From: Candidatus Limnocylindrales bacterium
GTDB taxonomy: Bacteria > Moduliflexota > Moduliflexia > Moduliflexales > JAUQPW01
NCBI GenBank assembly: GCA_035559535.1
Contig: DATMBG010000036.1
Coordinates: forward strand, 62,001 to 126,000
Direction of reading: 5' to 3'
DNA: 64,000 nt
The notes below the pieces were generated by a model, which was not told where the DNA came from, made no database searches, and saw only the letters and a program-made list of their open reading frames with translations. A program made the position numbers and the translations under genes. This document shows, piece by piece, positions 1 through 64,000 of the stretch (position 1 is its first letter; each line of letters opens with the position of its first letter).

Positions 1-1020
1 ATTGCCCAAGTAGCTCCCTTAGTGGAGAGGGTTCCGCCGGAAATGTACGGGGGAACCGAGAGGGTCGTTTTTCACCTCACCGAGGAGTTGGTGAAAAGGG
101 GACACGAGGTAACCCTGTTTGCAAGTGGAGATTCTCTCACCTCGGCTCAACTGGTTCCAGTCCATCCAAAAGCATTACGGCTGGACCCAACTGTGAAAGA
201 TTATCTCCCCTATCATATGCTGGAATTGGGAATGGTCTATGACCGGGCCAGGGAATTTGACCTGATCCACGCTCATCTGGATTTTATTACCTTTCCCTTT
301 ACCCGGTTAGTTTCCACACCCACCGTTCACACGCTTCATGGCCGCCTGGATATTCCAGATATCCATAAAATCTATCACTATTATCGGGATGGCAATTTCA
401 TTTCGATCAGCAATGCCCAAAGGAAATTTCTTCCCGACCTAAACTGGTTAGGAACCGTTTACCATGGATACCCCTTGGAGAAATTTCCGTTCAATCCGGA
501 ACCCGAGGATTATCTGGTTTTTGTAGGGAGGATCTCACCCGAAAAAGGTCCCGTAGAAGCCATCCAGATTGCTAAAAAGGTCCGTATGAAGCTGGTGATA
601 ATCGCCAAGGTGGACCCCACGGATCGGACTTACTATGAAGAAATGGTCAAGCCCCTCATCGAGCCCCCCTTTATCGAATACGTGGGGGAAAAGGGTGAAG
701 AAGAGAGAAATGAAATTGTCAAAAGGGCCAGGGCGTTTATTTTTCCCCTAGACTGGCCAGAACCTTTCGGATTGGCTATTATCGAGTCGCTGGCGTGTGG
801 AACTCCCGTAATCACTCGGAACCGCGGCTCCATTCCAGAGATCATGATCCATGGAAAGACCGGTTTTATCTGTGAAACCTGGGAAGAAATGGCCGATGCC
901 GTTCAAGATATCAAATATATCGATAGACAGGCCTGCCGTCATCACGTTGAAGAGAATTTCTCTGTTTCTCGAATGGTCAATGGATACGAAAGAATCTATG
1001 AACAACTGGTAAACCGCTAG
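1..1020 (+). CDS. Glycosyltransferase family 4 (5' end outside window)
   Basis: This gene enters the window already in frame at base 1 (reading I-A-Q-V-A-P-L-V-E), so the true start lies upstream. Visible features are typical of GT-B fold, GT4-type retaining glycosyltransferases: an N-terminal PPEMYGGTERVV glycine loop, a linker and a C-terminal domain with SPEKG followed by EPFGLAIIESLACGTPVI, the E-x7-E region that binds the nucleotide-sugar donor. It should transfer a sugar to a glycan or lipid acceptor in the cytoplasm; donor and acceptor cannot be told. About 340 residues are present, so only a few are missing. It stops with TAG at 1018-1020, followed by a short hairpin. Confidence 0.9.
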   Translation: MAQVAPLVERVPPEMYGGTERVVFHLTEELVKRGHEVTLFASGDSLTSAQLVPVHPKALRLDPTVKDYLPYHMLELGMVYDRAREFDLIHAHLDFITFPFTRLVSTPTVHTLHGRLDIPDIHKIYHYYRDGNFISISNAQRKFLPDLNWLGTVYHGYPLEKFPFNPEPEDYLVFVGRISPEKGPVEAIQIAKKVRMKLVIIAKVDPTDRTYYEEMVKPLIEPPFIEYVGEKGEEERNEIVKRARAFIFPLDWPEPFGLAIIESLACGTPVITRNRGSIPEIMIHGKTGFICETWEEMADAVQDIKYIDRQACRHHVEENFSVSRMVNGYERIYEQLVNR

Positions 1021-1082
1021 GTGGAGAACGGAGATCGGTTGATTTCTACCCTCCAGACCCTCCTGGGAATTTGCCACGGAAA

Positions 1083-1106
1083 GTAAGGGCACAAAGGTGC
1101 CCTTAC
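1083..1106. terminator. Hairpin after glycosyltransferase gene
   Basis: A perfect 10-bp stem (GTAAGGGCAC / GTGCCCTTAC) with a 4-base loop lies about 60 bases after the glycosyltransferase stop. There is no clear T-run, so it may be a weak terminator, a 3' stabiliser or simply one of the small palindromes common in this genome. Confidence 0.4.
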
Positions 1107-1248
1107 GGAGCCTCCTTAAAAGTCTTGGAGAACCCCATTCTAAAGAAAAGATCTATTCCGATAAATCCCCCAAAGGGATCTTCTTGAGTTCCTCTTCAAC
1201 TTTTATTCTCCACCCGTTCTGCTTCAAGCAGGAAAAACATTCCAAAGG

Positions 1249-2951
1249 CTACCCCCCGGCGTGGAGACCTAGACCCCCTTCCTTTTCGGATAACTCGGAT
1301 TTAAGCCTGATCCCTGCCTCACCCCCCGGAAGAGCCAGTACAAGCGTAAATTCTTTGAGAGCAATGGAAATGGTCTGGGGGACCTCAAAAGTACCTAATA
1401 TTTGATCATTGACATACGGAGAAACAATGCCGGGTTCAGCATCTGGAAGTACCAAAAAAGTAACCCGGATCTTATAAAGACCTCCCTCTTTAACGTTTAC
1501 TTCCAGAAAGGTCGTTTTCTGAGGCCAGACAAAGGCCCTTTCAGTGAACATTTCACTGTAATAATCCCCATCGTTTTCTTTTATTTTCAGGTAAGCCCTG
1601 GATTTAAGAGAAGGAAACCTATGAACATAATATTGATAAAAGAGCCTGTAAGCATCTTTAAGGTTGTAGGCTTTTCCGTCCTGGAGAGATTGCTTAAGAT
1701 GAGAGGACTGGTCATAAACTTTATAGAACCAGGGGGTAGAAAGCATTACATTTCGATAACTTACCCAATGGAATATGTTACTCAGGATTATAACAAAGAG
1801 GAAAAAATTCAAAAACGCCACCTGCCTGCTATTCAAAGCAGGCATGAATCTGTTTAAGAGTAGCAAAAGGCTGAAAACTAAAACAGCCTGAAACGGTAAA
1901 GGATAGTACCAGAGTCTGGGATCGGGCCAGAAATAGACCGGGGCATACCTCATGATCATGAGAGCAAACAGGATAATGTGAGAACCTACCCCAAAACAAC
2001 CCAGAAGCAAGCTTAAATAATCAATCCGCCTTCCAAAAGTAGATACAATGGGTTGATAGCCTATATGGGTCCTTTTAAAGGGAAGAAAAGAGCCAAAAAT
2101 AGGCCAGAACTTCCAGATGAGGATCAAAACTCTGAGGAGCCCATAAATCCACAAAAGAAAGCTACCCGTCAGGATATGGACACTTTGTATAAGTATCTCT
2201 GAAGCGGCCAGGTAAAAGTTAAGATTCGTCAGGAAAATGGGTTCTATTTTTTAATAGGAAAAGTCCGGGCGGTATCCATTGATAGACTGAATGATCCAGG
2301 GTCCCAAATAAAGGTTGTAAGCGATCATTGCACAGACAGAACAAAAAGTAGCTGAGAGAAGTAGAAGTGCCCGATACAAGTCGGATTGGCTCCTTCGTAG
2401 AAGGTAATAGAGGGCTAAGCCAGCTAACACAAACAGGGTATAGAAAAAACCTTGCCTATCTAGCAGGCTCATCCAACAACCCAATAGAAAAACCTAGAGA
2501 AATGAGATAATTTCTTTGGATGGATTTCTCGGATGAGAAAGGTAAAGAAGAGAGGTGATATAAAACAGAGTGGTCAGCAGAACCGGAATCAAAAAGGGTT
2601 TCGCTGAGCGATAAAATACCCCCGCTGAGCGATAAAATACCCCCATCGTTAATATATAAGTATAAAGGTATATTTCCCAGATTTTTCTATAGCTATGAAC
2701 CCATTCCACTCAACACTGAATCGATTTTCCGGAAATTTCTCCCCACGATCTTTTAGAAGTTCACTGGAGATTTCTGAATCAAGGGTTACATACTGGGGAT
2801 TCCCAGACCAATAGGGATTTGCATAATACTTCCCTATCAATCCATGGGAAAGGGTTAGGGATTGGTCAAGTTTGTGTATTCCTAAGAAAATAACAGAAAG
2901 GCCTAACAGGGAAAGAATCCACCGGTTTCTCACATGGTGAATCGCCTTCAT
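1249..2951 (-). pseudogene. Decayed PA14-domain multi-spanning membrane protein
   Basis: Reading from 2951 downwards, the first ~95 codons encode an N-terminal membrane anchor and the first half of a PA14 domain (GLIGKYYANPYWSGNP, then FSVEWNGFIAIEKSGKYTF). This closely parallels the intact 728-residue protein at 5261-7447. The frame then breaks near 2650-2700, losing the rest of PA14 and the linker, and continues as a membrane region. That region is interrupted by an in-frame TAG at about 2491-2493 and an in-frame TAA at about 2248-2250; reading through both keeps one continuous hydrophobic protein to the stop at 1249. The last 302 codons (2154-1249) remain open: three membrane segments and a C-terminal beta-rich tail. 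Two nonsense changes plus a deletion or frameshift make it a pseudogene. Confidence 0.75.
2602..2643. repeat. Perfect 21-bp tandem duplication
   Basis: The 21-base unit beginning CGCTGAGCGATAAAAT occurs twice head to tail, close to the frame break of the decayed PA14 gene. In the old reading frame it duplicates the heptapeptide GVFYRSA. It is probably a slippage product in a gene no longer under selection. Confidence 0.85.
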
Positions 2952-3011
2952 TTTTAACTATTAACCCATTTTAACTATTAATCCATGGGATCTAAAGAAG
3001 CTTTCTTTTTA

Positions 3012-3280
3012 CTACTGTCTGCGTAGTTTAGGATCCAGGAGATCCCGAAGGGCATCTCCCAATAAGTTAAAGCCAAAAACGGCCAGGCTGATAGCCAGTC
3101 CGGGAAAGATAACCAGCCAGGGAGCCTTCTGGGCATATTCAACCGCGGAAACGGAGAGCATGCGTCCCCAGGAGGGATAGGGTTCCGGCACTCCCATTCC
3201 CAGGAAACTCAAGGAGGCTTCCACTAAGATGGCACTTCCCAGTTGGGCCGTGGTCAGTACGATAAAAGGTCCCAGGGTAT
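3012..3280 (-). pseudogene. Orphan 3' end of an oligopeptide permease gene (dppC-type)
   Basis: These bases encode only the last ~89 residues of a DppC/OppC-type permease. They are almost identical to the end of the complete gene at 8237-9100: within 3021-3280 versus 8246-8505 I see a single difference (Val versus Ala in SVSxEYAQK), whereas the last nine bases before and including the stop differ at three positions (LRRQ versus LRKQ). The upstream part is replaced at 3281 by a transposase remnant, so the frame is an accidental fusion of 27 transposase residues to a permease tail. It cannot make a working permease. It may be the original end of the operon, displaced by the material now lying between the two copies. 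Confidence 0.85.
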
Positions 3281-4086
3281 AAGGAGCAGCTCTTGCCGGT
3301 TGTCTGCCACGTCGTGGCACTTCTATCCCCACCCAAGCTGCCAGAGGTTTGGCTTTCACACTGGCTCAAAGATATTTCTCAGAATGGTCTACCCGGCGAT
3401 CCCACGCGGCCCGAACCAACAAATCCGTATTATCTGGGCGCTCCACCAAGAACAAGTCGTACCCATCTACTTCTCGATCCCCTACGCTGACGAAATCTCC
3501 CTCGAGATGCTCTTGGCTGATCTCGATGACGGCACAAAGACTCCTCAACCCTTTGTGGCTTTCCTTTTCCTCTATAGGTCGAGTTTTACGAGTCCTTTTC
3601 TTACCCTTCTCATTGGGATCCCGGGCCCGAACCTCTTGGGCCAGAATCCCCAAGGCTACCCGCTCCGGTGTCATGGCCAGCGTCGTATGGGCCATGAGCC
3701 TTGGGGATGACTCCCAGACAAAGACCCCAGACCCACCGTGGCCGGATGAGGAGTCCCGTTAAACCCTGTAGTATCCTGTACAGCCAACCCCACGGGCACT
3801 GTCTTTATTCGACGGCTTGTAGCCACTATGTGGTGAATCCTCGATGTTGTTGGGGTCGATGGCCTCATGGTCGAAAAGTCGATAGGTTGCTTTCCTCATG
3901 GCTTTACTGCCCACAGGCTTCAGGAAACGAAGTTCCAGACTTGTCAGCAACAACGGTAGCAATCTCTATCAACCGCTTGGTACGTTGGGCATCCTGAAGA
4001 TCCGCATCGGCAAATTCAGTGACGGCCCAACCTTCTTCCTCTTCTATTTGGTTATCTTGGATAGCTCTCTCTTCGATGACTTTCAT
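3281..4086 (-). pseudogene. IS4-family (Tn5/IS50-like) transposase remnant
   Basis: Reading downwards from 4086, the N-terminal W-x-x-x-EF-x-x-ADL motif (GWAVTEFADADLQDAQRTKR) is followed, after frameshifts, by GSKAMRKATYRLFDHEAI, then AVQDTTGFN (first catalytic Asp), then MAHTTLAMTPERVALG, then VSVGDREVDGYDLF (second catalytic Asp) and finally KAKPLAAWVGIEVPRRGRQP. The segments occupy different frames, so at least three frameshifts are needed to join them, and the C-terminal third with the catalytic Glu is missing because the sequence switches to the permease tail at 3281. No terminal inverted repeats are recognisable beside it. It is an inactive relic marking an old insertion. Confidence 0.85.
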
Positions 4087-4155
4087 AGATTTGTTGTTTA
4101 TGAGTTTAAAAATTATGACGGGTTAAGGTTTAGTGATGGGTTAGATCTTTTTCAT

Positions 4156-5113
4156 TTGAGAAAATTATCTTTAATTTTAGCTATTATTAGCTATTATAGG
4201 ATTATCAACTATTATTGGATATCAAATTTTAGATGAAAAGCGTGCTTTTGCCCATGCCTGCAACTTTGGAAGCCCATATCAAACCAAAATCACTCATGGA
4301 AATAGTTTATACTCACCATTTTTATTAAAAATAAACAGTACATATTATTTATTTGTGGGTGGTTTTCATAGTGACCTACAAGCAACTCCATTATATGGAG
4401 ATGCAATTTACATAGCCCAGTGTACTAATCCTTATTGTACTAGTTTAATCAATAGGCAGATGATTTTTGGTCCACAAACAACTAATCCTAGTCTTATTTT
4501 GAATGATCCAACAATTGTCCAACGTCCCTCAGATGGACAATATATTATGTACATGACTGGTTACAGAGCTCAGCAGACTACATGTTCTTCAAATTATGGC
4601 GATGCCATATATTATTCAATATCACCGAATGGCGTCAATAATTGGTCCCCACCAGCGCAATTAATTCCTCATGCATGGTTGCCATCAGCAACTAGAGTAG
4701 GTAATACTATATATCTTTATGGGATGATCAACCAGGGTGCATCCACAAACAGAGGTTACGTTCAAAGGGTTGATTTAGGATCAAATGGTACTACAATAGG
4801 TACTGTAAATACAATATGGACCGCCCCAGCTCTTTATTCAACTTTTAAGGTAAAGTATGATTCATCAGCAGGTTATTACCACATGTTTGCTAACAATTTC
4901 GGGTCTAATATTGATTATCTGTTCAGCTATGATGGCATCGTATGGAGTTGGCCAGTGGTTACTGTAGCTGTTTTAGATCCGGATAATTATGTAATTGGAG
5001 GTGGATTTCCGCATCCAGATGATCTTCACCGGATATATTTTGGTCATACCGAAAACGGTTGCTATGATGGGGTAGTCCACCATTTCCAGAATGTTTTTAC
5101 CACGACATGGTAG
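4156..5113 (+). CDS. Secreted beta-propeller (GH43/GH32-like) protein with frame break near the start
   Basis: The body is open from about 4181 to the TAG at 5111-5113 and contains DPTIVQRPSDGQYIMYMTGY, a pattern typical of five-bladed propeller glycoside-hydrolase-like folds (DP-x-V, then DGxYxMYxTG). The body frame has no ATG. A leader MRKLSLILAII starting at a TTG at 4156 is in another frame, and removing one copy of a perfect 10-bp tandem repeat (4178-4197) joins leader and body into one protein with a normal hydrophobic export signal. A GTG at 4355 could give a shortened cytoplasmic product of 252 residues. The gene is markedly AT-rich compared with its neighbours, suggesting transfer. 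Whether it is catalytic is unknown. Confidence 0.6.
4178..4197. repeat. 10-bp tandem duplication that breaks the propeller gene
   Basis: TAGCTATTAT occurs twice in a row. With both copies the leader frame runs into unrelated residues and stops at about 4234-4236; with one copy the leader continues into the propeller body. It could be a real mutation, a phase-variation site or an assembly error. Confidence 0.8.
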
Positions 5114-5260
5114 TAAATGTTTACCCTGAGTGCTTCAAAACTGGTTAGCATATATATCTCTTCTTTAGGTACAGTTTGAATTTTTGATAATAACACATCT
5201 CATTGTTAATAAAGTGAGATTTATTCATTATAATTCTCTGACTGTTTATTTCCATATAAA

Positions 5261-7447
5261 ATGTGGATTAAAAGATTAAAAATTATTTTCCTTCTTTTGC
5301 TCTTTGTTGCAACCGTTCTAGGTTATATCTTAACCAAGAGGTTTAACCCTCCCCACGGTTTAAAAGGCTATTATTATCCTAATCCTTCCTGGCAAGGCCA
5401 ACCTGCGTTCGTCAAACTGGACTTAGAAATTTCTCCTTCCCTTTTAACAAAACGAAAAAAGGAATTAGCCGCTCATACTAATCAGTTTAGTATAGAGTGG
5501 CAGGGATATCTGGTCATAGAGAAATCTGGAAGGTACACCTTTGCAACTACTTCGGATGATGGCTCTTCAGTTTATATAAATGATCAACTGGTGGTAGATA
5601 ATGGAGGAATCCATAAATTAGAAGAGGCGAAAGGTCAAATTTACTTAAAGGCAGGCATTTATCCTATTAAGGTTCGATATTTTCAAGCTGGAGGGTCTTA
5701 TGGAATGGACCTTTCCTGGGCACCATGGAATCAAAACCTGAAGAGACTCCCTTCCTACCTCTTACTCTCTCAATTTACTCATTATCGTGATTATAAAGCT
5801 GGTCAGAAGTTAAAGTATTTCCTGTTATTCCTGAAATTGACCTGGTTAGGGATTTTCGTTTATTTTATCGGCTTTCTGATGTATAAACGGATCTTCCCTT
5901 ATAAAGTATATCTACAACTTTTTCCTGAAATTGGGAAGAGTCGAGAGGATGTTCATAGCGAACGGAATGGCGTAGGCAATTCCTCATTTTTATCCTATCT
6001 TCCCTCTCTTATATTACCCGGCTTAGTATTTTTTAGGTATTCTTATGTTTTGAACGGCTGTTTTGGAATGGATGACTATATTTATCTCTTTGATTTACAC
6101 TGGATGAATCTCATCGAGTATCTCTCTGCCTCCCTGGGAGGGCATTTTTACCCTCTTTTCAAGTTAGAAGTCCTGGGACTTTATAAACTGTTTGGGTACA
6201 ATAGTCGTTCTTTCTTTGAAACGCTTTTAGTCATTCATTCCATAAATTCAATTCTTCTCTATTGGATTTTGAGAAAAATGAACATTCATGAGCTCCTTGC
6301 CATTTCTTTCTCAGGATTATGGGCTACAAGTGCTGTATTTTTCAGAGGATTAGAGTGGTTCGCAGCTTTTGGAGGTATTACCTTTTCAGTTTTATTCTTT
6401 CTTCTGGCTCTGCTTGCCGCGATGAAAGCTTTTGACTCTGATACGGTCTCCTTAAAATATTATGTTTTGGGACTTGGACTGGCTCTTTCGCCGATTTTTT
6501 TTATTTCAAATTATATATCTGCAATTTTAGTATTTCCTCTGGTCTGGAGTTTGAGACCTGACTATGAGAAAATTTCATGGGCTTTATTTCCTCTGATCCC
6601 TACTTCTACCATAGCCCTGACAGAAACCTACCTAAATCATCTTTCCGGCTTGATGGATGGTAAATTAATTCTTACCTATTTTCCGCAAGTATTCCTCTAT
6701 TTAGTTTCGAACGGATGGGCCGGCTTATTGGGATTTCCTGAGCATAGCATTTTAGCCGGTATTGTAATTATTTGTGCATTTCTTATCGGTATTTGGATTC
6801 TTCCTTCTAGCCGAATCATCCAATTTAGAATGATCGTTTTATTTGTGGCCATGACCTGTTTTTATTTCCTAATCCATGTGGGAAGAACCACCATGCAGAT
6901 GAATTTTTCCGGTTTTAATATAGAAGCAACATCAAAAGCTTTGTCAGCTTATGATAGATACCATTATTTTCCGTCCTTACTCATAGCTATATCTCTGGCT
7001 TTATTCATAGAACAATTGCGTTTAGTTTTGATTAATAAGAAAGTATCAAAAAGAATCATAACAGGTGGGGTTATCGTCTTATTTACGTCTAGTTTTTTAG
7101 CCAATACGGGTATCGTAAAAACCAGTATTATGACTACGCTCTGTACGATGGTTCATGGAATTAATGAGGATTTTATTTTCCTTGTGCGCTCAAAAGGTAT
7201 AGATAAAGTTCTTTATTTCTATAACCGTAGCGAACCCATAAATGCCTTTGTGGGTAAAAATGAATATCCAGGGCTTGCGGCAAAATTTTGGGTCATGAGG
7301 CACAAAGTTGGGACCGATTATGATATTCGATTCGTCAAATCTGATGCTGACATTGTTACTTACTGGCAAGAAGTTTACCCAGAGTTTGGAAAGTTATTAG
7401 TTACAAAACCTCCAGAAAATGTTGAAGTCATATCCCTTCTCTTCTGA
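5261..7447 (+). CDS. PA14-domain multi-spanning membrane protein, GT-C-like
   Basis: The 728-residue protein starts with a membrane anchor (residues ~5-25). An extracytoplasmic PA14 domain follows at ~30-165, with FSIEWQGYLVIEKSGRYTF, then SDDGSSVYIND and AGIYPIKVRYFQAGG; PA14 domains usually bind carbohydrate. After a further membrane helix (~188-208) comes a region with about ten hydrophobic segments. The short acidic motif GMDDYIYLF in the first outer loop resembles the catalytic acidic loop of GT-C polyprenyl-phosphate-sugar transferases, and HFYPLFKLEVLGLYKLFG follows. A role in surface-glycan transfer is inferred, not shown. A decayed paralogue lies at 1249-2951. The surroundings are AT-rich and mobile-element associated. 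Confidence 0.75.
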   Translation: MWIKRLKIIFLLLLFVATVLGYILTKRFNPPHGLKGYYYPNPSWQGQPAFVKLDLEISPSLLTKRKKELAAHTNQFSIEWQGYLVIEKSGRYTFATTSDDGSSVYINDQLVVDNGGIHKLEEAKGQIYLKAGIYPIKVRYFQAGGSYGMDLSWAPWNQNLKRLPSYLLLSQFTHYRDYKAGQKLKYFLLFLKLTWLGIFVYFIGFLMYKRIFPYKVYLQLFPEIGKSREDVHSERNGVGNSSFLSYLPSLILPGLVFFRYSYVLNGCFGMDDYIYLFDLHWMNLIEYLSASLGGHFYPLFKLEVLGLYKLFGYNSRSFFETLLVIHSINSILLYWILRKMNIHELLAISFSGLWATSAVFFRGLEWFAAFGGITFSVLFFLLALLAAMKAFDSDTVSLKYYVLGLGLALSPIFFISNYISAILVFPLVWSLRPDYEKISWALFPLIPTSTIALTETYLNHLSGLMDGKLILTYFPQVFLYLVSNGWAGLLGFPEHSILAGIVIICAFLIGIWILPSSRIIQFRMIVLFVAMTCFYFLIHVGRTTMQMNFSGFNIEATSKALSAYDRYHYFPSLLIAISLALFIEQLRLVLINKKVSKRIITGGVIVLFTSSFLANTGIVKTSIMTTLCTMVHGINEDFIFLVRSKGIDKVLYFYNRSEPINAFVGKNEYPGLAAKFWVMRHKVGTDYDIRFVKSDADIVTYWQEVYPEFGKLLVTKPPENVEVISLLF

Positions 7448-7514
7448 GAATCTGAAATCAATTAAAACCCTGAGTTTCAAAGATTCCTTTTTTTTATTTT
7501 ACCCGATGAAAAAA

Positions 7515-8075
7515 TCAAGGTTTCTTGGCAGTATCAGAACTTTTATGAATCTCTTGAACACCCTTTAACCCGGTAGATACTCGTTTTATCAGTTGTAAAT
7601 TCTTTATATAGAAAGACTGACTGACGAGGGGAGCCGAAATTAGAATAACTCCAAAGTTAATCATCATTCGATAAAGAGGAAAAAGAGAGGATAGGACGCT
7701 CTCTTTGATAGGATGATGGTTTGCAGGGTAAAAATTCCAATAATAAAACCGAAGATTAAAGCGGAAGCAGTATGACCCAAAAAGGTAACACCTAACAGGA
7801 TCCCAACTGCGAGACACCATCAGTACTTTTCTGCATATAAGGCTCTCTTATAAACTGCAAGTGTAAAATAAAACCTTGATTGAACAAAATTTCCTGGGAA
7901 CAGTCATGGTAAATAGGTAACAGAAGCCCAGGAGGGAGCATGGTTACTGACTATAAAGAGAAACCCGAATGTGCCGGCTATTGCTGTCCATCTATTAAAT
8001 AGATAAGCGATCAGGATATAAAAACTGATCAAGACCTGGAGTTCCAGCCCTTGAAGCCAGTTTGTTACAGATTCT
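7515..8075 (-). pseudogene. Remnant of a membrane protein gene
   Basis: Reading downwards from about 8075, hydrophobic stretches typical of membrane helices are visible (ISFYILIAYLFNRWTAIAG, then GVTFLGHTASALIFGF, then MMINFGVILISAPLVSQSF). They are interrupted by in-frame stops near 7900 and 7825 and a frameshift near 7690; the tail ends at 7515. I do not recognise the family, though arrangement and decay resemble the other broken membrane gene at 1249-2951. The stretch 8076-8236 shows nothing further. Confidence 0.45.
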
Positions 8076-8236
8076 CTTCACTTATTTTTTACTATACTTT
8101 TGCAGCTTTTAAATATTCCTCCACTCGCGTTACATTCCACAGCCTTTAAAACCCAGGGCAGTAATTATGAAACAAGGTACCGAGTAATTCTTCGTGGCCC
8201 TTGGTGAATAAATAAAATCCATAACAAAGAGCTTCC

Positions 8237-9100
8237 CTATTGCTTGCGTAGTTTAGGATCCAGGAGATCCCGAAGGGCATCTCCCAATAAGTTAAAGCCA
8301 AAAACGGCCAGGCTGATAGCCAGTCCGGGAAAGATAACCAGCCAGGGAGCCTTCTGGGCATATTCAGCCGCGGAAACGGAGAGCATGCGTCCCCAGGAGG
8401 GATAGGGTTCCGGCACTCCCATTCCCAGGAAACTCAAGGAGGCTTCCACTAAGATGGCACTTCCCAGTTGGGCCGTGGTCAGTACGATAAAAGGTCCCAG
8501 GGTATTGGGCAGGATATGGCGGAAAGCGATACGACCCTCTTTGCTTCCAAGGGCCCTTGCCGCCTCAACGTAAGCCATCTCCCGGATGGTCAGGGTACTG
8601 GCCCGGATGACCCGCGCAGCACGAGGGATAAGGGGAACCGAGATGGCCAGGATGACATTCCACACCGAAGGACCCAGAGCCGCAGACATCACCAAAGCCA
8701 GAACAAGAAGGGGAAGCCCCTGCATAATGTCAAGAAATCGTTGACTAATCAGATCTACTTTTCCTCCCAGATAGCCACTCAGGAGTCCTACGATACCTCC
8801 AATGACCGAACCCAACAAGGTAGAGCCCAATCCCACCAGTAAGGAAAGCTGGCTTCCATAAACAATCCGGCTGTAGACATCTCTTCCCAGATTATCCGTT
8901 CCTAGCCAAAAAGTTCGGTTGGGAGGGACCAGGGTTTGGGCCGGATGGGTTCGCGTTGGATCCTTGGTAGCCAGGAAATCGGCAAAGGCAGCCGTAAAAA
9001 CCAGAAGAAATACGATGATTCCTCCTGCAGCCCCTAAGGGTTTCCTTCGTAAAAATCGCCCGGCCCGGCGAAGTATTTGTAGCCACTTTCCTTCTTTCAT
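8237..9100 (-). CDS. dppC: ABC transporter permease, DppC/OppC type
   Basis: The 287-residue inner-membrane permease has an N-terminal cytoplasmic stretch, a first helix (GAAGGIIVFLLVFTAAFADF), the conserved LGTDNLGRDVYSRIVYGSQ periplasmic motif of DppC/OppC proteins and the BPD_transp_1 domain with the ATPase-contact loop EAARALGSKEGRIAFRHILP. It should form the channel with the DppB-type protein at 10533-11489 for uptake of peptides or similar substrates. It is the last gene of the operon in the window, 4 bases after the family-1 binding protein. No ATPase genes follow; instead the locus meets the damaged region, and its last 260 bases are duplicated at 3021-3280. Confidence 0.95.
   Translation of the reverse strand: MKEGKWLQILRRAGRFLRRKPLGAAGGIIVFLLVFTAAFADFLATKDPTRTHPAQTLVPPNRTFWLGTDNLGRDVYSRIVYGSQLSLLVGLGSTLLGSVIGGIVGLLSGYLGGKVDLISQRFLDIMQGLPLLVLALVMSAALGPSVWNVILAISVPLIPRAARVIRASTLTIREMAYVEAARALGSKEGRIAFRHILPNTLGPFIVLTTAQLGSAILVEASLSFLGMGVPEPYPSWGRMLSVSAAEYAQKAPWLVIFPGLAISLAVFGFNLLGDALRDLLDPKLRKQ
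8246..8505. repeat. 260-bp direct repeat (second copy of 3021-3280)
   Basis: This block inside dppC matches 3021-3280 in the same orientation at all but one position by eye. The two copies bracket about 5 kb containing the transposase relic, the propeller gene and the PA14 membrane protein. Direct repeats this similar could recombine to delete that segment. Confidence 0.9.
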
Positions 9101-9104
9101 GGTA

Positions 9105-10391
9105 TTAACTTTCTAAAATTCTTTTAATCTGTCCCTCGGCCCATGTAATGGCCTGATCATAGGAAGAACCGGTTACCACCTTGGCCACCATGTTGGGCAA
9201 AATGAAGAGATCGTTAATTCGCTGGATATAAGGGTTTGGAGGAGAAGGCCATCCCAGGGCATGACCAAATCGGGCCTCTCCGGGGAGAATCCTGAACCTG
9301 GGATTTTGGGTCCAGATGGGATGATTTTCATATCTGCGGGAAGGACCATGGTTAAAGCCACCCCCTGCTTCGATCCACGCATTATAGTTTTCCGGCTGCA
9401 TAAGATAAGCCAGAAAAGTTTGAGCCAGTTCTTGATTTTTTGAAAATTTCCAGATGCCGAGGCTGTAAATCCCAACGGCACTATGCCTTCCGGCAGGCCC
9501 GGCCGGAGTTGAATAAATGCCGATTTTATCGGCCACTTCCATTTTCTTTTCTACTGCAGTCAGATAAGCACTGATGGGATTCTGGGTCCATGAGCCTTTC
9601 CCTGAGAGGAGGAATCGATTATTACTGGCATCATCCCACGAAAGGACTTCCGGCTCCATCCCTTCTCGATATAGATTTTCGTAATACTCGAGGGTCCTCC
9701 TGGTTTCGGCAGAACTCAGGGCGATGGTTTTTCCATCCGACTCCAGGACTTTACCCCCAAACCCCCAAAGAATAGACCAGAAGGCGTTATAAGCATCATT
9801 ACACTGACTGATGGCAATTCCTACCGGATGTCCTTTCGGTTTCAGGATGCGCCCGGCAGTTAAAATATCTTCCCAGCTATCGGGGGCCGGAAGACCGGCC
9901 TCTGCAAAGAGATCTTCCCGATATAGGCTGGGTCGGGTTAGCCAACACCAGGGAACCGCTTTCCAGGATCCCTTCACGTAGAGACTCTCCTTGATGAAAG
10001 GATAAAACATTCCTTGATCTTCTTCCATGCGGGCAACCACGGCATCCACATCGGTTAAATGTTCATGGTAAAGCCAGGCCGACTCCCCAAGTAGCCAGAT
10101 GATATCATGCCCGGCCTGAGCATGGATCTCTGCCGCTAATTTACGTGGGATTTGCAAATGGGGCATGGTATCTACCCGGACGATGACGCCGTGTTCTTTA
10201 GCAAATGCGGCAGCCTGTTCTTTTAATTTTTCATCGGAAGCCGGAACAAAATGATTTAAGGTCAGTATACTCAGCTCGGGGGTTGCCGCATGAACCCGAG
10301 GAGGTCGGAAGATGGAAAAGCCGGACAGGCCAACGGCTGCATGGGTTATTTTTTTAATGAATTGACGGCGGGTTAGGGATGAAGGGTCCAT
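9105..10391 (-). CDS. ABC transporter substrate-binding protein, family 1, Tat-exported
   Basis: This 428-residue periplasmic binding protein begins with a twin-arginine leader (TRRQFIKKI, then a hydrophobic segment and PRVHAATPE as likely cleavage region). The mature part resembles family-1 (sugar/polyol type) solute-binding proteins: PDSWEDILTAGRILKPKG, then WSILWGFGGKVLESDGKTI, then FLAYLMQPENYNAWIEAGG. It lies between the two permease genes of an importer whose permeases belong to the peptide class, which normally works with family-5 binding proteins, and a family-5 protein is also encoded at 11704-13317. The mixed set suggests either two substrate receptors for one channel or a gene captured from another transporter. 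Confidence 0.85.
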   Translation of the reverse strand: MDPSSLTRRQFIKKITHAAVGLSGFSIFRPPRVHAATPELSILTLNHFVPASDEKLKEQAAAFAKEHGVIVRVDTMPHLQIPRKLAAEIHAQAGHDIIWLLGESAWLYHEHLTDVDAVVARMEEDQGMFYPFIKESLYVKGSWKAVPWCWLTRPSLYREDLFAEAGLPAPDSWEDILTAGRILKPKGHPVGIAISQCNDAYNAFWSILWGFGGKVLESDGKTIALSSAETRRTLEYYENLYREGMEPEVLSWDDASNNRFLLSGKGSWTQNPISAYLTAVEKKMEVADKIGIYSTPAGPAGRHSAVGIYSLGIWKFSKNQELAQTFLAYLMQPENYNAWIEAGGGFNHGPSRRYENHPIWTQNPRFRILPGEARFGHALGWPSPPNPYIQRINDLFILPNMVAKVVTGSSYDQAITWAEGQIKRILES

Positions 10392-10417
10392 AATCTCTCT
10401 GTGACTTCCTTTAAATA

Positions 10418-10501
10418 TTCATCCACGAAGCATGGGGGCGTATGGGGGTATGGGGGTATGGGAGAATCTACACCCATACGCCCCCATGCTTCGTGGATGA
10501 A
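10418..10501. repeat. 29-bp perfect inverted repeat with G-rich 8-bp tandem core
   Basis: Arms 10418-10446 and 10473-10501 are perfect reverse complements (starting TTCATCCACGAAGCATGG), and the centre holds repeated GTATGGGG units. It sits between the binding-protein gene and dppB. A related palindrome with the same GTATGGG and GGAGAAT-TACACC elements lies at 63008-63083, so this is a dispersed family rather than a dedicated terminator, although the hairpin could attenuate or stabilise the operon transcript. Confidence 0.85.
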
Positions 10502-10532
10502 TAAAATAATCAAAGGTAAAGTATCGCATTAT

Positions 10533-11489
10533 CTATGAGCCTGCATACCGTATCCGGGGGTCGAGCCAGGCATAGAGGAAGTCTACAACCAGATTGGAGA
10601 GTACCACGATCACGGCGATAAACATCACCAGGTTCTGTACAATGGGATAATCTCGACTTAAAATAGCCTCTACTAAAAAGCGGGCCACTCCGGGCAGATT
10701 AAAGACCGTTTCGGTTACCACCAATCCTCCGATGAGGAAAGCGAACTCGATACCGATAACGGTAATAACCGGGAGAATGGCATTTTTCAGAGCATGTCGA
10801 AAAATCACCAGGATCTCACGTTGCCCTTTGGCCCGGGCGGTACGGACATAATCTTCTCGCAGGACCTCCAATAAGGCGGAGCGTGTAATCCGCATGATCA
10901 AGGCAGAACTTCGATAGCCTACGGCCAATGCCGGAAAGAGAAATTGAAGAAGATGATCCTTAAAATTTTCAAAGGGGGAGATATAGAGCAGGGAAGGAAC
11001 CCAACCCAGATTTCGCACCAACAGAAGAATAATGAGCATTCCCAGCCAGAAAGCAGGCATCGAAAGGCCTGCCAGACTGAAAATACGAAAAGTATAGTCC
11101 AACCAGGTATCCTGTCGAACGGCACTGATGACCCCTGAAGGGACCCCCAGGGCAATGGCAACCAGGATGGATAAAATACCCAATTCTACGGTAACCGGAA
11201 TCCTGGGTTTGATAATCTCCCAGGCAGGAACATCGTAATGATAGGACTTTCCCAAATCTCCTTGAAAGAGATGAACAATCCAGCTTCCATACTGGCTGAT
11301 AAGAGGCTTATCAAACCCTAACTCATGAACCAGGGCTTTTTTATCTTCCGGGTCTACATATCCTGCCGAAGCAAAAATAATATCTACAATATTTCCCGGT
11401 GCTAGGCGTAACAATACGAATATGACAATAGACATCCCGAATAGGGTAATGAATCCGATCAAAAGCCTTTGTAAAAGATAGACTCGCAT
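10533..11489 (-). CDS. dppB: ABC transporter permease, DppB/OppB type
   Basis: The 318-residue inner-membrane permease starts MRVYLLQRLLIGFITLFGMSI, the hallmark first helix of DppB/OppB proteins, followed by FVLLRLAPG, a large periplasmic loop (GFDKPLISQYGSWIVHLFQGDLG), BPD_transp_1 helices and the ATPase-contact loop RTARAKGQREILVIFRHALKN. It pairs with DppC at 8237-9100. Transcription runs from the family-5 binding protein through this gene to the second binding protein and DppC. The gap of about 140 bases to the next gene is filled by the perfect inverted repeat. Confidence 0.95.
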   Translation of the reverse strand: MRVYLLQRLLIGFITLFGMSIVIFVLLRLAPGNIVDIIFASAGYVDPEDKKALVHELGFDKPLISQYGSWIVHLFQGDLGKSYHYDVPAWEIIKPRIPVTVELGILSILVAIALGVPSGVISAVRQDTWLDYTFRIFSLAGLSMPAFWLGMLIILLLVRNLGWVPSLLYISPFENFKDHLLQFLFPALAVGYRSSALIMRITRSALLEVLREDYVRTARAKGQREILVIFRHALKNAILPVITVIGIEFAFLIGGLVVTETVFNLPGVARFLVEAILSRDYPIVQNLVMFIAVIVVLSNLVVDFLYAWLDPRIRYAGS

Positions 11490-11703
11490 AGTTGCTTACT
11501 CTAAATGGGACATCTTACGCTCGAATCAGCCTTTGTAGCCCCCTACACGTCAGAATCAGGATTAAAAGCTCCGACAGGGTGATCTGGTAGTAACCTCCGG
11601 AATTAATCCTCACAAAGGGTAATAACTTATTAAAAAATCTCCTATAAACTCTAGACCCGGGTCAAGGAAAAATGTAATTATTCCACCCTGAAAACACCTG
11701 TCC

Positions 11704-13317
11704 TTATTTATCTAACCAGACCTCCTGCATCCGACCGTAGTTATAAACACTTTGATGCGGCACTAAGTTTTTAACATACGGCCACATGGCAAAGTAATCG
11801 AGAGCCCAACCCAGGATAGGTCTGGCCCCGTCTATCTGGAGTTTTTTATCGATCTCCTGGACCAGTTTGAGACGTTCGGCGAAATCGAGGGTTTGAGATT
11901 GCTTCTCAATCAATTCATCGATTTCTTTGTTGCAATAACCCGAATAATTACGGGGCGAACCGCATTTGTAGTTTTCAAAGTAGTTGGCATCGGGATCATC
12001 GGGACCAATACCGGTTCGATTGGCAGCAAGGGTATACTCCCTCCGTGTAACTTTCGGATGCCAGACTCCCGTCTCCACCTGTTCCAAAGTTGCTTCGATT
12101 CCTACTTGTTTGAGCTGATCAATGACAAAGTTAGCCGGGTCTAAATAACTCGCCGTGGCCCGTGTAGATAAGACGACTTTTAAGGGATTATCCGGGCCAT
12201 ATCCCAGTTCGGCCAGGATTTTTTTCGCTTCCTCCTTCTGTTTGACCGGATCTCCATAGCCCGGCAGTTTAACCAGCTCTTCTTCCGGAAGTCCCCAAAC
12301 TCCATAAGGTTTAGGGAGCATCGCTCCGCCTATAACCCCTCCTCCCTGATATACAGCCTGAACATAAGCTCTACGATCCATGGCCAGGTTAATGGCTAAT
12401 CGCAACTTTGGGTTATCAAAGGGAGGTTTCTCAAAATTAATCAAGATGTTCTCATTAACGTTTTGACTGGTCTCCACGATAACCATATCCGGATTGGTCT
12501 TCTTCAAGGTCTCGGCAATGGTTTTTGTGGTATCAAAGGGAAAAGCAATATCGACCTGTCCGGCTTGTAGGGCGGCTGTGCGGGTGGCCCGATCCTTGAT
12601 CATGATATAACGAATACCGTCCAGGTAGGGACGTCCCGGAATAAAGTAATCGGGATTTTTCTCCAACTCCAACACCTCGCCCGGACGATGTTCTTTCATT
12701 TTGAAGGGACCGGTTCCTACACATTTGGTGCGAAGTTGGGCAGGGGGGATATGGGCGGGATAAACAGGAGAGTATCCTGAGGCCAGCATCATCAAGAGCG
12801 AGGGTTGGGGTCGTTTCAGGCGGAAAATAACTGTAGCTTCATCAGGAGCATCGATAGCTTCTACATTATCATACCAGAGTTTACGGGGATTTACCCGTAA
12901 TTTGACCGTCATGCCGGGAGCCTGACGAACCAGGTCAAAGGTATACTTTACATCTTTGGAGCTGAAAGGCTGGCCGTCGTGCCACTTGACCCCTTTTCGT
13001 AGATGAAAAACCAAACTCTTTCCCTCATCCTGCCACTCCCAGCTCTCGGCCAGTTCTCCAATGATAGTCTCCATACTCTCTTGTTTTTTCAATGGATCAA
13101 AGAGTACCAGGTTATTATAGCAGGGCATCATGGGCCATACGGTAGAAGCCGTTGCTTCTTCGTGGATGCTTAGACTGGGAATGTCTGCAATGTGGGAAGC
13201 ATTAAGAATTCCTCCATACTTCGGTTCAGCTTGAGCCCCTGAAGCCGGAGAGGATAAAAGTAACCAGAGAGCAGAAATTCCCACCAAGACAGAAAACACC
13301 TTTGGATACTTTTTCAT
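11704..13317 (-). CDS. ABC transporter substrate-binding protein, family 5 (DppA/OppA type)
   Basis: This 537-residue exported protein has a Sec signal (MKKYPKVFSVLVGISALWLLL, then ASGAQAEPKYGG). The mature chain carries family-5 hallmarks: YGGILNASHIADIPSLS, then LAESWEWQDEGKSLVFHLRKG, V-KWHDGQPFSSKDVKYTFDLV, and later ILAELGYGPDNPLKV. It would capture peptides or similar solutes in the periplasm and hand them to DppB/DppC. It is the first gene of the operon. About 210 bases separate it from dppB, in which I see no gene. No lipobox is visible, so it should be soluble. Confidence 0.93.
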   Translation of the reverse strand: MKKYPKVFSVLVGISALWLLLSSPASGAQAEPKYGGILNASHIADIPSLSIHEEATASTVWPMMPCYNNLVLFDPLKKQESMETIIGELAESWEWQDEGKSLVFHLRKGVKWHDGQPFSSKDVKYTFDLVRQAPGMTVKLRVNPRKLWYDNVEAIDAPDEATVIFRLKRPQPSLLMMLASGYSPVYPAHIPPAQLRTKCVGTGPFKMKEHRPGEVLELEKNPDYFIPGRPYLDGIRYIMIKDRATRTAALQAGQVDIAFPFDTTKTIAETLKKTNPDMVIVETSQNVNENILINFEKPPFDNPKLRLAINLAMDRRAYVQAVYQGGGVIGGAMLPKPYGVWGLPEEELVKLPGYGDPVKQKEEAKKILAELGYGPDNPLKVVLSTRATASYLDPANFVIDQLKQVGIEATLEQVETGVWHPKVTRREYTLAANRTGIGPDDPDANYFENYKCGSPRNYSGYCNKEIDELIEKQSQTLDFAERLKLVQEIDKKLQIDGARPILGWALDYFAMWPYVKNLVPHQSVYNYGRMQEVWLDK

Positions 13318-13493
13318 ATCTGTCCTACCAAATTTGGATGATTACTTCGCCCCGGTCAAGACAGCAAAGCGCGAATTATTCAAACAAATTTGGTGTCGTC
13401 CCTAAAAATAAATAAAGGTCCTCAAAGGACACTTACCATCTTTTGGAGTTATAATATAACCTAACGTAAAAGTCAAGAAATGGCCTGTGAAAA

Positions 13494-13551
13494 GTAACTG
13501 TAACCCTTTAATAGGGGTCACTTTTTCCGCCTACTAAATCGATACAGATAC
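13494..13551. mobile_element. Minimal MITE copy (58 bp) with 9-bp target duplication
   Basis: Two terminal inverted repeats stand back to back: one arm starts GTAACTGTAACCCTTTAATA and ends CACTTTTTC, the other reads GTATCTGTATCGATTTAGTA on the minus strand. The loop found in other copies is missing. The element is flanked by CTGTGAAAA and CTGCGAAAA, a 9-bp duplication with one change. The rest of 13318-13850 shows no gene. Confidence 0.75.
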
Positions 13552-13850
13552 CTGCGAAAAAGTTACCCGGCCGGTACTGAGAACCCAACGCTTTCTGGAG
13601 GTAACCCGACAGGAAGGAGGAAGGCTATGGTATAATGAAGGGATGGAGGTAAGTGGAGGATCTTTTTATAAAGGACCCTCCGAATTCTACCTGGTTCAAA
13701 AAAGCGAATTCTATCGAAGCTTTCCCTGCTGAGTAAGCAAGATAATTTTTCACGGAAGGCCCTTGACAATAAAATTTAGAAGAACTAGTTTATCTCATGC
13801 AGACAGGATTAGTTAAAGTCTAAGATCTTCCCCTTTTATCCTTCCGAATC

Positions 13851-13924
<74 letters not shown>

Positions 13925-14034
13925 TTCCTTGGATTTATTTCTCTACCTTAAAGGTCCTTTTTTCTACTTTCCTGACCAATCAAATAATATTCCCTGGCCG
14001 GTATTTCTTTATTTAATACTATTTCTACGTGGAA

Positions 14035-14290
14035 ACACCGCATGCCTCATCCTCCCTTCCCCTTATGGGCCAGGTTAAGGGTAAAAAGCCCCGCCAGGGG
14101 CTATCTACGGGTCGTGCTCCGCTGGGGCTAACCTTCTGCGCGTATGCCTCCGATTCCTCTCCCACGCTGGGGAGGGGGGCCGGCGGATTTCCGGACCAAT
14201 TTCCCAAGTACGCCCTTCTCCCGAAGCTTCGGAAGAGGGGCCGGGGGCGAGGGCAGAACGGTTATTCAAATTTAACTTTACAAGGTAGTA
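14035..14290. repeat. GC-rich dispersed intergenic repeat, copy 1
   Basis: This block carries short palindromes (GCCAGGGGC, CCGAAGCTTCGG) and ends AACTTTACAAGGTAG. The same order of elements, diverged, occurs at 16255-16610, and part of it (GCCAGGGGCTATC) recurs on the other strand near 33600. The 414-base gap 13925-14338 holds nothing else. Confidence 0.6.
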
Positions 14291-14338
14291 TTTTTAGATA
14301 AATTTTAGTTTTGTAATAAATTAAAATAGAGATTTTTT

Positions 14339-15730
14339 ATGAAACCTCATCTCGTGATCTTTTTCATTTTATTTTTTATTATGCCGGTTTTATCTGCACA
14401 ACCTTCTATGAAAGCCATTGTGGGCGGAACTCTTATCCAGACAGATGGAACAGATCCCCTGGAGGACTCGGTTGTTTTAATAGAAGGAAACAAGATTATA
14501 AAAGTGGGGAAATTAAAGGAAATCCCGATTCCACAGGATGCACAGATCATAAACGCTAAAGGAAAGTGGATTATTCCAGGGTTAGTAGATGCCCATGTAC
14601 ATTTTTTTCAATCGGGAGGGCTTTATACCCGCCCGGATATTCTGGATCTCAGAAAGTATCGACCTTACCAAGAAGAGTTATCCTGGATTAAAGCCCATTT
14701 GACGGACACCTTTGCACGGTATTTGAGATGTGGAGTTACTTCGGTGGTCGATGTAGGAGGACCCCTTTGGAATTTCAAGGTACGCGAGCTGGCCCAAAGA
14801 ACCGCTTTGACCCCTCGTGTAGCCGTAGCAGGTCCTTTGATTTCTACCTACCAACCTGAAGAACTGACGACCGAGGATCCTCCTGTTATTAAAGTAAATT
14901 CTCCTGAAGAAGCCCGGGCCCTGGTACGGCGCCAGGCAGAATGGCAACCCGACTTAATCAAAATCTGGTTTATCCTCCTTCCGGGTCATAAACCGGAGCG
15001 TTATTTTTCTTTGATTCAGACAATTATAGAAGAAAGCCACCATCATGGAATTCGGGTAGTTGTTCACGCCACCGAGCTGGAAACGGCCCGGGTAGCTGTA
15101 AAAGCAGGTGCAGATATTCTGGCCCATAGTGTGGATGATGAGATCGTTGACCGTGAATTTATTCAACTTCTCAAGGAGAATCATGTCATCTACACATCGA
15201 CTCTGATGGTTTCTCAGCGGTATCGTGAGGTTCTGAGCCAGCAAATTCGACTGACAACCCCTGAACGGGAAATAGCCAATCCCTATATCCTCTCAACCCT
15301 CTTTGACCTTGGAAAATTGCCTCCAGAGGATATTCCCCCACATATTTTAAGCAGAATAAGGAATCCAAAACCCATTTTCCCCAACCCCATTCCCTTAAAA
15401 AACCTGAAATTACTTCAAGATGCTGGAGTCACCCTGGCAGTCGGTACCGATGCCGGAAATATAGGAACCCTTCATGGACCGGCCATATTTAGAGAGTTGG
15501 AATTGATGGCAGAGGCCGGACTCTCTAACCAGCAGATTTTGACGGCTGCTACGATTCATGGAGCCGAACTCATGGGACGATCCCAGGAATTGGGTTCCCT
15601 GGAAGCAGGCAAGCTTGCCGATATGGTTATCCTCCATGCCAATCCCTTAGCCAGGATTCAGAATACCCGTTCCATTGATCTGGTTATTAAAGACGGCCAG
15701 GTCTATACGCCGGATCAAATTCTGAAATAG
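14339..15730 (+). CDS. Exported amidohydrolase (imidazolonepropionase-like)
   Basis: The 463-residue enzyme has a Sec-type leader (MKPHLVIFFILFFIMPVLSAQ). The composite beta-domain (IVGGTLIQTDGTDPLEDSVV) precedes an amidohydrolase-superfamily barrel with the metal motif VDAHVHF (~residues 84-90), a Lys candidate for a carboxylated metal ligand (DLIKIWF), HATE (~241), AHSVDD (~260) and TDAGN (~373). The C-terminal GSLEAGKLADMVIL returns to the beta-domain. It should hydrolyse an amide or ester bond outside the cytoplasm; related secreted enzymes include prolidase-like and other peptidase-like hydrolases. The substrate is unknown. It stands alone, convergent with the small gene at 15747-16040. 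Confidence 0.9.
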   Translation: MKPHLVIFFILFFIMPVLSAQPSMKAIVGGTLIQTDGTDPLEDSVVLIEGNKIIKVGKLKEIPIPQDAQIINAKGKWIIPGLVDAHVHFFQSGGLYTRPDILDLRKYRPYQEELSWIKAHLTDTFARYLRCGVTSVVDVGGPLWNFKVRELAQRTALTPRVAVAGPLISTYQPEELTTEDPPVIKVNSPEEARALVRRQAEWQPDLIKIWFILLPGHKPERYFSLIQTIIEESHHHGIRVVVHATELETARVAVKAGADILAHSVDDEIVDREFIQLLKENHVIYTSTLMVSQRYREVLSQQIRLTTPEREIANPYILSTLFDLGKLPPEDIPPHILSRIRNPKPIFPNPIPLKNLKLLQDAGVTLAVGTDAGNIGTLHGPAIFRELELMAEAGLSNQQILTAATIHGAELMGRSQELGSLEAGKLADMVILHANPLARIQNTRSIDLVIKDGQVYTPDQILK

Positions 15731-15746
15731 AAGTTCTTTAGGACCC

Positions 15747-16040
15747 TTAAATGAGTTGAACCTCTACGGTGACCGGGCTCGGGAAGACAACCTCCTGATC
15801 CCCCTTATCCGAGGTAATATCCACAATTTTACCCCGCGGAACTATGTTGACATAGAGGGGATCCTCAAAGGAAAAGGTCTTCGAATTCTCTCCGGATATG
15901 AGGTTTATAACAACGGTTACCTTGGATTGTTGGGTCAGCAAAACAACCTCGACAAATCCATCGGAAGCTACCTGGACCGCATTTGAACCCACAACAATCC
16001 CAACGGCGCCGGGATCCGTAAAAACATACTTTGGTTCCAT
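15747..16040 (-). CDS. Conserved hypothetical 97-residue protein
   Basis: This small protein (MEPKYVFTDPGAVGIVVGSN at the start, then FVEVVLLTQQSKVTVVINL and VVFPSPVTVEVQLI) is rich in beta-forming residues and has no signal or membrane segment. I do not recognise a family. It is believable because composition is normal, the frame is clean and it ends within 20 bases of the convergent amidohydrolase stop. Confidence 0.55.
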   Translation of the reverse strand: MEPKYVFTDPGAVGIVVGSNAVQVASDGFVEVVLLTQQSKVTVVINLISGENSKTFSFEDPLYVNIVPRGKIVDITSDKGDQEVVFPSPVTVEVQLI

Positions 16041-16254
16041 AGCATCTTATACGAAAACCTTCTGGATTCCATTATTTCTTACCTTAGCATAAGCCGATAA
16101 GAAAACTATTTTCAATTAAAATTTTCATAATATTTTACTATTTCTACATTGAAAAGGGTAAGGACCTTCCATACAGCGGTTCGATCTCAGGACGACCTGA
16201 TAGAATCCCCTACTCATCTGATAAACTTTTTATAGGGTTTGCAAGGGGAGTTCC

Positions 16255-16610
16255 GTGTAATTCTCGGCCCTCCCCCCGGTCCCCATAGGCGCCAGGTTAA
16301 GGTGCCCTCACCCGGTCCCTCCCCCGTTTCCCAGGGGAGGGAATTTCGCTTCAAAGTACCTTCCCCAGCCAAGTAGTGCTTTGTTACTTTAATTTTGCTT
16401 AATGTTTAAGTGGTCCTCACCCCCGGCCCTTCTCCCACAGCGTGGGAGAGAGGAGCTGAGGGATCTCCAGGCCAAATTCCCAGGGGCCTTTTCTCCCCTT
16501 TCTGGAGCAGGTAAAAAACCTTCCTTAAAAGCCTCCTTCCCCCTCCCCTGAAGCTTCAGGAGAGGGGTGCAGGGGGAAGGGAAAAACGATTATTTGACTT
16601 TACAAGATGC
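16255..16610. repeat. GC-rich dispersed intergenic repeat, copy 2
   Basis: Elements shared with 14035-14290 appear in the same order: CCATAGGCGCCAGGTTAAGG, TCTCCCACAGCGTGGGAGAG, CCAAATTCCCA, CTGAAGCTTCAGGAGAGGGG and TGACTTTACAAGATG. No open frame of note lies in the 827-base gap 16041-16867. The block looks like an old non-coding repeat or REP-type array. Confidence 0.55.
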
Positions 16611-16867
16611 CCCTTTCAGGGGAGGGTCTTCGTTAATTGTTATTGACATCCAGAGAAAGGAGGGTATAGATTTTCTGTTAACTTTGAAGTGAATCGGGGA
16701 ATGTCAATGCAGGATAGTCTAAAAGAATAAAAGAGGAGTAACCCTTACCCTATGAAATTAAAGGGTTCTTAGAGATGTGTAGAAGTCCGGATAGGAAGTA
16801 AGAGTACGTTGTAAGACGGCTTTTATTTAGTATCCGCTTTAAAGGTGCACAAAGGAGGCATAGGATT

Positions 16868-17647
16868 GTGAAAGTTGAAGAAGCTGCAGAGATACTCTGG
16901 CAGTCTATTCAGAGACGTATTCATTTTCCTGAAGTCCTGAAGGGGAAGTTAACTTTAAAGGAAGCTTATCAGGTACAGAAGGCGATACGAGATCGCTGGC
17001 TTGCCAGGGGAGAGAAGCAGGCAGGGTGGAAGATCGGTTTAACGGCCGATGCGGTACGTAATCTTTATCGTGCCCAGGCTCCGGCTTTTGGTTATCTTTT
17101 AGAAAGTCGGCAGTTTCCCAGTGGTACTACGTTTCAATTCGATGAGATGATCAGTCCTGCCCTGGAATCCGAATTGTGTTTCAAGCTTAAAAGTGATTTA
17201 AAAGGACCGGGAGTTACCAGGGAGCAGGTACTCTCGGCTATCGATTCCGTTGCGCCCGCCTTTGAGATCATTGAGCGTCGGGGGGATATGGCGGCTGACC
17301 TTCCGCTGGGAATCGCCGATAATGTGGCTCAAAGGGCCTATGTGGTGGGAGCCGAGATAACACCTTACCCTCAAAATCTGGATCTCGATCTGGATCTCGG
17401 TCAGGTGACCGCCGAGGTTATGCGAAATGGGAAGTTGGAGGTAAAAGCCGTGGGGGCCGAGGTTATCGATCATCAGCTTCAATCTATCGCCTGGCTGGCT
17501 AATCAACTCGTGGAATACGGAGCCTATCTGGAAGCCGGCCAGCGTATTATGAGCGGTTCCTTTACCAAGCCTTTACCAATCCAAAAAGGGGATCGATGGG
17601 AAACTCGATTTTCTTCCATAGGTTCTGTTTCGGCTATTTTTATTTAA
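16868..17647 (+). CDS. 2-keto-4-pentenoate hydratase / FAH-family enzyme
   Basis: The 259-residue protein begins at GTG, 9 bases after a strong AAAGGAGG ribosome site. It matches the MhpD/DmpE-type hydratase and 4-oxalocrotonate decarboxylase group of the fumarylacetoacetate-hydrolase fold: AYQVQKAIRDRW, GWKIGLTADAVRN, then ALESELCFKL with metal-ligand Glu residues, and VDSVAPAFEIIERR-like IDSVAPAFEIIERR in the middle. Such enzymes act in meta-cleavage degradation of aromatics by hydrating 2-hydroxypentadienoate. No other meta-pathway gene lies beside it, although a phenylacetate-CoA ligase is 2.4 kb downstream, so substrate and pathway stay open. Confidence 0.85.
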   Translation: MKVEEAAEILWQSIQRRIHFPEVLKGKLTLKEAYQVQKAIRDRWLARGEKQAGWKIGLTADAVRNLYRAQAPAFGYLLESRQFPSGTTFQFDEMISPALESELCFKLKSDLKGPGVTREQVLSAIDSVAPAFEIIERRGDMAADLPLGIADNVAQRAYVVGAEITPYPQNLDLDLDLGQVTAEVMRNGKLEVKAVGAEVIDHQLQSIAWLANQLVEYGAYLEAGQRIMSGSFTKPLPIQKGDRWETRFSSIGSVSAIFI

Positions 17648-17947
17648 AGCTGAGATTTTTATCGAGGTTTTTCCCCCACAGGCCCTCCGACAGGACTTCA
17701 TGGGAATTAAAGAAGGTTTGTGAAAATCTTTATTAAACAGACTCTGGCCGGCAGGGAAAACATTATATATTTTATCTATGGAAGTAAATGAGGTATAAGA
17801 TACACGGAGATATTCTTATTTTTTCTATGGAAGAATCCATAAATCCAATTTAAATAAAACCGGATTCAGGAGGAAACTTGAACCAGGACCTGCTGTTTTG
17901 AGGTATGGACCGGTGTTTCTTCTTGATCGGATCAAAGGAGGTCAGGT

Positions 17948-18499
17948 ATGCATGAACTTAGAAACTGGGGTATGCGGGTCGGAATCTTAGTAGTTGGTGT
18001 TTTTTTAGGACTTGCTCTTTATCTATCTCTATCGATTTCTAAGACAGAGGCTGCAGAAGAAAAAAAGGGAGATCCGGCGGCCGGTGAAAAGCTGTTTTTT
18101 GATACTCAGGGTTTAGGGGCTTTAGCCTGTGTCAATTGCCATAAGGTAAATGGGAAAGGAGCCGATGTAGGCCCTGATCTTTCCCATGTCGGTCAGAAGC
18201 CTGTGGAATATCTTCGGGAATCCATTGTTAAACCCAGTGCTTATATCGTTCCGGGCTATGAAATACTTTCCATTAAAATGAAGGACGGTAAAACGATGGA
18301 TGGGCTCAAAAAAGGGGAAACCGATAAGGAATTAAAAATCATGGATATTACCGATCCAGATCTTAAAATCCAGACAGTTCAAAAGGATCAGATTGAAAGT
18401 ATCACTCCCCAGCCGGATTCTTTTATGTTCAGTTTTGAAAAAATCCTTAAGGAAGATCAGTTGAACAATATCATAGCCTATCTTCAAACCCTAAAATAG
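17948..18499 (+). CDS. Membrane-anchored or secreted c-type cytochrome
   Basis: The 183-residue protein has an N-terminal hydrophobic segment (VGILVVGVFLGLALYLSLSI), followed by a single c-type heme site CVNCH (~residues 61-65). VGPDLSHVGQKPVEYLRESI and KPSAYIVPGYEILSIKMKDG follow; the latter matches a heme-binding domain common in Planctomycetes/Verrucomicrobia-type cytochromes (TIGR02603-like). The likely distal Met is the one in the central or C-terminal region and cannot be assigned by eye. It is an electron carrier on the outer face of the inner membrane. Start is supported by AAAGGAGGTCAGGT. A hairpin separates it from the convergent flavoprotein gene. Confidence 0.88.
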   Translation: MHELRNWGMRVGILVVGVFLGLALYLSLSISKTEAAEEKKGDPAAGEKLFFDTQGLGALACVNCHKVNGKGADVGPDLSHVGQKPVEYLRESIVKPSAYIVPGYEILSIKMKDGKTMDGLKKGETDKELKIMDITDPDLKIQTVQKDQIESITPQPDSFMFSFEKILKEDQLNNIIAYLQTLK

Positions 18500-18522
18500 G
18501 TCGATCAGATCTTTAACTCTAA

Positions 18523-18557
18523 AGAGTGAAGAATGAAGTCCCGTCATTCTTCACTCT
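18523..18557. terminator. 14-bp perfect hairpin between convergent genes
   Basis: Arms AGAGTGAAGAATGA and TCATTCTTCACTCT enclose a 7-base loop, 24 bases after the cytochrome stop and 26 bases from the stop of the opposite flavoprotein gene. The position suits a bidirectional terminator. T-runs are short, so it may be only partly factor-independent. Confidence 0.6.
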
Positions 18558-18582
18558 GTTGTTAAGATGCTTCTCTTGTCTT

Positions 18583-19809
18583 TTACTTCCACCAGGATTT
18601 CAAAATCCCAGAGATAGAGAAGACCATGCGTGGATCTATGGTTTCTGCCAGGATCCCGGTAAAGGCCTCCCGTAGAAATCTGCTTTTGCGGGCGCGTTGC
18701 ACCATAAAATCGTTGAGCCAGGCTTTGGCCAGCCAGTTTTCTGCGATTTGATATCCCAGGTATCGGGGTTTTAATTTTTCCTCTAAAAGACGTGGAAATT
18801 CTTGCAGATATTCACTCTTCCTTTTTGCCAGGGCTTTATGTATAACCAACGCCGCTAATTCTCCTGTCTCCATAGCTTTACCGATACCTTCTCCGGTACA
18901 GGGAAAGGTTGCGCCAATACTTTCTCCAATGGCCAGTATCTTTTCACCTTTAAGAGGCTGGGAACCGGTCAGACCACATCTCAGCATGGCTCCTTGAAGG
19001 GGGGTTATCATTTCGCCCTGGCTTAACAATGCCTGCGCCAGGGGAAATTCGGCTGTGAATTTATAAAACATTTCTTTTAAGTTGATCTGATCGGTGGAAG
19101 TTCCCCGGTAAAGTAGGCAACACCCCATGTTATATTCGTTGTTAGCCAGGGGAAATATCCATGCGTAGCCGGGAATAATGGCACGATCAAAAGAGACAAT
19201 CATGCGGTCCAGATGAAACGAAGAGCGGAGATAACTGCGGATGGCTATTCCGCTTGCCTTTGGACGCGAGACCATATCCAGTTGACGTAAAAGGGAAACG
19301 TCGGCTCCCATGGCGATAACTGCTATCCGTGTACGGATCTGTTGGGGAGAGTCTGAAAATGAAGCGGTGATCATACCCTGGGAATCCAGGGAAAGACTTT
19401 TAACTTTCCCTTGACAAAAGGTAGCCCCTCGGGAGACAGCTTCTCTGGCAAGAATCTCATCCAGAATCTGCCGTTTGATCGTCAGAAACTCTCCCGAAAC
19501 CTCGAGATCTATCCTGGACGGACTAAAAACGGTAGCCATTTTCGTCTGTCGACCGGCCTGACAGACTTTCTCATATATGCCTGCCCTTTGGAGACACCGT
19601 ATGGCATCGGGAATGAGACCATCTCCACAGGTCTTATCTCTGGGAAATCTATATTTATCCAGTAAGAGGGTCCTATGGCCCTGAGAGGCTAAATGAATGG
19701 CTGCCATGGAACCTGCAGGGCCGGCGCCTATAACCAGTACGTCCCATAACAAATCTGGAAGTGAATCCACCGGGGCTTGCCAGCTATTTTGATCTTGTTG
19801 TTTAAGCAT
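18583..19809 (-). CDS. Geranylgeranyl-reductase-family FAD oxidoreductase
   Basis: The 408-residue flavoprotein begins with a dinucleotide-binding motif (DVLVIGAGPAGSMAAIHLA) and then PRDKTCGDGL, the signature of the geranylgeranyl reductase family. A second FAD motif (IGESIGATFPCTGEGIGKAME) lies around residue 290. Family members reduce isoprenoid double bonds, for example in menaquinone side chains or lipids. The C-terminus includes basic and aromatic residues suitable for membrane contact. The start is supported by GGAGGAGACC upstream. It is transcribed alone. Substrate cannot be read from the sequence. Confidence 0.9.
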   Translation of the reverse strand: MLKQQDQNSWQAPVDSLPDLLWDVLVIGAGPAGSMAAIHLASQGHRTLLLDKYRFPRDKTCGDGLIPDAIRCLQRAGIYEKVCQAGRQTKMATVFSPSRIDLEVSGEFLTIKRQILDEILAREAVSRGATFCQGKVKSLSLDSQGMITASFSDSPQQIRTRIAVIAMGADVSLLRQLDMVSRPKASGIAIRSYLRSSFHLDRMIVSFDRAIIPGYAWIFPLANNEYNMGCCLLYRGTSTDQINLKEMFYKFTAEFPLAQALLSQGEMITPLQGAMLRCGLTGSQPLKGEKILAIGESIGATFPCTGEGIGKAMETGELAALVIHKALAKRKSEYLQEFPRLLEEKLKPRYLGYQIAENWLAKAWLNDFMVQRARKSRFLREAFTGILAETIDPRMVFSISGILKSWWK

Positions 19810-20043
19810 AAGTCCGGTCTCCTCCTATAACAAGAACTGGTTTATGATTCAAATTACTGTCAATCTACCTTTCTCTCCATCTAAAATATCCTGATTTTAA
19901 ACTACCGTCGATCCAGAACCCTTTTATCATTACTTTTTTCTTGCTTTGATAGATAAATTCTGGTTGACAGGTTCTAAGTCTCTCGCCTATAGTCAGAACT
20001 AGACCGATTTTAAACGAATTGTCCGGGGAAGGAGAGAGAAAAT

Positions 20044-21351
20044 ATGCCTATTTGGAATCCCCAATACGAGATGATGCCGCGGGATCAATTGGAAAAGCTG
20101 CAGGTTCAACGGCTTCGAGAAGTTATGATGCGGGTGGCAGGTGTCCCTTTTTACAAAAAAAAGTTCGCCGATGCCAACATATCTGCCGACAAGATTAACT
20201 CCCTCGATGACGTGAGGCGTCTTCCCTTTACTGAAAAGGGTGATCTACGTGACCATTACCCCTTCGGGATGTTTACTGTACCGCTGGAGCAAATCATCCG
20301 TATCCATGCCTCATCGGGTACTACCGGTAAGCCTACCGTTGCCGGTTATACGCGGGCCGATCTGGAAGTATGGACTGAGGTGATGGCACGTACGGTAACC
20401 AGTGCCGGCGTGACCGGCCGGGACATTGTCCACAATGCTTATGGTTATGGCTTATTTACCGGTGGACTGGGGTTTCACCTTGGGGCGGAAAAGGTCGGAG
20501 CCATGGTCATTCCTATATCCGGCGGATTGACCAAACGACAGGTTATGCTTATGGAAGATTTGGGCGCAACGGTCCTGTGTTGTACACCATCCTATGCACT
20601 TGTCATTGCAGAGGAAGCCGCTGAAATGGGTGTGGACTTTAAAAAACGGATGAAAGTCCGGATAGGAGTCTTCGGTGCAGAACCCTGGAGTGAAAAGATG
20701 CGTCAAGAAATCCAGTCCAAACTGGGGTTAGAAGCCTTCGATATTTATGGCTTGACCGAAATTATAGGACCCGGCGTGTCGGTGGAATGTGAATACCACC
20801 AGGGTCTGCACATCCAGGAAGACCACTTTCTGGCCGAAATTATTGATCCAGATACCGGAGAACAAATCCCTCCCGGTGAAGAAGGTGAACTGGTCTTAAC
20901 AACCTTAACCAAGGAAGCCATGCCGGTTATTCGCTATCGGACCCGCGACCGTACACGCTTATATACCGACCAGTGTCCTTGTGGGCGGACCACGGTCCGT
21001 ATGGATAAAGTGTTGGGTCGCACCGATGATATGCTTATCATCCGGGGGGTTAATGTTTTTCCCCAGCTCATCGAGAGAACCCTGCTCTCCCTGGAAGATA
21101 TCGAACCGCATTACCAGATCGTAATCGACCGTCCCAAAGATCAATTGGATACCATAGAGGTATGGGTGGAAGCCTCCCCCAGGCTCTTTCAACCCATCGA
21201 TCCAGATAAATTAAATGAACTCCAAAAACGGGTGGCCAGAGAGCTGACCCAAACACTTGGTATCTCGGTCGGGGTAAAGTTAATGGGACCCAAATCCATC
21301 CAACGCTTTGAAGGTAAAGCGAAGCGGGTGATAGATAAAAGAGAGTTGTAA
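20044..21351 (+). CDS. paaK: Phenylacetate-CoA ligase family protein
   Basis: The 435-residue adenylate-forming enzyme has the ATP-loop [19 protein letters not shown] (~residues 92-110), then [15 protein letters not shown] with the A5 motif (~237) and RTRDRTRLY followed by [16 protein letters not shown] (~310-340), with a C-terminal ACT-like domain. This matches PaaK, which makes phenylacetyl-CoA from phenylacetate, ATP and CoA in the cytoplasm. A cysteine pair (DQCPCGR) is normal in the family. Upstream AAGGAGAGAG supports the start. Other paa genes are absent; the next gene, 175 bases on, is a ThDP enzyme, so the pair may process an aromatic or arylpyruvate-derived acid. Confidence 0.9.
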
Positions 21352-21526
21352 AGACAAGGGACAGAGACCAGGTATCAGGATCTAAAGATGAAAAGGAATA
21401 GAGCACTCGATTTTTCTGGGATACTTAGGGAGAAGGGGTAAAATTTGTCGGACTTTATTCCGATTCCAAACCCTTGAACTCTGACTCCTGAGATACCCCA
21501 TTCTTAATCCAATAAAGGAGATCAAC

Positions 21527-23167
21527 ATGCCGCAAGTTACCGGTGGGCAAGCCGTTGTGCAGGCTTTGGTGGAGGAAGGTGTAGAGGTAGTGTTTGGACT
21601 TCCCGGAGTCCAGATTATGCATATTTTTGATGCCTTTTATAACCGTTCAGATATTCGATTGATAACCGTACGTCATGAACAGACCACCACCTATATGGCC
21701 GATGGTTATGCCCGGGTTAAAGGAACTCCTGGAGTAGGTCTGGTAGTACCGGGTCCGGGCGTTCAAAATGCCTCCGCCGGGTTGGGAACCGCTTTTTCGG
21801 TTTCTTCTCCGGTGCTCCTCCTGGCAGGTCAAATCGAGAGCTCCCTGATAGGGCGCGATACGGGAGCACTCCACGAAATCAACGATCAGTTGGATGTGGT
21901 TCGGCCTGTGACCAAGTGGTGTTACCGGGTTCGGGAAGTTGAGGAGATTCCATCGGCCCTCCATGAGGCGATGCGCCAAATGAAGACAGGACGTCCCCGC
22001 CCCACCGTGTTGGAAATCCCGCCCGATATCCTTGCAAAAACAGCCCAGGTCACCTTCCTCAAAGCTGAAAAATATCCTCCCTCTCCTCCAGATCCCGAAC
22101 AGGTATATAAGGCGGCTGCTTTACTGGAGAAGGCCCAAAAGCCGATTATTTGGGCAGGTGGAGGAACCATCATTTCCCATGCGTCCCCGGAGGTGGTCAC
22201 CCTGGCAGAAATGCTAGGGGCCGCCGTTGCAACCACCGTGGAGGGAAAAGGTATTATCCCGGAAGATCATCCTCTCGCCTTAGGCGTAGGATATTACGGA
22301 CAGGGTGCCCCGGCCTGGGCCTCTTCCCAGGCAGATGTGGTGATTGCCATTGGAACTCGCCTGACCAGCCAAATGTATGGACCAACCCGACTGCGAATAC
22401 CTCAACGACTCATTCATATAGACATTGATCCCACCGTCATAGGTAAGAATTATCCGGCAGAAGTTGCTCTGGTGGCCGATGCCAGGATGGCACTCCAGGC
22501 ACTCACGGCAGAAATCCGGCCACGACCTCCAGGAAATCCGGCATGGTCTGCCCAGGAAATCGCTGAAATTCGCCGGTCCCATCAACACTGGCTAGATGAG
22601 AAAATTCCTCTCCAGCAGCGCATTATTTCCCAAATCCGACAAGAGCTCGTAGAGGATGCGATTCTTATCAGTGGAATTACAAATGTGGGCTACTGGAGCC
22701 ATCTGGCCTATCCGGTTCGACATCCCAGGACCTATTTTAGTTCCTCCTACTTTGCTACCCTGGGCTTTGAGTTCCCAACGGCCTTAGGAGCAAAAGTGGC
22801 CGCTCCCAACCGACCCGTGGTATGTATCGTAGGGGATGGCGGATTCATGTACGCTTTACCAGAACTGGCAACGGCGATCCAGTATCATATTCCGGTCATA
22901 ACCCTGGTCTTTGTAGATAACGCCTTCGGAGCTTCGAATAATGACCAGCAAACTCGCTTCAAAAAACGGATCCTAGGAACGGAATTGTATAATCCCAGCT
23001 TTGCTCAGATAGCGGAAGTCTTCGGAGCAAAGGGAATCCGGGTGGGAGTCGAACAGGTAGGCAAAGCATTAAGAGAAGCCTTGGAAGCAGATCGGCCTAC
23101 GGTGATAGAGGTCCCTATCCCTACCCTACCACCTCCCTTCCAACTTCCCTATGGATGTGAAAAGTAG
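21527..23167 (+). CDS. Thiamine-diphosphate-dependent enzyme, acetolactate-synthase-like
   Basis: The 546-residue protein has the three-domain layout of the POX/ALS family: an N-terminal pyrimidine domain with the catalytic Glu in RHEQTTTYMADGYAR (~residue 51), a central domain (KPIIWAGGGTIISHA) and a C-terminal pyrophosphate domain with GDGGFMYALPELATA and the metal ligand pattern ending DNAFGASNND (~435-470). Members decarboxylate 2-oxoacids or condense them (acetolactate synthase, benzoylformate decarboxylase and others). No regulatory subunit gene follows, which argues against a dedicated biosynthetic acetolactate synthase. Next to paaK, an arylpyruvate or aryl-glyoxylate substrate is possible. 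AAAGGAGATC precedes the ATG. Confidence 0.88.
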   Translation: MPQVTGGQAVVQALVEEGVEVVFGLPGVQIMHIFDAFYNRSDIRLITVRHEQTTTYMADGYARVKGTPGVGLVVPGPGVQNASAGLGTAFSVSSPVLLLAGQIESSLIGRDTGALHEINDQLDVVRPVTKWCYRVREVEEIPSALHEAMRQMKTGRPRPTVLEIPPDILAKTAQVTFLKAEKYPPSPPDPEQVYKAAALLEKAQKPIIWAGGGTIISHASPEVVTLAEMLGAAVATTVEGKGIIPEDHPLALGVGYYGQGAPAWASSQADVVIAIGTRLTSQMYGPTRLRIPQRLIHIDIDPTVIGKNYPAEVALVADARMALQALTAEIRPRPPGNPAWSAQEIAEIRRSHQHWLDEKIPLQQRIISQIRQELVEDAILISGITNVGYWSHLAYPVRHPRTYFSSSYFATLGFEFPTALGAKVAAPNRPVVCIVGDGGFMYALPELATAIQYHIPVITLVFVDNAFGASNNDQQTRFKKRILGTELYNPSFAQIAEVFGAKGIRVGVEQVGKALREALEADRPTVIEVPIPTLPPPFQLPYGCEK

Positions 23168-23178
23168 GGTCCTTCTGC

Positions 23179-23263
23179 AGCATCCACCCCCTTAGGGGAT
23201 GCGGGGACAGGGAGACGCGGGGACAGGGGGACACGGAGAAATGTCCCTGTATCCCCGCGTCTC
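23179..23263. repeat. Tandem/inverted G-rich repeat between convergent genes
   Basis: A small hairpin (GCATCC / GGATGC) is followed by GGGGACAGGGAGAC-type units and perfect 12-bp arms at 23212-23223 and 23252-23263 (GAGACGCGGGGA). It lies between two convergent stops, so it may end transcription. The unit style matches other repeats in this window (for example 46805-46859). Confidence 0.6.
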
Positions 23264-23279
23264 AAAATCCCGGGGTAGC

Positions 23280-23741
23280 TTACCGGGTCATCCTCTCCCA
23301 CTCCCAGGATACATTATAAGCACGGGCCAACTCATCGAGATCAGCTTTTACAGCGGCCCAATCCCCTTGCATTTCAGTACTGACTAGATGGCGTTGCATA
23401 AACCGATCCATGAGAACGGCACGACGGAGTACCGCTTCCACATCGGCAGATACCATTTTATGATCGCCAAAACGATCCTTGAGTCGATCTATCTCATCTT
23501 CAAAGTCTTTGACAAATCTGTTTATGTCATCTTCCCGATTCGTACTGTCCAGACGGCTTTTGTCCAGGGTTTTATCTACACTTTTACGGAATTTATCAGA
23601 ATCCTTCTCTAACCGATCCAGGAGCCGTTTCACGTCTTTGTCACTTAGCCGATAAGGTGCATTCTGACCTTTTGCAAAGGTTTCCATGCCTACCCATACA
23701 AAAATGAAGCAGAATACTATCCAGCCTATCTTCTTATACAT
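23280..23741 (-). CDS. Secreted alpha-helical hypothetical protein
   Basis: The 153-residue protein has a Sec-type signal (YKKIGWIVFCFIFVWVGMETF, then AKGQN). The mature part is strongly charged and predicted helical (LLDRLEKDSDKFRKSVDKTL and FEDEIDRLKDRFGD), ending in VSWEWERMTR. I do not recognise a characterised family; similar secreted helical proteins with a late WNxL/W-type motif occur in soil bacteria. It is probably periplasmic. Confidence 0.7.
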   Translation of the reverse strand: MYKKIGWIVFCFIFVWVGMETFAKGQNAPYRLSDKDVKRLLDRLEKDSDKFRKSVDKTLDKSRLDSTNREDDINRFVKDFEDEIDRLKDRFGDHKMVSADVEAVLRRAVLMDRFMQRHLVSTEMQGDWAAVKADLDELARAYNVSWEWERMTR

Positions 23742-23921
23742 ACGGTTCTCAGGAAAACTATCTCAAAACCTTTTCTAAACCTCCAAAAATCCAGGAGATT
23801 TAACTAGCTTTCAAGATAGCTTTAAGCAGGTTAATCTTACAACGAGCCTAAGCTCTTCGTAGATGAACACTTGAAACTGTCCCAGGATGAAGGAGAGACA
23901 AAAAAGCATCTCCCCTCCCAT

Positions 23922-23966
23922 CAGCCCCCCTTCCTCCCCTCGCATGCGGGGGAGGAAGGGGGGCTG
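23922..23966. repeat. 18-bp G/C-rich inverted repeat
   Basis: Arms CAGCCCCCCTTCCTCCCC (23922-23939) and its perfect complement (23949-23966) enclose CGCATGCG; outer matches TCTCCCATCA / TGATGGGAGA lie further out (about 23912 and 23992), making a large composite hairpin upstream of the 153-residue gene. It may terminate the gene at 24042-24515, but looks like another repeat. Confidence 0.7.
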
Positions 23967-24041
23967 TCAACTCTCCAGAGTCCTTCAAATTGATGGGAGA
24001 TATTCTCTGCTCAATTTGACAGGATAGCTCTTTTAGCTTGC

Positions 24042-24515
24042 CTACCGATTGTATTGTCCTGAGCTGGTATCCTGTTGCGGTTGTTCAGAAGCACCGGGTT
24101 GCTCCGAGGAAGTTCCTTGACCAGAGGTAGTACCCTGTTGACCGGCAGCGCCCGATCTCTCCATCCCACCCTCACCTGGCATATAGTAACCCAGTCGCAC
24201 ATGGATGGTTTGGCCTTCTTTAAGATTCTGGGAAGCACCGGGTAAATGAAGCATTAAATTCCCATGATCGGTTTTCAAGGTTACCATATCATTCTTATCG
24301 ACCTTGCTGACCGTACCCATCATGATATGGTCCCCTCTAAGGCCTTCTTCTTTAATGGGAGTCTGGACTCCCGTTTCCCTCTGGCCGCCCATTTGTTGGG
24401 AACCCTGAGTCGTAGTACCACCTGCTGGACTTTCCTGAATCTGCTGGGCTATGGCCATGGTGGTCATACCAGCCACAAAGAAGACTACCCATAAAAGAGA
24501 AAATATCTTTTTCAT
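24042..24515 (-). CDS. Secreted low-complexity hypothetical protein
   Basis: From the ATG at 24515 (preceded by GAGAGGTG) the protein of 157 residues has a signal peptide (MKKIFSLLWVVFFVAGMTTM, AIAQ). Two Gln/Gly/Ser/Thr-rich stretches flank a small central domain, DHIMMGTVSKVDKNDMVTL followed by LKEGQTIHVRLGYYMPG, which looks like an OB/SH3-type beta-barrel. The tail is Gly/Gln/Ser/Glu repeats. The fold suggests a periplasmic or surface protein, function unknown. A start six codons upstream is possible but would precede the signal. Confidence 0.7.
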   Translation of the reverse strand: MKKIFSLLWVVFFVAGMTTMAIAQQIQESPAGGTTTQGSQQMGGQRETGVQTPIKEEGLRGDHIMMGTVSKVDKNDMVTLKTDHGNLMLHLPGASQNLKEGQTIHVRLGYYMPGEGGMERSGAAGQQGTTSGQGTSSEQPGASEQPQQDTSSGQYNR

Positions 24516-24709
24516 AACTTCACCTCTCCCCAAATGGCTGTAAAGAATACCTCTAGAACTCCTATCGGCTTCTCTACTTTCTTGAGACAGGTTTAAATTT
24601 TTACTTATCCTTACAAAAAGTTACCTCTTATACCAATAAGGTAACCAAAAATACAATCTATTACAGTCAGATTTTTCGTCAAGCCTTCAATTTCAGAATG
24701 GAGGATTAT

Positions 24710-25690
24710 TTACATACTGAGCCAACCTCCAGAGGAAGATCTTACGTATACCGGTCTACGTTCATCGAAACGGGATAAGCCCGCTTCTCGCGCAATCCGA
24801 AAGGCTTCGGCGACTTCCTGAGAAGTCGTACGACGGTTAATTTCCTTGTATTTTTCTTCTAATTTGACCTTCCCGGCTGGATAGTACTGATCCATAATAT
24901 TTACATAGGTAAGAGGTGAAATTTCGGTGGCCAAAAACCGCATGATTTCTCGGGTCTCGTCTAACCCTCCTGGCATGACCAGATGGCGTACCAGCAATCC
25001 CCGGCGTGCCAACCCATTTTCGTCGAATGTTAGGTCTCCTACTTGGCGATACATTTCTTTGATGGCTGCCCTTGCAGCGGCCGGATATTTTGGAGATTTA
25101 AGGTAAAACTTTGCTTTATCCTCATGCCAATACTTGAAATCGGGTAGATAGATATCTACAATCCCTTCCATCTGACGGAGACTCTCCAGGGAGTCGAAGG
25201 CACTGGTGTTATAAACAATGGGCAAACGCAATCCCCCCCGAACTGCATAGGGAAGGGCCTCCAGGATTTGTGGGACTACGTGCTCGGGAGTGACCAGATT
25301 GATATTATGGCAGCCCATGTCCTGAAGCTTTAACATCATGTTGGCCAGTTGCTGGGGTTGTACTTCGAATCCTGCTTCGTTCTGGCTGATCTCATAGTTT
25401 TGGCAGAACACACATCGTAGATTACACCAGGCAAAAAAGATGGTTCCGCTACCTTTCCAACCCCGCAGGCAATCTTCTTCACCAAAATGAGGAAAGTAAC
25501 AATCCACTCGGGCATAGCGACCTGTTCGACAGACTTTCTTTTGATTCTCCAGGCGATTGACTTCACAATTCCATGGACAAACCCTACATTTTTCCAGATA
25601 GGCTAAGGCCTGTTCGGCCCGCCTCCCCAGTTCACCGGACTCATAGAGCCGGACATAATTAGGTACATAGTCCTTGATTGTTAGCGTCAT
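24710..25690 (-). CDS. Radical SAM protein, pyruvate-formate-lyase-activase-like
   Basis: The 326-residue protein has a Cys-rich N-terminal part (CRVCPWNCEVNR, then CRTG), then the radical SAM cluster motif in a WCNLRCVFCQNYEIS context (Cys-x3-Cys-x2-Cys, ~residues 89-96). This matches the PflA-like family (PF04055; COG1313 type). It binds a 4Fe-4S cluster and SAM and produces a 5'-deoxyadenosyl radical. The target is unknown because no glycyl-radical enzyme is adjacent. An AGGAGG site upstream of ATG 25690 supports the start. Gene stands alone on the minus strand. Confidence 0.9.
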   Translation of the reverse strand: MTLTIKDYVPNYVRLYESGELGRRAEQALAYLEKCRVCPWNCEVNRLENQKKVCRTGRYARVDCYFPHFGEEDCLRGWKGSGTIFFAWCNLRCVFCQNYEISQNEAGFEVQPQQLANMMLKLQDMGCHNINLVTPEHVVPQILEALPYAVRGGLRLPIVYNTSAFDSLESLRQMEGIVDIYLPDFKYWHEDKAKFYLKSPKYPAAARAAIKEMYRQVGDLTFDENGLARRGLLVRHLVMPGGLDETREIMRFLATEISPLTYVNIMDQYYPAGKVKLEEKYKEINRRTTSQEVAEAFRIAREAGLSRFDERRPVYVRSSSGGWLSM

Positions 25691-25896
25691 AAAGGATATT
25701 AGCCTCCTTTATAAGTTCATCGTTCTGGTTTTTGTTTTTATGTTTTGATAATCCTTCAGACCGCCTTTGTCTTCAATTTTCATCTAACTTCTGCCCTTTT
25801 TCTTTATTTGTATGGCTTTAGAGCTTCCTTTCGTCTTCTGATCAAAGGCAGTTTTTGAGATTTTATTCCTCTACTCCTTTCTTTTGGAATTTTATT

Positions 25897-26535
25897 TCAG
25901 GCCGGTACTTTGAATCGACTTCGATTGCGAACACGTTCCACAAGGGTTGCCGGGGCTTTACTGGGCGATCCTGTGTTAAAAGGTGGTTGGGGATCGTATT
26001 CCAGGCTGAGCTGAATGGTCTGAGCAACTTCCTCTCCGTACTCAAGTGCCGTCAAAGTGAGGGCCATATCGATTCCCGCCGAGACTCCGGCTGCTGTAAT
26101 AATCTTACCCTGGACCACCACACGTTCCGATACAGCCTCAGCTCCTAGCTGGCGTAAAACATGAAGGGCCAGCCAATGGGTAGTAGCCCGTAATCCTTGA
26201 AGTAAACCCGCAGCGGCCAATATTAAAGCTCCTGTACAAACCGAAGTGGTCCAGCGGGTCGTGGCATGAACCTGACGAATCCAATCCAACACAACGTGAT
26301 CCTCCATTAAATCAGCCTGTCCCGGTCCTCCTGGAATCACGATAATATCCGGTGAAGAAATATCTTTAAGCGCATAATCGGCCATTAAAGCAAGACTTCC
26401 GGCATCGGTACGTTTAGGGCCCGGTTCTTTTGCGACAAAACGTATCTGAGCCCCGGGAATCTGTCTCAAGACCTCATAGGGTCCCACGGCATCCAGGGCG
26501 GTTAATCGATCAAAAAGAAGAATAGCTGCTTCCAT
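25897..26535 (-). CDS. DJ-1/PfpI family protein
   Basis: The 212-residue protein has the class-I glutamine-amidotransferase-like fold of the DJ-1/PfpI family, with the nucleophile-elbow Cys in TTSVCTGALILAAAG (~residue 100) and an early acidic residue in DAVGPYEVL (~16-24), as in isonitrile hydratase and ThiJ-like proteins. VIPGGPGQADL lies between. Activity could be isonitrile hydration, glyoxalase/deglycase-type chemistry or a regulatory role. CAGGAGGTATC upstream of the ATG fixes the start. It is followed by no operon partner. Confidence 0.88.
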   Translation of the reverse strand: MEAAILLFDRLTALDAVGPYEVLRQIPGAQIRFVAKEPGPKRTDAGSLALMADYALKDISSPDIIVIPGGPGQADLMEDHVVLDWIRQVHATTRWTTSVCTGALILAAAGLLQGLRATTHWLALHVLRQLGAEAVSERVVVQGKIITAAGVSAGIDMALTLTALEYGEEVAQTIQLSLEYDPQPPFNTGSPSKAPATLVERVRNRSRFKVPA

Positions 26536-26614
26536 AAAGATACCTCCTGTATCAGGGAGTTTTATTAAGTTTTAGAGTCCTTCCAGCTGAGTGTCAAGGG
26601 AACCTGCTTAAATG

Positions 26615-26768
26615 GTAACTATACCAATTTAGTAGGTGTCACTTTTTCTGTCTGAACACCCCCCCATCCCCCCAGGGGGGACTGACATAGGGTTGCTGCT
26701 GCTGAATCCCCCCTGGAGGGGGATGGGGGGGGCGTTTCTTTTTCCACCTACTAAATGGATACGGATAC
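26615..26768. mobile_element. MITE copy A (154 bp) with perfect 9-bp target duplication
   Basis: The left end starts GTAACTATACCAATTTAGTA and the right end, on the minus strand, GTATCCGTATCCATTTAGTA. The core holds a G/C hairpin with loop GACTGACATAGGGTTGCTGC. The nine bases GCTTAAATG stand immediately outside both ends. No transposase is encoded; it lies in the 466-base gap between the DJ-1 gene and the histidine kinase. Confidence 0.88.
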
Positions 26769-27001
26769 GCTTAAATGGAAAAAGATCAACAACTCTGAAA
26801 AACCCCCTGTTTTTTGAAAGTTATGAATAAAAAGTTTTTATTAATGTCCGAGATTAATCTTTCTTCCCCTTTACTTTGTCTATGAATGTAGAAAGATTCC
26901 GGGTCGTTTTTATTTTTTAATCAATCTATTGGAAGTGCAAGGGGTAAAAGCTCAATATTTCTCTTTACTTTATGGCTATTATTCCAAATAAGGGAGTTTT
27001 T

Positions 27002-29299
27002 ATGGTGGAGTTCTTAAAAAAGCTTAGGGTCAAACTTATCCAATTTCTCAGGAAAATTTATCGAACCCTTTGCCACATACAGGCAACCATCGAAAGCTGG
27101 AGGATTGCTGATATCTGGCAAGTAGTTAAACAGGGGGTAAAGCTTTGGATAAACCTCAGCAGGCTGCTCCTGCGGGACCAATCCGGACGTCTCAATGTGC
27201 TTTCAAAGGGAGCTCAGGATCTTACCCTGCGTAGGCGAACGCAGAGCCTTTTAGCCGGACAAAAACGGGTGCTCGAGATGATTGCCATGGGGGCTCCCCT
27301 TCCCAGGGTATTAGAAGCCCTCACCAGGACCATTGAACAGCAGTCCCCGGAACTCTTCTGCTCTATCCTTCTCCTGGACGAAGAGGGAAAACACCTTCGC
27401 CTCATGGCTGCACCCAATCTTCCGGAAGAATTTAATACCGCGATTGATGGGATTACTATGGACGCAGGCAGTAATGGGTTTAACGCAGCAATCCGTCGAA
27501 AAGGGTTGGTAATTGTAAGTGATATCAGCACAGATCCTTTATGGGTAGACTTTCGTGATCTGGCTTTGCGGTACGGACTAAGAGCCTGTTGGTCTGTACC
27601 GATCTTTTCCCGAAGTAATGAAGTGTTGGGAACTTTCGCACTTTATTATCAGGAATCCCGCAGCCCCAATCCCTACGATCTGGAACTCATCGAAACCGCC
27701 GCTCACCTGGCGGGTATTGTAATCGAACTTAAGCGAGCAGAAGAAGCCCTGGCCAAAGAGAAAGAATACCTTGCGGTAACTTTGCGTTCAATAGGTGATG
27801 GGGTTATCACTACCGACACCGAAGGAAGGGTCGCTTTAATCAACGAAGTAGCGGAAAAACTTACAGGATGGACCCAGGAAGCCTCCAAGGGTAAACCCCT
27901 TGCAGAGGTTTTCTACCTGGTTCATGAAAAAAACCGTCAAACCGTTGAAAATCCCGTGAAGAAAATACTGGAAGTCGGTGGAACTACCATCCTCCCCAAT
28001 CATCTGGTCCTGATGGCTAAAGATGGAACAGAGCGTTTGATCGCAGGAAGTGGTACTCCCATTCGGGATAAAAATGGAAAGGTCATCGGAGCCGTCCTGG
28101 TATTTCAGGATATTACGGAAAAGAGAAAAATAGAAGAAGAACGTATAAGAGCCAATAACCTGGAATCTCTGGCTCTTCTGGCCGGGGGTATTGCCCATGA
28201 TTTTAACAATATTCTGGCAGCGATCACGGTTAATATCTCCCTGGCAAAGTTATCTGTAGCTCCTGAAACCGAGATGTTTAAACGATTGACCGAGGCAGAG
28301 AAGGCCTCCTTACGGGCCAGAAATTTAACCCAACAGCTTCTAACCTTTTCCAAGGGCGGGGAACCCATCAAGCGCATCACTTCTCTGACCGAATTAATTA
28401 AAGATACGGCCGGCTTTGCCCTGGGGGGCTCCAAAATTCGGTGTGAACTTTCCATTCCTGGAAATCTATGGCCGGCTGAAGTGGATGAAGGTCAGATCAG
28501 CCAGGTCATCCATAATCTGATCCTCAATGCCCGACAGGCCATGCCCAAAGGAGGAATTATCAAGATAAGGGGTGAAAACATAACTATCGGATCGGAAAAA
28601 ATTCAACCAGGATGGCCTCTCCAACCGGGAAAGTATATCAAAATATCCGTAGAAGATCAAGGAATCGGCATACCCGACGAGCATCTGCCGAAGATCTTCG
28701 ACCCTTATTTTACAACCAAGCGGAAAGGGACCGGACTCGGACTGGCCACCACCTATTCCATTATTAAAAGGCATGAGGGTTATATCCATGTGGAATCCAA
28801 GCTGGGCGTAGGAACCATCTTTACCCTCTATCTGCCGGCGTCCCAAAAAGAGACCGAAATCCAGGAAGACGCCATCCAGGTGGAAACCCTGATCCATCCA
28901 AAGGGTGACAAAGGGCGGATTCTCATCATGGACGATGAAGAAATCGTCAGAGAGGCTAACCGGCGGATGTTAAATTATCTCGGATATGACGTCGAATTTG
29001 CCAAAGAGGGTACCGAAGCCATTGAACTTTATCAAAAGACTAAAGAATCTGGAAAACCCTTCGATGTTGTTATCCTGGATTTAACCATACCGGGAGGTTT
29101 AGGGGGCCATGAAACGATTCAGAAACTCTTAGAAATTAATCCTCAGGTTAAAGCGATTTTATCCAGTGGCTATCTGGATGATCCGATCATGGCCGATTTT
29201 AGAAAATGGGGTTTTAAAGGGGTTATTCCTAAGCCTTATAAAGTCGAAGAGCTGGATAGGATCTTGCAAAAGGTCCTCTCATCGGATCAAACCTCCTAG
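27002..29299 (+). CDS. Hybrid sensor histidine kinase (GAF-PAS-HisKA-HATPase-REC)
   Basis: From ATG 27002 (AAGGGAG site) the protein has 765 residues. An N-terminal helical stretch is followed by a GAF domain (~90-240), a PAS domain (TVTLRSIGDGVITTDTEGRV-type, ~250-370), a dimerisation domain with the phospho-acceptor His in GGIAHDFNNIL (~400), an ATPase domain (N-box LILNARQAMPKGG, G1 DQGIGIPDEHLPKIFDPYFT, G2 GTGLGLATTYSIIK) and a C-terminal receiver (ILIMDDEE, Asp in VILDLTIPGG). It has no transmembrane segment, so it senses a cytoplasmic cue. A c-di-GMP-type protein is encoded convergently. Output partner unknown. Confidence 0.92.
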   Translation: MVEFLKKLRVKLIQFLRKIYRTLCHIQATIESWRIADIWQVVKQGVKLWINLSRLLLRDQSGRLNVLSKGAQDLTLRRRTQSLLAGQKRVLEMIAMGAPLPRVLEALTRTIEQQSPELFCSILLLDEEGKHLRLMAAPNLPEEFNTAIDGITMDAGSNGFNAAIRRKGLVIVSDISTDPLWVDFRDLALRYGLRACWSVPIFSRSNEVLGTFALYYQESRSPNPYDLELIETAAHLAGIVIELKRAEEALAKEKEYLAVTLRSIGDGVITTDTEGRVALINEVAEKLTGWTQEASKGKPLAEVFYLVHEKNRQTVENPVKKILEVGGTTILPNHLVLMAKDGTERLIAGSGTPIRDKNGKVIGAVLVFQDITEKRKIEEERIRANNLESLALLAGGIAHDFNNILAAITVNISLAKLSVAPETEMFKRLTEAEKASLRARNLTQQLLTFSKGGEPIKRITSLTELIKDTAGFALGGSKIRCELSIPGNLWPAEVDEGQISQVIHNLILNARQAMPKGGIIKIRGENITIGSEKIQPGWPLQPGKYIKISVEDQGIGIPDEHLPKIFDPYFTTKRKGTGLGLATTYSIIKRHEGYIHVESKLGVGTIFTLYLPASQKETEIQEDAIQVETLIHPKGDKGRILIMDDEEIVREANRRMLNYLGYDVEFAKEGTEAIELYQKTKESGKPFDVVILDLTIPGGLGGHETIQKLLEINPQVKAILSSGYLDDPIMADFRKWGFKGVIPKPYKVEELDRILQKVLSSDQTS

Positions 29300-29326
29300 C
29301 CGAGGGGAGATCTTTTAGTTTCTATT

Positions 29327-31015
29327 TCACCGGGAGGAACCTTCTTCCAAGGTCAAGCGTCGTCCTTCTTGTAAAAGCTGGGCGATGGCCTCTGCCGACA
29401 GGGGTCGACTAAAATAGTAACCCTGGATCTCGTCACATCGGTAAGAACGTAACACCGATAATTGCTCCTGGGTTTCCACCCCTTCTGCAATCACTTTCAA
29501 ATTCAAAGTTTGGGCTATGGCAATAATCGCAGCCGTAATGGCTACATCATCCTGGTCAACCGGAAGATCTCGTACAAAGGATTGATCGATCTTCAGGGCA
29601 TCGATGGAAAACCGCTTCAGATAACTTAAGGAAGAATAACCGGTACCAAAATCATCAATGCTCAGAAGGACCCCCCTTTCTTTTAATTTGCGTAAGGTCT
29701 TGGGAGCTATCCCGGCACTCTGCATAATGGTACTCTCGGTCAGTTCTAAAACCAGGTAGCGGGGATCAAGTCCGGTCTCTGTAAGTATCTTATCGGTCAT
29801 TTTGATCAGATCTTTATGCATGAAATGACGGGCGGAGAGGTTTACCGTTACCCGCAGAGGAGGAAAACCGGCTTCTTGCCAGGCCTTGATCTGCCCACAA
29901 GCGGTCCGTAAGATCCATTCACTCAAAGGAATGATGAAATCCGTTTCTTCGGCCAGCGGAATAAATCTCATGGGAGAGATCAGTCCCAGATCCGGGTGCT
30001 GCCACCGTACCAAGGCTTCCACACCGACAATCTGACCCGTATGCAGATCTACCTGAGGTTGATAGTAAATCTTAAATTCTCCTCGCTCTAAAGCCCGATT
30101 TAAGCTGTTTTCTAGAGCTATTCGCTCAAAGGCCCTGGCATTCATTGTCGGCGTGTAGAACTGATAGGTGTTCGGACCCTGTTCTGTGGCCTGGCGTAAA
30201 GCCAGATCGGCATTTCTTAACAGGGTCTGGGCGTCTTCTCCATCATTGGGATAAAGGGCGATACCTATATTTGCTTTGACCTGAAGTTCATGGCCGTTGA
30301 CACGAAAAGAAGGATGGAGGATTTTGAGAACCCTTTGGGCAACGGTGACGGCGTCTCTGACTTGAGCAATACCTAATAACAGGAGCGTAAATTCATCCCC
30401 TCCGGGATAAGCGACCGTATCACTTTCTCGTAAGGAACTGGTTAACCGGCTGGCAACGTCTTTGAGTAACCGATCTCCCAAGGCATGGCCCAGGGTGTCA
30501 ACCGTTCTCTTGAATTCTTGCAGGTTGAGGAACATGATCGCCAACATTTCCTGGTTCCGATGGGCATGGGCTAATACAATATTCAACCGATCTTTAAACA
30601 ACTTCCAACTAGGCAGGTTCGTGATGACATCGTAATAAGCCAGGCGACGAATGGTCTCCTCCTGACGTCGACGTTGGGAAAGATCTTCTTTAACCATAAG
30701 GAAGTGGCTGATGGCACCTTCTGGATCTTTAATCGGTAAGAGGGAAGCAAAGGCCGGATAAGGTTCCCCTTCCTTCTTCTTACCGGAAAGCTCCCCTTCC
30801 CAGGGCCTTCCTGAAGTCAAAACTTCCCAAATGGCTTGATATTGCTCGGGAGATAGTTCCATGAGGTCCCGAAGATTGACCCCCTGGATTTCTTCGGAGG
30901 TATAACCGGTAACCTGGGTGAATATAGAATTAACATATTTCACGTGACCAGTGGCATCGGTGAGCACGATAATAAATGAACCCTGTTCTACCCTTTCTCT
31001 GCCTGTCTGCTCCAT
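29327..31015 (-). CDS. PAS-GGDEF-EAL cyclic-di-GMP protein
   Basis: The 562-residue cytoplasmic protein has PAS (~10-125), GGDEF (~135-295) and EAL (~305-555) domains. The EAL part is complete by eye: EALVRWQHP, then NLSARHF, ELTES, IDDFGTGYSSLSYL and IAEGVETQEQL, so phosphodiesterase activity is expected. The GGDEF motif itself is present (YPGGDEF), but the metal-binding first position reads LNLQEFK where active cyclases have Asp (D-x-D/E-x-FK), so the cyclase half may be inactive and act as a GTP sensor. It is convergent with the hybrid kinase. Confidence 0.92.
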   Translation of the reverse strand: MEQTGRERVEQGSFIIVLTDATGHVKYVNSIFTQVTGYTSEEIQGVNLRDLMELSPEQYQAIWEVLTSGRPWEGELSGKKKEGEPYPAFASLLPIKDPEGAISHFLMVKEDLSQRRRQEETIRRLAYYDVITNLPSWKLFKDRLNIVLAHAHRNQEMLAIMFLNLQEFKRTVDTLGHALGDRLLKDVASRLTSSLRESDTVAYPGGDEFTLLLLGIAQVRDAVTVAQRVLKILHPSFRVNGHELQVKANIGIALYPNDGEDAQTLLRNADLALRQATEQGPNTYQFYTPTMNARAFERIALENSLNRALERGEFKIYYQPQVDLHTGQIVGVEALVRWQHPDLGLISPMRFIPLAEETDFIIPLSEWILRTACGQIKAWQEAGFPPLRVTVNLSARHFMHKDLIKMTDKILTETGLDPRYLVLELTESTIMQSAGIAPKTLRKLKERGVLLSIDDFGTGYSSLSYLKRFSIDALKIDQSFVRDLPVDQDDVAITAAIIAIAQTLNLKVIAEGVETQEQLSVLRSYRCDEIQGYYFSRPLSAEAIAQLLQEGRRLTLEEGSSR

Positions 31016-31416
31016 AGATAAGCCTGCAGAACCTATCGGAAAAATCCTTCATCAAGGTCTCCTTCCCTGGGGATCTGGATTTTCAGATAGGTCATCCTGC
31101 CGAATCGTTTCCTGCCAATTACTTTCGGATCTTCTTTTTATACCTGAGTTAATATACGTTTGTTAACTAACTGTCAAGAAAAATTATTTATAATAAATGA
31201 AAATTAATAACGGGGTCTGAATCTTTTCTTCTGAGGCTCTTGGAGTTTTTTGTCTGTCTTTACCCGGAAGTCGTCTGAAGAAAGGGGAATTCTTCCCTGA
31301 AAATTCCATCCATCCTGAATAATTTAATTGACAGATGGGGCGAATCTTTTTACCATCTCCCCCGGTTGGAGGCTGGGGCAGAAAGCATTATATTAAAGTC
31401 AAAGGAGAAAGTAAAA
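31016..31416. other. Intergenic region, divergent promoters expected
   Basis: About 400 bases lie between the divergently transcribed EAL gene and ddl. I see no gene, repeat or confident promoter in it; only the AAAGGAGA ribosome site of ddl at 31401-31408 is clear. Confidence 0.5.
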
Positions 31417-32517
31417 ATGAAAAAGATTCGTGTAGGTCTGATTTTTGGAGGCAGGTCCGGGGAGCATGAAGTCTCCTTAGCTTCAGCGGCTTCGGTCCTG
31501 AAGGCTATCGATAAGGAGAAATACGAAGTTGTCCCCATCGGGATTACCCGGGAGGGAAAGTGGATCGTGGGAGGGGATCCGCTCAAAGTTCTTAAAGAGC
31601 ATACCGGGTATTCAGATACCTTACCGGCAACGCTTCTGGTCAATCCAGAAACGAAGGGATTACTCAAGTTAGACCATTCCAAACCGGACCCTACCCATAT
31701 GGATTCGCTGGATGTTATTTTTCCGTTACTCCACGGTACCTATGGGGAGGATGGAACGGTACAAGGATTGTTAGAACTGGCTGATATTCCCTATGTAGGG
31801 GCCGGCGTCTTGGCTTCTGCCGTAGGAATGGATAAAGCCCTTATGAAAAGTGTCTTTCGAGATCACGGTCTTCCCATCGTAAACTTCCTGGTTATCAAAA
31901 GGAAAGATCTGGAGAAAGATCCCGACCCCGTGTGTAAGCAGATTGAAGAACGGTTAGGGTATCCTTGTTTTGTAAAACCTGCCAACTTAGGATCCAGTGT
32001 GGGGGTTTCCAAAGCCAAGGATTTAGCTGATCTCCGTAAAGCTTTAACCCTTGCGGCCCAATATGATCGCAAAATCATCGTGGAACAGGCGATCAACTGC
32101 CGAGAAATAGAGTGCAGCGTCTTAGGAAATGATGATCCCTGGGTTTCGGTTCCCGGTGAAGTCATCCCCCAGGGAGAATTTTATGATTATACCTGCAAAT
32201 ATACCGAGGGGATGATGAAATTTATCATTCCCGCACCACTTTCCCCGGCCACGCAAGAAGAAATTCAACAGATTGCAATTCGGGCTTATCTGGCCATTGA
32301 CTGTGCCGGGATGGCTCGGGTAGATTTTTTTATTGATAAGGAGACAGGAAAGGTCTATCTAAATGAGATTAACACCATACCCGGTTTCACCGAGATGAGT
32401 GCTTATCCTAAATTATGGGAAGCCAGCGGGATCAGTTATCCTGAACTTATCGACCGACTGATCCAACTTGCCATTGAGCGCCATAAGGATAAGAGCCGAC
32501 GTATCTTTAACCGTTAA
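31417..32517 (+). CDS. ddl: D-alanine--D-alanine ligase
   Basis: The 366-residue ATP-grasp enzyme joins two D-alanines for peptidoglycan precursors. Visible motifs are FGGRSGEHEVSLASA at the N-terminus, GTYGEDGTVQGLLEL, the ATP-grasp lid and core (KPANLGSSVGVSK, then IIVEQAI, REIECSVLG) and the C-terminal metal motif VYLNEINTIPGFT. The omega-loop reads YDYTCKYTEG with Tyr-x-x-Lys-Tyr, as in ordinary D-Ala-D-Ala ligases rather than the VanA D-lactate type. The start at 31417 is supported by AAAGGAGA 9 bases upstream and by alignment of MKKIRVGLIFGG. The next gene follows by 24 bases. Confidence 0.95.
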   Translation: MKKIRVGLIFGGRSGEHEVSLASAASVLKAIDKEKYEVVPIGITREGKWIVGGDPLKVLKEHTGYSDTLPATLLVNPETKGLLKLDHSKPDPTHMDSLDVIFPLLHGTYGEDGTVQGLLELADIPYVGAGVLASAVGMDKALMKSVFRDHGLPIVNFLVIKRKDLEKDPDPVCKQIEERLGYPCFVKPANLGSSVGVSKAKDLADLRKALTLAAQYDRKIIVEQAINCREIECSVLGNDDPWVSVPGEVIPQGEFYDYTCKYTEGMMKFIIPAPLSPATQEEIQQIAIRAYLAIDCAGMARVDFFIDKETGKVYLNEINTIPGFTEMSAYPKLWEASGISYPELIDRLIQLAIERHKDKSRRIFNR

Positions 32518-32541
32518 AGTTTTCACGAAGGAGATTTTTTC

Positions 32542-33030
32542 ATGACCCACGCCATCTTAACTCTACTGGTAGGTAGTATTGGAGGGTATCTAGGTTTACG
32601 TTTTAATCTCCCTTCCGGAATCATGATGGGAGCTTTAATAGCAGTAGCCATTTTTAAACTCACCGTTATGGAAGTAGGTCGATTTCCGGCTCCTTTGGAT
32701 TTCTTTATTCAGGTAGCGGTAGGAAGTGCCATCGGCTTATCTGTAACCCCCCGACTTCTTAAAGACATACGGGCAAATTGGTTTCTGGTTTTCTTTTCCT
32801 CGGCTCTTTTAATCGCTTTAGGCCTTTTGGTGGGTCTTATTCTGGCTAAGTTTAAAGGTATGGATCTGATTACAGCTCTTCTCAGCACGATGCCAGGTGG
32901 AATTGCCTCTTTAGGTGTTGTTGCCGTTAAAAGCGGGGCCAACGCTTCCATCGTGGCCCTGTTTCATTTTGTGAGACTTCTCTGTATTTTATTCTTTGCG
33001 TCTTTTCTGGTAAAATGGCTGGAGGGTTAA
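32542..33030 (+). CDS. AbrB-family membrane protein
   Basis: The 162-residue protein is almost wholly hydrophobic with about five helices and matches one repeat of the AbrB/AidB-regulator membrane family (PF05145): LGLRFNLPSGIMMGALIAVA, then PRLLKDI and LLSTMPGGIASLGVVA. Full-length members carry two such repeats, so this is a half-size protein that may dimerise. Function is unproven; a transporter role has been suggested for the family. AAGGAGATTTTTTC precedes the ATG. It is probably co-transcribed with ddl. Its stop shares the bases TTAA with the stop of the opposite gene. Confidence 0.8.
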   Translation: MTHAILTLLVGSIGGYLGLRFNLPSGIMMGALIAVAIFKLTVMEVGRFPAPLDFFIQVAVGSAIGLSVTPRLLKDIRANWFLVFFSSALLIALGLLVGLILAKFKGMDLITALLSTMPGGIASLGVVAVKSGANASIVALFHFVRLLCILFFASFLVKWLEG

Positions 33031-33410
33031 TCAGATTTCGTTTTTTGAAGTAAGTTCTGGACGTGGGTCAGGAGTTTTTGGGAAGAAACCGGCTTGAGTA
33101 AAAAGAGATCAGCCCCGGCCTGATAGACTTCTTCCTCTTCCAGATCGCTGGCGCTGGAGACAATAACCGGAATATCTTTCAACTCTGGATCCTGTTTGAC
33201 ATACTGGCAAATCTCAATGCCACTGATATCTGGAAAACGAATATCCGTTAAGATCAGGCTCGGTTTATATTCTTTAGCCTTTGCCAGTCCGGTCATTCCA
33301 TCATCGGCAATAATGACCTCAAACCCCTGCTGCTTGAAAATCTCCTCTTGAACTTCCAACACTTCCTTACGGTCTTCAATGATTAAAATCTTTTCCAGTT
33401 TACCAAACAT
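33027..33410 (-). CDS. Single-domain response regulator
   Basis: From ATG 33410 (AAAGGA site 7-8 bases upstream) this is a 127-residue CheY-like receiver with no output domain: ILIIEDRKEVL (acidic pocket), phospho-acceptor Asp in LILTDIRFPD, SSASD (Thr/Ser switch) and the late Lys in LFLLKPVSS. It would act by protein-protein contact. No kinase is adjacent; the hybrid kinase at 27.0 kb is a possible partner. An upstream start at 33431 would add seven residues but is further from the ribosome site. Its stop overlaps the convergent AbrB-family gene by four bases. Confidence 0.9.
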   Translation of the reverse strand: MFGKLEKILIIEDRKEVLEVQEEIFKQQGFEVIIADDGMTGLAKAKEYKPSLILTDIRFPDISGIEICQYVKQDPELKDIPVIVSSASDLEEEEVYQAGADLFLLKPVSSQKLLTHVQNLLQKTKSD

Positions 33411-33511
33411 GCCGTCCTTTCTTTTATTCAACTCTTTCAGAATATTTTCTCTATTTTAATTAAAGATAATCTTATAAAAGAATAAACACTTTACCCCTAC
33501 CTGTCAAGTTT

Positions 33512-33541
33512 GTATCCGTATCCATTTAGTAGGTGGAAAAA
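33512..33541. mobile_element. MITE half copy (one terminal repeat only)
   Basis: GTATCCGTATCCATTTAGTA followed by GGTGGAAAAAG matches the right-type end of the MITE family exactly, but no second end is found before pyrB. The following 200 bases carry another G/C-rich repeat (GGTTGACTCCGGTGGGGCAA, GCCCCTGGCTTACGCCAGGGG region) related to 14060-14130. The element was probably truncated or overwritten. Confidence 0.6.
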
Positions 33542-33741
33542 GCCACACCTCCCTGGCCCCATATGGGTCAGGATAAGAAGGTTGACTCCGGTGGGGCAAC
33601 CTGTGGATAGCCCCTGGCTTACGCCAGGGGAGACAGGATCATAGGATCCTCTAAGCTCCAGGTCTGATCCTTAGCTTGATGCGTATAAGGTTGCTCCTAC
33701 CCAGGATCCAGCCCCTTCAGAGGGGATGGATAAGAGGCGAC

Positions 33742-34677
33742 CTATCCCAGCATCAAGCTCAATAGGGCCATCCTTACGCTCACTCCGTTCCTCACCTGCC
33801 GAAAATAAGCTGCCTGGGGGAGTTCATCGACCTCAGGTGAAAGCTCTTCGCGTCGAACCATGGGATGCAAAATTATAAGATTGCTTTGGCCCTTCTGGAC
33901 CAACTTTCGATCGATGACGTAATACTTCTTCTTCAACTGTTCCACCTGATGTGGATCTGAGATTCGATGATGCTGGAGCATTACCACATAGAGAATATCA
34001 ACGTCTCCGATAACACTCTCCAGATCCGGAGTTTCCACATAGTTCAGGTTTTGTTCTTCTAATTTCTTTAAAAAAGGTTCCGGGACTTTGAGTTCCGGCG
34101 GGGAAACTAGTTTGAGATCTACTTTAAATTTTGCCAGTCCCTTCAAAAGAGAATGAACCACACGGGCATGCCTGAGATCTCCCACGATGGCTATCTTTAA
34201 TCCATCGATGGAACCCTTCTCCTTTTGAATCGTGTAAAGATCTAAGAGTGCCTGGGTCGGGTGTTCATCGCAGCCATCCCCGGCATTGATAATGGGAACA
34301 GAAGAGTACCGGCAGGCTAATCCAAGGGCTTCTTCTGAAGGATGGCGCAGAATAATGACGTTGGCATACGCTCCCAGGACCCGGATTGTATCTTCCAAGG
34401 ATTCTCCTTTAGAAAGGGAGAGGTTTTCGACATCGGGTAATTTTAACACCTGTCCTCCAAGCCGTAGCATGGCAACCTCAAAACTAAGTCGTGTCCTTGT
34501 GCTCGGCTCAAAGAAAAGAGAGGCCAGGACCATTTGGGAGAATTTCTCCCTATCCACAGGAAAAAGGTTTGTTTCAAGTTCTTGCGTTCTCTTGAAAATA
34601 AGTTCTATATCTTCCCGTTGGAATTGGTCCATGCTGACCAGGTGGGAAGTTTCCCATGAAAACGGTTTTAAAGTCAT
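33742..34677 (-). CDS. pyrB: Aspartate carbamoyltransferase, catalytic chain
   Basis: The 311-residue enzyme makes carbamoyl-aspartate, the first committed pyrimidine intermediate. It shows FFEPSTRTRLSFEVAMLRLGG (carbamoyl-phosphate loop), the KGESLEDT region, HPSEEALGLA, the DGCDEHPTQALLDLYTI motif and LKIAIVGDLRHARVVHSL of the aspartate domain, ending MALLSLMLG. The ATG at 34677 is preferred because it begins the conserved segment; an upstream ATG at 34770 would add 31 non-conserved residues. No pyrI or pyrC is adjacent. In many bacteria pyrB is attenuated or PyrR-controlled; I see no such leader. Confidence 0.95.
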   Translation of the reverse strand: MTLKPFSWETSHLVSMDQFQREDIELIFKRTQELETNLFPVDREKFSQMVLASLFFEPSTRTRLSFEVAMLRLGGQVLKLPDVENLSLSKGESLEDTIRVLGAYANVIILRHPSEEALGLACRYSSVPIINAGDGCDEHPTQALLDLYTIQKEKGSIDGLKIAIVGDLRHARVVHSLLKGLAKFKVDLKLVSPPELKVPEPFLKKLEEQNLNYVETPDLESVIGDVDILYVVMLQHHRISDPHQVEQLKKKYYVIDRKLVQKGQSNLIILHPMVRREELSPEVDELPQAAYFRQVRNGVSVRMALLSLMLG

Positions 34678-34820
34678 GGTCTTATCTACGATAAATTTTC
34701 TTAGCGTGATCGATCGGAAAGTCCTGATCCGACAGGGTTCTAAACCAGGGGGCTGAACCCCTTTTGTCATCTTCCTCTGCTTTCCACTGGTCGATCCGGA
34801 ATAAAAGGATTCTCCCTGTT

Positions 34821-36143
34821 CTATGGGGGTTGATTTTTGGAATTTTGAAGAGCCCGCAGTTTTTCCAGTAGAGCATAAGCCTTCTTTTGATAATCCCTGG
34901 CTTTTGGATTGTCTGGATTGAGGGCAAGCACCTTATCCCACTCGGCAATGGCTTTTTCCAGCTCCTGATCGTTGAAATACTGAATTCCCTGGTTTAAATG
35001 GAAGGCGATCTGCTTTTGCAGAGCTTCTCGGGTTTCCTCTAAATAAGCCTGGGCTTGAGGATGATGGGGGTCTAAGTTTAAGATTTTTTCAAACTCTGCA
35101 ATGGCCTCGGCATATTCTCCCTGTTCTTTATAGGAACGACCTCTTTCCAGGATCCTTTGAATCTGTTCCGAAAGATCGGGTGTCTTCGGACTCTCTTCTT
35201 TCATTGGGTTTTCCTCTTTGGGCATCGGTTCCTCTTTTGCCATGGTTTCCACAGGTGATTCCTGTACGCCCCGGCGGGATTCCTCTTTCAAGGCGACCGC
35301 CTTAAAATCCTGGAAGGAAGGGATGTGAAGGATTTCTCCCGGCCTCACCGGAGAGGTTACCCGAAGATGGTTAAAGTCTGCCAGAATTTTTACATCCTCG
35401 GCCTTCCCCATTTGGGTTTTGGCGATACCGGTCAGGGTATCTCCTTTTTTAACTCTATAGGGAACCGATTGGACCTTAGAAATAGCCTCCAGATATTGAG
35501 CTGCGTCGGGGTTATTGGGGTTAAGGCTTAAGGCTTTTTCAAATTCCCGTTTAGCCGCATTTAAAAGCTTTTGCCTGTAAAGCTCGACCCCTCGACGGTA
35601 AAAAACCTGATCATTGGAGTTCTCGATCCAATCTGTTTCCTTGAGACGTTGCCGGGCTTGAGTGTGGGAAGGATCCAGACGAAGAACTTTCTTCCACTGG
35701 GCTCTGGCGTTTTGATAATCTTTATTTTTAAAAAAATCCTCCCCCGACCGAAAAGCCCGTTCCATTAAGGCCTGCTTTTTGGCGGTGAGTTGAGTGATCT
35801 TCTGAGAGAGCTGATTTTTCTGGTAGGGTGCGACTTGAATTGCCTTTTCATACATCTCCATAGCCCCGCGTAAATCTTCCGCTTTTTCCAGCCGTTCTCC
35901 TCTACGAAGATACTGGGTATACAGGGTATCTTTTTGATCTAATTCTCGCTTTGTCTGACTGATTTTGAGCTGAGCCTGCAGGTAATTTTTATCCTGGGGA
36001 GGTACCTTTTCCCACTGGTAGATCGCTTCAAGGTATCTCCCCGAGTTGTAAAGGATCTGACCTTTCTGGAAAGGAGAATCGCCGGCACATCCAACAGGAA
36101 GAAGAGAAAAGCTGACTAAAAGAAGTCTATAAAATTTAGCCAT
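34821..36143 (-). CDS. TPR and LysM lipoprotein
   Basis: From ATG 36143 the 440-residue precursor has a lipoprotein signal (MAKFYRLLLVSFSLLPVGCAG, lipobox LPVGC with the modified Cys). The mature chain holds a first set of TPR-like repeats (YLEAIYQWEKVP, then ARAQWKKVLRLDPSHTQA), a LysM peptidoglycan-binding motif (YRVKKGDTLTGIAKTQMG, ~240-290), a Glu/Pro-rich linker and two more TPRs (YAEAIAEFEKILNLDPHH, LEKAIAEWDKVLALNPDN). It would be anchored in a membrane and bind cell wall while scaffolding partners. The longer start at 36191 overlaps the upstream gene and hides the signal, so it is not chosen. Confidence 0.85.
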   Translation of the reverse strand: MAKFYRLLLVSFSLLPVGCAGDSPFQKGQILYNSGRYLEAIYQWEKVPPQDKNYLQAQLKISQTKRELDQKDTLYTQYLRRGERLEKAEDLRGAMEMYEKAIQVAPYQKNQLSQKITQLTAKKQALMERAFRSGEDFFKNKDYQNARAQWKKVLRLDPSHTQARQRLKETDWIENSNDQVFYRRGVELYRQKLLNAAKREFEKALSLNPNNPDAAQYLEAISKVQSVPYRVKKGDTLTGIAKTQMGKAEDVKILADFNHLRVTSPVRPGEILHIPSFQDFKAVALKEESRRGVQESPVETMAKEEPMPKEENPMKEESPKTPDLSEQIQRILERGRSYKEQGEYAEAIAEFEKILNLDPHHPQAQAYLEETREALQKQIAFHLNQGIQYFNDQELEKAIAEWDKVLALNPDNPKARDYQKKAYALLEKLRALQNSKNQPP

Positions 36144-36174
36144 ATCTGTTCCCGAATAGCCAGGCGGAGTCCCT

Positions 36175-36633
36175 TTAAACATCGGGACCATGCCGTTGTT
36201 TAGGCTTAAGGTATTTTATCATGGTAAGTTGGTTGTAACCCCAGGGGTCTGAGGTATAGTTGATCTCATCCATCAGGGATTGAAGCAGAAATAATCCCAG
36301 GCCGCCATCTCTTTTCTCTGTAATAAGTTTTGGAAGGTCCGGCGGCTTTATGGCGCCGGGGTTAAACGTCTTTCCATAATCTTTAACCGAGACCACTAAC
36401 CTGGAAGGGGTTACTTCCAGGCAGATCTGAATAGGTTTGCTTTCTTTCTCTCCTTCATAGGCGTGTTCAATAACATTGGCACAGGCTTCATCCACCGCCG
36501 TTTCAACCTTATAAAGTTCTTCTTCGGCCAATCCGGCTTCCGAAGCAACCTTAGATATCAGGGATCGAATCTGAATCAGATAATCGGTTTCACCGGGTAT
36601 GCTGAATACAATTCTTCTGCCTTCCTGCTTCAT
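36175..36633 (-). CDS. RsbW-like anti-sigma factor / serine kinase
   Basis: The 152-residue protein is a GHKL-type ATPase of the RsbW/SpoIIAB group: an N-box with KVETAVDEACANVIEHAY (~residues 42-59), VVSVKDYGKTFNPG (G1) and GGLGLFLLQSLMDEI (G2). Such kinases phosphorylate a STAS antagonist and release or hold a sigma factor or other partner. The STAS protein encoded just upstream (36739-37098) is the obvious substrate. It is followed closely by the TPR-LysM lipoprotein. No sigma factor is seen nearby, so the regulated partner is unknown. Confidence 0.88.
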   Translation of the reverse strand: MKQEGRRIVFSIPGETDYLIQIRSLISKVASEAGLAEEELYKVETAVDEACANVIEHAYEGEKESKPIQICLEVTPSRLVVSVKDYGKTFNPGAIKPPDLPKLITEKRDGGLGLFLLQSLMDEINYTSDPWGYNQLTMIKYLKPKQRHGPDV

Positions 36634-36738
36634 CTTTGAACGTAAAACCTGAAACGTAAAAGCTAAAACGAGATATCGGCATTTTGAGCCTTACCTTTGG
36701 GATTCCCTGGAGAGGCCCTCGGCTTCACGTCTTAGGTT

Positions 36739-37098
36739 TCATTCCTTAGTAAAGGCCAGGATGGCTTCTTCTTCTTGATTTAGCGTGGTAAAAATCTCGG
36801 TAAATCCCAAGAGATCAAACACCTTGAAGATCTTAGGCGGTATCCGGATGAGAATGATATCTCCGCGATTGTCTCGAATATCTCCAATGACACTCATAAA
36901 AACTCCTAATCCGGCACTACTAATGTAAGAAAGCTCCTCCAGATCCACAATCATTTTGTAGAGGCCTTTTTCTATCAGAGATTGCACAACCTCTTCCATT
37001 TCTGGAACCGTATGGGCATCTAAAAAGCCACTCACTTTTATTTTGACAATGTCCTTGTGAGGACCGACCACCTCAGTAGAAATTCTCAGTTTCTGCAT
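36739..37098 (-). CDS. STAS-domain anti-sigma-factor antagonist
   Basis: The 119-residue single STAS domain resembles SpoIIAA/RsbV, with DLEELSYISSAGLGVFMSV carrying the Ser that the partner kinase normally phosphorylates (Ser-Ser-Ala-Gly-Leu). It should bind the RsbW-like protein when unphosphorylated and switch its partner. About 100 bases separate the two genes, filled by heptamer-like repeats (ACGTAAAA units at 36641-36660). The module is a partner switch of unknown output. Confidence 0.88.
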   Translation of the reverse strand: MQKLRISTEVVGPHKDIVKIKVSGFLDAHTVPEMEEVVQSLIEKGLYKMIVDLEELSYISSAGLGVFMSVIGDIRDNRGDIILIRIPPKIFKVFDLLGFTEIFTTLNQEEEAILAFTKE

Positions 37099-37497
37099 TA
37101 TGCAAAGTTCTGGGTTTTAGGTTCAAGAAGTAAGAAGCAAGAATGAGAAAGCAGGGAATTCTTACTTTTACTTCCTGGCTAAAGCACCGTCAGGTTTTTA
37201 GCTATAGAAACCTCGAGTCTGCCTTGGATGGATCTCCAGGCATTTTGCTCCTGCGTCAGGATCATAACACCGGCTTCTAATTCTAACAAAGATCGGATTT
37301 AAGGTTTTTTCTGGGCAACCAAAAACCGGAAGGCTTTTCAGAGCCTCCCTGGGTAGAAGGGAGGATGATTTTGACTCCCGGTAAACCTTCAAAACCCTTG
37401 AGGGGCTGCAAACCTTATGGAGAAGTTCTTTACCTTTTAGTTGTTTGTTCGTCATTCTTGTAACTCCTGGGGAGTTGTAAACCCCACGAAGAATTCT
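37099..37497. other. Intergenic region without recognised features
   Basis: About 400 bases between the STAS gene and the small membrane protein gene. Short open frames occur but lack a ribosome site and sensible composition. A STAR-like direct repeat of AACTCCTGGGGAGTTGTAAA (37464 on) resembles phrases near 37390-37430 and may be a decayed repeat. Confidence 0.4.
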
Positions 37498-37683
37498 TTA
37501 CCCTAAGAGATCGTAAATCGCATAAATAAGGGTAATCATAACGGCAAAGGCGAAGATAGCCTGCCATAAAGTTGCATGGATAATCACCCCCACAAAAATC
37601 CTTGTAATTTTTAATACCGAGATAAGTAAAACGATGAGAATAACCAGAAATAAAATTTGTTGCTTGGTCAAGATTTGGTTCAC
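37498..37683 (-). CDS. Small membrane protein (61 residues)
   Basis: Starting at GTG 37683, with ACCAGGTGG upstream as ribosome site, the protein has two hydrophobic helices (QILFLVILIVLLISVLKI and ATLWQAIFAFAVMITLIYAI). I do not recognise the family. It lies 60 bases downstream of the DUF350-like gene in the same orientation, so the two are probably one transcript. Confidence 0.6.
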   Translation of the reverse strand: MNQILTKQQILFLVILIVLLISVLKITRIFVGVIIHATLWQAIFAFAVMITLIYAIYDLLG

Positions 37684-37744
37684 CCACCTGGTAGAATCCT
37701 TACCTGTAAAGGTTCAGGCAAGTCCACACCTCCTTTATTTTGTT

Positions 37745-37969
37745 TTATTTTGGCATCACAATTTGAGGAGCTGGCATGATTGTTGCTGCAATAATAATAG
37801 AAATACCGATGATCATACCGGCAATGACAATGCCGACGGCAATATTTTGATCTTCCTCCAGCTCTTTGGTTAAATCAAAGGGAACGATGAGATCGTAGAC
37901 CTTATAGGCCAGGATGAACAACAGAATTCCTAATAAGGCAGAGAAGACACTTGCAATAAAGGCTCCCAT
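37745..37969 (-). CDS. DUF350-like small membrane protein
   Basis: The 74-residue protein has two or three membrane helices and matches a half-length DUF350/UPF0719 protein: ALLGILLFILAYKVYDLIVP, then LTKELEEDQNIAVGIVIAG, where the acidic E-E-D-Q-N and following Gly-rich helix are typical. Longer family members carry two such units. The biochemical function is not established. It is divergent from the proteasome operon, starting about 670 bases upstream of it, and precedes the 61-residue membrane protein. Confidence 0.75.
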   Translation of the reverse strand: MGAFIASVFSALLGILLFILAYKVYDLIVPFDLTKELEEDQNIAVGIVIAGMIIGISIIIAATIMPAPQIVMPK

Positions 37970-38482
37970 ATCAGGTAAGCGTAGCGATCAGCCTTTAGGG
38001 AATAAGACGTAAATCGTAAAAAACTAGAGACTCTTTGTTAGGAGGTTGATGCTTTAAGAATTACGTTTTACGTTTTATGCTGATAGCTAGCCGTTTACAG
38101 TATTTTCAGTTTCACGAGTTTTTACAAGGATGATCTAATGAGGATTTCCTCAAGCAAGATCCTCATATAGAGCAAGGCAGCTATAGAGAGCGGTCTGTAC
38201 AGGAAAAATGGACCGTATTGCTACCACCGTTCCGATTCAAGACTTAGGTAAGTGTTTACGGTATCAACTAATACAGGCCTCGTCAAGAGAAAAATATCGT
38301 CTTCTCCTTAGCCTTACAGGGTGTTATTTTTAGGTGAGTTCTTCGACCAGGTATGTGGGATCTGTTCGTAGCAGGCCAGGGATCCTGGATTCCGAGTGGG
38401 AATCTGGTTTGTTACAATTTCAGGATAATCAAAAACCAACATTTTCGGGTTTTCATAACTCTTTTCAGATTCGTTTTTAGAC
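37970..38482. other. Long intergenic region upstream of the proteasome operon
   Basis: No gene is visible. At 38003-38085 inverted heptamer-like units appear (ACGTAAATCGTAAAA and TTACGTTTTACGTTTTA), the same style as 36641-36671. The rest is unremarkable and may hold regulatory sites for the divergent units. Confidence 0.45.
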
Positions 38483-38510
38483 TTGACATGAGGGAAAAAG
38501 ATGCTAATAT
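38483..38510 (+). promoter_or_regulatory. Sigma-70-type promoter for the proteasome operon
   Basis: TTGACA (38483-38488) and TAATAT (38505-38510) are separated by 16 bases, close to the ideal housekeeping promoter. Transcription would start near 38517, leaving a leader of about 120 bases before the ATPase gene. No operator was recognised. Confidence 0.65.
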
Positions 38511-38636
38511 ATCACTATAGATACTAGCAGGATCGGACTGTCAGAAGTTCACCTGTAAAAGCTTGATTTTATAAGACGAAAGAAGTTTTCCCCAAAAGGT
38601 AACTTCCTTCAATAAACTTTAAGAGGTGAGTAAGGT

Positions 38637-40466
38637 ATGGACAACTCCTACAGAGACCAGGATAAGAAAAGTTTCATGAGAGACACGATGAAAAAGCTAT
38701 CCTCCCATATTCCCATGAGCGAGGCCTCTTTGAGATATCGCCTATCTCAATGTGAACGGGAAAGCCAGGAACTCCAGAATCAAATAAAGCTTCTCGAGAG
38801 TGAATCTGAGGAGTTGACAAGAAAACTGGAAAAAAACCTCGGTGAATTTGAAATTTTAAGAAGGAAATATTACCGAACCAAAGAACAATTGGCGGAAGCC
38901 AAAAGGCAGAATGAGAAACTGGTAGGGATTCTACAAGAATCTAAGATTCAGATTCAAGAATTAAAGGAGGAGGTTGACAAACTTTGTGCACCTCCCAACA
39001 GTTATGGAACTTTTATAGAGAGTAATGATGACCATACCATCGATATCGACCTGGAGGGGAGAAGGCTCAAAGTAAACGTAAGACCTGGGATTGATACCAG
39101 TCAAATTCAGAGAGGTCAACAGTTAGTACTCAACGAAGCCCTGAATGTGGTGGATGTTGCCGGCTATGATACCAGAGGGGAAGTAGTCCAGGTTAAAGAT
39201 ATTTTAGGTGAAGATCGGGTTATTGTAATAGGTCGGGCCGATGAAGAGCGGGTGATTCAGCTCTCGGATAAACTAAGAAAGGAGAAGATCAATATCGGGG
39301 ATCATCTGATGATTAATCCTCGCTCCAACTATGCCATTGAAAAACTACCCAAATCCCAGGTAGAAGAAGTGGTTTTAGAGGAGGTCCCCAATATTACCTA
39401 TGCCGATATCGGGGGATTAGATAAACAGATCGAAGAGATTCGGGATGCCATTGAGCTTCCCTATATTTATCCTGAAGAATTCAAGAAACATAAATTGACC
39501 CCCCCGAAAGGGATTCTTCTGTATGGTCCTCCGGGGTGTGGAAAAACCCTTATTGCGAAGGCAGTAGCCAACAGTCTGGCTAAGCAAATGGAGAAGAAAA
39601 CGGGGGTTAAAACCAAGAGTTACTTCCTGAATGTTAAAGGCCCCGAACTCCTTAACAAGTATGTCGGAGAAACAGAGTATAAGATCCGAGAGGTCTTTAA
39701 AAAAGCCAAGGAGAAGTCCAAGGAGGACTCTCCGGTGATTGTTTTCTTCGATGAGATGGATTCTCTCTTCCGGCTCCGGGGTTCCGGGATTTCTTCAGAT
39801 ATGGAAGCTACGGTGGTTGCCCAATTCCTCTCGGAGATCGATGGAGTAGAATCCTTAGGGAATGTTATTGTAATTGGAGCCACCAACCGGCAGGATCTGA
39901 TTGATCCTGCAGTTTTAAGACCGGGTCGGCTCGATATCAAGATTAAAATAGACCGTCCTAATTTAGAGGGGGCCAAGGCCATTTTTGCGATTTATTTAAC
40001 GCCAGATCTTCCTCTCCATGAAGAGGAACTGGCACGATTCAACCATGATCGGGAGAAGACCGTTAAATATCTCATTGATAAAACTGCCGAGCGGATGTAT
40101 AGTACCGACGATGAGAACAAATTCCTGGAAGTGACTTATGCCAAGGGAGAAAAAGAGGTTTTCTATTTTAAAGATTTTGCCAGCGGTGCCATGATCGAAA
40201 ATATTGTCCGAAGAGCTAAGAAAAGAGCGTTGAAGCGATATATAGAAAAAGGAGAATGGGGAATCAAGTCTGAGGATCTTCTGGAGGCTGTTCGAGACGA
40301 GTACAAAGAGAATGAAGATTTACCCAACACCACCAATCCAGATGATTGGGCTAAGATTTCCGGTCGAAAGGGTGAAAAGATTGTCAATGTACGAACCCTG
40401 TTGGGGGGTGAAAAAGGTGGCGGTGGACGCAGCATAGAAAACATCACAGCAGGACAATATTTGTAG
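38637..40466 (+). CDS. mpa: Proteasome-activating AAA+ ATPase (Mpa/ARC)
   Basis: The 609-residue protein has an N-terminal coiled coil (~40-120) that in Mpa binds Pup, an interdomain OB region (~125-240) and one AAA+ module: Walker A GPPGCGKT (297-304), Walker B VIVFFDEMDS (~367-376) and the sensor/Arg-finger region ATNRQDLIDPAVLRPGRLD. It ends AGQYL; the C-terminal Gly-Gln-Tyr-Leu is the tail that docks into the proteasome alpha ring in Mpa/ARC. It should unfold pupylated proteins and feed them to PrcAB in the cytoplasm. AAGAGGTGAG precedes the ATG. It heads the operon, 86 bases before dop. Confidence 0.97.
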   Translation: MDNSYRDQDKKSFMRDTMKKLSSHIPMSEASLRYRLSQCERESQELQNQIKLLESESEELTRKLEKNLGEFEILRRKYYRTKEQLAEAKRQNEKLVGILQESKIQIQELKEEVDKLCAPPNSYGTFIESNDDHTIDIDLEGRRLKVNVRPGIDTSQIQRGQQLVLNEALNVVDVAGYDTRGEVVQVKDILGEDRVIVIGRADEERVIQLSDKLRKEKINIGDHLMINPRSNYAIEKLPKSQVEEVVLEEVPNITYADIGGLDKQIEEIRDAIELPYIYPEEFKKHKLTPPKGILLYGPPGCGKTLIAKAVANSLAKQMEKKTGVKTKSYFLNVKGPELLNKYVGETEYKIREVFKKAKEKSKEDSPVIVFFDEMDSLFRLRGSGISSDMEATVVAQFLSEIDGVESLGNVIVIGATNRQDLIDPAVLRPGRLDIKIKIDRPNLEGAKAIFAIYLTPDLPLHEEELARFNHDREKTVKYLIDKTAERMYSTDDENKFLEVTYAKGEKEVFYFKDFASGAMIENIVRRAKKRALKRYIEKGEWGIKSEDLLEAVRDEYKENEDLPNTTNPDDWAKISGRKGEKIVNVRTLLGGEKGGGGRSIENITAGQYL

Positions 40467-40475
40467 GGTTACGTA

Positions 40476-40535
40476 GGGGCAAAGCATTCACAGGGAAAAC
40501 CATGGGGTATAACCCATGAGTGAATGCTTTGTCCC
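40476..40535. repeat. Hairpin repeat between mpa and dop
   Basis: Arms 40476-40491 (GGGGCAAAGCATTCAC) and 40520-40535 (GTGAATGCTTTGTCCC) pair over 16 bp with one G-U, enclosing a second small stem (CATGGG/CCCATG). It resembles short mobile palindromes beginning GTAGGGGC that are dispersed in some bacterial genomes. Lying inside the operon it could lower dop expression relative to mpa or protect the mpa mRNA. Confidence 0.75.
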
Positions 40536-40551
40536 TTCAGACATTTTTTTT

Positions 40552-42036
40552 ATGGCTATTGAAAAGATCATAGGCACTGAGACGGAATATGGAATTACGA
40601 CTAAAAACGATGTGGAATTCGATGCAATATCCCATTCCATGCTCCTGGTAAATAGCTATCAACCGGACCCTACGGTTAAAATTATCTGGGATTACGACCA
40701 AGAGAATCCCCTGGTCGATGCCCGGGGGTTCAAAGTAGAAAGAAAGATAGAAGCCCCTCGAGAAAAAGACAATGCAGCCATCAACAAAGTCCTGGATAAC
40801 GGAGCACGGTACTATGTGGATCATGCCCATCCTGAATTTTCCACCCCGGAATGTTCCAATGCCCGAGATTTGGTTAAATATGAGAAAGCTGGAGAATGGA
40901 TCGTTAATGTCAGCCGGATGCAGGCCAACCAACTGATCCCGGCCGGGGAAGAGATTCTCATCTATAAGAATAACAGCGACCGGAAAGGGAACAGTTACGG
41001 ATACCATGAGAACTACCTCATGGATCGAAAAACCCCCTTCGAACTCATTGTTACTCACCTGACTCCTTTCTTAATATCTCGGCAGATCTTTACGGGAGCC
41101 GGCAAGGTGGGATTCGAAAATGACAGTGATCCGGTAGATTATCAGATTTCTCAAAGAGCCGACTTTTTCGAAACCGAAATAGGTCTGGATACCATGGTCA
41201 AAAGACCCATTATTAATACCCGGGATGAACCCCATGCAGACCGTGAAAAATACCGAAGGTTACATGTGATTGTAGGGGACTCCAACATGTCGGAGGTTAC
41301 CACGTATCTGAAAGTCGGAACCACGGCCCTGGTTCTCAAAATGATTGAAGATAAGTTCATTGATAAAGACCTGACGCTTCGTAACCCGGTGAAGGCGATC
41401 CGGGATATTTCCCACGATATCACCTGTAAGAAGAAGGTCCAGTTAGATAATGGTAAAAAATTCACGGCGATTCAAATTCAGAAGGAATATCTGGAGTTAG
41501 CTAAAAAGTATGCCAGTCAGCAAGAGAAGAATCCTATCACAGAAGATATTCTGGCAAGATGGGAAAGGGTACTGACCAAATTGGAAGAGGAACCGGACCA
41601 GCTGAACCGGGAAATTGATTGGGTAATTAAAAAATACCTGATCACAAATTATATGAAGAGTCGTGGCTGTAACTGGACGGATTCCAAAGTTCTTATGATG
41701 GATCTCCAGTACCATGACGTTCGTCCTGAAAAGGGATTATATTATCTATTACTAAAACAAGGAGGAGTTGAGCGTATTTTAAATGATGCGGAGATTTTAG
41801 AGGCCGTTGAGAATCCCCCCATCGACACCCGGGCTTATTTTCGCGGAAGCTGCTTACGAAAGTATCGATCGGAAATATTCGGGGTGAGTTGGAGTGCTTT
41901 GTCCTTTAGTGTCGATGAGGTTTCTATTAAGAGAGTTCTCATGTCAGAACCGGCGAAAGGATCCAAAGCCCATGTCCAGGAGCTTCTTGAACGCTCTGCA
42001 ACGGCTAAAGAATTGTTGAAGAATCTTGCAGCTTAA
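40552..42036 (+). CDS. dop: Depupylase Dop
   Basis: The 494-residue protein belongs to the Dop/PafA carboxylate-amine-ligase fold and is assigned to Dop because it reads IIGTETEYGI at the start, has the DYDQENPLVDARGF segment, NGARYYVDHAHPEFSTPEC with the catalytic Asp, YKNNSDRKGNSYGYHENYLM, and the Dop-type end (NPPIDTRAYFRGSCLRKY, then EPAKGSKAHVQELLE). It cleaves Pup from substrate lysines; in species with Pup ending in Gln it also deamidates Pup. Here Pup ends in Glu, so only depupylation is needed. The ATG at 40552 is chosen because the conserved sequence starts there; an upstream ATG at 40516 lies inside the hairpin. Confidence 0.95.
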   Translation: MAIEKIIGTETEYGITTKNDVEFDAISHSMLLVNSYQPDPTVKIIWDYDQENPLVDARGFKVERKIEAPREKDNAAINKVLDNGARYYVDHAHPEFSTPECSNARDLVKYEKAGEWIVNVSRMQANQLIPAGEEILIYKNNSDRKGNSYGYHENYLMDRKTPFELIVTHLTPFLISRQIFTGAGKVGFENDSDPVDYQISQRADFFETEIGLDTMVKRPIINTRDEPHADREKYRRLHVIVGDSNMSEVTTYLKVGTTALVLKMIEDKFIDKDLTLRNPVKAIRDISHDITCKKKVQLDNGKKFTAIQIQKEYLELAKKYASQQEKNPITEDILARWERVLTKLEEEPDQLNREIDWVIKKYLITNYMKSRGCNWTDSKVLMMDLQYHDVRPEKGLYYLLLKQGGVERILNDAEILEAVENPPIDTRAYFRGSCLRKYRSEIFGVSWSALSFSVDEVSIKRVLMSEPAKGSKAHVQELLERSATAKELLKNLAA

Positions 42037-42137
42037 CCCCAGAGAAGGAACTAAAGTAAGCTAAAGTTTGCAAGTGCTTGAAGTTGGGTTTTCCACTTCA
42101 GACACTGTAGGCACTTTAGATTTTAAGGAGAATAACT

Positions 42138-42407
42138 ATGACATCTCTAAACTTTTTAGGTCGCCAACCGGAAAGTAACCCTGAGACTTTCTTCCATGTG
42201 ATAACTGCCAGTACCGATCAACAGAAAAAAGTTAAAAAACCCGAAGCACCTCAACAAGAGAAAAGTGAGAGAACCGGAACGGGAGTTGCCGAGAAAGGTG
42301 AAAAGATTAAAAAGGATCTGGATAAGCTCATGGATGAAATCGATGAGGTACTCGAAGAGAATGCAGAGGAATTCGTGAAAAGTTATGTCCAAAGAGGGGG
42401 AGAATAA
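42138..42407 (+). CDS. pup: Prokaryotic ubiquitin-like protein Pup, C-terminal Gly-Gly-Glu
   Basis: The 89-residue protein is longer than the ~64-residue actinobacterial Pup but its end is unmistakable: LDKLMDEIDEVLEENAEEF, then VKSYVQRGGE. The middle is charged and disordered-looking (Lys/Glu/Gln-rich), as in Pup. The last codon before TAA is GAA, so the product ends Gly-Gly-Glu and is ready for ligation by PafA through its gamma-carboxylate. AAGGAG lies 7 bases upstream of ATG. It sits between dop and prcB as in Actinobacteria. The 25 or so extra N-terminal residues are unusual and may be the part threaded first into the ATPase. Confidence 0.96.
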   Translation: MTSLNFLGRQPESNPETFFHVITASTDQQKKVKKPEAPQQEKSERTGTGVAEKGEKIKKDLDKLMDEIDEVLEENAEEFVKSYVQRGGE

Positions 42408-42467
42408 TCTCTAGGTAGCAGATTACAGATCTTCAGGATCTGAAATCTAAAATCCTCAAAACTTGCG

Positions 42468-43259
42468 ATGATTCTCAAGACCCAATATGATGGTTCCAGC
42501 TTTTTTGAACTTTTAAAAATTGATTATCCTCACTTACTCCCTACCTACAGGAGTGATCCCACACTCCTGAGCGAGGATTCTGTGTCCGTACCTCACGGGA
42601 CTACCATCCTGGCCTTAAGGTATCAAAATGGAGTCCTCATTGCAGGGGATCGTCGGGCCATTGAAGGACCTCAGATTTCTTCCAGAACTATGGAGAAGGT
42701 TTATAAAACCGATGATTACTCTGCAATGGCCATCGCTGGCGCCGCAGGTCCTGCCATTGACATGGCGCGCTTGTTTCAAGTAGAGTTGGAACATTATGAG
42801 AAACTCGAAGGGGAGCGATTAACCCTGGAAGGTAAAGCGAATCGATTGGCCCAAATGATCAGGCAGAATCTCCCGGCAGCCTTTCAAGGCTTGATCGTGA
42901 TTCCTATTTTTGCCGGCTACGACCTCAAGCGAAAAGAAGGTCGGATCTTTAAGTACGATGTAGTCGGTGGAAAGTACGAAGAGGAGGAATTTTATGCCAC
43001 GGGTTCTGGTGGGAAAGACGCCCGCAATACCATGAAGAAGCTCTACCGGAGAGGACTCCAGGAAGAAGAAGCTCTTAAAGTAGCTCTGGAAGCTCTCATT
43101 GATGCGTCGGAAGAAGATGTAGGAACTGGTGGACCGGATCTGGTTCGAGGGATTTACCCTACCGTCAAAAAAATTACCGAACAGGGTATCATGGATGTAC
43201 CAGAAACAACCGTTGCATCTATTTGTAAGGCGATTATAGAAAGTCGCAAAAATCAATAG
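42468..43259 (+). CDS. prcB: Proteasome beta subunit (catalytic), PrcB
   Basis: The 263-residue precursor carries a 44-residue propeptide followed by VPHGTTILALRY; cleavage between Gly44 and Thr45 would expose the Thr nucleophile. Numbering from Thr45 as 1, Asp17 (GDRRA) and Lys33 (MEKVYKTDDY) are in place, so the site is complete. IAGAAGPAIDMARLFQVELE and TGGPDLVRGIYPTV are typical of bacterial PrcB. It forms the inner rings of the 20S core with PrcA. No clear ribosome site is visible before the ATG. The gap to prcA is filled by a palindromic repeat. Confidence 0.96.
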   Translation: MILKTQYDGSSFFELLKIDYPHLLPTYRSDPTLLSEDSVSVPHGTTILALRYQNGVLIAGDRRAIEGPQISSRTMEKVYKTDDYSAMAIAGAAGPAIDMARLFQVELEHYEKLEGERLTLEGKANRLAQMIRQNLPAAFQGLIVIPIFAGYDLKRKEGRIFKYDVVGGKYEEEEFYATGSGGKDARNTMKKLYRRGLQEEEALKVALEALIDASEEDVGTGGPDLVRGIYPTVKKITEQGIMDVPETTVASICKAIIESRKNQ

Positions 43260-43263
43260 TCCG

Positions 43264-43327
43264 CCGTCCGTTGTCCGTTGTTTTTATCCACTGCAAAGGA
43301 TCCTTTGCAGTAAACAACGAACAACGG
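43264..43327. repeat. GTCCGTTGT-type palindromic repeat between prcB and prcA
   Basis: Heptamer-like units (CCGTTGTCCGTTGT) on the left pair with AACAACGAACAACGG on the right, around a perfect 22-bp palindrome (ACTGCAAAGGA/TCCTTTGCAGT, 43290-43311). Related units occur at 50466-50560 and 56213-56255. The hairpin could influence the PrcB to PrcA ratio. Confidence 0.8.
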
Positions 43328-43340
43328 ATAACAGGTCCCT

Positions 43341-44030
43341 ATGGTTTTACCCTATTACGTCTCACCGGAACAGATGATGCAGGATAAGGCGGAGTACGCC
43401 CGAAAAGGAATCGCCAAGGGTAAATCTCTGGTGGCTATGGAATACCGAGATGGTATTATCCTCACCGCCGAGAACCCGAGTTCCTCCCTGCATAAAATAT
43501 GGGAAATCTACGATCGGATCGCTTTTGCCGGGGTAGGTAAATACAGCGAGTTTGAAAATTTGCGTAAATCCGGCGTGAGATATGCCGATACCAAAGGATA
43601 TATCTACAGTCGAGAAGATGTCACGGCGAAGTCCCTAGCGGAAGCCTATTCTCAGGCAATAGGAAATGTCTTCACCCAGGAAGTTAAACCCTTAGAAATC
43701 GAAATCTTGGTTGTGGAAGTCGGAGAAGTTCAGTCGGAAAATGCCATGTACCATATCCTTTTCGACGGTAGTATCAGCGATCGGAAGCAATTTGCGGTGA
43801 TTGGAGGTCAAGCGGAAGAAGTAACCCGTTTTTTAAAAGAACAGTATCGGGAAAATAGTTCCTTGGCAGATGCTTTGTGGCTGAGTCAAAAAGCCCTTAG
43901 AGTCGTGGAAAATAAACCGATCAGTGAAACGAATCTTGAGGTCGCGATCCTGGACAGGAATCGTCCAGGAAGGAAGTTTAAACGTATCCCCCCCGCGGAG
44001 ATACGAGACCTTATGAAAAGTTATCTTTAG
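43341..44030 (+). CDS. prcA: Proteasome alpha subunit, PrcA
   Basis: The 229-residue protein starts MVLPYYVSPEQMMQDKAEYA and continues KGIAKGKSLVAMEYRDGIIL, then ENPSSSLHKIWEIYDRIAF, a close parallel of mycobacterial PrcA. It lacks a catalytic Thr, as expected of alpha subunits, and builds the gated outer rings to which the ATPase tail binds. The C-terminus (RIPPAEIRDLMKSYL) is shorter than in mycobacteria. Its stop is 6 bases before the pafA start, so the two are translated in tandem. The only ribosome site visible is weak (AACAGG). Confidence 0.95.
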   Translation: MVLPYYVSPEQMMQDKAEYARKGIAKGKSLVAMEYRDGIILTAENPSSSLHKIWEIYDRIAFAGVGKYSEFENLRKSGVRYADTKGYIYSREDVTAKSLAEAYSQAIGNVFTQEVKPLEIEILVVEVGEVQSENAMYHILFDGSISDRKQFAVIGGQAEEVTRFLKEQYRENSSLADALWLSQKALRVVENKPISETNLEVAILDRNRPGRKFKRIPPAEIRDLMKSYL

Positions 44031-44036
44031 TGGCGT

Positions 44037-45428
44037 ATGGAAAAACGAATTTACGGGTTAGAAAGTGAATATGGTATTATTTTTACCTCCAACGGACGTA
44101 AAACCCTCCCAGTTGAAAAGGTAGTCCGATACCTCTTTGAACAACTGGTCACAACGGAAGGATTTTTGAACGTCTTCCTGGAAAATGGAGCTCGATTCTA
44201 CCAAGATACCGGCTATCATCCCGAATATGCGACCCCGGAATGTACCAACCCCCTGGATCTCGTTCGATATGATAAAGCCGGGGAGCGTATTTTAGAAAAA
44301 CTCCTCAACTACGCTGAATATAAAATAGCCAAAGAAGGGATATCGGGAAACCTGGCCATCTTTAAAAACAATACCGACTTCATAGGTAATTCCTACGGCT
44401 GCCACGAAAATTACCTGGTCGATCGAAATGCCAATTTCTACTACCTGGCCGAGCAACTCATTCCCTTCCTGGTCACCCGACAAGTCTTTTCCGGCTCAGG
44501 TAAGGTTTTCCAGGATCGAAAGGGGGCCGATTATAACATCTCCCAACGGGCCCAACATATCTGTCAGAAAATCTCCGGAACGACCACCAACGACCGGAGT
44601 ATCATCAATACCCGAGATGAACCCCATGCCGATGAGGAAAAATACCGCCGACTTCACGTCATCGTCGGAGACTCCAATATGTCCGAGTTCGTGACCTATC
44701 TGAAAACCGGAACTACGGGTCTGGTTCTCCAAATGATCGAAGATGACTTCATCGACAAAGATCTCTCCCTGCGAAATCCGGTAAAATCCATCAAGGACAT
44801 CTCCTGTGATATTACCTGCAAACGAAAGATCAAGCTGGATAACGGAAAAAAACTCTCTGCCGTGGAAATTCAAAAAGAATATCTGGAACTGGCCCTCCGA
44901 TACTACAGCGCTCGAGACTTCAATCCCATGGTCAAAGATATTCTCCAAAAATGGGAATATATCCTGACCAAACTGGAAGAAAACCCGGAACAGCTCAATA
45001 AAGAACTCGATTGGGTCATGAAAAAGCAATTAATTGAAACCTATATCGACCGGTATAACCTCTCCTGGGGAGATGATCGGGTTCTCATGATCGACCTCCA
45101 ATACCATGATATTCGAACCGATAAAGGCCTTTACTATCTCCTGGAAAAAGAAGGGATGGCCACCCGCATCTGCAGTGATGCAGAAATCGAAGACGCCATG
45201 CAAAATCCACCCCAGGATACCCGGGCGAAACTTCGGGGCGACTTTATCAAACTGGCCAAGGAAAAAAACATCCACTACAACCTGGATTGGAGCTATATCC
45301 GAATCGGAAACCTCCTGGATGTTCGGGTCATGTGTGATAATCCCTTCCAAACCGAGAACCGCCGTATTACAGAACTGATGCGGCTGATTGAACGATCTCG
45401 ACCGGTTCGAAGACGATTCTTCTTCTAA
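44037..45428 (+). CDS. pafA: Pup ligase PafA
   Basis: The 463-residue enzyme is the PafA member of the pair: it starts MEKRIYGLESEYGIIFTSNG, has the ARFYQDTGYHPEYATPEC segment with the catalytic Asp, NNTDFIGNSYGCHENYLVDR, RDEPHADEEKYRRLHVIVG and ends in LRGDFIKLAKEK and MCDNPFQTENRRI, all as in mycobacterial PafA. It uses ATP to phosphorylate the Pup C-terminal glutamate and transfers it to substrate lysines. It closes the operon core. The protein shares strong similarity with Dop at 40552-42036 but lacks the Dop-specific insert between ETEYG and NGAR. Confidence 0.96.
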   Translation: MEKRIYGLESEYGIIFTSNGRKTLPVEKVVRYLFEQLVTTEGFLNVFLENGARFYQDTGYHPEYATPECTNPLDLVRYDKAGERILEKLLNYAEYKIAKEGISGNLAIFKNNTDFIGNSYGCHENYLVDRNANFYYLAEQLIPFLVTRQVFSGSGKVFQDRKGADYNISQRAQHICQKISGTTTNDRSIINTRDEPHADEEKYRRLHVIVGDSNMSEFVTYLKTGTTGLVLQMIEDDFIDKDLSLRNPVKSIKDISCDITCKRKIKLDNGKKLSAVEIQKEYLELALRYYSARDFNPMVKDILQKWEYILTKLEENPEQLNKELDWVMKKQLIETYIDRYNLSWGDDRVLMIDLQYHDIRTDKGLYYLLEKEGMATRICSDAEIEDAMQNPPQDTRAKLRGDFIKLAKEKNIHYNLDWSYIRIGNLLDVRVMCDNPFQTENRRITELMRLIERSRPVRRRFFF

Positions 45429-45575
45429 AGGGCCGTTTCTGACTTATCTTCTGGGGCGAATGGATAAAATCCACAAAATCTCCCCATCGCCCCTTCATCT
45501 CCCTTATCCTGCCCCCAAGGATAGAGAAGGAAAGAAAAGGTGCCGACGGTGATTTCCTATGCGGTAAAATAAATT

Positions 45576-46733
45576 ATGTACTTACCTGACTACCAAAACG
45601 GAAGTATCGTCAACTTAATAAGCTCCATCTCAAAATCCTTAGGAGATACCCCCCTTTACGAACCTTTAGAAACCTTAAAACCAGAATTATGGTCCGGATC
45701 CAGAACTCTCCTCCTGATGGTTTTGGATGGATTAGGTTATGAATATTTAATCAATTACGGAAAAGGAAGTATCCTCTATGAAAATCTTAAAGATAAACTG
45801 ACTTCTGTATTTCCTTCCACCACAGCAGCCAGTTTAACCACCTTTGTCACCGGACTTGCACCCCAACAACATGCCATTACCGGCTGGTTTATGTATCTGA
45901 AAGAGCTGGGAACGGTTTCTGCCATCTTACCCTTTAAGCCGAGAAATGGTGGGGTTTCCTTTAGTCAAACCCAGGTTGAACCCAGAAAAATATTCGATCA
46001 ACCGTCCATCTTTGAGAAAATTAAAGTCCCTTCCTATGTGGTGACCCACAAAGATTTTGTCAAATCCGACTATACCTGTGCAACTACGGGAAAAACAAAA
46101 CGGGTCTATTATCGTAATCTGAAAGGATTCTTTAAAAAGATAAAAAGAATTATTCGCTGGCATCCCCATCGGAAGTTTATTTATGCCTATTGGTCCGAGT
46201 TCGATCGTTTGTGCCACAAGTATGGGACCAGAAGTAAAGAAGTTACCGACCATTTTGCCGATTTAAACAAAAGATTAGCGGCGTTTTTAAACTCCATAGA
46301 AGGGACCCATACCACCATAATTATTACGGCAGATCATGGCCTTTTGGATACCGATACCTCCCACGTTATCCAATTAAAAAACCATCCTAAACTCGCTGAA
46401 ACTTTGATACTTCCCTTATGTGGAGAGCCCCGGGTAGCCTATTGTTATGTTCGTCCATCCAAAACCAGGCAATTTGAAGAGTATATAGCGACCCATCTGG
46501 CTGAGTATGGGGAGCTTTATAGAAGTGAAGAATTGGTCGAGAAGAATTATTTCGGCTTATTTGAACCCCATAAAAATTTATTCGATAGAATTGGAGATTA
46601 CACCTTCATTCTAAAGGACCGGTATATCCTCAAGGATTTTCTTCTCGGTGAAAAAGAGCAGTTTAATATTGGGAACCATGGGGGTTTAAGTCGAGAAGAA
46701 ATATTTGTTCCTTTGATTGTTATCCAAAGGTAA
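45576..46733 (+). CDS. Alkaline-phosphatase-superfamily phosphodiesterase / pyrophosphatase
   Basis: The 385-residue protein matches the type I phosphodiesterase/nucleotide pyrophosphatase group (PF01663): LLLMVLDGLGYEYL with the first metal Asp, the nucleophile Thr in VFPSTTAASLTTFVTG (~residue 74), YWSEFDRLCHKYG, and IIITADHGLLDTDTSHVI with paired metal ligands plus a late His in NIGNHGGLSREE. No signal peptide is apparent, so it is likely cytoplasmic. It lies 147 bases after pafA on the same strand and may belong to the proteasome transcript. The substrate (nucleotide, phosphodiester or phosphonate type) is unknown. Confidence 0.85.
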   Translation: MYLPDYQNGSIVNLISSISKSLGDTPLYEPLETLKPELWSGSRTLLLMVLDGLGYEYLINYGKGSILYENLKDKLTSVFPSTTAASLTTFVTGLAPQQHAITGWFMYLKELGTVSAILPFKPRNGGVSFSQTQVEPRKIFDQPSIFEKIKVPSYVVTHKDFVKSDYTCATTGKTKRVYYRNLKGFFKKIKRIIRWHPHRKFIYAYWSEFDRLCHKYGTRSKEVTDHFADLNKRLAAFLNSIEGTHTTIIITADHGLLDTDTSHVIQLKNHPKLAETLILPLCGEPRVAYCYVRPSKTRQFEEYIATHLAEYGELYRSEELVEKNYFGLFEPHKNLFDRIGDYTFILKDRYILKDFLLGEKEQFNIGNHGGLSREEIFVPLIVIQR

Positions 46734-46762
46734 ATTTATTTCCTTTACTTCGAGCCTGCTCT

Positions 46763-46804
46763 CCCTCACCCCCTCTCCTGAAGCTTCAGGAGAGGGGGTG
46801 AGGG
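46763..46804. terminator. Perfect 42-bp palindrome between convergent genes
   Basis: Arms of 21 bases (CCCTCACCCCCTCTCCTGAAG and its exact complement) meet without a loop at AAGCTT. It lies 30 bases after the phosphodiesterase stop and ~100 bases from the opposing stop at 46908, so it is well placed as a bidirectional terminator. Tandem GAGACAAGG-type units (46805-46859) follow. The CTGAAGCTTCAGGAGAGGGG part also occurs at 16551-16570. Confidence 0.65.
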
Positions 46805-46907
46805 GGAGACAAGGCGAAGGGCCTCCCCGTCCCCTTGTCTCCTCGTCCCTTTGTCTCAAAAAGGGGGCCGATCCTGCTCTTGATTCCTCTGATTTCCTGT
46901 TTTGATA

Positions 46908-47651
46908 CTAAAAGAGGCGTAAGGCGATGATAATCCCAAAACCTACCACAACCGCACGGAGCAGTTTAGGAGGTAAGCGCTGGGCCAGGCGGGCCCCGGC
47001 GTAGCCACCGACAATGGAGGCTCCGGCCATAATTCCGGCAGCACCGAGATCTGCCGCACCGGTTAAAATAAAATAAAAGGCAGCGATTCCGTTGATAAGG
47101 GTGGCAAAAAAAACCTTGAGGGCATTGGCAGATTGCAAATCTTCGGGCATAAAAATAGCCATAGCGGCAAGCATGAGAATGCCAATACCTGCACCAAAGT
47201 AACCACCATAAACGGAGATGAGGAACTGGACGATCCACAGGGCTCGTGAAGCCCCCTTAGGATTTGTTTTGGTTCGCCGGGTTACCCACCTTCCAACCTG
47301 CCCCTGTACAACCAGCAGGGCACAGGCAAGTAAAATAAGGTAGGGGACGATGAGTCGGAAGGCTTTTTCAGGAGTGTGTAAGAGAATAACAGAACCCAGA
47401 AGTCCACCCAGAAGTGAAGGAAGTGCAAGGGCCATGGCCTGTTTTCGTTTATACCAGATACGTAAGCGATAAGCCCAAACACTGGCCAGAGATCCAGGCC
47501 ACAGGGCCACCGTACTGGTAGCGTTTGCCATAACAGCAGGCAAGCCGCTCAAAAACAGAGCCGGGAAACTGATCAAGGAACCCCCACCGGCGACCGCATT
47601 TATAAAACCGGCTCCCAGCCCCGCAGCCACAATAAGCAAAAATTTTTGCAT
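46908..47651 (-). CDS. TauE/SafE family sulfite exporter-like permease
   Basis: The 247-residue inner-membrane protein has about eight helices and the family signatures GAGFINAVAGGGSLISFPALFLSGLPAVMANATSTVAL-like start (split: GAGFINAVAGGGSLISFPAL, then LPAVMANATSTVAL) and the repeat YGGYFGAGIGILMLAAMAIF. Members export sulfite, sulfoacetate or other organic anions, or act in metal-linked transport. The internal duplication around the two Gly-rich motifs is normal. It starts 23 bases downstream of the DUF89 gene on the same strand. Confidence 0.9.
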   Translation of the reverse strand: MQKFLLIVAAGLGAGFINAVAGGGSLISFPALFLSGLPAVMANATSTVALWPGSLASVWAYRLRIWYKRKQAMALALPSLLGGLLGSVILLHTPEKAFRLIVPYLILLACALLVVQGQVGRWVTRRTKTNPKGASRALWIVQFLISVYGGYFGAGIGILMLAAMAIFMPEDLQSANALKVFFATLINGIAAFYFILTGAADLGAAGIMAGASIVGGYAGARLAQRLPPKLLRAVVVGFGIIIALRLF

Positions 47652-47673
47652 CTATCCATCGGACCTTCTCATT

Positions 47674-48522
47674 TTAAAATAGAAGTACATTATCTCCTTT
47701 TTTAACTCCCAGACTCCGGGCTACCGGTTCACAGTTTGCCCTGAGTAAACAGGCGATATTCTCTCGAACCCCAAACAGGGTCTGATAATAACTCATTCCC
47801 TTGGCAAGGACCAGGTCCGAGTTGTCCCATACATCGATGAATCCTTCCGACATGGTCTGGAGGGTTAAGCCTTCCTGGTCCCGGGTATGGGGAATAACTA
47901 CCCCGTACTCATCCAAACCCATCTCCATGACATCCTCTACCGTCGCATCATTCAGGATCGGCTCTTCTTTCGGGGAAATGACCACCGTTTTGCCCATCTC
48001 AACCAATCGCTTTAAGATCAGCTTATCGAAAACAATCTCCCCACAGTTATCCGTTAAGAATAAAACACTATCGACCCCTTGAAGGACTTCTTCCAGTTTT
48101 TTACTCTCATCAATGGCAAAACCGGTTTGTAAGCCCTGTTGGATAAGTTGAATGAGATTTTCAGCTACCTCAAAGCTCGTATAGTCGGCCACCGTTGCAT
48201 CGATGGCGTTACTGGTAGTAGCTACAAGGAAAGCCTCTCTTAGAGTTTTTACCTTCGGTGAGATGATTTCAAAAACCTGTTTGGCGACCTCATTACTTTT
48301 CTTTTTAAACTTCAGATAAGGGTCCCCGGTGGCCGCATTTTTGATCATTCTATGAATCTCGGTGCCCAGTAAGGCGGGCGTGGCACCTTGAAAGGAATTC
48401 TGGAGTTTATCGATGGCCCATAACATGGTTTCATAGCGGGAATTCCATTCTTCAAAGGCCAGATCACAAGCTTCTCGAGCCTGACGCATCAGGCATTCTG
48501 CACAGATATAGGTCGTTTCCAT
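47674..48522 (-). CDS. DUF89/ARMT1-like metal-dependent phosphatase
   Basis: The 282-residue protein starts with a Cys-x2-Cys pair (YICAECLMRQAREACD) and carries the DUF89 metal-site core FLTDNCGEIVFDKLIL (~residues 163-178), then VVISPKEEPILNDATVEDV and an IDVWDNSDLVLAKGMSYYQTL segment with the third acidic ligand. DUF89 proteins are metal-dependent phosphatases thought to remove damaged phosphometabolites. A clean AGGAGGTAAGGT precedes the ATG. Upstream by 10 bases is the small DUF4177-like gene; the exporter follows, so the three form an operon. Confidence 0.88.
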   Translation of the reverse strand: METTYICAECLMRQAREACDLAFEEWNSRYETMLWAIDKLQNSFQGATPALLGTEIHRMIKNAATGDPYLKFKKKSNEVAKQVFEIISPKVKTLREAFLVATTSNAIDATVADYTSFEVAENLIQLIQQGLQTGFAIDESKKLEEVLQGVDSVLFLTDNCGEIVFDKLILKRLVEMGKTVVISPKEEPILNDATVEDVMEMGLDEYGVVIPHTRDQEGLTLQTMSEGFIDVWDNSDLVLAKGMSYYQTLFGVRENIACLLRANCEPVARSLGVKKGDNVLLF

Positions 48523-48532
48523 ACCTTACCTC

Positions 48533-48721
48533 CTACTCTTCTTCCGGGGCTTCCCGGATAAAGAAAATAAAAGCCATCGAGGGTCTCCGCGAAGCCGGTG
48601 TAACCACAAAATGAATCCCTTCAAAGTTCCAACCTTTACGTACCCACTCGTTGACGGAAGCTTCAATGGTTTCATCGGTGACAATATTTAGCTCTACCAC
48701 TTTGTAGGTAATCGTAGCCAT
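48533..48721 (-). CDS. DUF4177-like small protein
   Basis: The 62-residue protein (YKVVELNIVTDETIEASVNE, then GWNFEGIHFVV and MAFIFFIRE) has the beta-alpha-beta pattern of DUF4177-like proteins. No catalytic residues are obvious. It is the first gene of a probable three-gene unit with the DUF89 phosphatase and the TauE/SafE exporter. Confidence 0.7.
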   Translation of the reverse strand: MATITYKVVELNIVTDETIEASVNEWVRKGWNFEGIHFVVTPASRRPSMAFIFFIREAPEEE

Positions 48722-49134
48722 AACCGTTTTAACTCCCTATGAAAATTCGGAAAAACCTTAAAAATAGTAATATTCAAATTTTATGCCGAATCTAAGGAGT
48801 GTCAAGGTAAAATTTAAATAACAGGCAGAAAAGGATTTATACCCTATTTCAATACCGACCTGATATAAGGTGGATAGGTTTTGGATATGCGATGAGGAAG
48901 TGGAAACCGAATGAGGGATGGAAAGTTCCCGGGAGTTTGCCGGCCAGGAGGCAATTCTATCCCGTAGAGCGTGTCTGAAAAGCTACGGTTTCTTCTTATT
49001 GCGAATATTCAGTTTCGAGCATAAAGGTCCGATTCCCCTCTCCTGTCAACCGGAACAGTACGAAGTTATTGTCAAAACCTTTTAAGCACTAAAATCTTGA
49101 AACTTCCCAAGTATAACTTCCAGATTCATCCGGG
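48722..49134. other. Intergenic region without recognised features
   Basis: About 410 bases between the DUF4177-like gene start and the end of the E2 gene. No gene, RNA or repeat is recognised; promoters for the leftward unit at 48.7 kb should lie here. Confidence 0.4.
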
Positions 49135-50457
49135 TTAAAGCAATTCCAGGGTGGTTAAGTCCATGGTTTCCAGATTTTGTTTAACTTTATCGATAAATTG
49201 AGCGGCTATGATTCCGTCGATGATCCGATGATCAAAGGAAAGAGACAGGTACATCATGGAGCGGATGGCGATGGCCTCATTTTCCAAAACTACAGGCCGT
49301 TTCACGATGGCTCCTACGCCTAAAATTGCCGCCTGGGGTTGATGGATAATGGGGGTTGCAAAGAGAGTTCCATACATGCCCGTATTGGTGATACTGAAGG
49401 TTCCCTTTTCCACATCGGCGGGAGTTAATTTACGTTCTCTGGCTCTTCGGGCCAGGTCCTCTACTTCCCGGGCCAATCCTAAAATACTCTTCTCATCGGC
49501 AGCTTTGATCACAGGTACCAGAAGTCCATCTTCCAAAGCTACGGCAATTCCTATATGGATATCCTTATGTAGGATGATCCCTTCGTCGGACCAACTGGAA
49601 TTGACCATTGGATAAGCTTTTAATGCACCCACCGTTGCTTTAATGATAAAGGGAAGGTAAGTGAGATTAACCCCTTCTTTCTGGAGAAATTGTTCTTTGA
49701 TTTTCTCCCGGAATTTGACAATGGCAGTCATATCGACTTCCACAACGGCTGTGACATGGGGGGAAGTGTGTACGCTACGGACCATATGTTCGGCGATGGC
49801 CTTACGCATCGGGGTCAGGGGAATTAGCACATCCCCTTTTTCAAGGGTTACCCGTGGAGTAGGAGTAACGGGAGGTTTTTCAGGCATTTTGATGGCCGGT
49901 TCAACCGGAGAAGGAATGACTTCTTTTTCTGCTTCTGCTTTTTTCTTCTGGGCCCGTACTTGGATATATTTTAGGAGATCCTCTTTGGTGACTCTTCCTC
50001 CGAGACCGCTTCCCTGGATTTGCTCCAATTCTTCCAGGCTAATTCCTTCTTTCTGAGCGATATTTCGAACCACCGGAGAATAATAATGCCGGGGTTCCCT
50101 TCCCTTACTTTCCGGTTTAAATTCGGTAAGCTTTTCTGCAGAGGGTTTCTCAGGCTGCGGAACCCCTGCCTGGGGAGGAACCGATTCTAGAGGAGGCGGC
50201 TTAGCCATAACTTGTTCGCCGGAGGGGGCAATTTCGGCCATTTCTTTGCCGACCTGGACCACACCTCCTTCTGGAACCATAATTTTGGATAAAATTCCAC
50301 TCGCCGGGGAAGGTATTTCAGAGTCGATTTTATCTGTACTGACTTCCAGGAGCGGCTCATCTTTCTCTACCCGTTCCCCTTCTTTCTTCAACCATTTCAA
50401 GACGGTTCCCTCTGCAATACTTTCCCCCAGTTGTGGCATCACAACCTTAACAGGCAT
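49135..50457 (-). CDS. 2-oxoacid dehydrogenase E2 (dihydrolipoamide acyltransferase)
   Basis: From ATG 50457 the 440-residue protein starts MPVKVVMPQLGESIAEG, the usual first residues of E2. One lipoyl domain carries the lipoylated Lys in VSTDKIDSEIPSPASG (~residue 43), a Pro/Glu/Lys-rich linker, a peripheral-subunit-binding domain (YYSPVVRNIAQKEGISLEEL) and the catalytic acyltransferase domain ending in SFDHRIIDGIIAAQF with the His-x3-Asp-Gly site. It transfers the acyl group from E1 to CoA. The substrate could be pyruvate, acetoin or branched-chain oxoacids. The longer start at 50520 lies within a repeat and is not preferred. Confidence 0.93.
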   Translation of the reverse strand: MPVKVVMPQLGESIAEGTVLKWLKKEGERVEKDEPLLEVSTDKIDSEIPSPASGILSKIMVPEGGVVQVGKEMAEIAPSGEQVMAKPPPLESVPPQAGVPQPEKPSAEKLTEFKPESKGREPRHYYSPVVRNIAQKEGISLEELEQIQGSGLGGRVTKEDLLKYIQVRAQKKKAEAEKEVIPSPVEPAIKMPEKPPVTPTPRVTLEKGDVLIPLTPMRKAIAEHMVRSVHTSPHVTAVVEVDMTAIVKFREKIKEQFLQKEGVNLTYLPFIIKATVGALKAYPMVNSSWSDEGIILHKDIHIGIAVALEDGLLVPVIKAADEKSILGLAREVEDLARRARERKLTPADVEKGTFSITNTGMYGTLFATPIIHQPQAAILGVGAIVKRPVVLENEAIAIRSMMYLSLSFDHRIIDGIIAAQFIDKVKQNLETMDLTTLELL

Positions 50458-50465
50458 AATGAGTG

Positions 50466-50560
50466 TCTGGTATCCGTTCTCCATTGTCCGTTGTAAGCGG
50501 TTCCTTATCTGTTCCGACAATCCCTTAATCCCCTACAACGGACAGCGAATAACGGACAAA
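50466..50560. repeat. GTCCGTTGT-type repeat between E1alpha and E2 genes
   Basis: Units such as CCATTGTCCGTTGTA on one side and TACAACGGACAGCGAATAACGGAC-type units (starting TACAACGGACAGCG) on the other form imperfect hairpins filling the whole gap between the two coding regions. The family is the same as at 43264-43327 and 56213-56255. Confidence 0.7.
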
Positions 50561-50561
50561 A

Positions 50562-51524
50562 TTAGTCAGCATATACACCTTCCAGGGCCTCTTCGGGTTC
50601 CGGCCAGGGACTATTCTCGGCGAACTGGACGGCCTCTTCGATCTCTTTTTCTATACGGGTCTCTATTTCGCTCTGGATGGTTTTATTAAGGATTTTATGA
50701 TTCCTCAGATATTTTTCAAATCGATCGATGGGATCCTTTTTAGCCCATTCTTCCAGCAATTGCTTGGGTACGTAGAAAGCATCGTCATGTTCTGCATGGC
50801 CCCGCATTCTCATGGTTTTTGACTCAATAAAAGTAGGACCCTTACCGCTCCGAGCGTTTTCTACGGCTGCCTTCGTTACTTCATAAACGGCCAAAACATC
50901 GTTACCGTCGACAACGACGCCAGGTATTCCATAAGCCTTGGCACGATCCACCAGATCCACAAGGGCCGTTTGTTTGCTTAGAGGCGTCGAGTAGGCATAT
51001 TGATTATTTTCGCAGATTACCACCAGGGGGAGTTTATGAACCCCGGCGAAGTTCATCCCCTCATGGAAGAGTCCTGTGCTGGTTCCACCATCTCCGATGT
51101 ACGTCAAAACGACCCTTTTTTCCCGTCTTAATTTGAAAGAAAGGGCAATTCCAGAACAAACTACGATGGTTTCTCCTAGCATACTGATGGGGGCAATAAC
51201 CCCGAGTTTCAGATCTCCCATATGAAGGTTAAGGTCTTTTCCACGGGTATAACCGGTTTTTTTGCCCATATATTGGGCAAAAATTTTGGCCGGGGTAAAC
51301 CCTCGGACGAGGGCTGCGCCGACATCCCTTTGCAGGGGAGCCAGAATATCCTCTTTCTCTAAAGCCCAGGCTGAGCCAATAGCCGTAGCCTCATTACCCC
51401 AACCACTGTAAACTCCGCCATAGAGCTTCCCCTGGCGATACAACTTTGAGGCCCGATCATCTATGGCCCGAATGAGTTTCATGTAATAATAGATTTTTAA
51501 AAGCTCATCTTTTTTAAGATTCAT
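50562..51524 (-). CDS. 2-oxoacid dehydrogenase E1 alpha subunit
   Basis: The 320-residue ThDP enzyme subunit shows YRQGKLYGGVYSGWGNEA, then GDGGTSTGLFHEGMNFAG (the ThDP motif GDG-x~25-NN, ending ENNQYAYSTP) and the conserved loop TMRMRGHAEHDDAFY that in relatives is phosphorylated or contacts lipoyl domains. With the beta subunit (51619-52593) it decarboxylates a 2-oxoacid or cleaves acetoin and passes the acyl group to E2. About 95 bases separate it from the beta gene. The motifs do not separate pyruvate from acetoin use. Confidence 0.93.
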   Translation of the reverse strand: MNLKKDELLKIYYYMKLIRAIDDRASKLYRQGKLYGGVYSGWGNEATAIGSAWALEKEDILAPLQRDVGAALVRGFTPAKIFAQYMGKKTGYTRGKDLNLHMGDLKLGVIAPISMLGETIVVCSGIALSFKLRREKRVVLTYIGDGGTSTGLFHEGMNFAGVHKLPLVVICENNQYAYSTPLSKQTALVDLVDRAKAYGIPGVVVDGNDVLAVYEVTKAAVENARSGKGPTFIESKTMRMRGHAEHDDAFYVPKQLLEEWAKKDPIDRFEKYLRNHKILNKTIQSEIETRIEKEIEEAVQFAENSPWPEPEEALEGVYAD

Positions 51525-51618
51525 AATTTAAGAAAGAATGAAAATGTAAAGAGAACGAGAGTTTGGGAGTTTAGTTCTGTCTTTTGCTCTCCCATTCTCC
51601 CTCTTCTCCCTTATCCCT

Positions 51619-52593
51619 TTAATAGGCTGCCAGCTTCTCCAGCGCTTCGACAATATCCTCCACCTGAGGTAAGAAGAAGTTCTCTAAAGGGGGACTATAA
51701 GGCACGGGGGTATCAATGGAAGCTACCCGCAGAACGGGTCCATCGAGATATTCAAAGGCCTCCTCGGAGATAATCGCGGCAAGCTCAGCTCCAAATCCAC
51801 CGGTTTTGGTATCTTCATGGACGATCACAACCTTATTGGTTTTTTTGATGGATTCTAAAAGCGTTTCCTTATCCAGGGGAATGAGCGTTCTTAGATCTAC
51901 AACCTCCACACTGACCCCTTTTTCGGCCATTTTCTCTGCCGCTTCCAGGGACTTATGGAGGGTTCCCCCGTAGGTTAAAAGGGTGATATGATGGCCCCGT
52001 CTTTTTATATCGGCTTTTCCCAAAGGCACTATATAATCTTCATCGGGAATGGTTCCTTTAATTCTTCGATAAAGGAATTTATGCTCAAAATACAGCACCG
52101 GGTTATTATCCCGGATGGAAGCCTTAAGCAGACCTTTGGCATCATAAGGAGTAGCCGGAGCCACTACTTTTAGACCGGGAACATGGGTAAACCAGGCTTC
52201 TGGATTTTGAGAATGGAAGGGGCCTGCATTCATTCCTCCCCCGGAAGGACATCGAATCACAATAGGGACTTTAGCCCCCCACCGGTAATGGGCTTTAGCT
52301 GCCCAGTTTACAATGGGATCAAAGCAACAGGAGATAAAATCTGCAAACTGCATCTCGGCGACCGGCCGCATACCCATCAAAGCAGCTCCAATAGAGGCTC
52401 CCACAATGGCCCCTTCGGATAAAGGGGTATCGATAACCCGTTCTTCTCCAAACTCTTCCAGTAAGCCGGCGGTTACTTTAAAGGCCCCCCCATAAACACC
52501 GATGTCTTCCCCCAATAGGAACACATCTTTATCCCGAGCCATCTCTTCTCGAAGGGCTTCACGAATAGCTTCTAAATAGGTAACCTCTCTCAT
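51619..52593 (-). CDS. 2-oxoacid dehydrogenase E1 beta subunit
   Basis: The 324-residue transketolase-like subunit has REALREEMARDKDVFLLGED, then EGAIVGASIGAALMGMRPV, MQFADFISCCFDPIVNWAAK and FHSQNPEAWFTHVPGLKVV, all standard for the PDH/acetoin/branched-chain E1 beta family. The C-terminal half binds the partner and E2. GGAGGTTAG precedes the ATG. It follows the TrpB2 gene by 23 bases, so the four genes TrpB2, E1beta, E1alpha, E2 look like one leftward operon; the beta-before-alpha order is the reverse of most PDH operons. Confidence 0.93.
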   Translation of the reverse strand: MREVTYLEAIREALREEMARDKDVFLLGEDIGVYGGAFKVTAGLLEEFGEERVIDTPLSEGAIVGASIGAALMGMRPVAEMQFADFISCCFDPIVNWAAKAHYRWGAKVPIVIRCPSGGGMNAGPFHSQNPEAWFTHVPGLKVVAPATPYDAKGLLKASIRDNNPVLYFEHKFLYRRIKGTIPDEDYIVPLGKADIKRRGHHITLLTYGGTLHKSLEAAEKMAEKGVSVEVVDLRTLIPLDKETLLESIKKTNKVVIVHEDTKTGGFGAELAAIISEEAFEYLDGPVLRVASIDTPVPYSPPLENFFLPQVEDIVEALEKLAAY

Positions 52594-52616
52594 GATTTCT
52601 AACCTCCGATTTTTCC

Positions 52617-53975
52617 TTAAAACTTCGGAAGTTTTGCTAAAGACTCCTTGATTTTTTCTTCAGGATAACTATAATCTTCTAATTTACCGTTCAAATACGC
52701 ATCGTAGGCCGCCAGGTCAAAATGACCATGCCCGCATAAATTAAAAGCGATGACTTTAGCTTCTCCAGAAGCTTTACATTGTAAAGCTTCATCGATAACA
52801 CAACGAATGGCATGGGCTGGCTCAGGTGCCGGTACGATACCTTCTGTTCTTGCAAATTGTAAGGCGGCCTCAAAGATAGCCTTTTGGGGATAGGCCCTGG
52901 CTTCGATCACTTTTTCATCAACCAAAAGACATAAAGTAGGCGCATCGCCGTGGTAGCGGAGTCCACCGGCATGGATCGGAGGCGGAATAAAATTAGACCC
53001 CAGGGTATACATCTTAAGGAGCGGCGTGGTTCCGGCAGTATCTCCAAAATCATAGGTATAAATCCCTTTTGTTAAGCTGGGACATGCTGTGGGCTCTACG
53101 GCAATAATTCGGGTATTCTTCCGTTCTCCACTTAACTTATCCTTTACAAAAGGATAACTGAATCCCCCAAAATTAGAACCCCCTCCTACACAACCGATCA
53201 AGATATCCGGATATTCTCCTATCTTTTCAAATTGTTTTTTGACCTCTAAACCCACAATAGTCTGATGAAGCAGTACATGATTTAAAACACTTCCCAGGGA
53301 ATATTTGGTATCCTCCCGGCTAACGGCATCCTCAATGGCTTCACTGATAGCAATGCCTAAACTTCCCGGGGAATTGGGATCTTGCTCCAGGATCTTTTGA
53401 CCTGCCCGGGTTTGGGTAGTCGGGCTTGCAAAAACCTCGGCTCCCCAGCTTTCCATCATAATTCGACGGTAAGGTTTTTGCTGATAACTCACCTTTACCA
53501 TGTAAACCGTGCATTTTAAATCGAATACTTTACAGGCGAAAGCCAGGGCACTTCCCCACTGTCCGGCCCCGGTCTCGGTGGTCAAACGTTGAACTCCTTC
53601 TTTTTTGTTATAATAAGCCTGGGCAACCGCCGTGTTCGGTTTATGGCTTCCCGCAGGACTTACGCCTTCGTATTTATAATAAATCTTTGCAGGGGTATCC
53701 AGGGCTTTTTCGAGCCGATAGGCCCGATATAAAGGAGTCGGACGCCATAACTTGTAGACATCCTGAACCTCCTCGGGAATCTCAATCCAACGCTCTGAAC
53801 TGACCTCCTGTTTAATTAATTCCATGGGAAAGATAGGAGCTAAATCCTGCGGCCCAACCGGCTGACCGGTAGCGGGATGAATAGGAGGAGGAAGCGGCTT
53901 AGGCAAATCAGGTAAAATATTATACCACTGGGTCGGCATTTCTTTTTCTTCTAAAAGTATTTTGATTGTTTTCAT
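52617..53975 (-). CDS. trpB2: Tryptophan synthase beta-like protein (TrpB2 type)
   Basis: The 452-residue PLP enzyme carries the TrpB2 hallmarks: an N-terminal extension ([20 protein letters not shown]), [15 protein letters not shown], the PLP Lys in [17 protein letters not shown] (~residue 113), [18 protein letters not shown] and [12 protein letters not shown] for phosphate binding. It would join indole and serine; TrpB2 proteins usually act without a classical TrpA partner and may use other substrates. No other trp gene is present. GGAGGGAAA precedes the ATG. Its place at the head of an E1-E2 operon is unusual. Confidence 0.92.
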
Positions 53976-54255
53976 TTTCCCTCCTTATCCAGAATAACTG
54001 GCTCCCTTTACTTTATTTTCAAACAAAACCTTTTATTGTCAACAAAATTTATCACCTCTGCTGGCCAGGATGGAGATCCTAGGAGTCTCTAAAGAAGGAA
54101 AACCCAACCGGGCTTTTTAATCCAACGCTAACATGGCTATAGATCCCTTCGGGGACACAGAAAGAGTAACCAGACATAGGGCGATCGGATAGGATCACCC
54201 CTTTATCAACCCATGGATATAAGGTCTAAGATGATCAGTCTGAATGGATACCCGA

Positions 54256-55323
54256 TCAGGCGGTATTTTTCAGTTGTTCTGACTGGTAGTAAGCTATCAG
54301 AGGATCGATAATCTCGTCGAGTTCCCCGTTTAAAATTTTATCCATATTGTGGGTCGTAAAGTTGATCCGATGATCCGTTATACGATTTTGAGGGAAATTA
54401 TAGGTACGAATCCGCTCACTCCGGTCTCCACTACCGATCTGGCTTTTGCGAGACTGGGAGATTTTATCCTGTTGCTCTTGCTGGAGTTTATCCAATAACC
54501 TGGCCCGCAGGATCCGAAGTGCCTTGGCTTTGTTTTTATGCTGAGATTTTTCATCCTGACAAGAGATGACAATTCCGGTAGGAATATGCGTGACCCGCAC
54601 CGCGGAATCGGTGGTATTGACACTTTGGCCCCCTGGACCTGAAGATCGAAACACATCGATCCGAATGTCATTGGGATCGATCTCAACCTCTATCTCATCG
54701 GCTTCGGGTAACACGGCCACCGTCGCGGTTGAGGTATGAATGCGACCACTGGCTTCGGTAACCGGAACCCGCTGGACCCGATGCACACCGCTTTCAAATT
54801 TCAATCGGCTATAAGCCCCCTTTCCCTCAATAAGAGCTATAATTTCTTTAAACCCACCCACTTCAGAGGGACTCTGACTCATAATTTCAACCTTCCAGTT
54901 CTTACTTTCCGCATATTTGGTGTACATCCGAAAAAGGTCTGCAGCAAACAAACTCGCTTCGTCTCCCCCGGTTCCTGCCCGAATCTCCAGAAAGATATTT
55001 TTCTCATCATTGGGATCCTTGGGAAGCATCAGGATTTTTAATTGCCTTTCCAGATCCTCGCGCTTCAACTCCAGGCTCTTTAGCTCTCCTTCCGCCAACT
55101 CCCTCATCTCCCGGTCCTTTTCATTCTTGATCAATTCCCGGGCTTCCTCTATTTCCCGAAGAACCTTCTGGTACTTTCGATAGGTTTCTACAATCTCAGA
55201 TAATTCCGCATGGGATTTAGCATAGCTCCTAAATTTATCCTGCTGGGCTATAATCTTGGGATCACTGAGGAGTTTCGTGAGTTCCTCATACTTTTCTTCT
55301 AGGGCTTTCAGTTTTTCAAACAT
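54256..55323 (-). CDS. prfA: Peptide chain release factor 1
   Basis: The 355-residue factor ends translation at UAA and UAG. The catalytic GGQ is in [19 protein letters not shown] (~residue 230), and the codon-recognition tripeptide of RF1 type is Pro-Val-Thr in [14 protein letters not shown] (~186-188), as opposed to the Ser-Pro-Phe of RF2. The N-terminal coiled-coil domain ([19 protein letters not shown]) is complete. The ATG follows the stop of the dapA-like gene after 2 bases, so translation is probably coupled. In many genomes prmC (hemK) follows prfA; here it does not. Confidence 0.96.
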
Positions 55324-55325
55324 AA

Positions 55326-56207
55326 TTAGATTAATTCAACCTCTCTTAACAGCTTTTTCAGATCTTCGATTTCTTCCTGATTGGGTGCTGGGAGAGGAGA
55401 TCGGGGTTTACCTCCGTAATAACCAACCAGGTCCATAGCGGCTTTGAGTCCTCCAATTCCATACTTAACCGTTACCCCCTTGGCCAGAGGCGTCATCCTA
55501 AACTGCTGTTGTCGGGCCCCTTTCAGGTCTCCCTGCTGATAGAGCTCCTGAATCCGAACCATCTCATCGGGAGCCACATTGGCCACAGCTACAATTCCTC
55601 CAACTGCTCCGACACAGAGGGCCGGTAATAAGACCAGCGCAGACCCTGTAAACGTACTAAAATGAGCCGGTGCCATTCGGACGATATCACTTAACTGGGC
55701 AATATTACCCGAGCTGTCTTTAATCCCTACAATGTTGGGGTGCTGGGCAAGCCGTGCAACCAGGTCGGCTTCTAGGTTGATCCCCGTGCACTGAGGAATG
55801 TTATAAAGGAGTACTTTGGTCTTGGCTTTGTCCGCTATGGTCATGTAGTGTTTATAGAGAATTTCCGATTTGGTCAGAGCGTTTTTGTAAAAACCGGGAG
55901 ATACAACCAAAACCCCATCAGCTCCAAGCTCTGCAGCCTTATTGGTTAACTCGATGGTTCCTTGAGTAGATTCTAAACCCGTTCCTACCAGTAAAACCTT
56001 CTCCTTAGGTACGACCTTTCGTGCGGTTTCGATGACCCGAAGTTTTTCCTGTTCGGTAAGATGAACCGGTTCACTGTTAGTTCCCAAAATCACATAACCG
56101 GCCAGCTTTGTCCGATTGAGCTTGGTTAAATTTTCCGCCAGTTTATCATAGGCAACCTCGTCCTCCTTAAAGGGAGTCGGAATAGGTGGAAGTATACCTT
56201 TAAACAT
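55326..56207 (-). CDS. Dihydrodipicolinate synthase family aldolase
   Basis: The 293-residue TIM-barrel protein of the DapA/NAL family shows [35 protein letters not shown], the Tyr in [17 protein letters not shown] and the Schiff-base Lys in [14 protein letters not shown] (~residue 162). True DapA usually reads GTTGE where this has GTNSE, which points to a 4-hydroxy-2-oxoglutarate or similar aldolase rather than DapA proper. It sits 2 bases before prfA and is likely co-transcribed. The substrate is not determinable from the sequence. Confidence 0.88.
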
Positions 56208-56483
56208 ATATGAGTCCGTTGCTATTGTCCATTGTCCGCTGTTACAGACAACTATCCAATGCTTAATAAAATTAATTAAAGGTACGATCTATTAAAAAAT
56301 CCAGAAGATAGAGGTAATTCCAACCAGATCTGGTCACAAAGATATCCTTATTACCTGCGTTTAAGAGAAAATTTTGTCTACCCCTATTTTCTTCAGTCTC
56401 TATGGCTAAATCTTGATCTGCAGGAGGATACTAAACTAAGTTATTACTTAATCTGTAAATATGTCAAGCAAAACTTCCAGGCT

Positions 56484-56639
56484 GTATCCGTATCAATTTA
56501 GTAGATGGAAAAAGAAACACCCCTCAATCCCCCTCCAGGGGGGACTGACGTAGGGTTGCTGCTGCTGAAGTCTCCCCTCCAGGGGGGACCGGGGGGGTTC
56601 AGACAGAAAAAGTGACGCTTACTAAATTGTTACAGTTAC
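56484..56639. mobile_element. MITE copy C (156 bp) with 9-bp target duplication
   Basis: The left end reads GTATCCGTATCAATTTAGTA and the right end, on the minus strand, GTAACTGTAACAATTTAGTA. Flanks are TTCCAGGCT and TTCCCGGCT, a 9-bp duplication with one change. The core holds GACTGACGTAGGGTTGCTGC in the same orientation as in copy A although the two end types are exchanged. The surrounding 690-base gap (56208-56897) also has a GTCCGTTGCT-type repeat at 56213-56255 and a small GGGCAG/CTGCCC hairpin near 56755. Confidence 0.88.
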
Positions 56640-56897
56640 TTCCCGGCTAAGGTCATCCGGGCTGGGAGAGGAATCATCTTTTTTGCTTGAAAATCGGTGG
56701 ATTTTAAGGTACTTTATTCCAGGGAATGCCCCTGGAGATCTTATACCTAAAATAGGGCAGTCACAGAGGGCTGCCCCTACAATTTAGGCCAGGTCTTCAT
56801 ATCGAACTGGTAGCAGGGATAAAACCACTAGGGGTTGTTTTTTATTGGGAGATTCCTCAAACCGATTTATGCTTAAAAGAGGGAGAAATATAAAAAA

Positions 56898-59396
56898 ATG
56901 AATTTATTTGGTTGGAGCGAAGTTAAACAGCTTCAGAGAGCTATCAAAAAGAATCCTAAGGATATAGGTTTGATTCTAAAGCTGGGCTGGTTATATCTTG
57001 ATGAGGGGAGATATGAGGAAGCTCGGGAACAATTTATGGCCGTCCAAAACCAGAACCCTGCTTCCTACTTTAAAGCCCAGGCCTGTCTGGGTCTGGCCAT
57101 CATTGACCTGAAGAAGGGAAATATAGATACAGCGAGGGAGAACCTCGAAACCCTTCTTCAAGAATCTGCCGAATTTCCAAGAAGTGCCGAAGCCCATTTC
57201 TATTTGGGAACCATCTACGAGAAGCAACTAAGGGAAGGTAAGGGCGACCGACCCATCGCCCAGGAGCCGGAAGTCCGGGATAAGAAACCAGAGGCAAGGG
57301 ATAGGAAGCCGGAAGTAAAAGACAGGAAACCGGAAGCAAGGGATAAAGGACCAAAAACCGAAGCCTCAGCGGGGATCTCTTTACTGGAAAAGGCCGCCCG
57401 GGAATATGAAGCTGCCATTGCACAGGGAGCCCAGGAGGCAAATAGAGCCAGATATCTGCTGGGGAAGCTTTATCTGGATTACGGACAGGGGGAGAAGGCT
57501 CTCCATTACCTGGAAACCGCCCTCAAAGAGGAGAAACTCGATAAAAGCTCGGCCACCAGACTCCCCCGGGCGGAAATCTATCATATCTTAGGAACTCTCT
57601 ATAAAACCCTTAAGGAGGACCTGGAAACATCCAAAAACTATCATCGCAGTGTTTTAGATCTGACTTCTCAACCGGCTTTATTGGCCTCCAGTCACAAGCA
57701 ACTCGGAGATATTTATCGAGAACAGACGCTCTATCCTCTGGCCCTGGATAGCTATCAAACGGCGATTAAATACTATGGAGAAAATCGATCCAGGGAAGCC
57801 TTAGAAGCCCATGTTGGTCTGGCCGAGATGTATCTCAAGGATGGTAACTTTAAGAAAGCTATCGAAAGTGGAGAGCGGATTTTATCCTTCGGAATTGAAT
57901 TTAAAGATCTTTTAACACGAATTTATGCCCTGCTGGCTCAGGGCTATCAACGGGTTGAGGCCTATGAGAAGGCCTTAGAGTTTCAGAAATTACATCTGGA
58001 ATCGGTCACCACGCCGGAGGAGAAGATCCTCTCCTTAACTCAACTGGCCCCCCTCCAGGAGAAGCTGGGTGAGTATGAGGAAGCCATAGAAATCTATAAA
58101 TCCGCCTTGAAACTCCAACCCGATCCTCAGACCGCTGCAGATATTCATCTGGCCCTTGGGCGGATTTACCTGTTGCAGGAGAAATATAGTCCGGCCATCA
58201 AGCAACTGGAAGATTCCCTCAAACTTCAAACCGTAGATGAAAAAAAGGCCGAAGCTTACCGTCTCCTGGGAGAGTGCTTTATAAAACGGGGAGACACCAA
58301 AAAAGGTATCGAGATGTTCGGGACTGTCATGGCCCGATATAAGGAACTGGATGTGGCCGCGGAAGTTAAAAGAGAGCTCAAAGATTTGAAAAAGGAGATT
58401 ACCCAGGAGGTAAAAGCTGAGAAGTTAGAAGAAAGTGAAGCCGAGCGACTCAAAACGATTGTTGACGAGGTTCTGGATGAGAAGGGGCTTTTTGAAAGAC
58501 TCAAACAAGGACTGGCCAGAACCCATCAAAATTTTATCAACAACCTGGAAGCCCTCTTAACCGGTAAAACCAGAATTGATGAGGATCTTTTGGAGCAGTT
58601 GGAAGAAGTCTTGATTCTGGCCGATTTAGGCGTCGATGCAACGCTTAAGGTTATTTCCAGTATTCAAAGTAAAGTCAAAAAGAAGGAACTTGAAGATCCG
58701 GCTCAATTGAAATCTCACCTGAAACGTGAGATTCTGGCTATTTTGAAAAATGGGGAAAAGGTAGTAGATATAAACCAGGCAACTCCTTTCGTGATCATGG
58801 TGATCGGGGTTAACGGGACAGGTAAAACCACCACCATCGGGAAGCTTGCCCATAATTTTAAAAAGGCGGGTAAACAGGTTCTTCTGGTCGCCGGAGATAC
58901 GTTTCGGGCTGCAGCCATCGAACAGTTGGAAATTTGGGGCCAGCGGGCCGGATGTGAAGTCATCAAGCACGAACCGGGGGCCGATCCCTCTGCGGTGATT
59001 TACGATGCCATGCAGGCTGCCAGATCCAGAAAAGCGGATGTCGTTATTATCGACACGGCCGGACGGCTTCACACTAAAAAGAATCTCATGGATGAGTTGA
59101 AAAAAATGAAGCGAATTGCCGGCAGAGAACTCCCCGGAGCTCCCCATGAAGTTCTCCTGGTGTTAGATGCCACAACCGGTCAAAATGCCATCTCTCAGGC
59201 GAAACTATTCCATGAAAACATCGGACTTACAGGGCTTATTCTAACTAAGCTGGATGGAACGGCTAAAGGTGGAATCATTACAGGGATTATCAACGAACTT
59301 AAAATCCCGGTTGCTTATATCGGGGTTGGTGAGAAACTTATGGATCTTCGACCTTTTAAGGCGGAAGAATTTGTGGAAGCTTTATTTGCAGAATAA
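56898..59396 (+). CDS. ftsY: TPR-FtsY fusion: SRP receptor with long TPR N-terminus
   Basis: The 832-residue protein ends in a full FtsY NG domain (~residues 530-832): four-helix N domain ([19 protein letters not shown]), P-loop [55 protein letters not shown] and [11 protein letters not shown], ending [13 protein letters not shown]. This GTPase is the receptor for the SRP-ribosome complex at the membrane. Instead of the usual short acidic A domain, about 480 residues of tetratricopeptide repeats precede it ([19 protein letters not shown] at the start), then a charged linker (~480-530). A four-fold heptapeptide repeat interrupts the TPRs (see 57267-57350). A ribosome site AGGGAG lies ~11 bases upstream. 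Confidence 0.93.
57267..57350 (+). repeat. In-frame 21-bp tandem repeats inside the ftsY fusion
   Basis: Four 21-base units encode [21 protein letters not shown] and PEARDKG, between the second and third TPR motif (protein residues ~124-151). Exactly in-frame length keeps the protein intact. The unit style (AAGCCGGAAG phrases) resembles intergenic short repeats known in many genomes, so it may be an inserted repeat tolerated as a flexible linker. Confidence 0.85.
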
Positions 59397-59419
59397 AATT
59401 GGATTTTTACTTCATAAAA

Positions 59420-60433
59420 ATGACAAGTAGAGTAGGTATTATTGCAAATCCCTTATCTGGAAAGGATATTCGGCGGTTGGTTGCCCATGCGACGGTTGTA
59501 GATAATGTGGAAAAGGCTAATATCCTGCGTAAGATCCTCCTGGGACTGGATTCGATGGGTGTGGATGAGATTCTTATTATGCCGGATCAATACGGGCTGG
59601 GACATAGAGCTCTGAGTAACCTCTCGAAATTGAAAGCCACGGTCTCTTTTGTTGAAATGCCTGTAACCGGTTACCAGGAAGATACTGTAGAAGCCACCCG
59701 GATTATGCGGGAGATAGGAATCCATTGTTTGATTGTTTTGGGAGGAGATGGGACCAACCGGGCTGTTGCCAAAGAGTGTAGAGATATTCCTCTCATCCCC
59801 ATATCTACAGGGACCAACAACGTCTTCCCCTATATGGTGGAAGGAACCATTGCCGGGCTGGCCGGAGGTTGTATTGCCAGGGGGTGGGTCCCTATCGAGA
59901 CCATCACCTTCCCAACCAAGAAATTAAATATTTATAAAAATAATCGATGGATAGATCATGCCCTCATCGACGTAGTGGTTTCAAAAGATTTGTTTGTAGG
60001 GGCCAGGGCCATCTGGGATGTGAAAAGGATTTGGGAGATCATCTTAACCCGCGGAGAACCGACCCATATCGGAATGGCCTCCATCGTAGGAGCTTTTCAT
60101 CCGATTCCTGCAGACAGCGATACCGGCATCCATATAATCCTGGAAAACAGTCAAAGCGGGAGTAAGAAGCCCCCCTCTTTACAGATCCGATCTATGATTG
60201 CTCCCGGACTGAGTGAAGTCGTGGGAATATCCGAATACAAGATCTTGAATATCGGAGATCGGATTTCCCTTCATCAAAGACCGGCCACGTTAGCCTTGGA
60301 TGGGGAACGAGAGATTGAAGTTGGACCTCGGGATCGGATCGAGATAGAACTTTCAAAGGACGGTCCTCGGGTTGCGGATATCAAAAAAACCCTCCAGGAA
60401 GCCGTTGAAAAAGGGATTTTTCAGGTAAAGTAA
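59420..60433 (+). CDS. ATP-NAD kinase-fold protein, AcoX-like
   Basis: From ATG 59420 the 337-residue protein begins MTSRVGIIANPLSGKDIRRL and carries the NAD-kinase-type core LIVLGGDGTNRAVAKECRDI (GGDGT) and PLIPISTGTNNVFP, followed by a beta-rich C-terminal part (LALDGEREIEVG). This layout is that of AcoX and related proteins of the NAD kinase/diacylglycerol kinase superfamily, which accompany acetoin dehydrogenase genes; AcoX function is unproven. An alternative TTG start at 59399 adds seven residues. It follows the FtsY fusion by 23 bases, with an E1-E2 gene set about 7 kb away. Confidence 0.82.
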   Translation: MTSRVGIIANPLSGKDIRRLVAHATVVDNVEKANILRKILLGLDSMGVDEILIMPDQYGLGHRALSNLSKLKATVSFVEMPVTGYQEDTVEATRIMREIGIHCLIVLGGDGTNRAVAKECRDIPLIPISTGTNNVFPYMVEGTIAGLAGGCIARGWVPIETITFPTKKLNIYKNNRWIDHALIDVVVSKDLFVGARAIWDVKRIWEIILTRGEPTHIGMASIVGAFHPIPADSDTGIHIILENSQSGSKKPPSLQIRSMIAPGLSEVVGISEYKILNIGDRISLHQRPATLALDGEREIEVGPRDRIEIELSKDGPRVADIKKTLQEAVEKGIFQVK

Positions 60434-60471
60434 TTTTTCAGAATCCAAAGGAAAGGACCCAGATCGGCCTT

Positions 60472-62028
60472 CTAGGTCGATTTTTCTACGATTCTTCCTT
60501 CCACCTGGGGCGAAATGACCCCTTGTTTCTGAATGTATTCCTGGAGCAGATCGATCAAACGGATGTGAGTATCGTGGTAGTTTTTTCTATTCTCCAAAAA
60601 GATAATATAACCATCTCCCCCCTCCGCCAGGTAGTTGGTGGTTGAGACCTTATACAGGCGATCCGGTACCAGCGGGGTTCCGTGTACCTTGACTTCCAGA
60701 ACTCTTTTTCCCAGGGGAGCCTTAGCGTTATAGGTATAGGTCAGCCCGGAGACCTGCAGGAACCGTCCGGCTCCCTTTTCAACCTGACTCACACTGTTTT
60801 CCAGGGCTTCCCGAATGTCTGCCCCGGTGATCTGGAAGGTTACGAGGGTGTTTCCTAAAAAGGGGAATACCCGATAAAGATCTCCCAGGGTAATATCCCC
60901 TTTCTGGATAGACGCCCGAATAGCCCCTGCGTTAATGAAAGAAATATCCGTTTGGGTATGGCTTCGTATCATGTCGGCGATGAAATTTCCCAAATTAGAT
61001 TCCCGGGAACGAATCCAATCCCGCTCCCCGTTGAGTTCTACCTGGGTTTTTCCGATAACCCTTTTCAGATCCTGGTTTAACTGGTCGGAGTAAATCTTTA
61101 AAAGGTGGGCAACTTCCTCATCGGGCTGGAGAACCCGGCTGTTAATGGGAATATTTTCGGCTTTTGCCTTTAGGATCTTTCCGTTTTCAACGACCAGGTC
61201 CAATCTACCCAGCGTTTTTCCCTGTCTATGGGTTTTAACATAAATCGTTGGGGGGTTTTCCAATTCCCTCATCGAAGCGGTTGATACCCGGGGGGTGGAG
61301 GAATCAACAGGCAGAATCCCATCGAAACCTTCGGTATGACCTCCGATAATGACATCGATTTCCGGAACCGCCTTAGCTAAGGCAATATCATCCTCATTAT
61401 CCTGGTGGGTCAGGGCAATAATAAGATCTACCCGATGACGAAGGGTCGAGACCACTTGATGGGCCAGAGGGATAGGATCCAGGACAGTAATCTGCTTAAC
61501 CAGGGCAGGGTTCATGATCTCTCGAGCTTCTACCGTGGTAAGACCCAGTACCCCTACTTTCAGACCATCGAATTCTCGAATCATCCAGGGTTGCGCCAAA
61601 TTAGGTGAGGAGGAGGTGGTATCTCTTCGTTGGATATTCGCACTCAGGAAAGGAAATCGGGCCAGATCCCTTAAATTTTGAAAAGCCGTAAGTCCAAAAT
61701 CAAATTCATGATTTCCGACCGTTACGGCATCGTATTTCATCGAATTCATAGCCAGAACATCGGGAACTCCTTTAAAAACGGTCGACATTAAAGTCCCTAT
61801 CAGAAGATCTCCGGAATTCAAGAGTAACACATTCTTTTCCTTAGCCCGAATTTCCTTAATAACGGTTGCCTGATAGGCCAGCCCTCCCATTCCATCTTCA
61901 TCGGGTAAGGCAGTTCCGTGGTGCTCACTGGTATGGAGAATGGTTAAACGGGTTTCGGCTTCAAGGACGGCAGGAAAAAAGAATCTGATTAAAAGTAGAG
62001 TTATTATAAACAGGCGTTGAGTTCTCAT
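60472..62028 (-). CDS. 5'-nucleotidase / 2',3'-cyclic phosphodiesterase-type metallophosphatase
   Basis: The 518-residue protein has a signal peptide (TQRLFIITLLLIRFFFPAVL, EAE) and a calcineurin-like metallophosphatase domain: LTILHTSEHHGTALPDEDG (the usual His-Thr-Asn-Asp site reads HTSEHHG here), LNSGDLLIGT, VGNHEFDFGLTAF and IIGGHTEGF; then a 5'-nucleotidase C-terminal domain (GNFIADMIRSHTQTDISFIN, then TGADIREALENSV, SYLAEGGDGY-like TNYLAEGGDGYIIF). It would hydrolyse nucleotides or cyclic nucleotides in the periplasm. Its ATG overlaps the stop of the RluA gene by four bases (ATGA), suggesting coupled translation. Confidence 0.9.
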   Translation of the reverse strand: MRTQRLFIITLLLIRFFFPAVLEAETRLTILHTSEHHGTALPDEDGMGGLAYQATVIKEIRAKEKNVLLLNSGDLLIGTLMSTVFKGVPDVLAMNSMKYDAVTVGNHEFDFGLTAFQNLRDLARFPFLSANIQRRDTTSSSPNLAQPWMIREFDGLKVGVLGLTTVEAREIMNPALVKQITVLDPIPLAHQVVSTLRHRVDLIIALTHQDNEDDIALAKAVPEIDVIIGGHTEGFDGILPVDSSTPRVSTASMRELENPPTIYVKTHRQGKTLGRLDLVVENGKILKAKAENIPINSRVLQPDEEVAHLLKIYSDQLNQDLKRVIGKTQVELNGERDWIRSRESNLGNFIADMIRSHTQTDISFINAGAIRASIQKGDITLGDLYRVFPFLGNTLVTFQITGADIREALENSVSQVEKGAGRFLQVSGLTYTYNAKAPLGKRVLEVKVHGTPLVPDRLYKVSTTNYLAEGGDGYIIFLENRKNYHDTHIRLIDLLQEYIQKQGVISPQVEGRIVEKST

Positions 62029-62798
62029 GGGTTCCGTCTATATTTCCTTAAATTTTTGATCAAGATCTCCATATCTTTGGGGAGTTTGGCTTCAAAGGTT
62101 ATTTCTTTGCCCTCCGTCGGATGCACGATACAGAGACTGCTTGCATGGAGAGAAAGTCGGGCCATAAGGGGTCTTTCGGGCTCATCTGATTTAGGCTTGA
62201 AACCCCGCTTAAGCTGCGATAGGTATAAAACTCCCCGGTTTCCATATATAGGATCCACAGCTAAAGGATATCCAAAAGCTTGCAGGTGAATCCGTAGCTG
62301 ATGGGTTCGCCCGGTTTTGGGTTGTAACCTGAGCAGCGTAAAACCAATAAACCGCTCCATCACCTCATAATCGGTGATAGCCTCCCTCCCTGCTTTAGGA
62401 TCGATGCGCATCACTCCCTTTTTTTGGGGATCTGTTCCAATGGGGAGTTGGATGGTCCCCCGATCCTCCTTCACAACCCCTTCTACCACCCCTACATAGA
62501 TTTTTTTTACCTCCCTGCGGAGAAATTGCTGGCATAACCTAGAATGGGCCTGGGCTGTCTTTGCAAAAATCACAACTCCACTGGTATCCCGATCAATTCG
62601 GTGGACTATCCTTACTTTTTCAGGTAAAGGGGAACCTGAAGGAACAGAAGAGGAACCGAGATATTCATTGACCCTTGCAAACAGGGTATCTTCCTCTTTA
62701 TTCCATCGCCCTGGAATAACCGGAAGCCCCGCCGGTTTATCTACCACGATAAGTTGGGAGTCTTCAAAAATAACACGGATTTCAGAATGAGACCTCAT
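62025..62798 (-). CDS. RluA-family pseudouridine synthase
   Basis: The 257-residue enzyme isomerises uridine in rRNA or tRNA. Motifs are VVDKPAGLPVIPG, the catalytic Asp in VHRIDRDTSGVVIFAKT (~residue 71), PKTGRTHQLRIHLQAFGYP and a C-terminal LHASSLCIVHP. There is no S4 domain, so it resembles RluA/RluE-type short enzymes. Target base cannot be read off. It is the first gene of a two-gene unit with the nucleotidase. Confidence 0.92.
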   Translation of the reverse strand: MRSHSEIRVIFEDSQLIVVDKPAGLPVIPGRWNKEEDTLFARVNEYLGSSSVPSGSPLPEKVRIVHRIDRDTSGVVIFAKTAQAHSRLCQQFLRREVKKIYVGVVEGVVKEDRGTIQLPIGTDPQKKGVMRIDPKAGREAITDYEVMERFIGFTLLRLQPKTGRTHQLRIHLQAFGYPLAVDPIYGNRGVLYLSQLKRGFKPKSDEPERPLMARLSLHASSLCIVHPTEGKEITFEAKLPKDMEILIKNLRKYRRNP

Positions 62799-63007
62799 TC
62801 TTTTACCAAACTTTTCACTGGACAGATGTGTCTAATTTTAATAAGCTTTGTATGGTTTACAAATAACATGTATACCTTTTTTAATGAAGAAGGTCAAGTC
62901 CCTTCCCAAAGGGTTAAAGTAAAAAAATAATCATACGTGTTTACTATACTTTTATATTTTTACTTTTTTTCATAAGTTATTGATTTTGTTTATCCAGGAA
63001 GGGTCAA

Positions 63008-63083
63008 GAAAAGTGTGGGAGTATAGGTGTAAATTCTCCTATCCTCCCATCCCCCCATACGCCCACACTCCCATACTTTTCTT
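63008..63083. repeat. G-rich inverted repeat related to 10418-10501
   Basis: On the minus strand this region reads GTATGGGAGTGTGGGCGTAT, then GGGAGGATAGGAGAATTTAC and ACCTATACTCCCACACTTTT, i.e. tandem G-rich units followed by their complement, with the same internal GGAGAAT-TACACC block as the repeat at 10418-10501. The remaining gap 62799-63186 contains AT-rich DNA (62830-62990) that could hold promoters for both flanking genes. Confidence 0.7.
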
Positions 63084-63186
63084 TTCATGGCTTTTCGTGG
63101 CGTAAGGGCTAAAAAATGCAAAAGTAGAGCAAAAAAGTACCCGGTCCAGGTTTCCTGGAAACGACACACAGAGGGGAGAGATCGTT

Positions 63187-64000
63187 ATGAAAAATAAAAA
63201 TTTGTTCGGTAAACTTCATAAGAAATTGTTGTTCTTTTTTTTATTGGTAGGACTTACACCGGTTATTATTGGAGGGATTATTGCCTATTATTATACCACT
63301 GGAATATTAAAAGAAAACGTTATCGGCGATTATCAACAATTGGTAGAAAACTCCGCCGACAGAATCACGATCTTTCTTCAAGAGCGTCTGCATGCCTTAC
63401 AGGTTTTATCCGATAATCCACTTATTCTTGGAGGCCTGAAATTTCCGGCGACTCTCCCCCGGGTGAGTGAATTTCTTAAAAGTTATGTGACCAGTTCTGG
63501 AAATTACTATCTACTTGCTCTTTTAGACGAAAACAGAAACGTTCTGGCCTCCAGCGAGACGACCCTTCAAACCGGAGAAATTTCAGAATTTCATCTGGAT
63601 ACCCGGGTGGGAGATTTTTACCCCTCTCCCCTTATTCAGAAACTGTTTCCCGATAGCAAAGGTTACACGTTAACCTTTTCCATCCCCATTACGAAGATTC
63701 AGGAAAAAGGAGGTTACCTGGTAGCTTTTTTGAAGTGGAGTAAAATAACTGAGAAAGTCAATGAGCTAAAGGCCACCCAATCCGAGCCCATCTGGATCCT
63801 TAACCAACAGGGCACTTACATCCTGCACCGGGATGAAAATAAAATCTGGAAGGAGCAAATTCCAGATGGGATTTCCACCCAACTGAAAAAGAACCGTAAT
63901 GGCTATTACATCGAAAAGGGAGAGTTGACGGTTTATATGCAGGATTTGAGTTATCAAGATTTAGGGGATTTAGGATGGACGGTTGGGATTTCCAAATCCC
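63187..64000 (+). CDS. Membrane sensor with Cache-type periplasmic domain (3' end outside window)
   Basis: The frame opens at ATG 63187 (GAGGGGAGAG upstream) and stays open to the window end (271 residues seen). It starts MKNKNLFGKLHKKLLFFFLL, a cytoplasmic tail and first membrane helix (LLVGLTPVIIGGIIAYYYTT), followed by a periplasmic region with the alpha-beta pattern of double-Cache sensors (ENSADRITIFLQERLHALQV, LLALLDENRNVLASSE, IWILNQQGTYILHRDEN). The Cache domain should bind a small ligand. The output part, a histidine kinase, chemoreceptor or cyclase, lies beyond the window. Confidence 0.85.
   Translation, partial: MKNKNLFGKLHKKLLFFFLLVGLTPVIIGGIIAYYYTTGILKENVIGDYQQLVENSADRITIFLQERLHALQVLSDNPLILGGLKFPATLPRVSEFLKSYVTSSGNYYLLALLDENRNVLASSETTLQTGEISEFHLDTRVGDFYPSPLIQKLFPDSKGYTLTFSIPITKIQEKGGYLVAFLKWSKITEKVNELKATQSEPIWILNQQGTYILHRDENKIWKEQIPDGISTQLKKNRNGYYIEKGELTVYMQDLSYQDLGDLGWTVGISKS

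Follow-up and report, generated by a model that had tools for sequence, protein, structure and literature searches.

Gene-less miniature elements in a fixed register upstream of predicted promoters in two sister bacterial species

We propose, with a probability of about 0.87, that a set of short repeats in this genome is a new family of MITEs belonging to a Mutator-like transposon that seeks out promoters, with insertions just upstream of pre-existing promoters of the sigma70 type. Four features can be read from the sequences: two related ends of ∼20 bp, 9-bp target duplications, clean empty sites in a sister species, and a register of 16–17 bp between the element edge and the −35 box. This fixed register, absent from the preliminary description of the DNA, is the most informative feature, and promoter targeting lifts the family above a routine MITE.

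Copies in the window

The window (the whole stretch of DNA that was analysed, 64,000 nucleotides) contains three complete copies and one half copy, all intergenic and upstream of genes.

13485–13493, no strand: left target duplication CTGTGAAAA
13494–13551, plus strand: MITE copy of 58 bp with an internal deletion, both ends retained; the sister orthologous site has a 124-bp version
13552–13560, no strand: right target duplication CTGCGAAAA, one mismatch (CTGTGAAAA in the sister species)
26606–26614, no strand: left 9-bp target duplication GCTTAAATG, which occurs once at the element-free orthologous site of the sister species
26615–26768, plus strand: complete MITE copy of 154 bp, with left A-type end (GTAACTATACCAATTTAGTA), right T-type end and G/C-rich hairpin core; not in the sister species
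26769–26777, no strand: right 9-bp target duplication GCTTAAATG
33512–33541, plus strand: degraded copy, with a T-type end leading into another repeat module and no right end found to match
56475–56483, no strand: left target duplication TTCCAGGCT
56484–56639, plus strand: complete MITE copy of 156 bp, with left T-type end and right A-type end; empty site in the sister species
56640–56648, no strand: right target duplication TTCCCGGCT, one mismatch

Each complete copy has one A-type and one T-type end, and the two members of its 9-bp duplication differ at 1 (13494–13551), 0 (26615–26768) or 1 (56484–56639) positions. The coordinates and sequences that the preliminary description had given for the three complete copies and the half copy all hold. 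As DNA, the 26615 copy folds into a strong hairpin (z = −5.2) and the 56484 copy into a weaker one (z = −2.0). The 58-bp copy arose by internal deletion from a longer element: at the orthologous position the sister still holds a 124-bp element with its CTGTGAAAA duplication intact.

Other repeats were noted in the window. A second interspersed repeat (CCCATAnGGGTCAGGATAAGAAGGTTAGCCCC...GGGGCAACCTGT) is found at 14051–14112, 16273–16302 and 33549–33640; it has dozens of matches in the sister genome and is also nested within MITEs. Three copies of a palindrome around CTCTCCTGAAGCTTCAGGAGAGGGG lie at 14212–14250, 16539–16577 and 46769–46807. The long hairpin at 10416–10503 (35-nt arms, 97% complementary) has a related copy 52 kb off, at 63005–63067, and is possibly another miniature element. 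Positions 3012–3280 and 8237–8505, 5.2 kb apart, are a 269-bp duplicate at 99% identity, carrying the C-terminal third of an OppC-type permease.

Family size, ends and interior

We searched the window's genome (a 5.6-Mb assembly of 58 contigs) for the two end types, A (GTAACTGTAACNATTTAGTA) and T (GTATCCGTATCNATTTAGTA), allowing at most 3 mismatches and using the reversed patterns as controls. Both types, first proposed from the window, were borne out: A-type matches numbered 57 + 52 against 1 + 1 for the reversed control, and T-type matches 43 + 39 against 0 + 1, the two match sets overlapping. A merged scan of the stretches fetched around these ends gave 128 ends in the window's genome; the sister species had 119. 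The consensus A and T ends are 80% alike. Their first base is G in 95–97% of ends, and the inverted repeats therefore have a terminal C.

We catalogued 50 complete paired copies, ranging over 38–432 bp with a mode of ∼156 bp and mostly 153–160 bp long. The 9-bp target duplication is exact in 21 of the 50 and has at most 2 mismatches in 36; when left and right 9-mers were drawn from different copies, 0.24% of the pairs agreed as closely. The duplications, originally noticed at the window's complete copies (0–1 mismatches), are thus a genome-wide property, and the copies do not lack them, as they might have if the preliminary interpretation were wrong. With no catalogued copy above 432 bp, all are too small for a transposase gene, in keeping with the earlier statement that none encodes a protein. 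The elements are, in sum, short, non-coding and multicopy, with terminal inverted repeats, as MITEs are.

The interior is built of modules, among them a G/C-rich hairpin, an alternative ATTTCTTACGAAAATCG end module and nested copies of several further repeats. Certain copies of 38–58 bp consist of the ends and the duplication alone, with no hairpin. A further repeat, TTATCTTTACCCACATTTTTCG...AAAAATGTGGGTAA, recurs within MITE cores at four loci (L087, L105, L061 and L082) and apparently represents a separate mobile family lodged inside the MITEs.

The family is narrowly distributed. Among 78 genomes searched it was found in one other, of the same genus (44 + 44 matches), which is the sister species; the rest of the 78, two members of its order included, had end matches at the level of the controls. 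The GTDB contig collection, scanned for exact matches, yielded one MAG only (JAUQPW01), which we take to be the sister genome, and viral contigs gave no match to the MITE ends.

Empty sites in the sister species

The sister genome is ∼90% identical in DNA to the window's genome. We searched it with the joined flanks of 18 copies, and aligned 13 sites base by base. Eleven were uninterrupted, with a single copy of the 9-bp target, including those of window copies 26615 and 56484; the other two were diverged and likewise had no element. Because these 11 clean sites hold one copy of the 9 bp, we conclude that the elements transpose. Target-site duplications combined with empty orthologous sites are a further mark of MITEs. 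Had the sister loci carried the duplication with no element, the preliminary interpretation would have been in difficulty; they carry neither. The reading of the repeats as transposed MITEs is supported, and the short repeats are confirmed as real gene-less mobile elements. The preliminary description had gone further, claiming direct evidence of transposition by a partner enzyme acting in trans. Transposition itself stands on the empty sites, and mobilization in trans we infer.

Other insertion sites are common to both species, with differing interiors. At one of them (L146 versus G000:C32:69803–69960) the far end also differs, T-type versus A/ATTTCTTA type, which suggests gene conversion between copies or re-insertion.

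A fixed register to predicted promoters

All three complete window copies stand in this register (edge 16 or 17 bp from the −35 box) to predicted promoters, upstream of minus-strand genes.

13448–13476, minus strand: targeted predicted promoter, TTGACT (13476–13471), spacer 17, TATAAC (13453–13448); edge of the 13494 copy at distance 17, gene 11704–13317 (minus strand) downstream
26569–26597, minus strand: targeted predicted promoter, TTGACA (26597–26592), spacer 17, TAAAAC (26574–26569), present at the empty site; edge of the 26615 copy at distance 17, gene 25897–26535 (minus strand) downstream
33502–33507, minus strand: −35 box TTGACA of the predicted promoter beside the half copy, gene 33027–33431 (minus strand)
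56440–56467, minus strand: targeted predicted promoter, TTGACA (56467–56462), spacer 16, AATAAC (56445–56440); edge of the 56484 copy at distance 16, gene 55326–56207 (minus strand) downstream

At the half copy the edge is 4 bp from the −35 box here and 16 bp in the sister species, because ∼12 bp of flank appear to have been lost here.

The register holds genome-wide. Counted outward from the element edge, 47 of the 128 ends have TTGACA (at least 5 of 6 positions) at 16–17 bp, where about one was expected (background 0.55 per distance); other distances are near 0.55. In the sister species the count is 45 of 119, partly from orthologous insertions. A promoter score combining the −35 and −10 matches reached its threshold of at least 8/12 in register for 80% of complete copies, as against 3% at shifted control registers; ∼20% of complete copies have no recognisable promoter in register. 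When ends were aligned on the −35 box, a −10 box of the form T-A-n-n-n-T appeared at spacer 17. Targeted TTGACs have better −10 boxes (mean 4.12 matches of 6) than other intergenic TTGACs (3.02; p = 9e-9), and TTGACs inside genes average 2.46; the targets are therefore predicted to be promoters, more than a bare motif. Of the 11 insertions confined to one species, nine are in register. Empty sites already have the flanking promoter sequence, and the predicted promoters are therefore older than the insertions.

In standard −35 numbering the duplicated 9 bp fall at about −52 to −44. Ends of either type may be turned to the promoter (A-type 31, T-type 18). Insertion 16–17 bp upstream of the predicted sigma70/A −35 box agrees with the ∼15–17 bp of promoter-targeting Mutator-like elements. 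We also observed a minor second TTGACA peak at 35–39 bp from the element edge, ∼two helical turns past the main register, in both MITE-carrying genomes (G000 and G001).

A candidate partner transposase

An intact element with the same ends and a transposase was found in neither genome. In the stretches around listed ends of the window's genome, no pair of ends 0.8–3.5 kb apart had a matching duplication; with the span extended to 6 kb over stretches of both genomes, the largest pair was of 500 bp, in the sister, with no open frame. That element (L148, 1501–2000) has matching ends, an exact ATCATGGAA duplication, and a non-hairpin, non-coding interior. The window's genome gave no match to PF01609, PF00872 or the ISKra4 transposase model.

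The sister genome does contain a broken Mutator-like transposase gene in single copy (contig C47, locus L285), hereafter the relic. It matches PF00872 Transposase_mut at 8.7e-8 and NCBIfam IS256 at 8.5e-10, the latter with 38.1 bits against a family cut-off of 150, outside the IS256 family proper. The ISLre2 model gave E = 0.006 and the ISKra4 model was not among the matches listed; the relic belongs to neither family proper. Its motifs VAVD, TDGWEGY and CRFH are consistent with the two aspartates (D1, D2) and the C-x2-H signature of Mutator-like transposases, and it has no detectable N-terminal family match. Among 289 genomes, plasmids, phages and viral contigs we found no close relative of it.

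The downstream border of the relic (...CTAAATTGTTACAGTTAC) closes with GTAACTGTAACAATTTAG, which shares 18 identical bp with the A-type MITE end, and TTGACA-17-TAGAAT follows 16 bp further on. Its left end is lost, and its two flanks are 12.7 kb apart in the window's genome. The same promoter there is taken by a MITE, but its end is of the other type and its boundary lies 2 bp away, for which reason the relic, whose interior is not MITE-like, is best read as a separate insertion. The identical end and the same register make the relic the likely partner lineage, a link to the MITEs that rests on one end.

Other candidates were rejected. Seven DDE_Tnp_1 (PF01609) transposases in the sister genome have no matching ends, and the family is absent from the window's genome. 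IS256 elements in another genome (G129), matched by the relic, have different ends. The ends of an ISKra4-like element in a genome of the same order (G003) differ from those of the MITEs, and in register it shows no evident promoter.

Alternative explanations

Could these be ordinary MITEs that insert at random, the promoter-adjacent ones merely tolerated by purifying selection? The position of all four window copies, between genes and upstream of them, is what such tolerance would leave. A register set to within 1–2 bp, with 47 ends at 16–17 bp against about one elsewhere, is hard for selection to produce, and it is seen again among the sister's ends and among recent insertions that one species has and the other lacks; we regard random insertion as very improbable. 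A strong G/C-rich hairpin in certain copies might recall non-mobile regulatory hairpins, REP- or attenuator-like, conserved beside promoters. Empty sites refute that reading, and the target duplications and the 38–58 bp copies without a hairpin also speak against it.

Two further alternatives concern the means of targeting and the partner. The transposase may read −35 DNA (TTGAC) directly, with no role for RNA polymerase; matches in register, a set selected for TTGACA, hardly differ in their TTGAC core, while the −10 box varies. Against this stand the far better −10 boxes of targeted over other intergenic TTGACs, and certain copies with a weak −35 and a perfect −10 box, such as TTAAAT-18-TATAAT at C11:3942. 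We consider direct reading of the −35 box rather unlikely, though it deserves some weight. Nor do we favor the idea, which we judge slightly less probable still, that the relic is no partner and that the true transposase is of another family, as yet unseen. There is one relic only, its left end is missing, and since a MITE sits at that promoter in the window's genome, an unrelated relic could have come to lie beside a MITE end. Yet the relic differs from that MITE in end type, in its boundary and in its interior, and sits in the MITE family's own register, and the combination of 9-bp duplications with a 15–17 bp promoter spacing is a published trait of the superfamily (PMC3942029).

Proposed mechanism and significance

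In the reading that we prefer, of MITEs derived from a promoter-seeking Mutator-like transposon, the transposase would find its site through RNA polymerase bound at the promoter or through the promoter DNA, the guidance proposed for TnGBS, and would place the element just outside the core promoter, sparing both gene and promoter, so that the site may serve as a safe harbour. The G/C-rich hairpin core and nested modules would be dispensable cargo, which may be lost by internal deletion or remodelled, with the ends and the site of insertion retained. Probably, the lineage of the broken transposase gene in the sister species is also that of the source element. We hold it at even odds that relic and MITEs represent a further, unnamed promoter-targeting Mutator-like lineage in thinly sampled bacteria, whose MITEs inherit targeting by their ends alone and in the two species have brought elements to about −52 of dozens of promoters.

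The principle of promoter-upstream targeting is already published for TnGBS, ISLre2 and ISKra4 (PMC3942029). The text of that paper does not mention MITEs, the available part of a 2024 review of prokaryotic MITEs does not describe such targeting, and our search of the open-access literature turned up no case of it among gene-less miniature elements. Two sister species, with clean before-and-after pairs, resolve the targeting here to the single base. It is now directly testable whether targeting needs just the element ends, the transposase and RNA polymerase, and what effect a 150-bp hairpin element at −52 has on promoter activity. The MITE ends could also find practical use as markers of sigma70 promoters in uncultured bacteria.

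Comparison with known systems

Guerillot et al. (2014) described five prokaryotic families of Mutator-like transposases (p-MULT), whose elements make 8–9 bp duplications and have inverted repeats of 18–39 bp with a terminal cytosine (PMC3942029). The transposases are of the Mutator DDE type, with a C/D-x2-H signature after the second Asp, and a motif between domains N1 and N2 is associated with promoter targeting (PMC3942029). Three groups (TnGBS, ISLre2 and, in part, ISKra4) insert upstream of sigmaA promoters, at 15–17 bp from the −35 box for TnGBS and ISLre2, and contact with the RNA polymerase initiation complex has been proposed as the targeting mechanism (PMC3942029). Promoter-targeting elements transpose via a circular intermediate, and those with near-identical ends insert in either orientation (PMC3942029). 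The MITE family, with its 9-bp duplication and inverted repeats ending in C, agrees with p-MULT elements in these respects and, judged from its sequences, has every trait of duplication, ends and insertion given here for the promoter-targeting ones that could be tested.

TnGBS and ISLre2 (p-MULT 3) are alike in duplication length (8–9 bp) and in insertion 15–17 bp upstream of the −35 box (PMC3942029). Their transposases are of the Mutator DDE type (PMC3942029), the motifs of which are seen here in the sister's broken relic. They differ in being IS or conjugative elements with their own transposase, not gene-less MITEs, and in nearly always turning one end to the promoter, whereas both ends are used here (PMC3942029). 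ISLre2 is mostly from Firmicutes (PMC3942029), and the MITE family is in another lineage. The ISKra4 group (p-MULT 4) is spread over a wide range of phyla, and its promoter-upstream members with near-identical inverted repeats likewise have no orientation bias (PMC3942029); however, neither MITE-carrying genome (G000 or G001) has a match to its model. The IS256 family (p-MULT 1) also makes 8–9 bp duplications and is the closest model for the relic's catalytic region, but its insertion is reported as random (PMC3942029) and the relic is far below the family cut-off.

Outside the superfamily, Correia elements and other promoter-bearing bacterial MITEs are similarly short gene-less elements upstream of genes (PMC10969869). 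Correia elements carry promoters (PMC10969869); here the promoter is the target's own, older than the insertion. The yeast retrotransposons Ty1 and Ty3 are alike in strategy, the transcription machinery directing their integration just upstream of genes, but they are unrelated retroelements with RNA polymerase III targets (PMC5911963). From the published p-MULT elements the MITE family is set apart by being gene-less, by its other host lineage, and by a candidate transposase, the only one, that is assigned to none of the families described.
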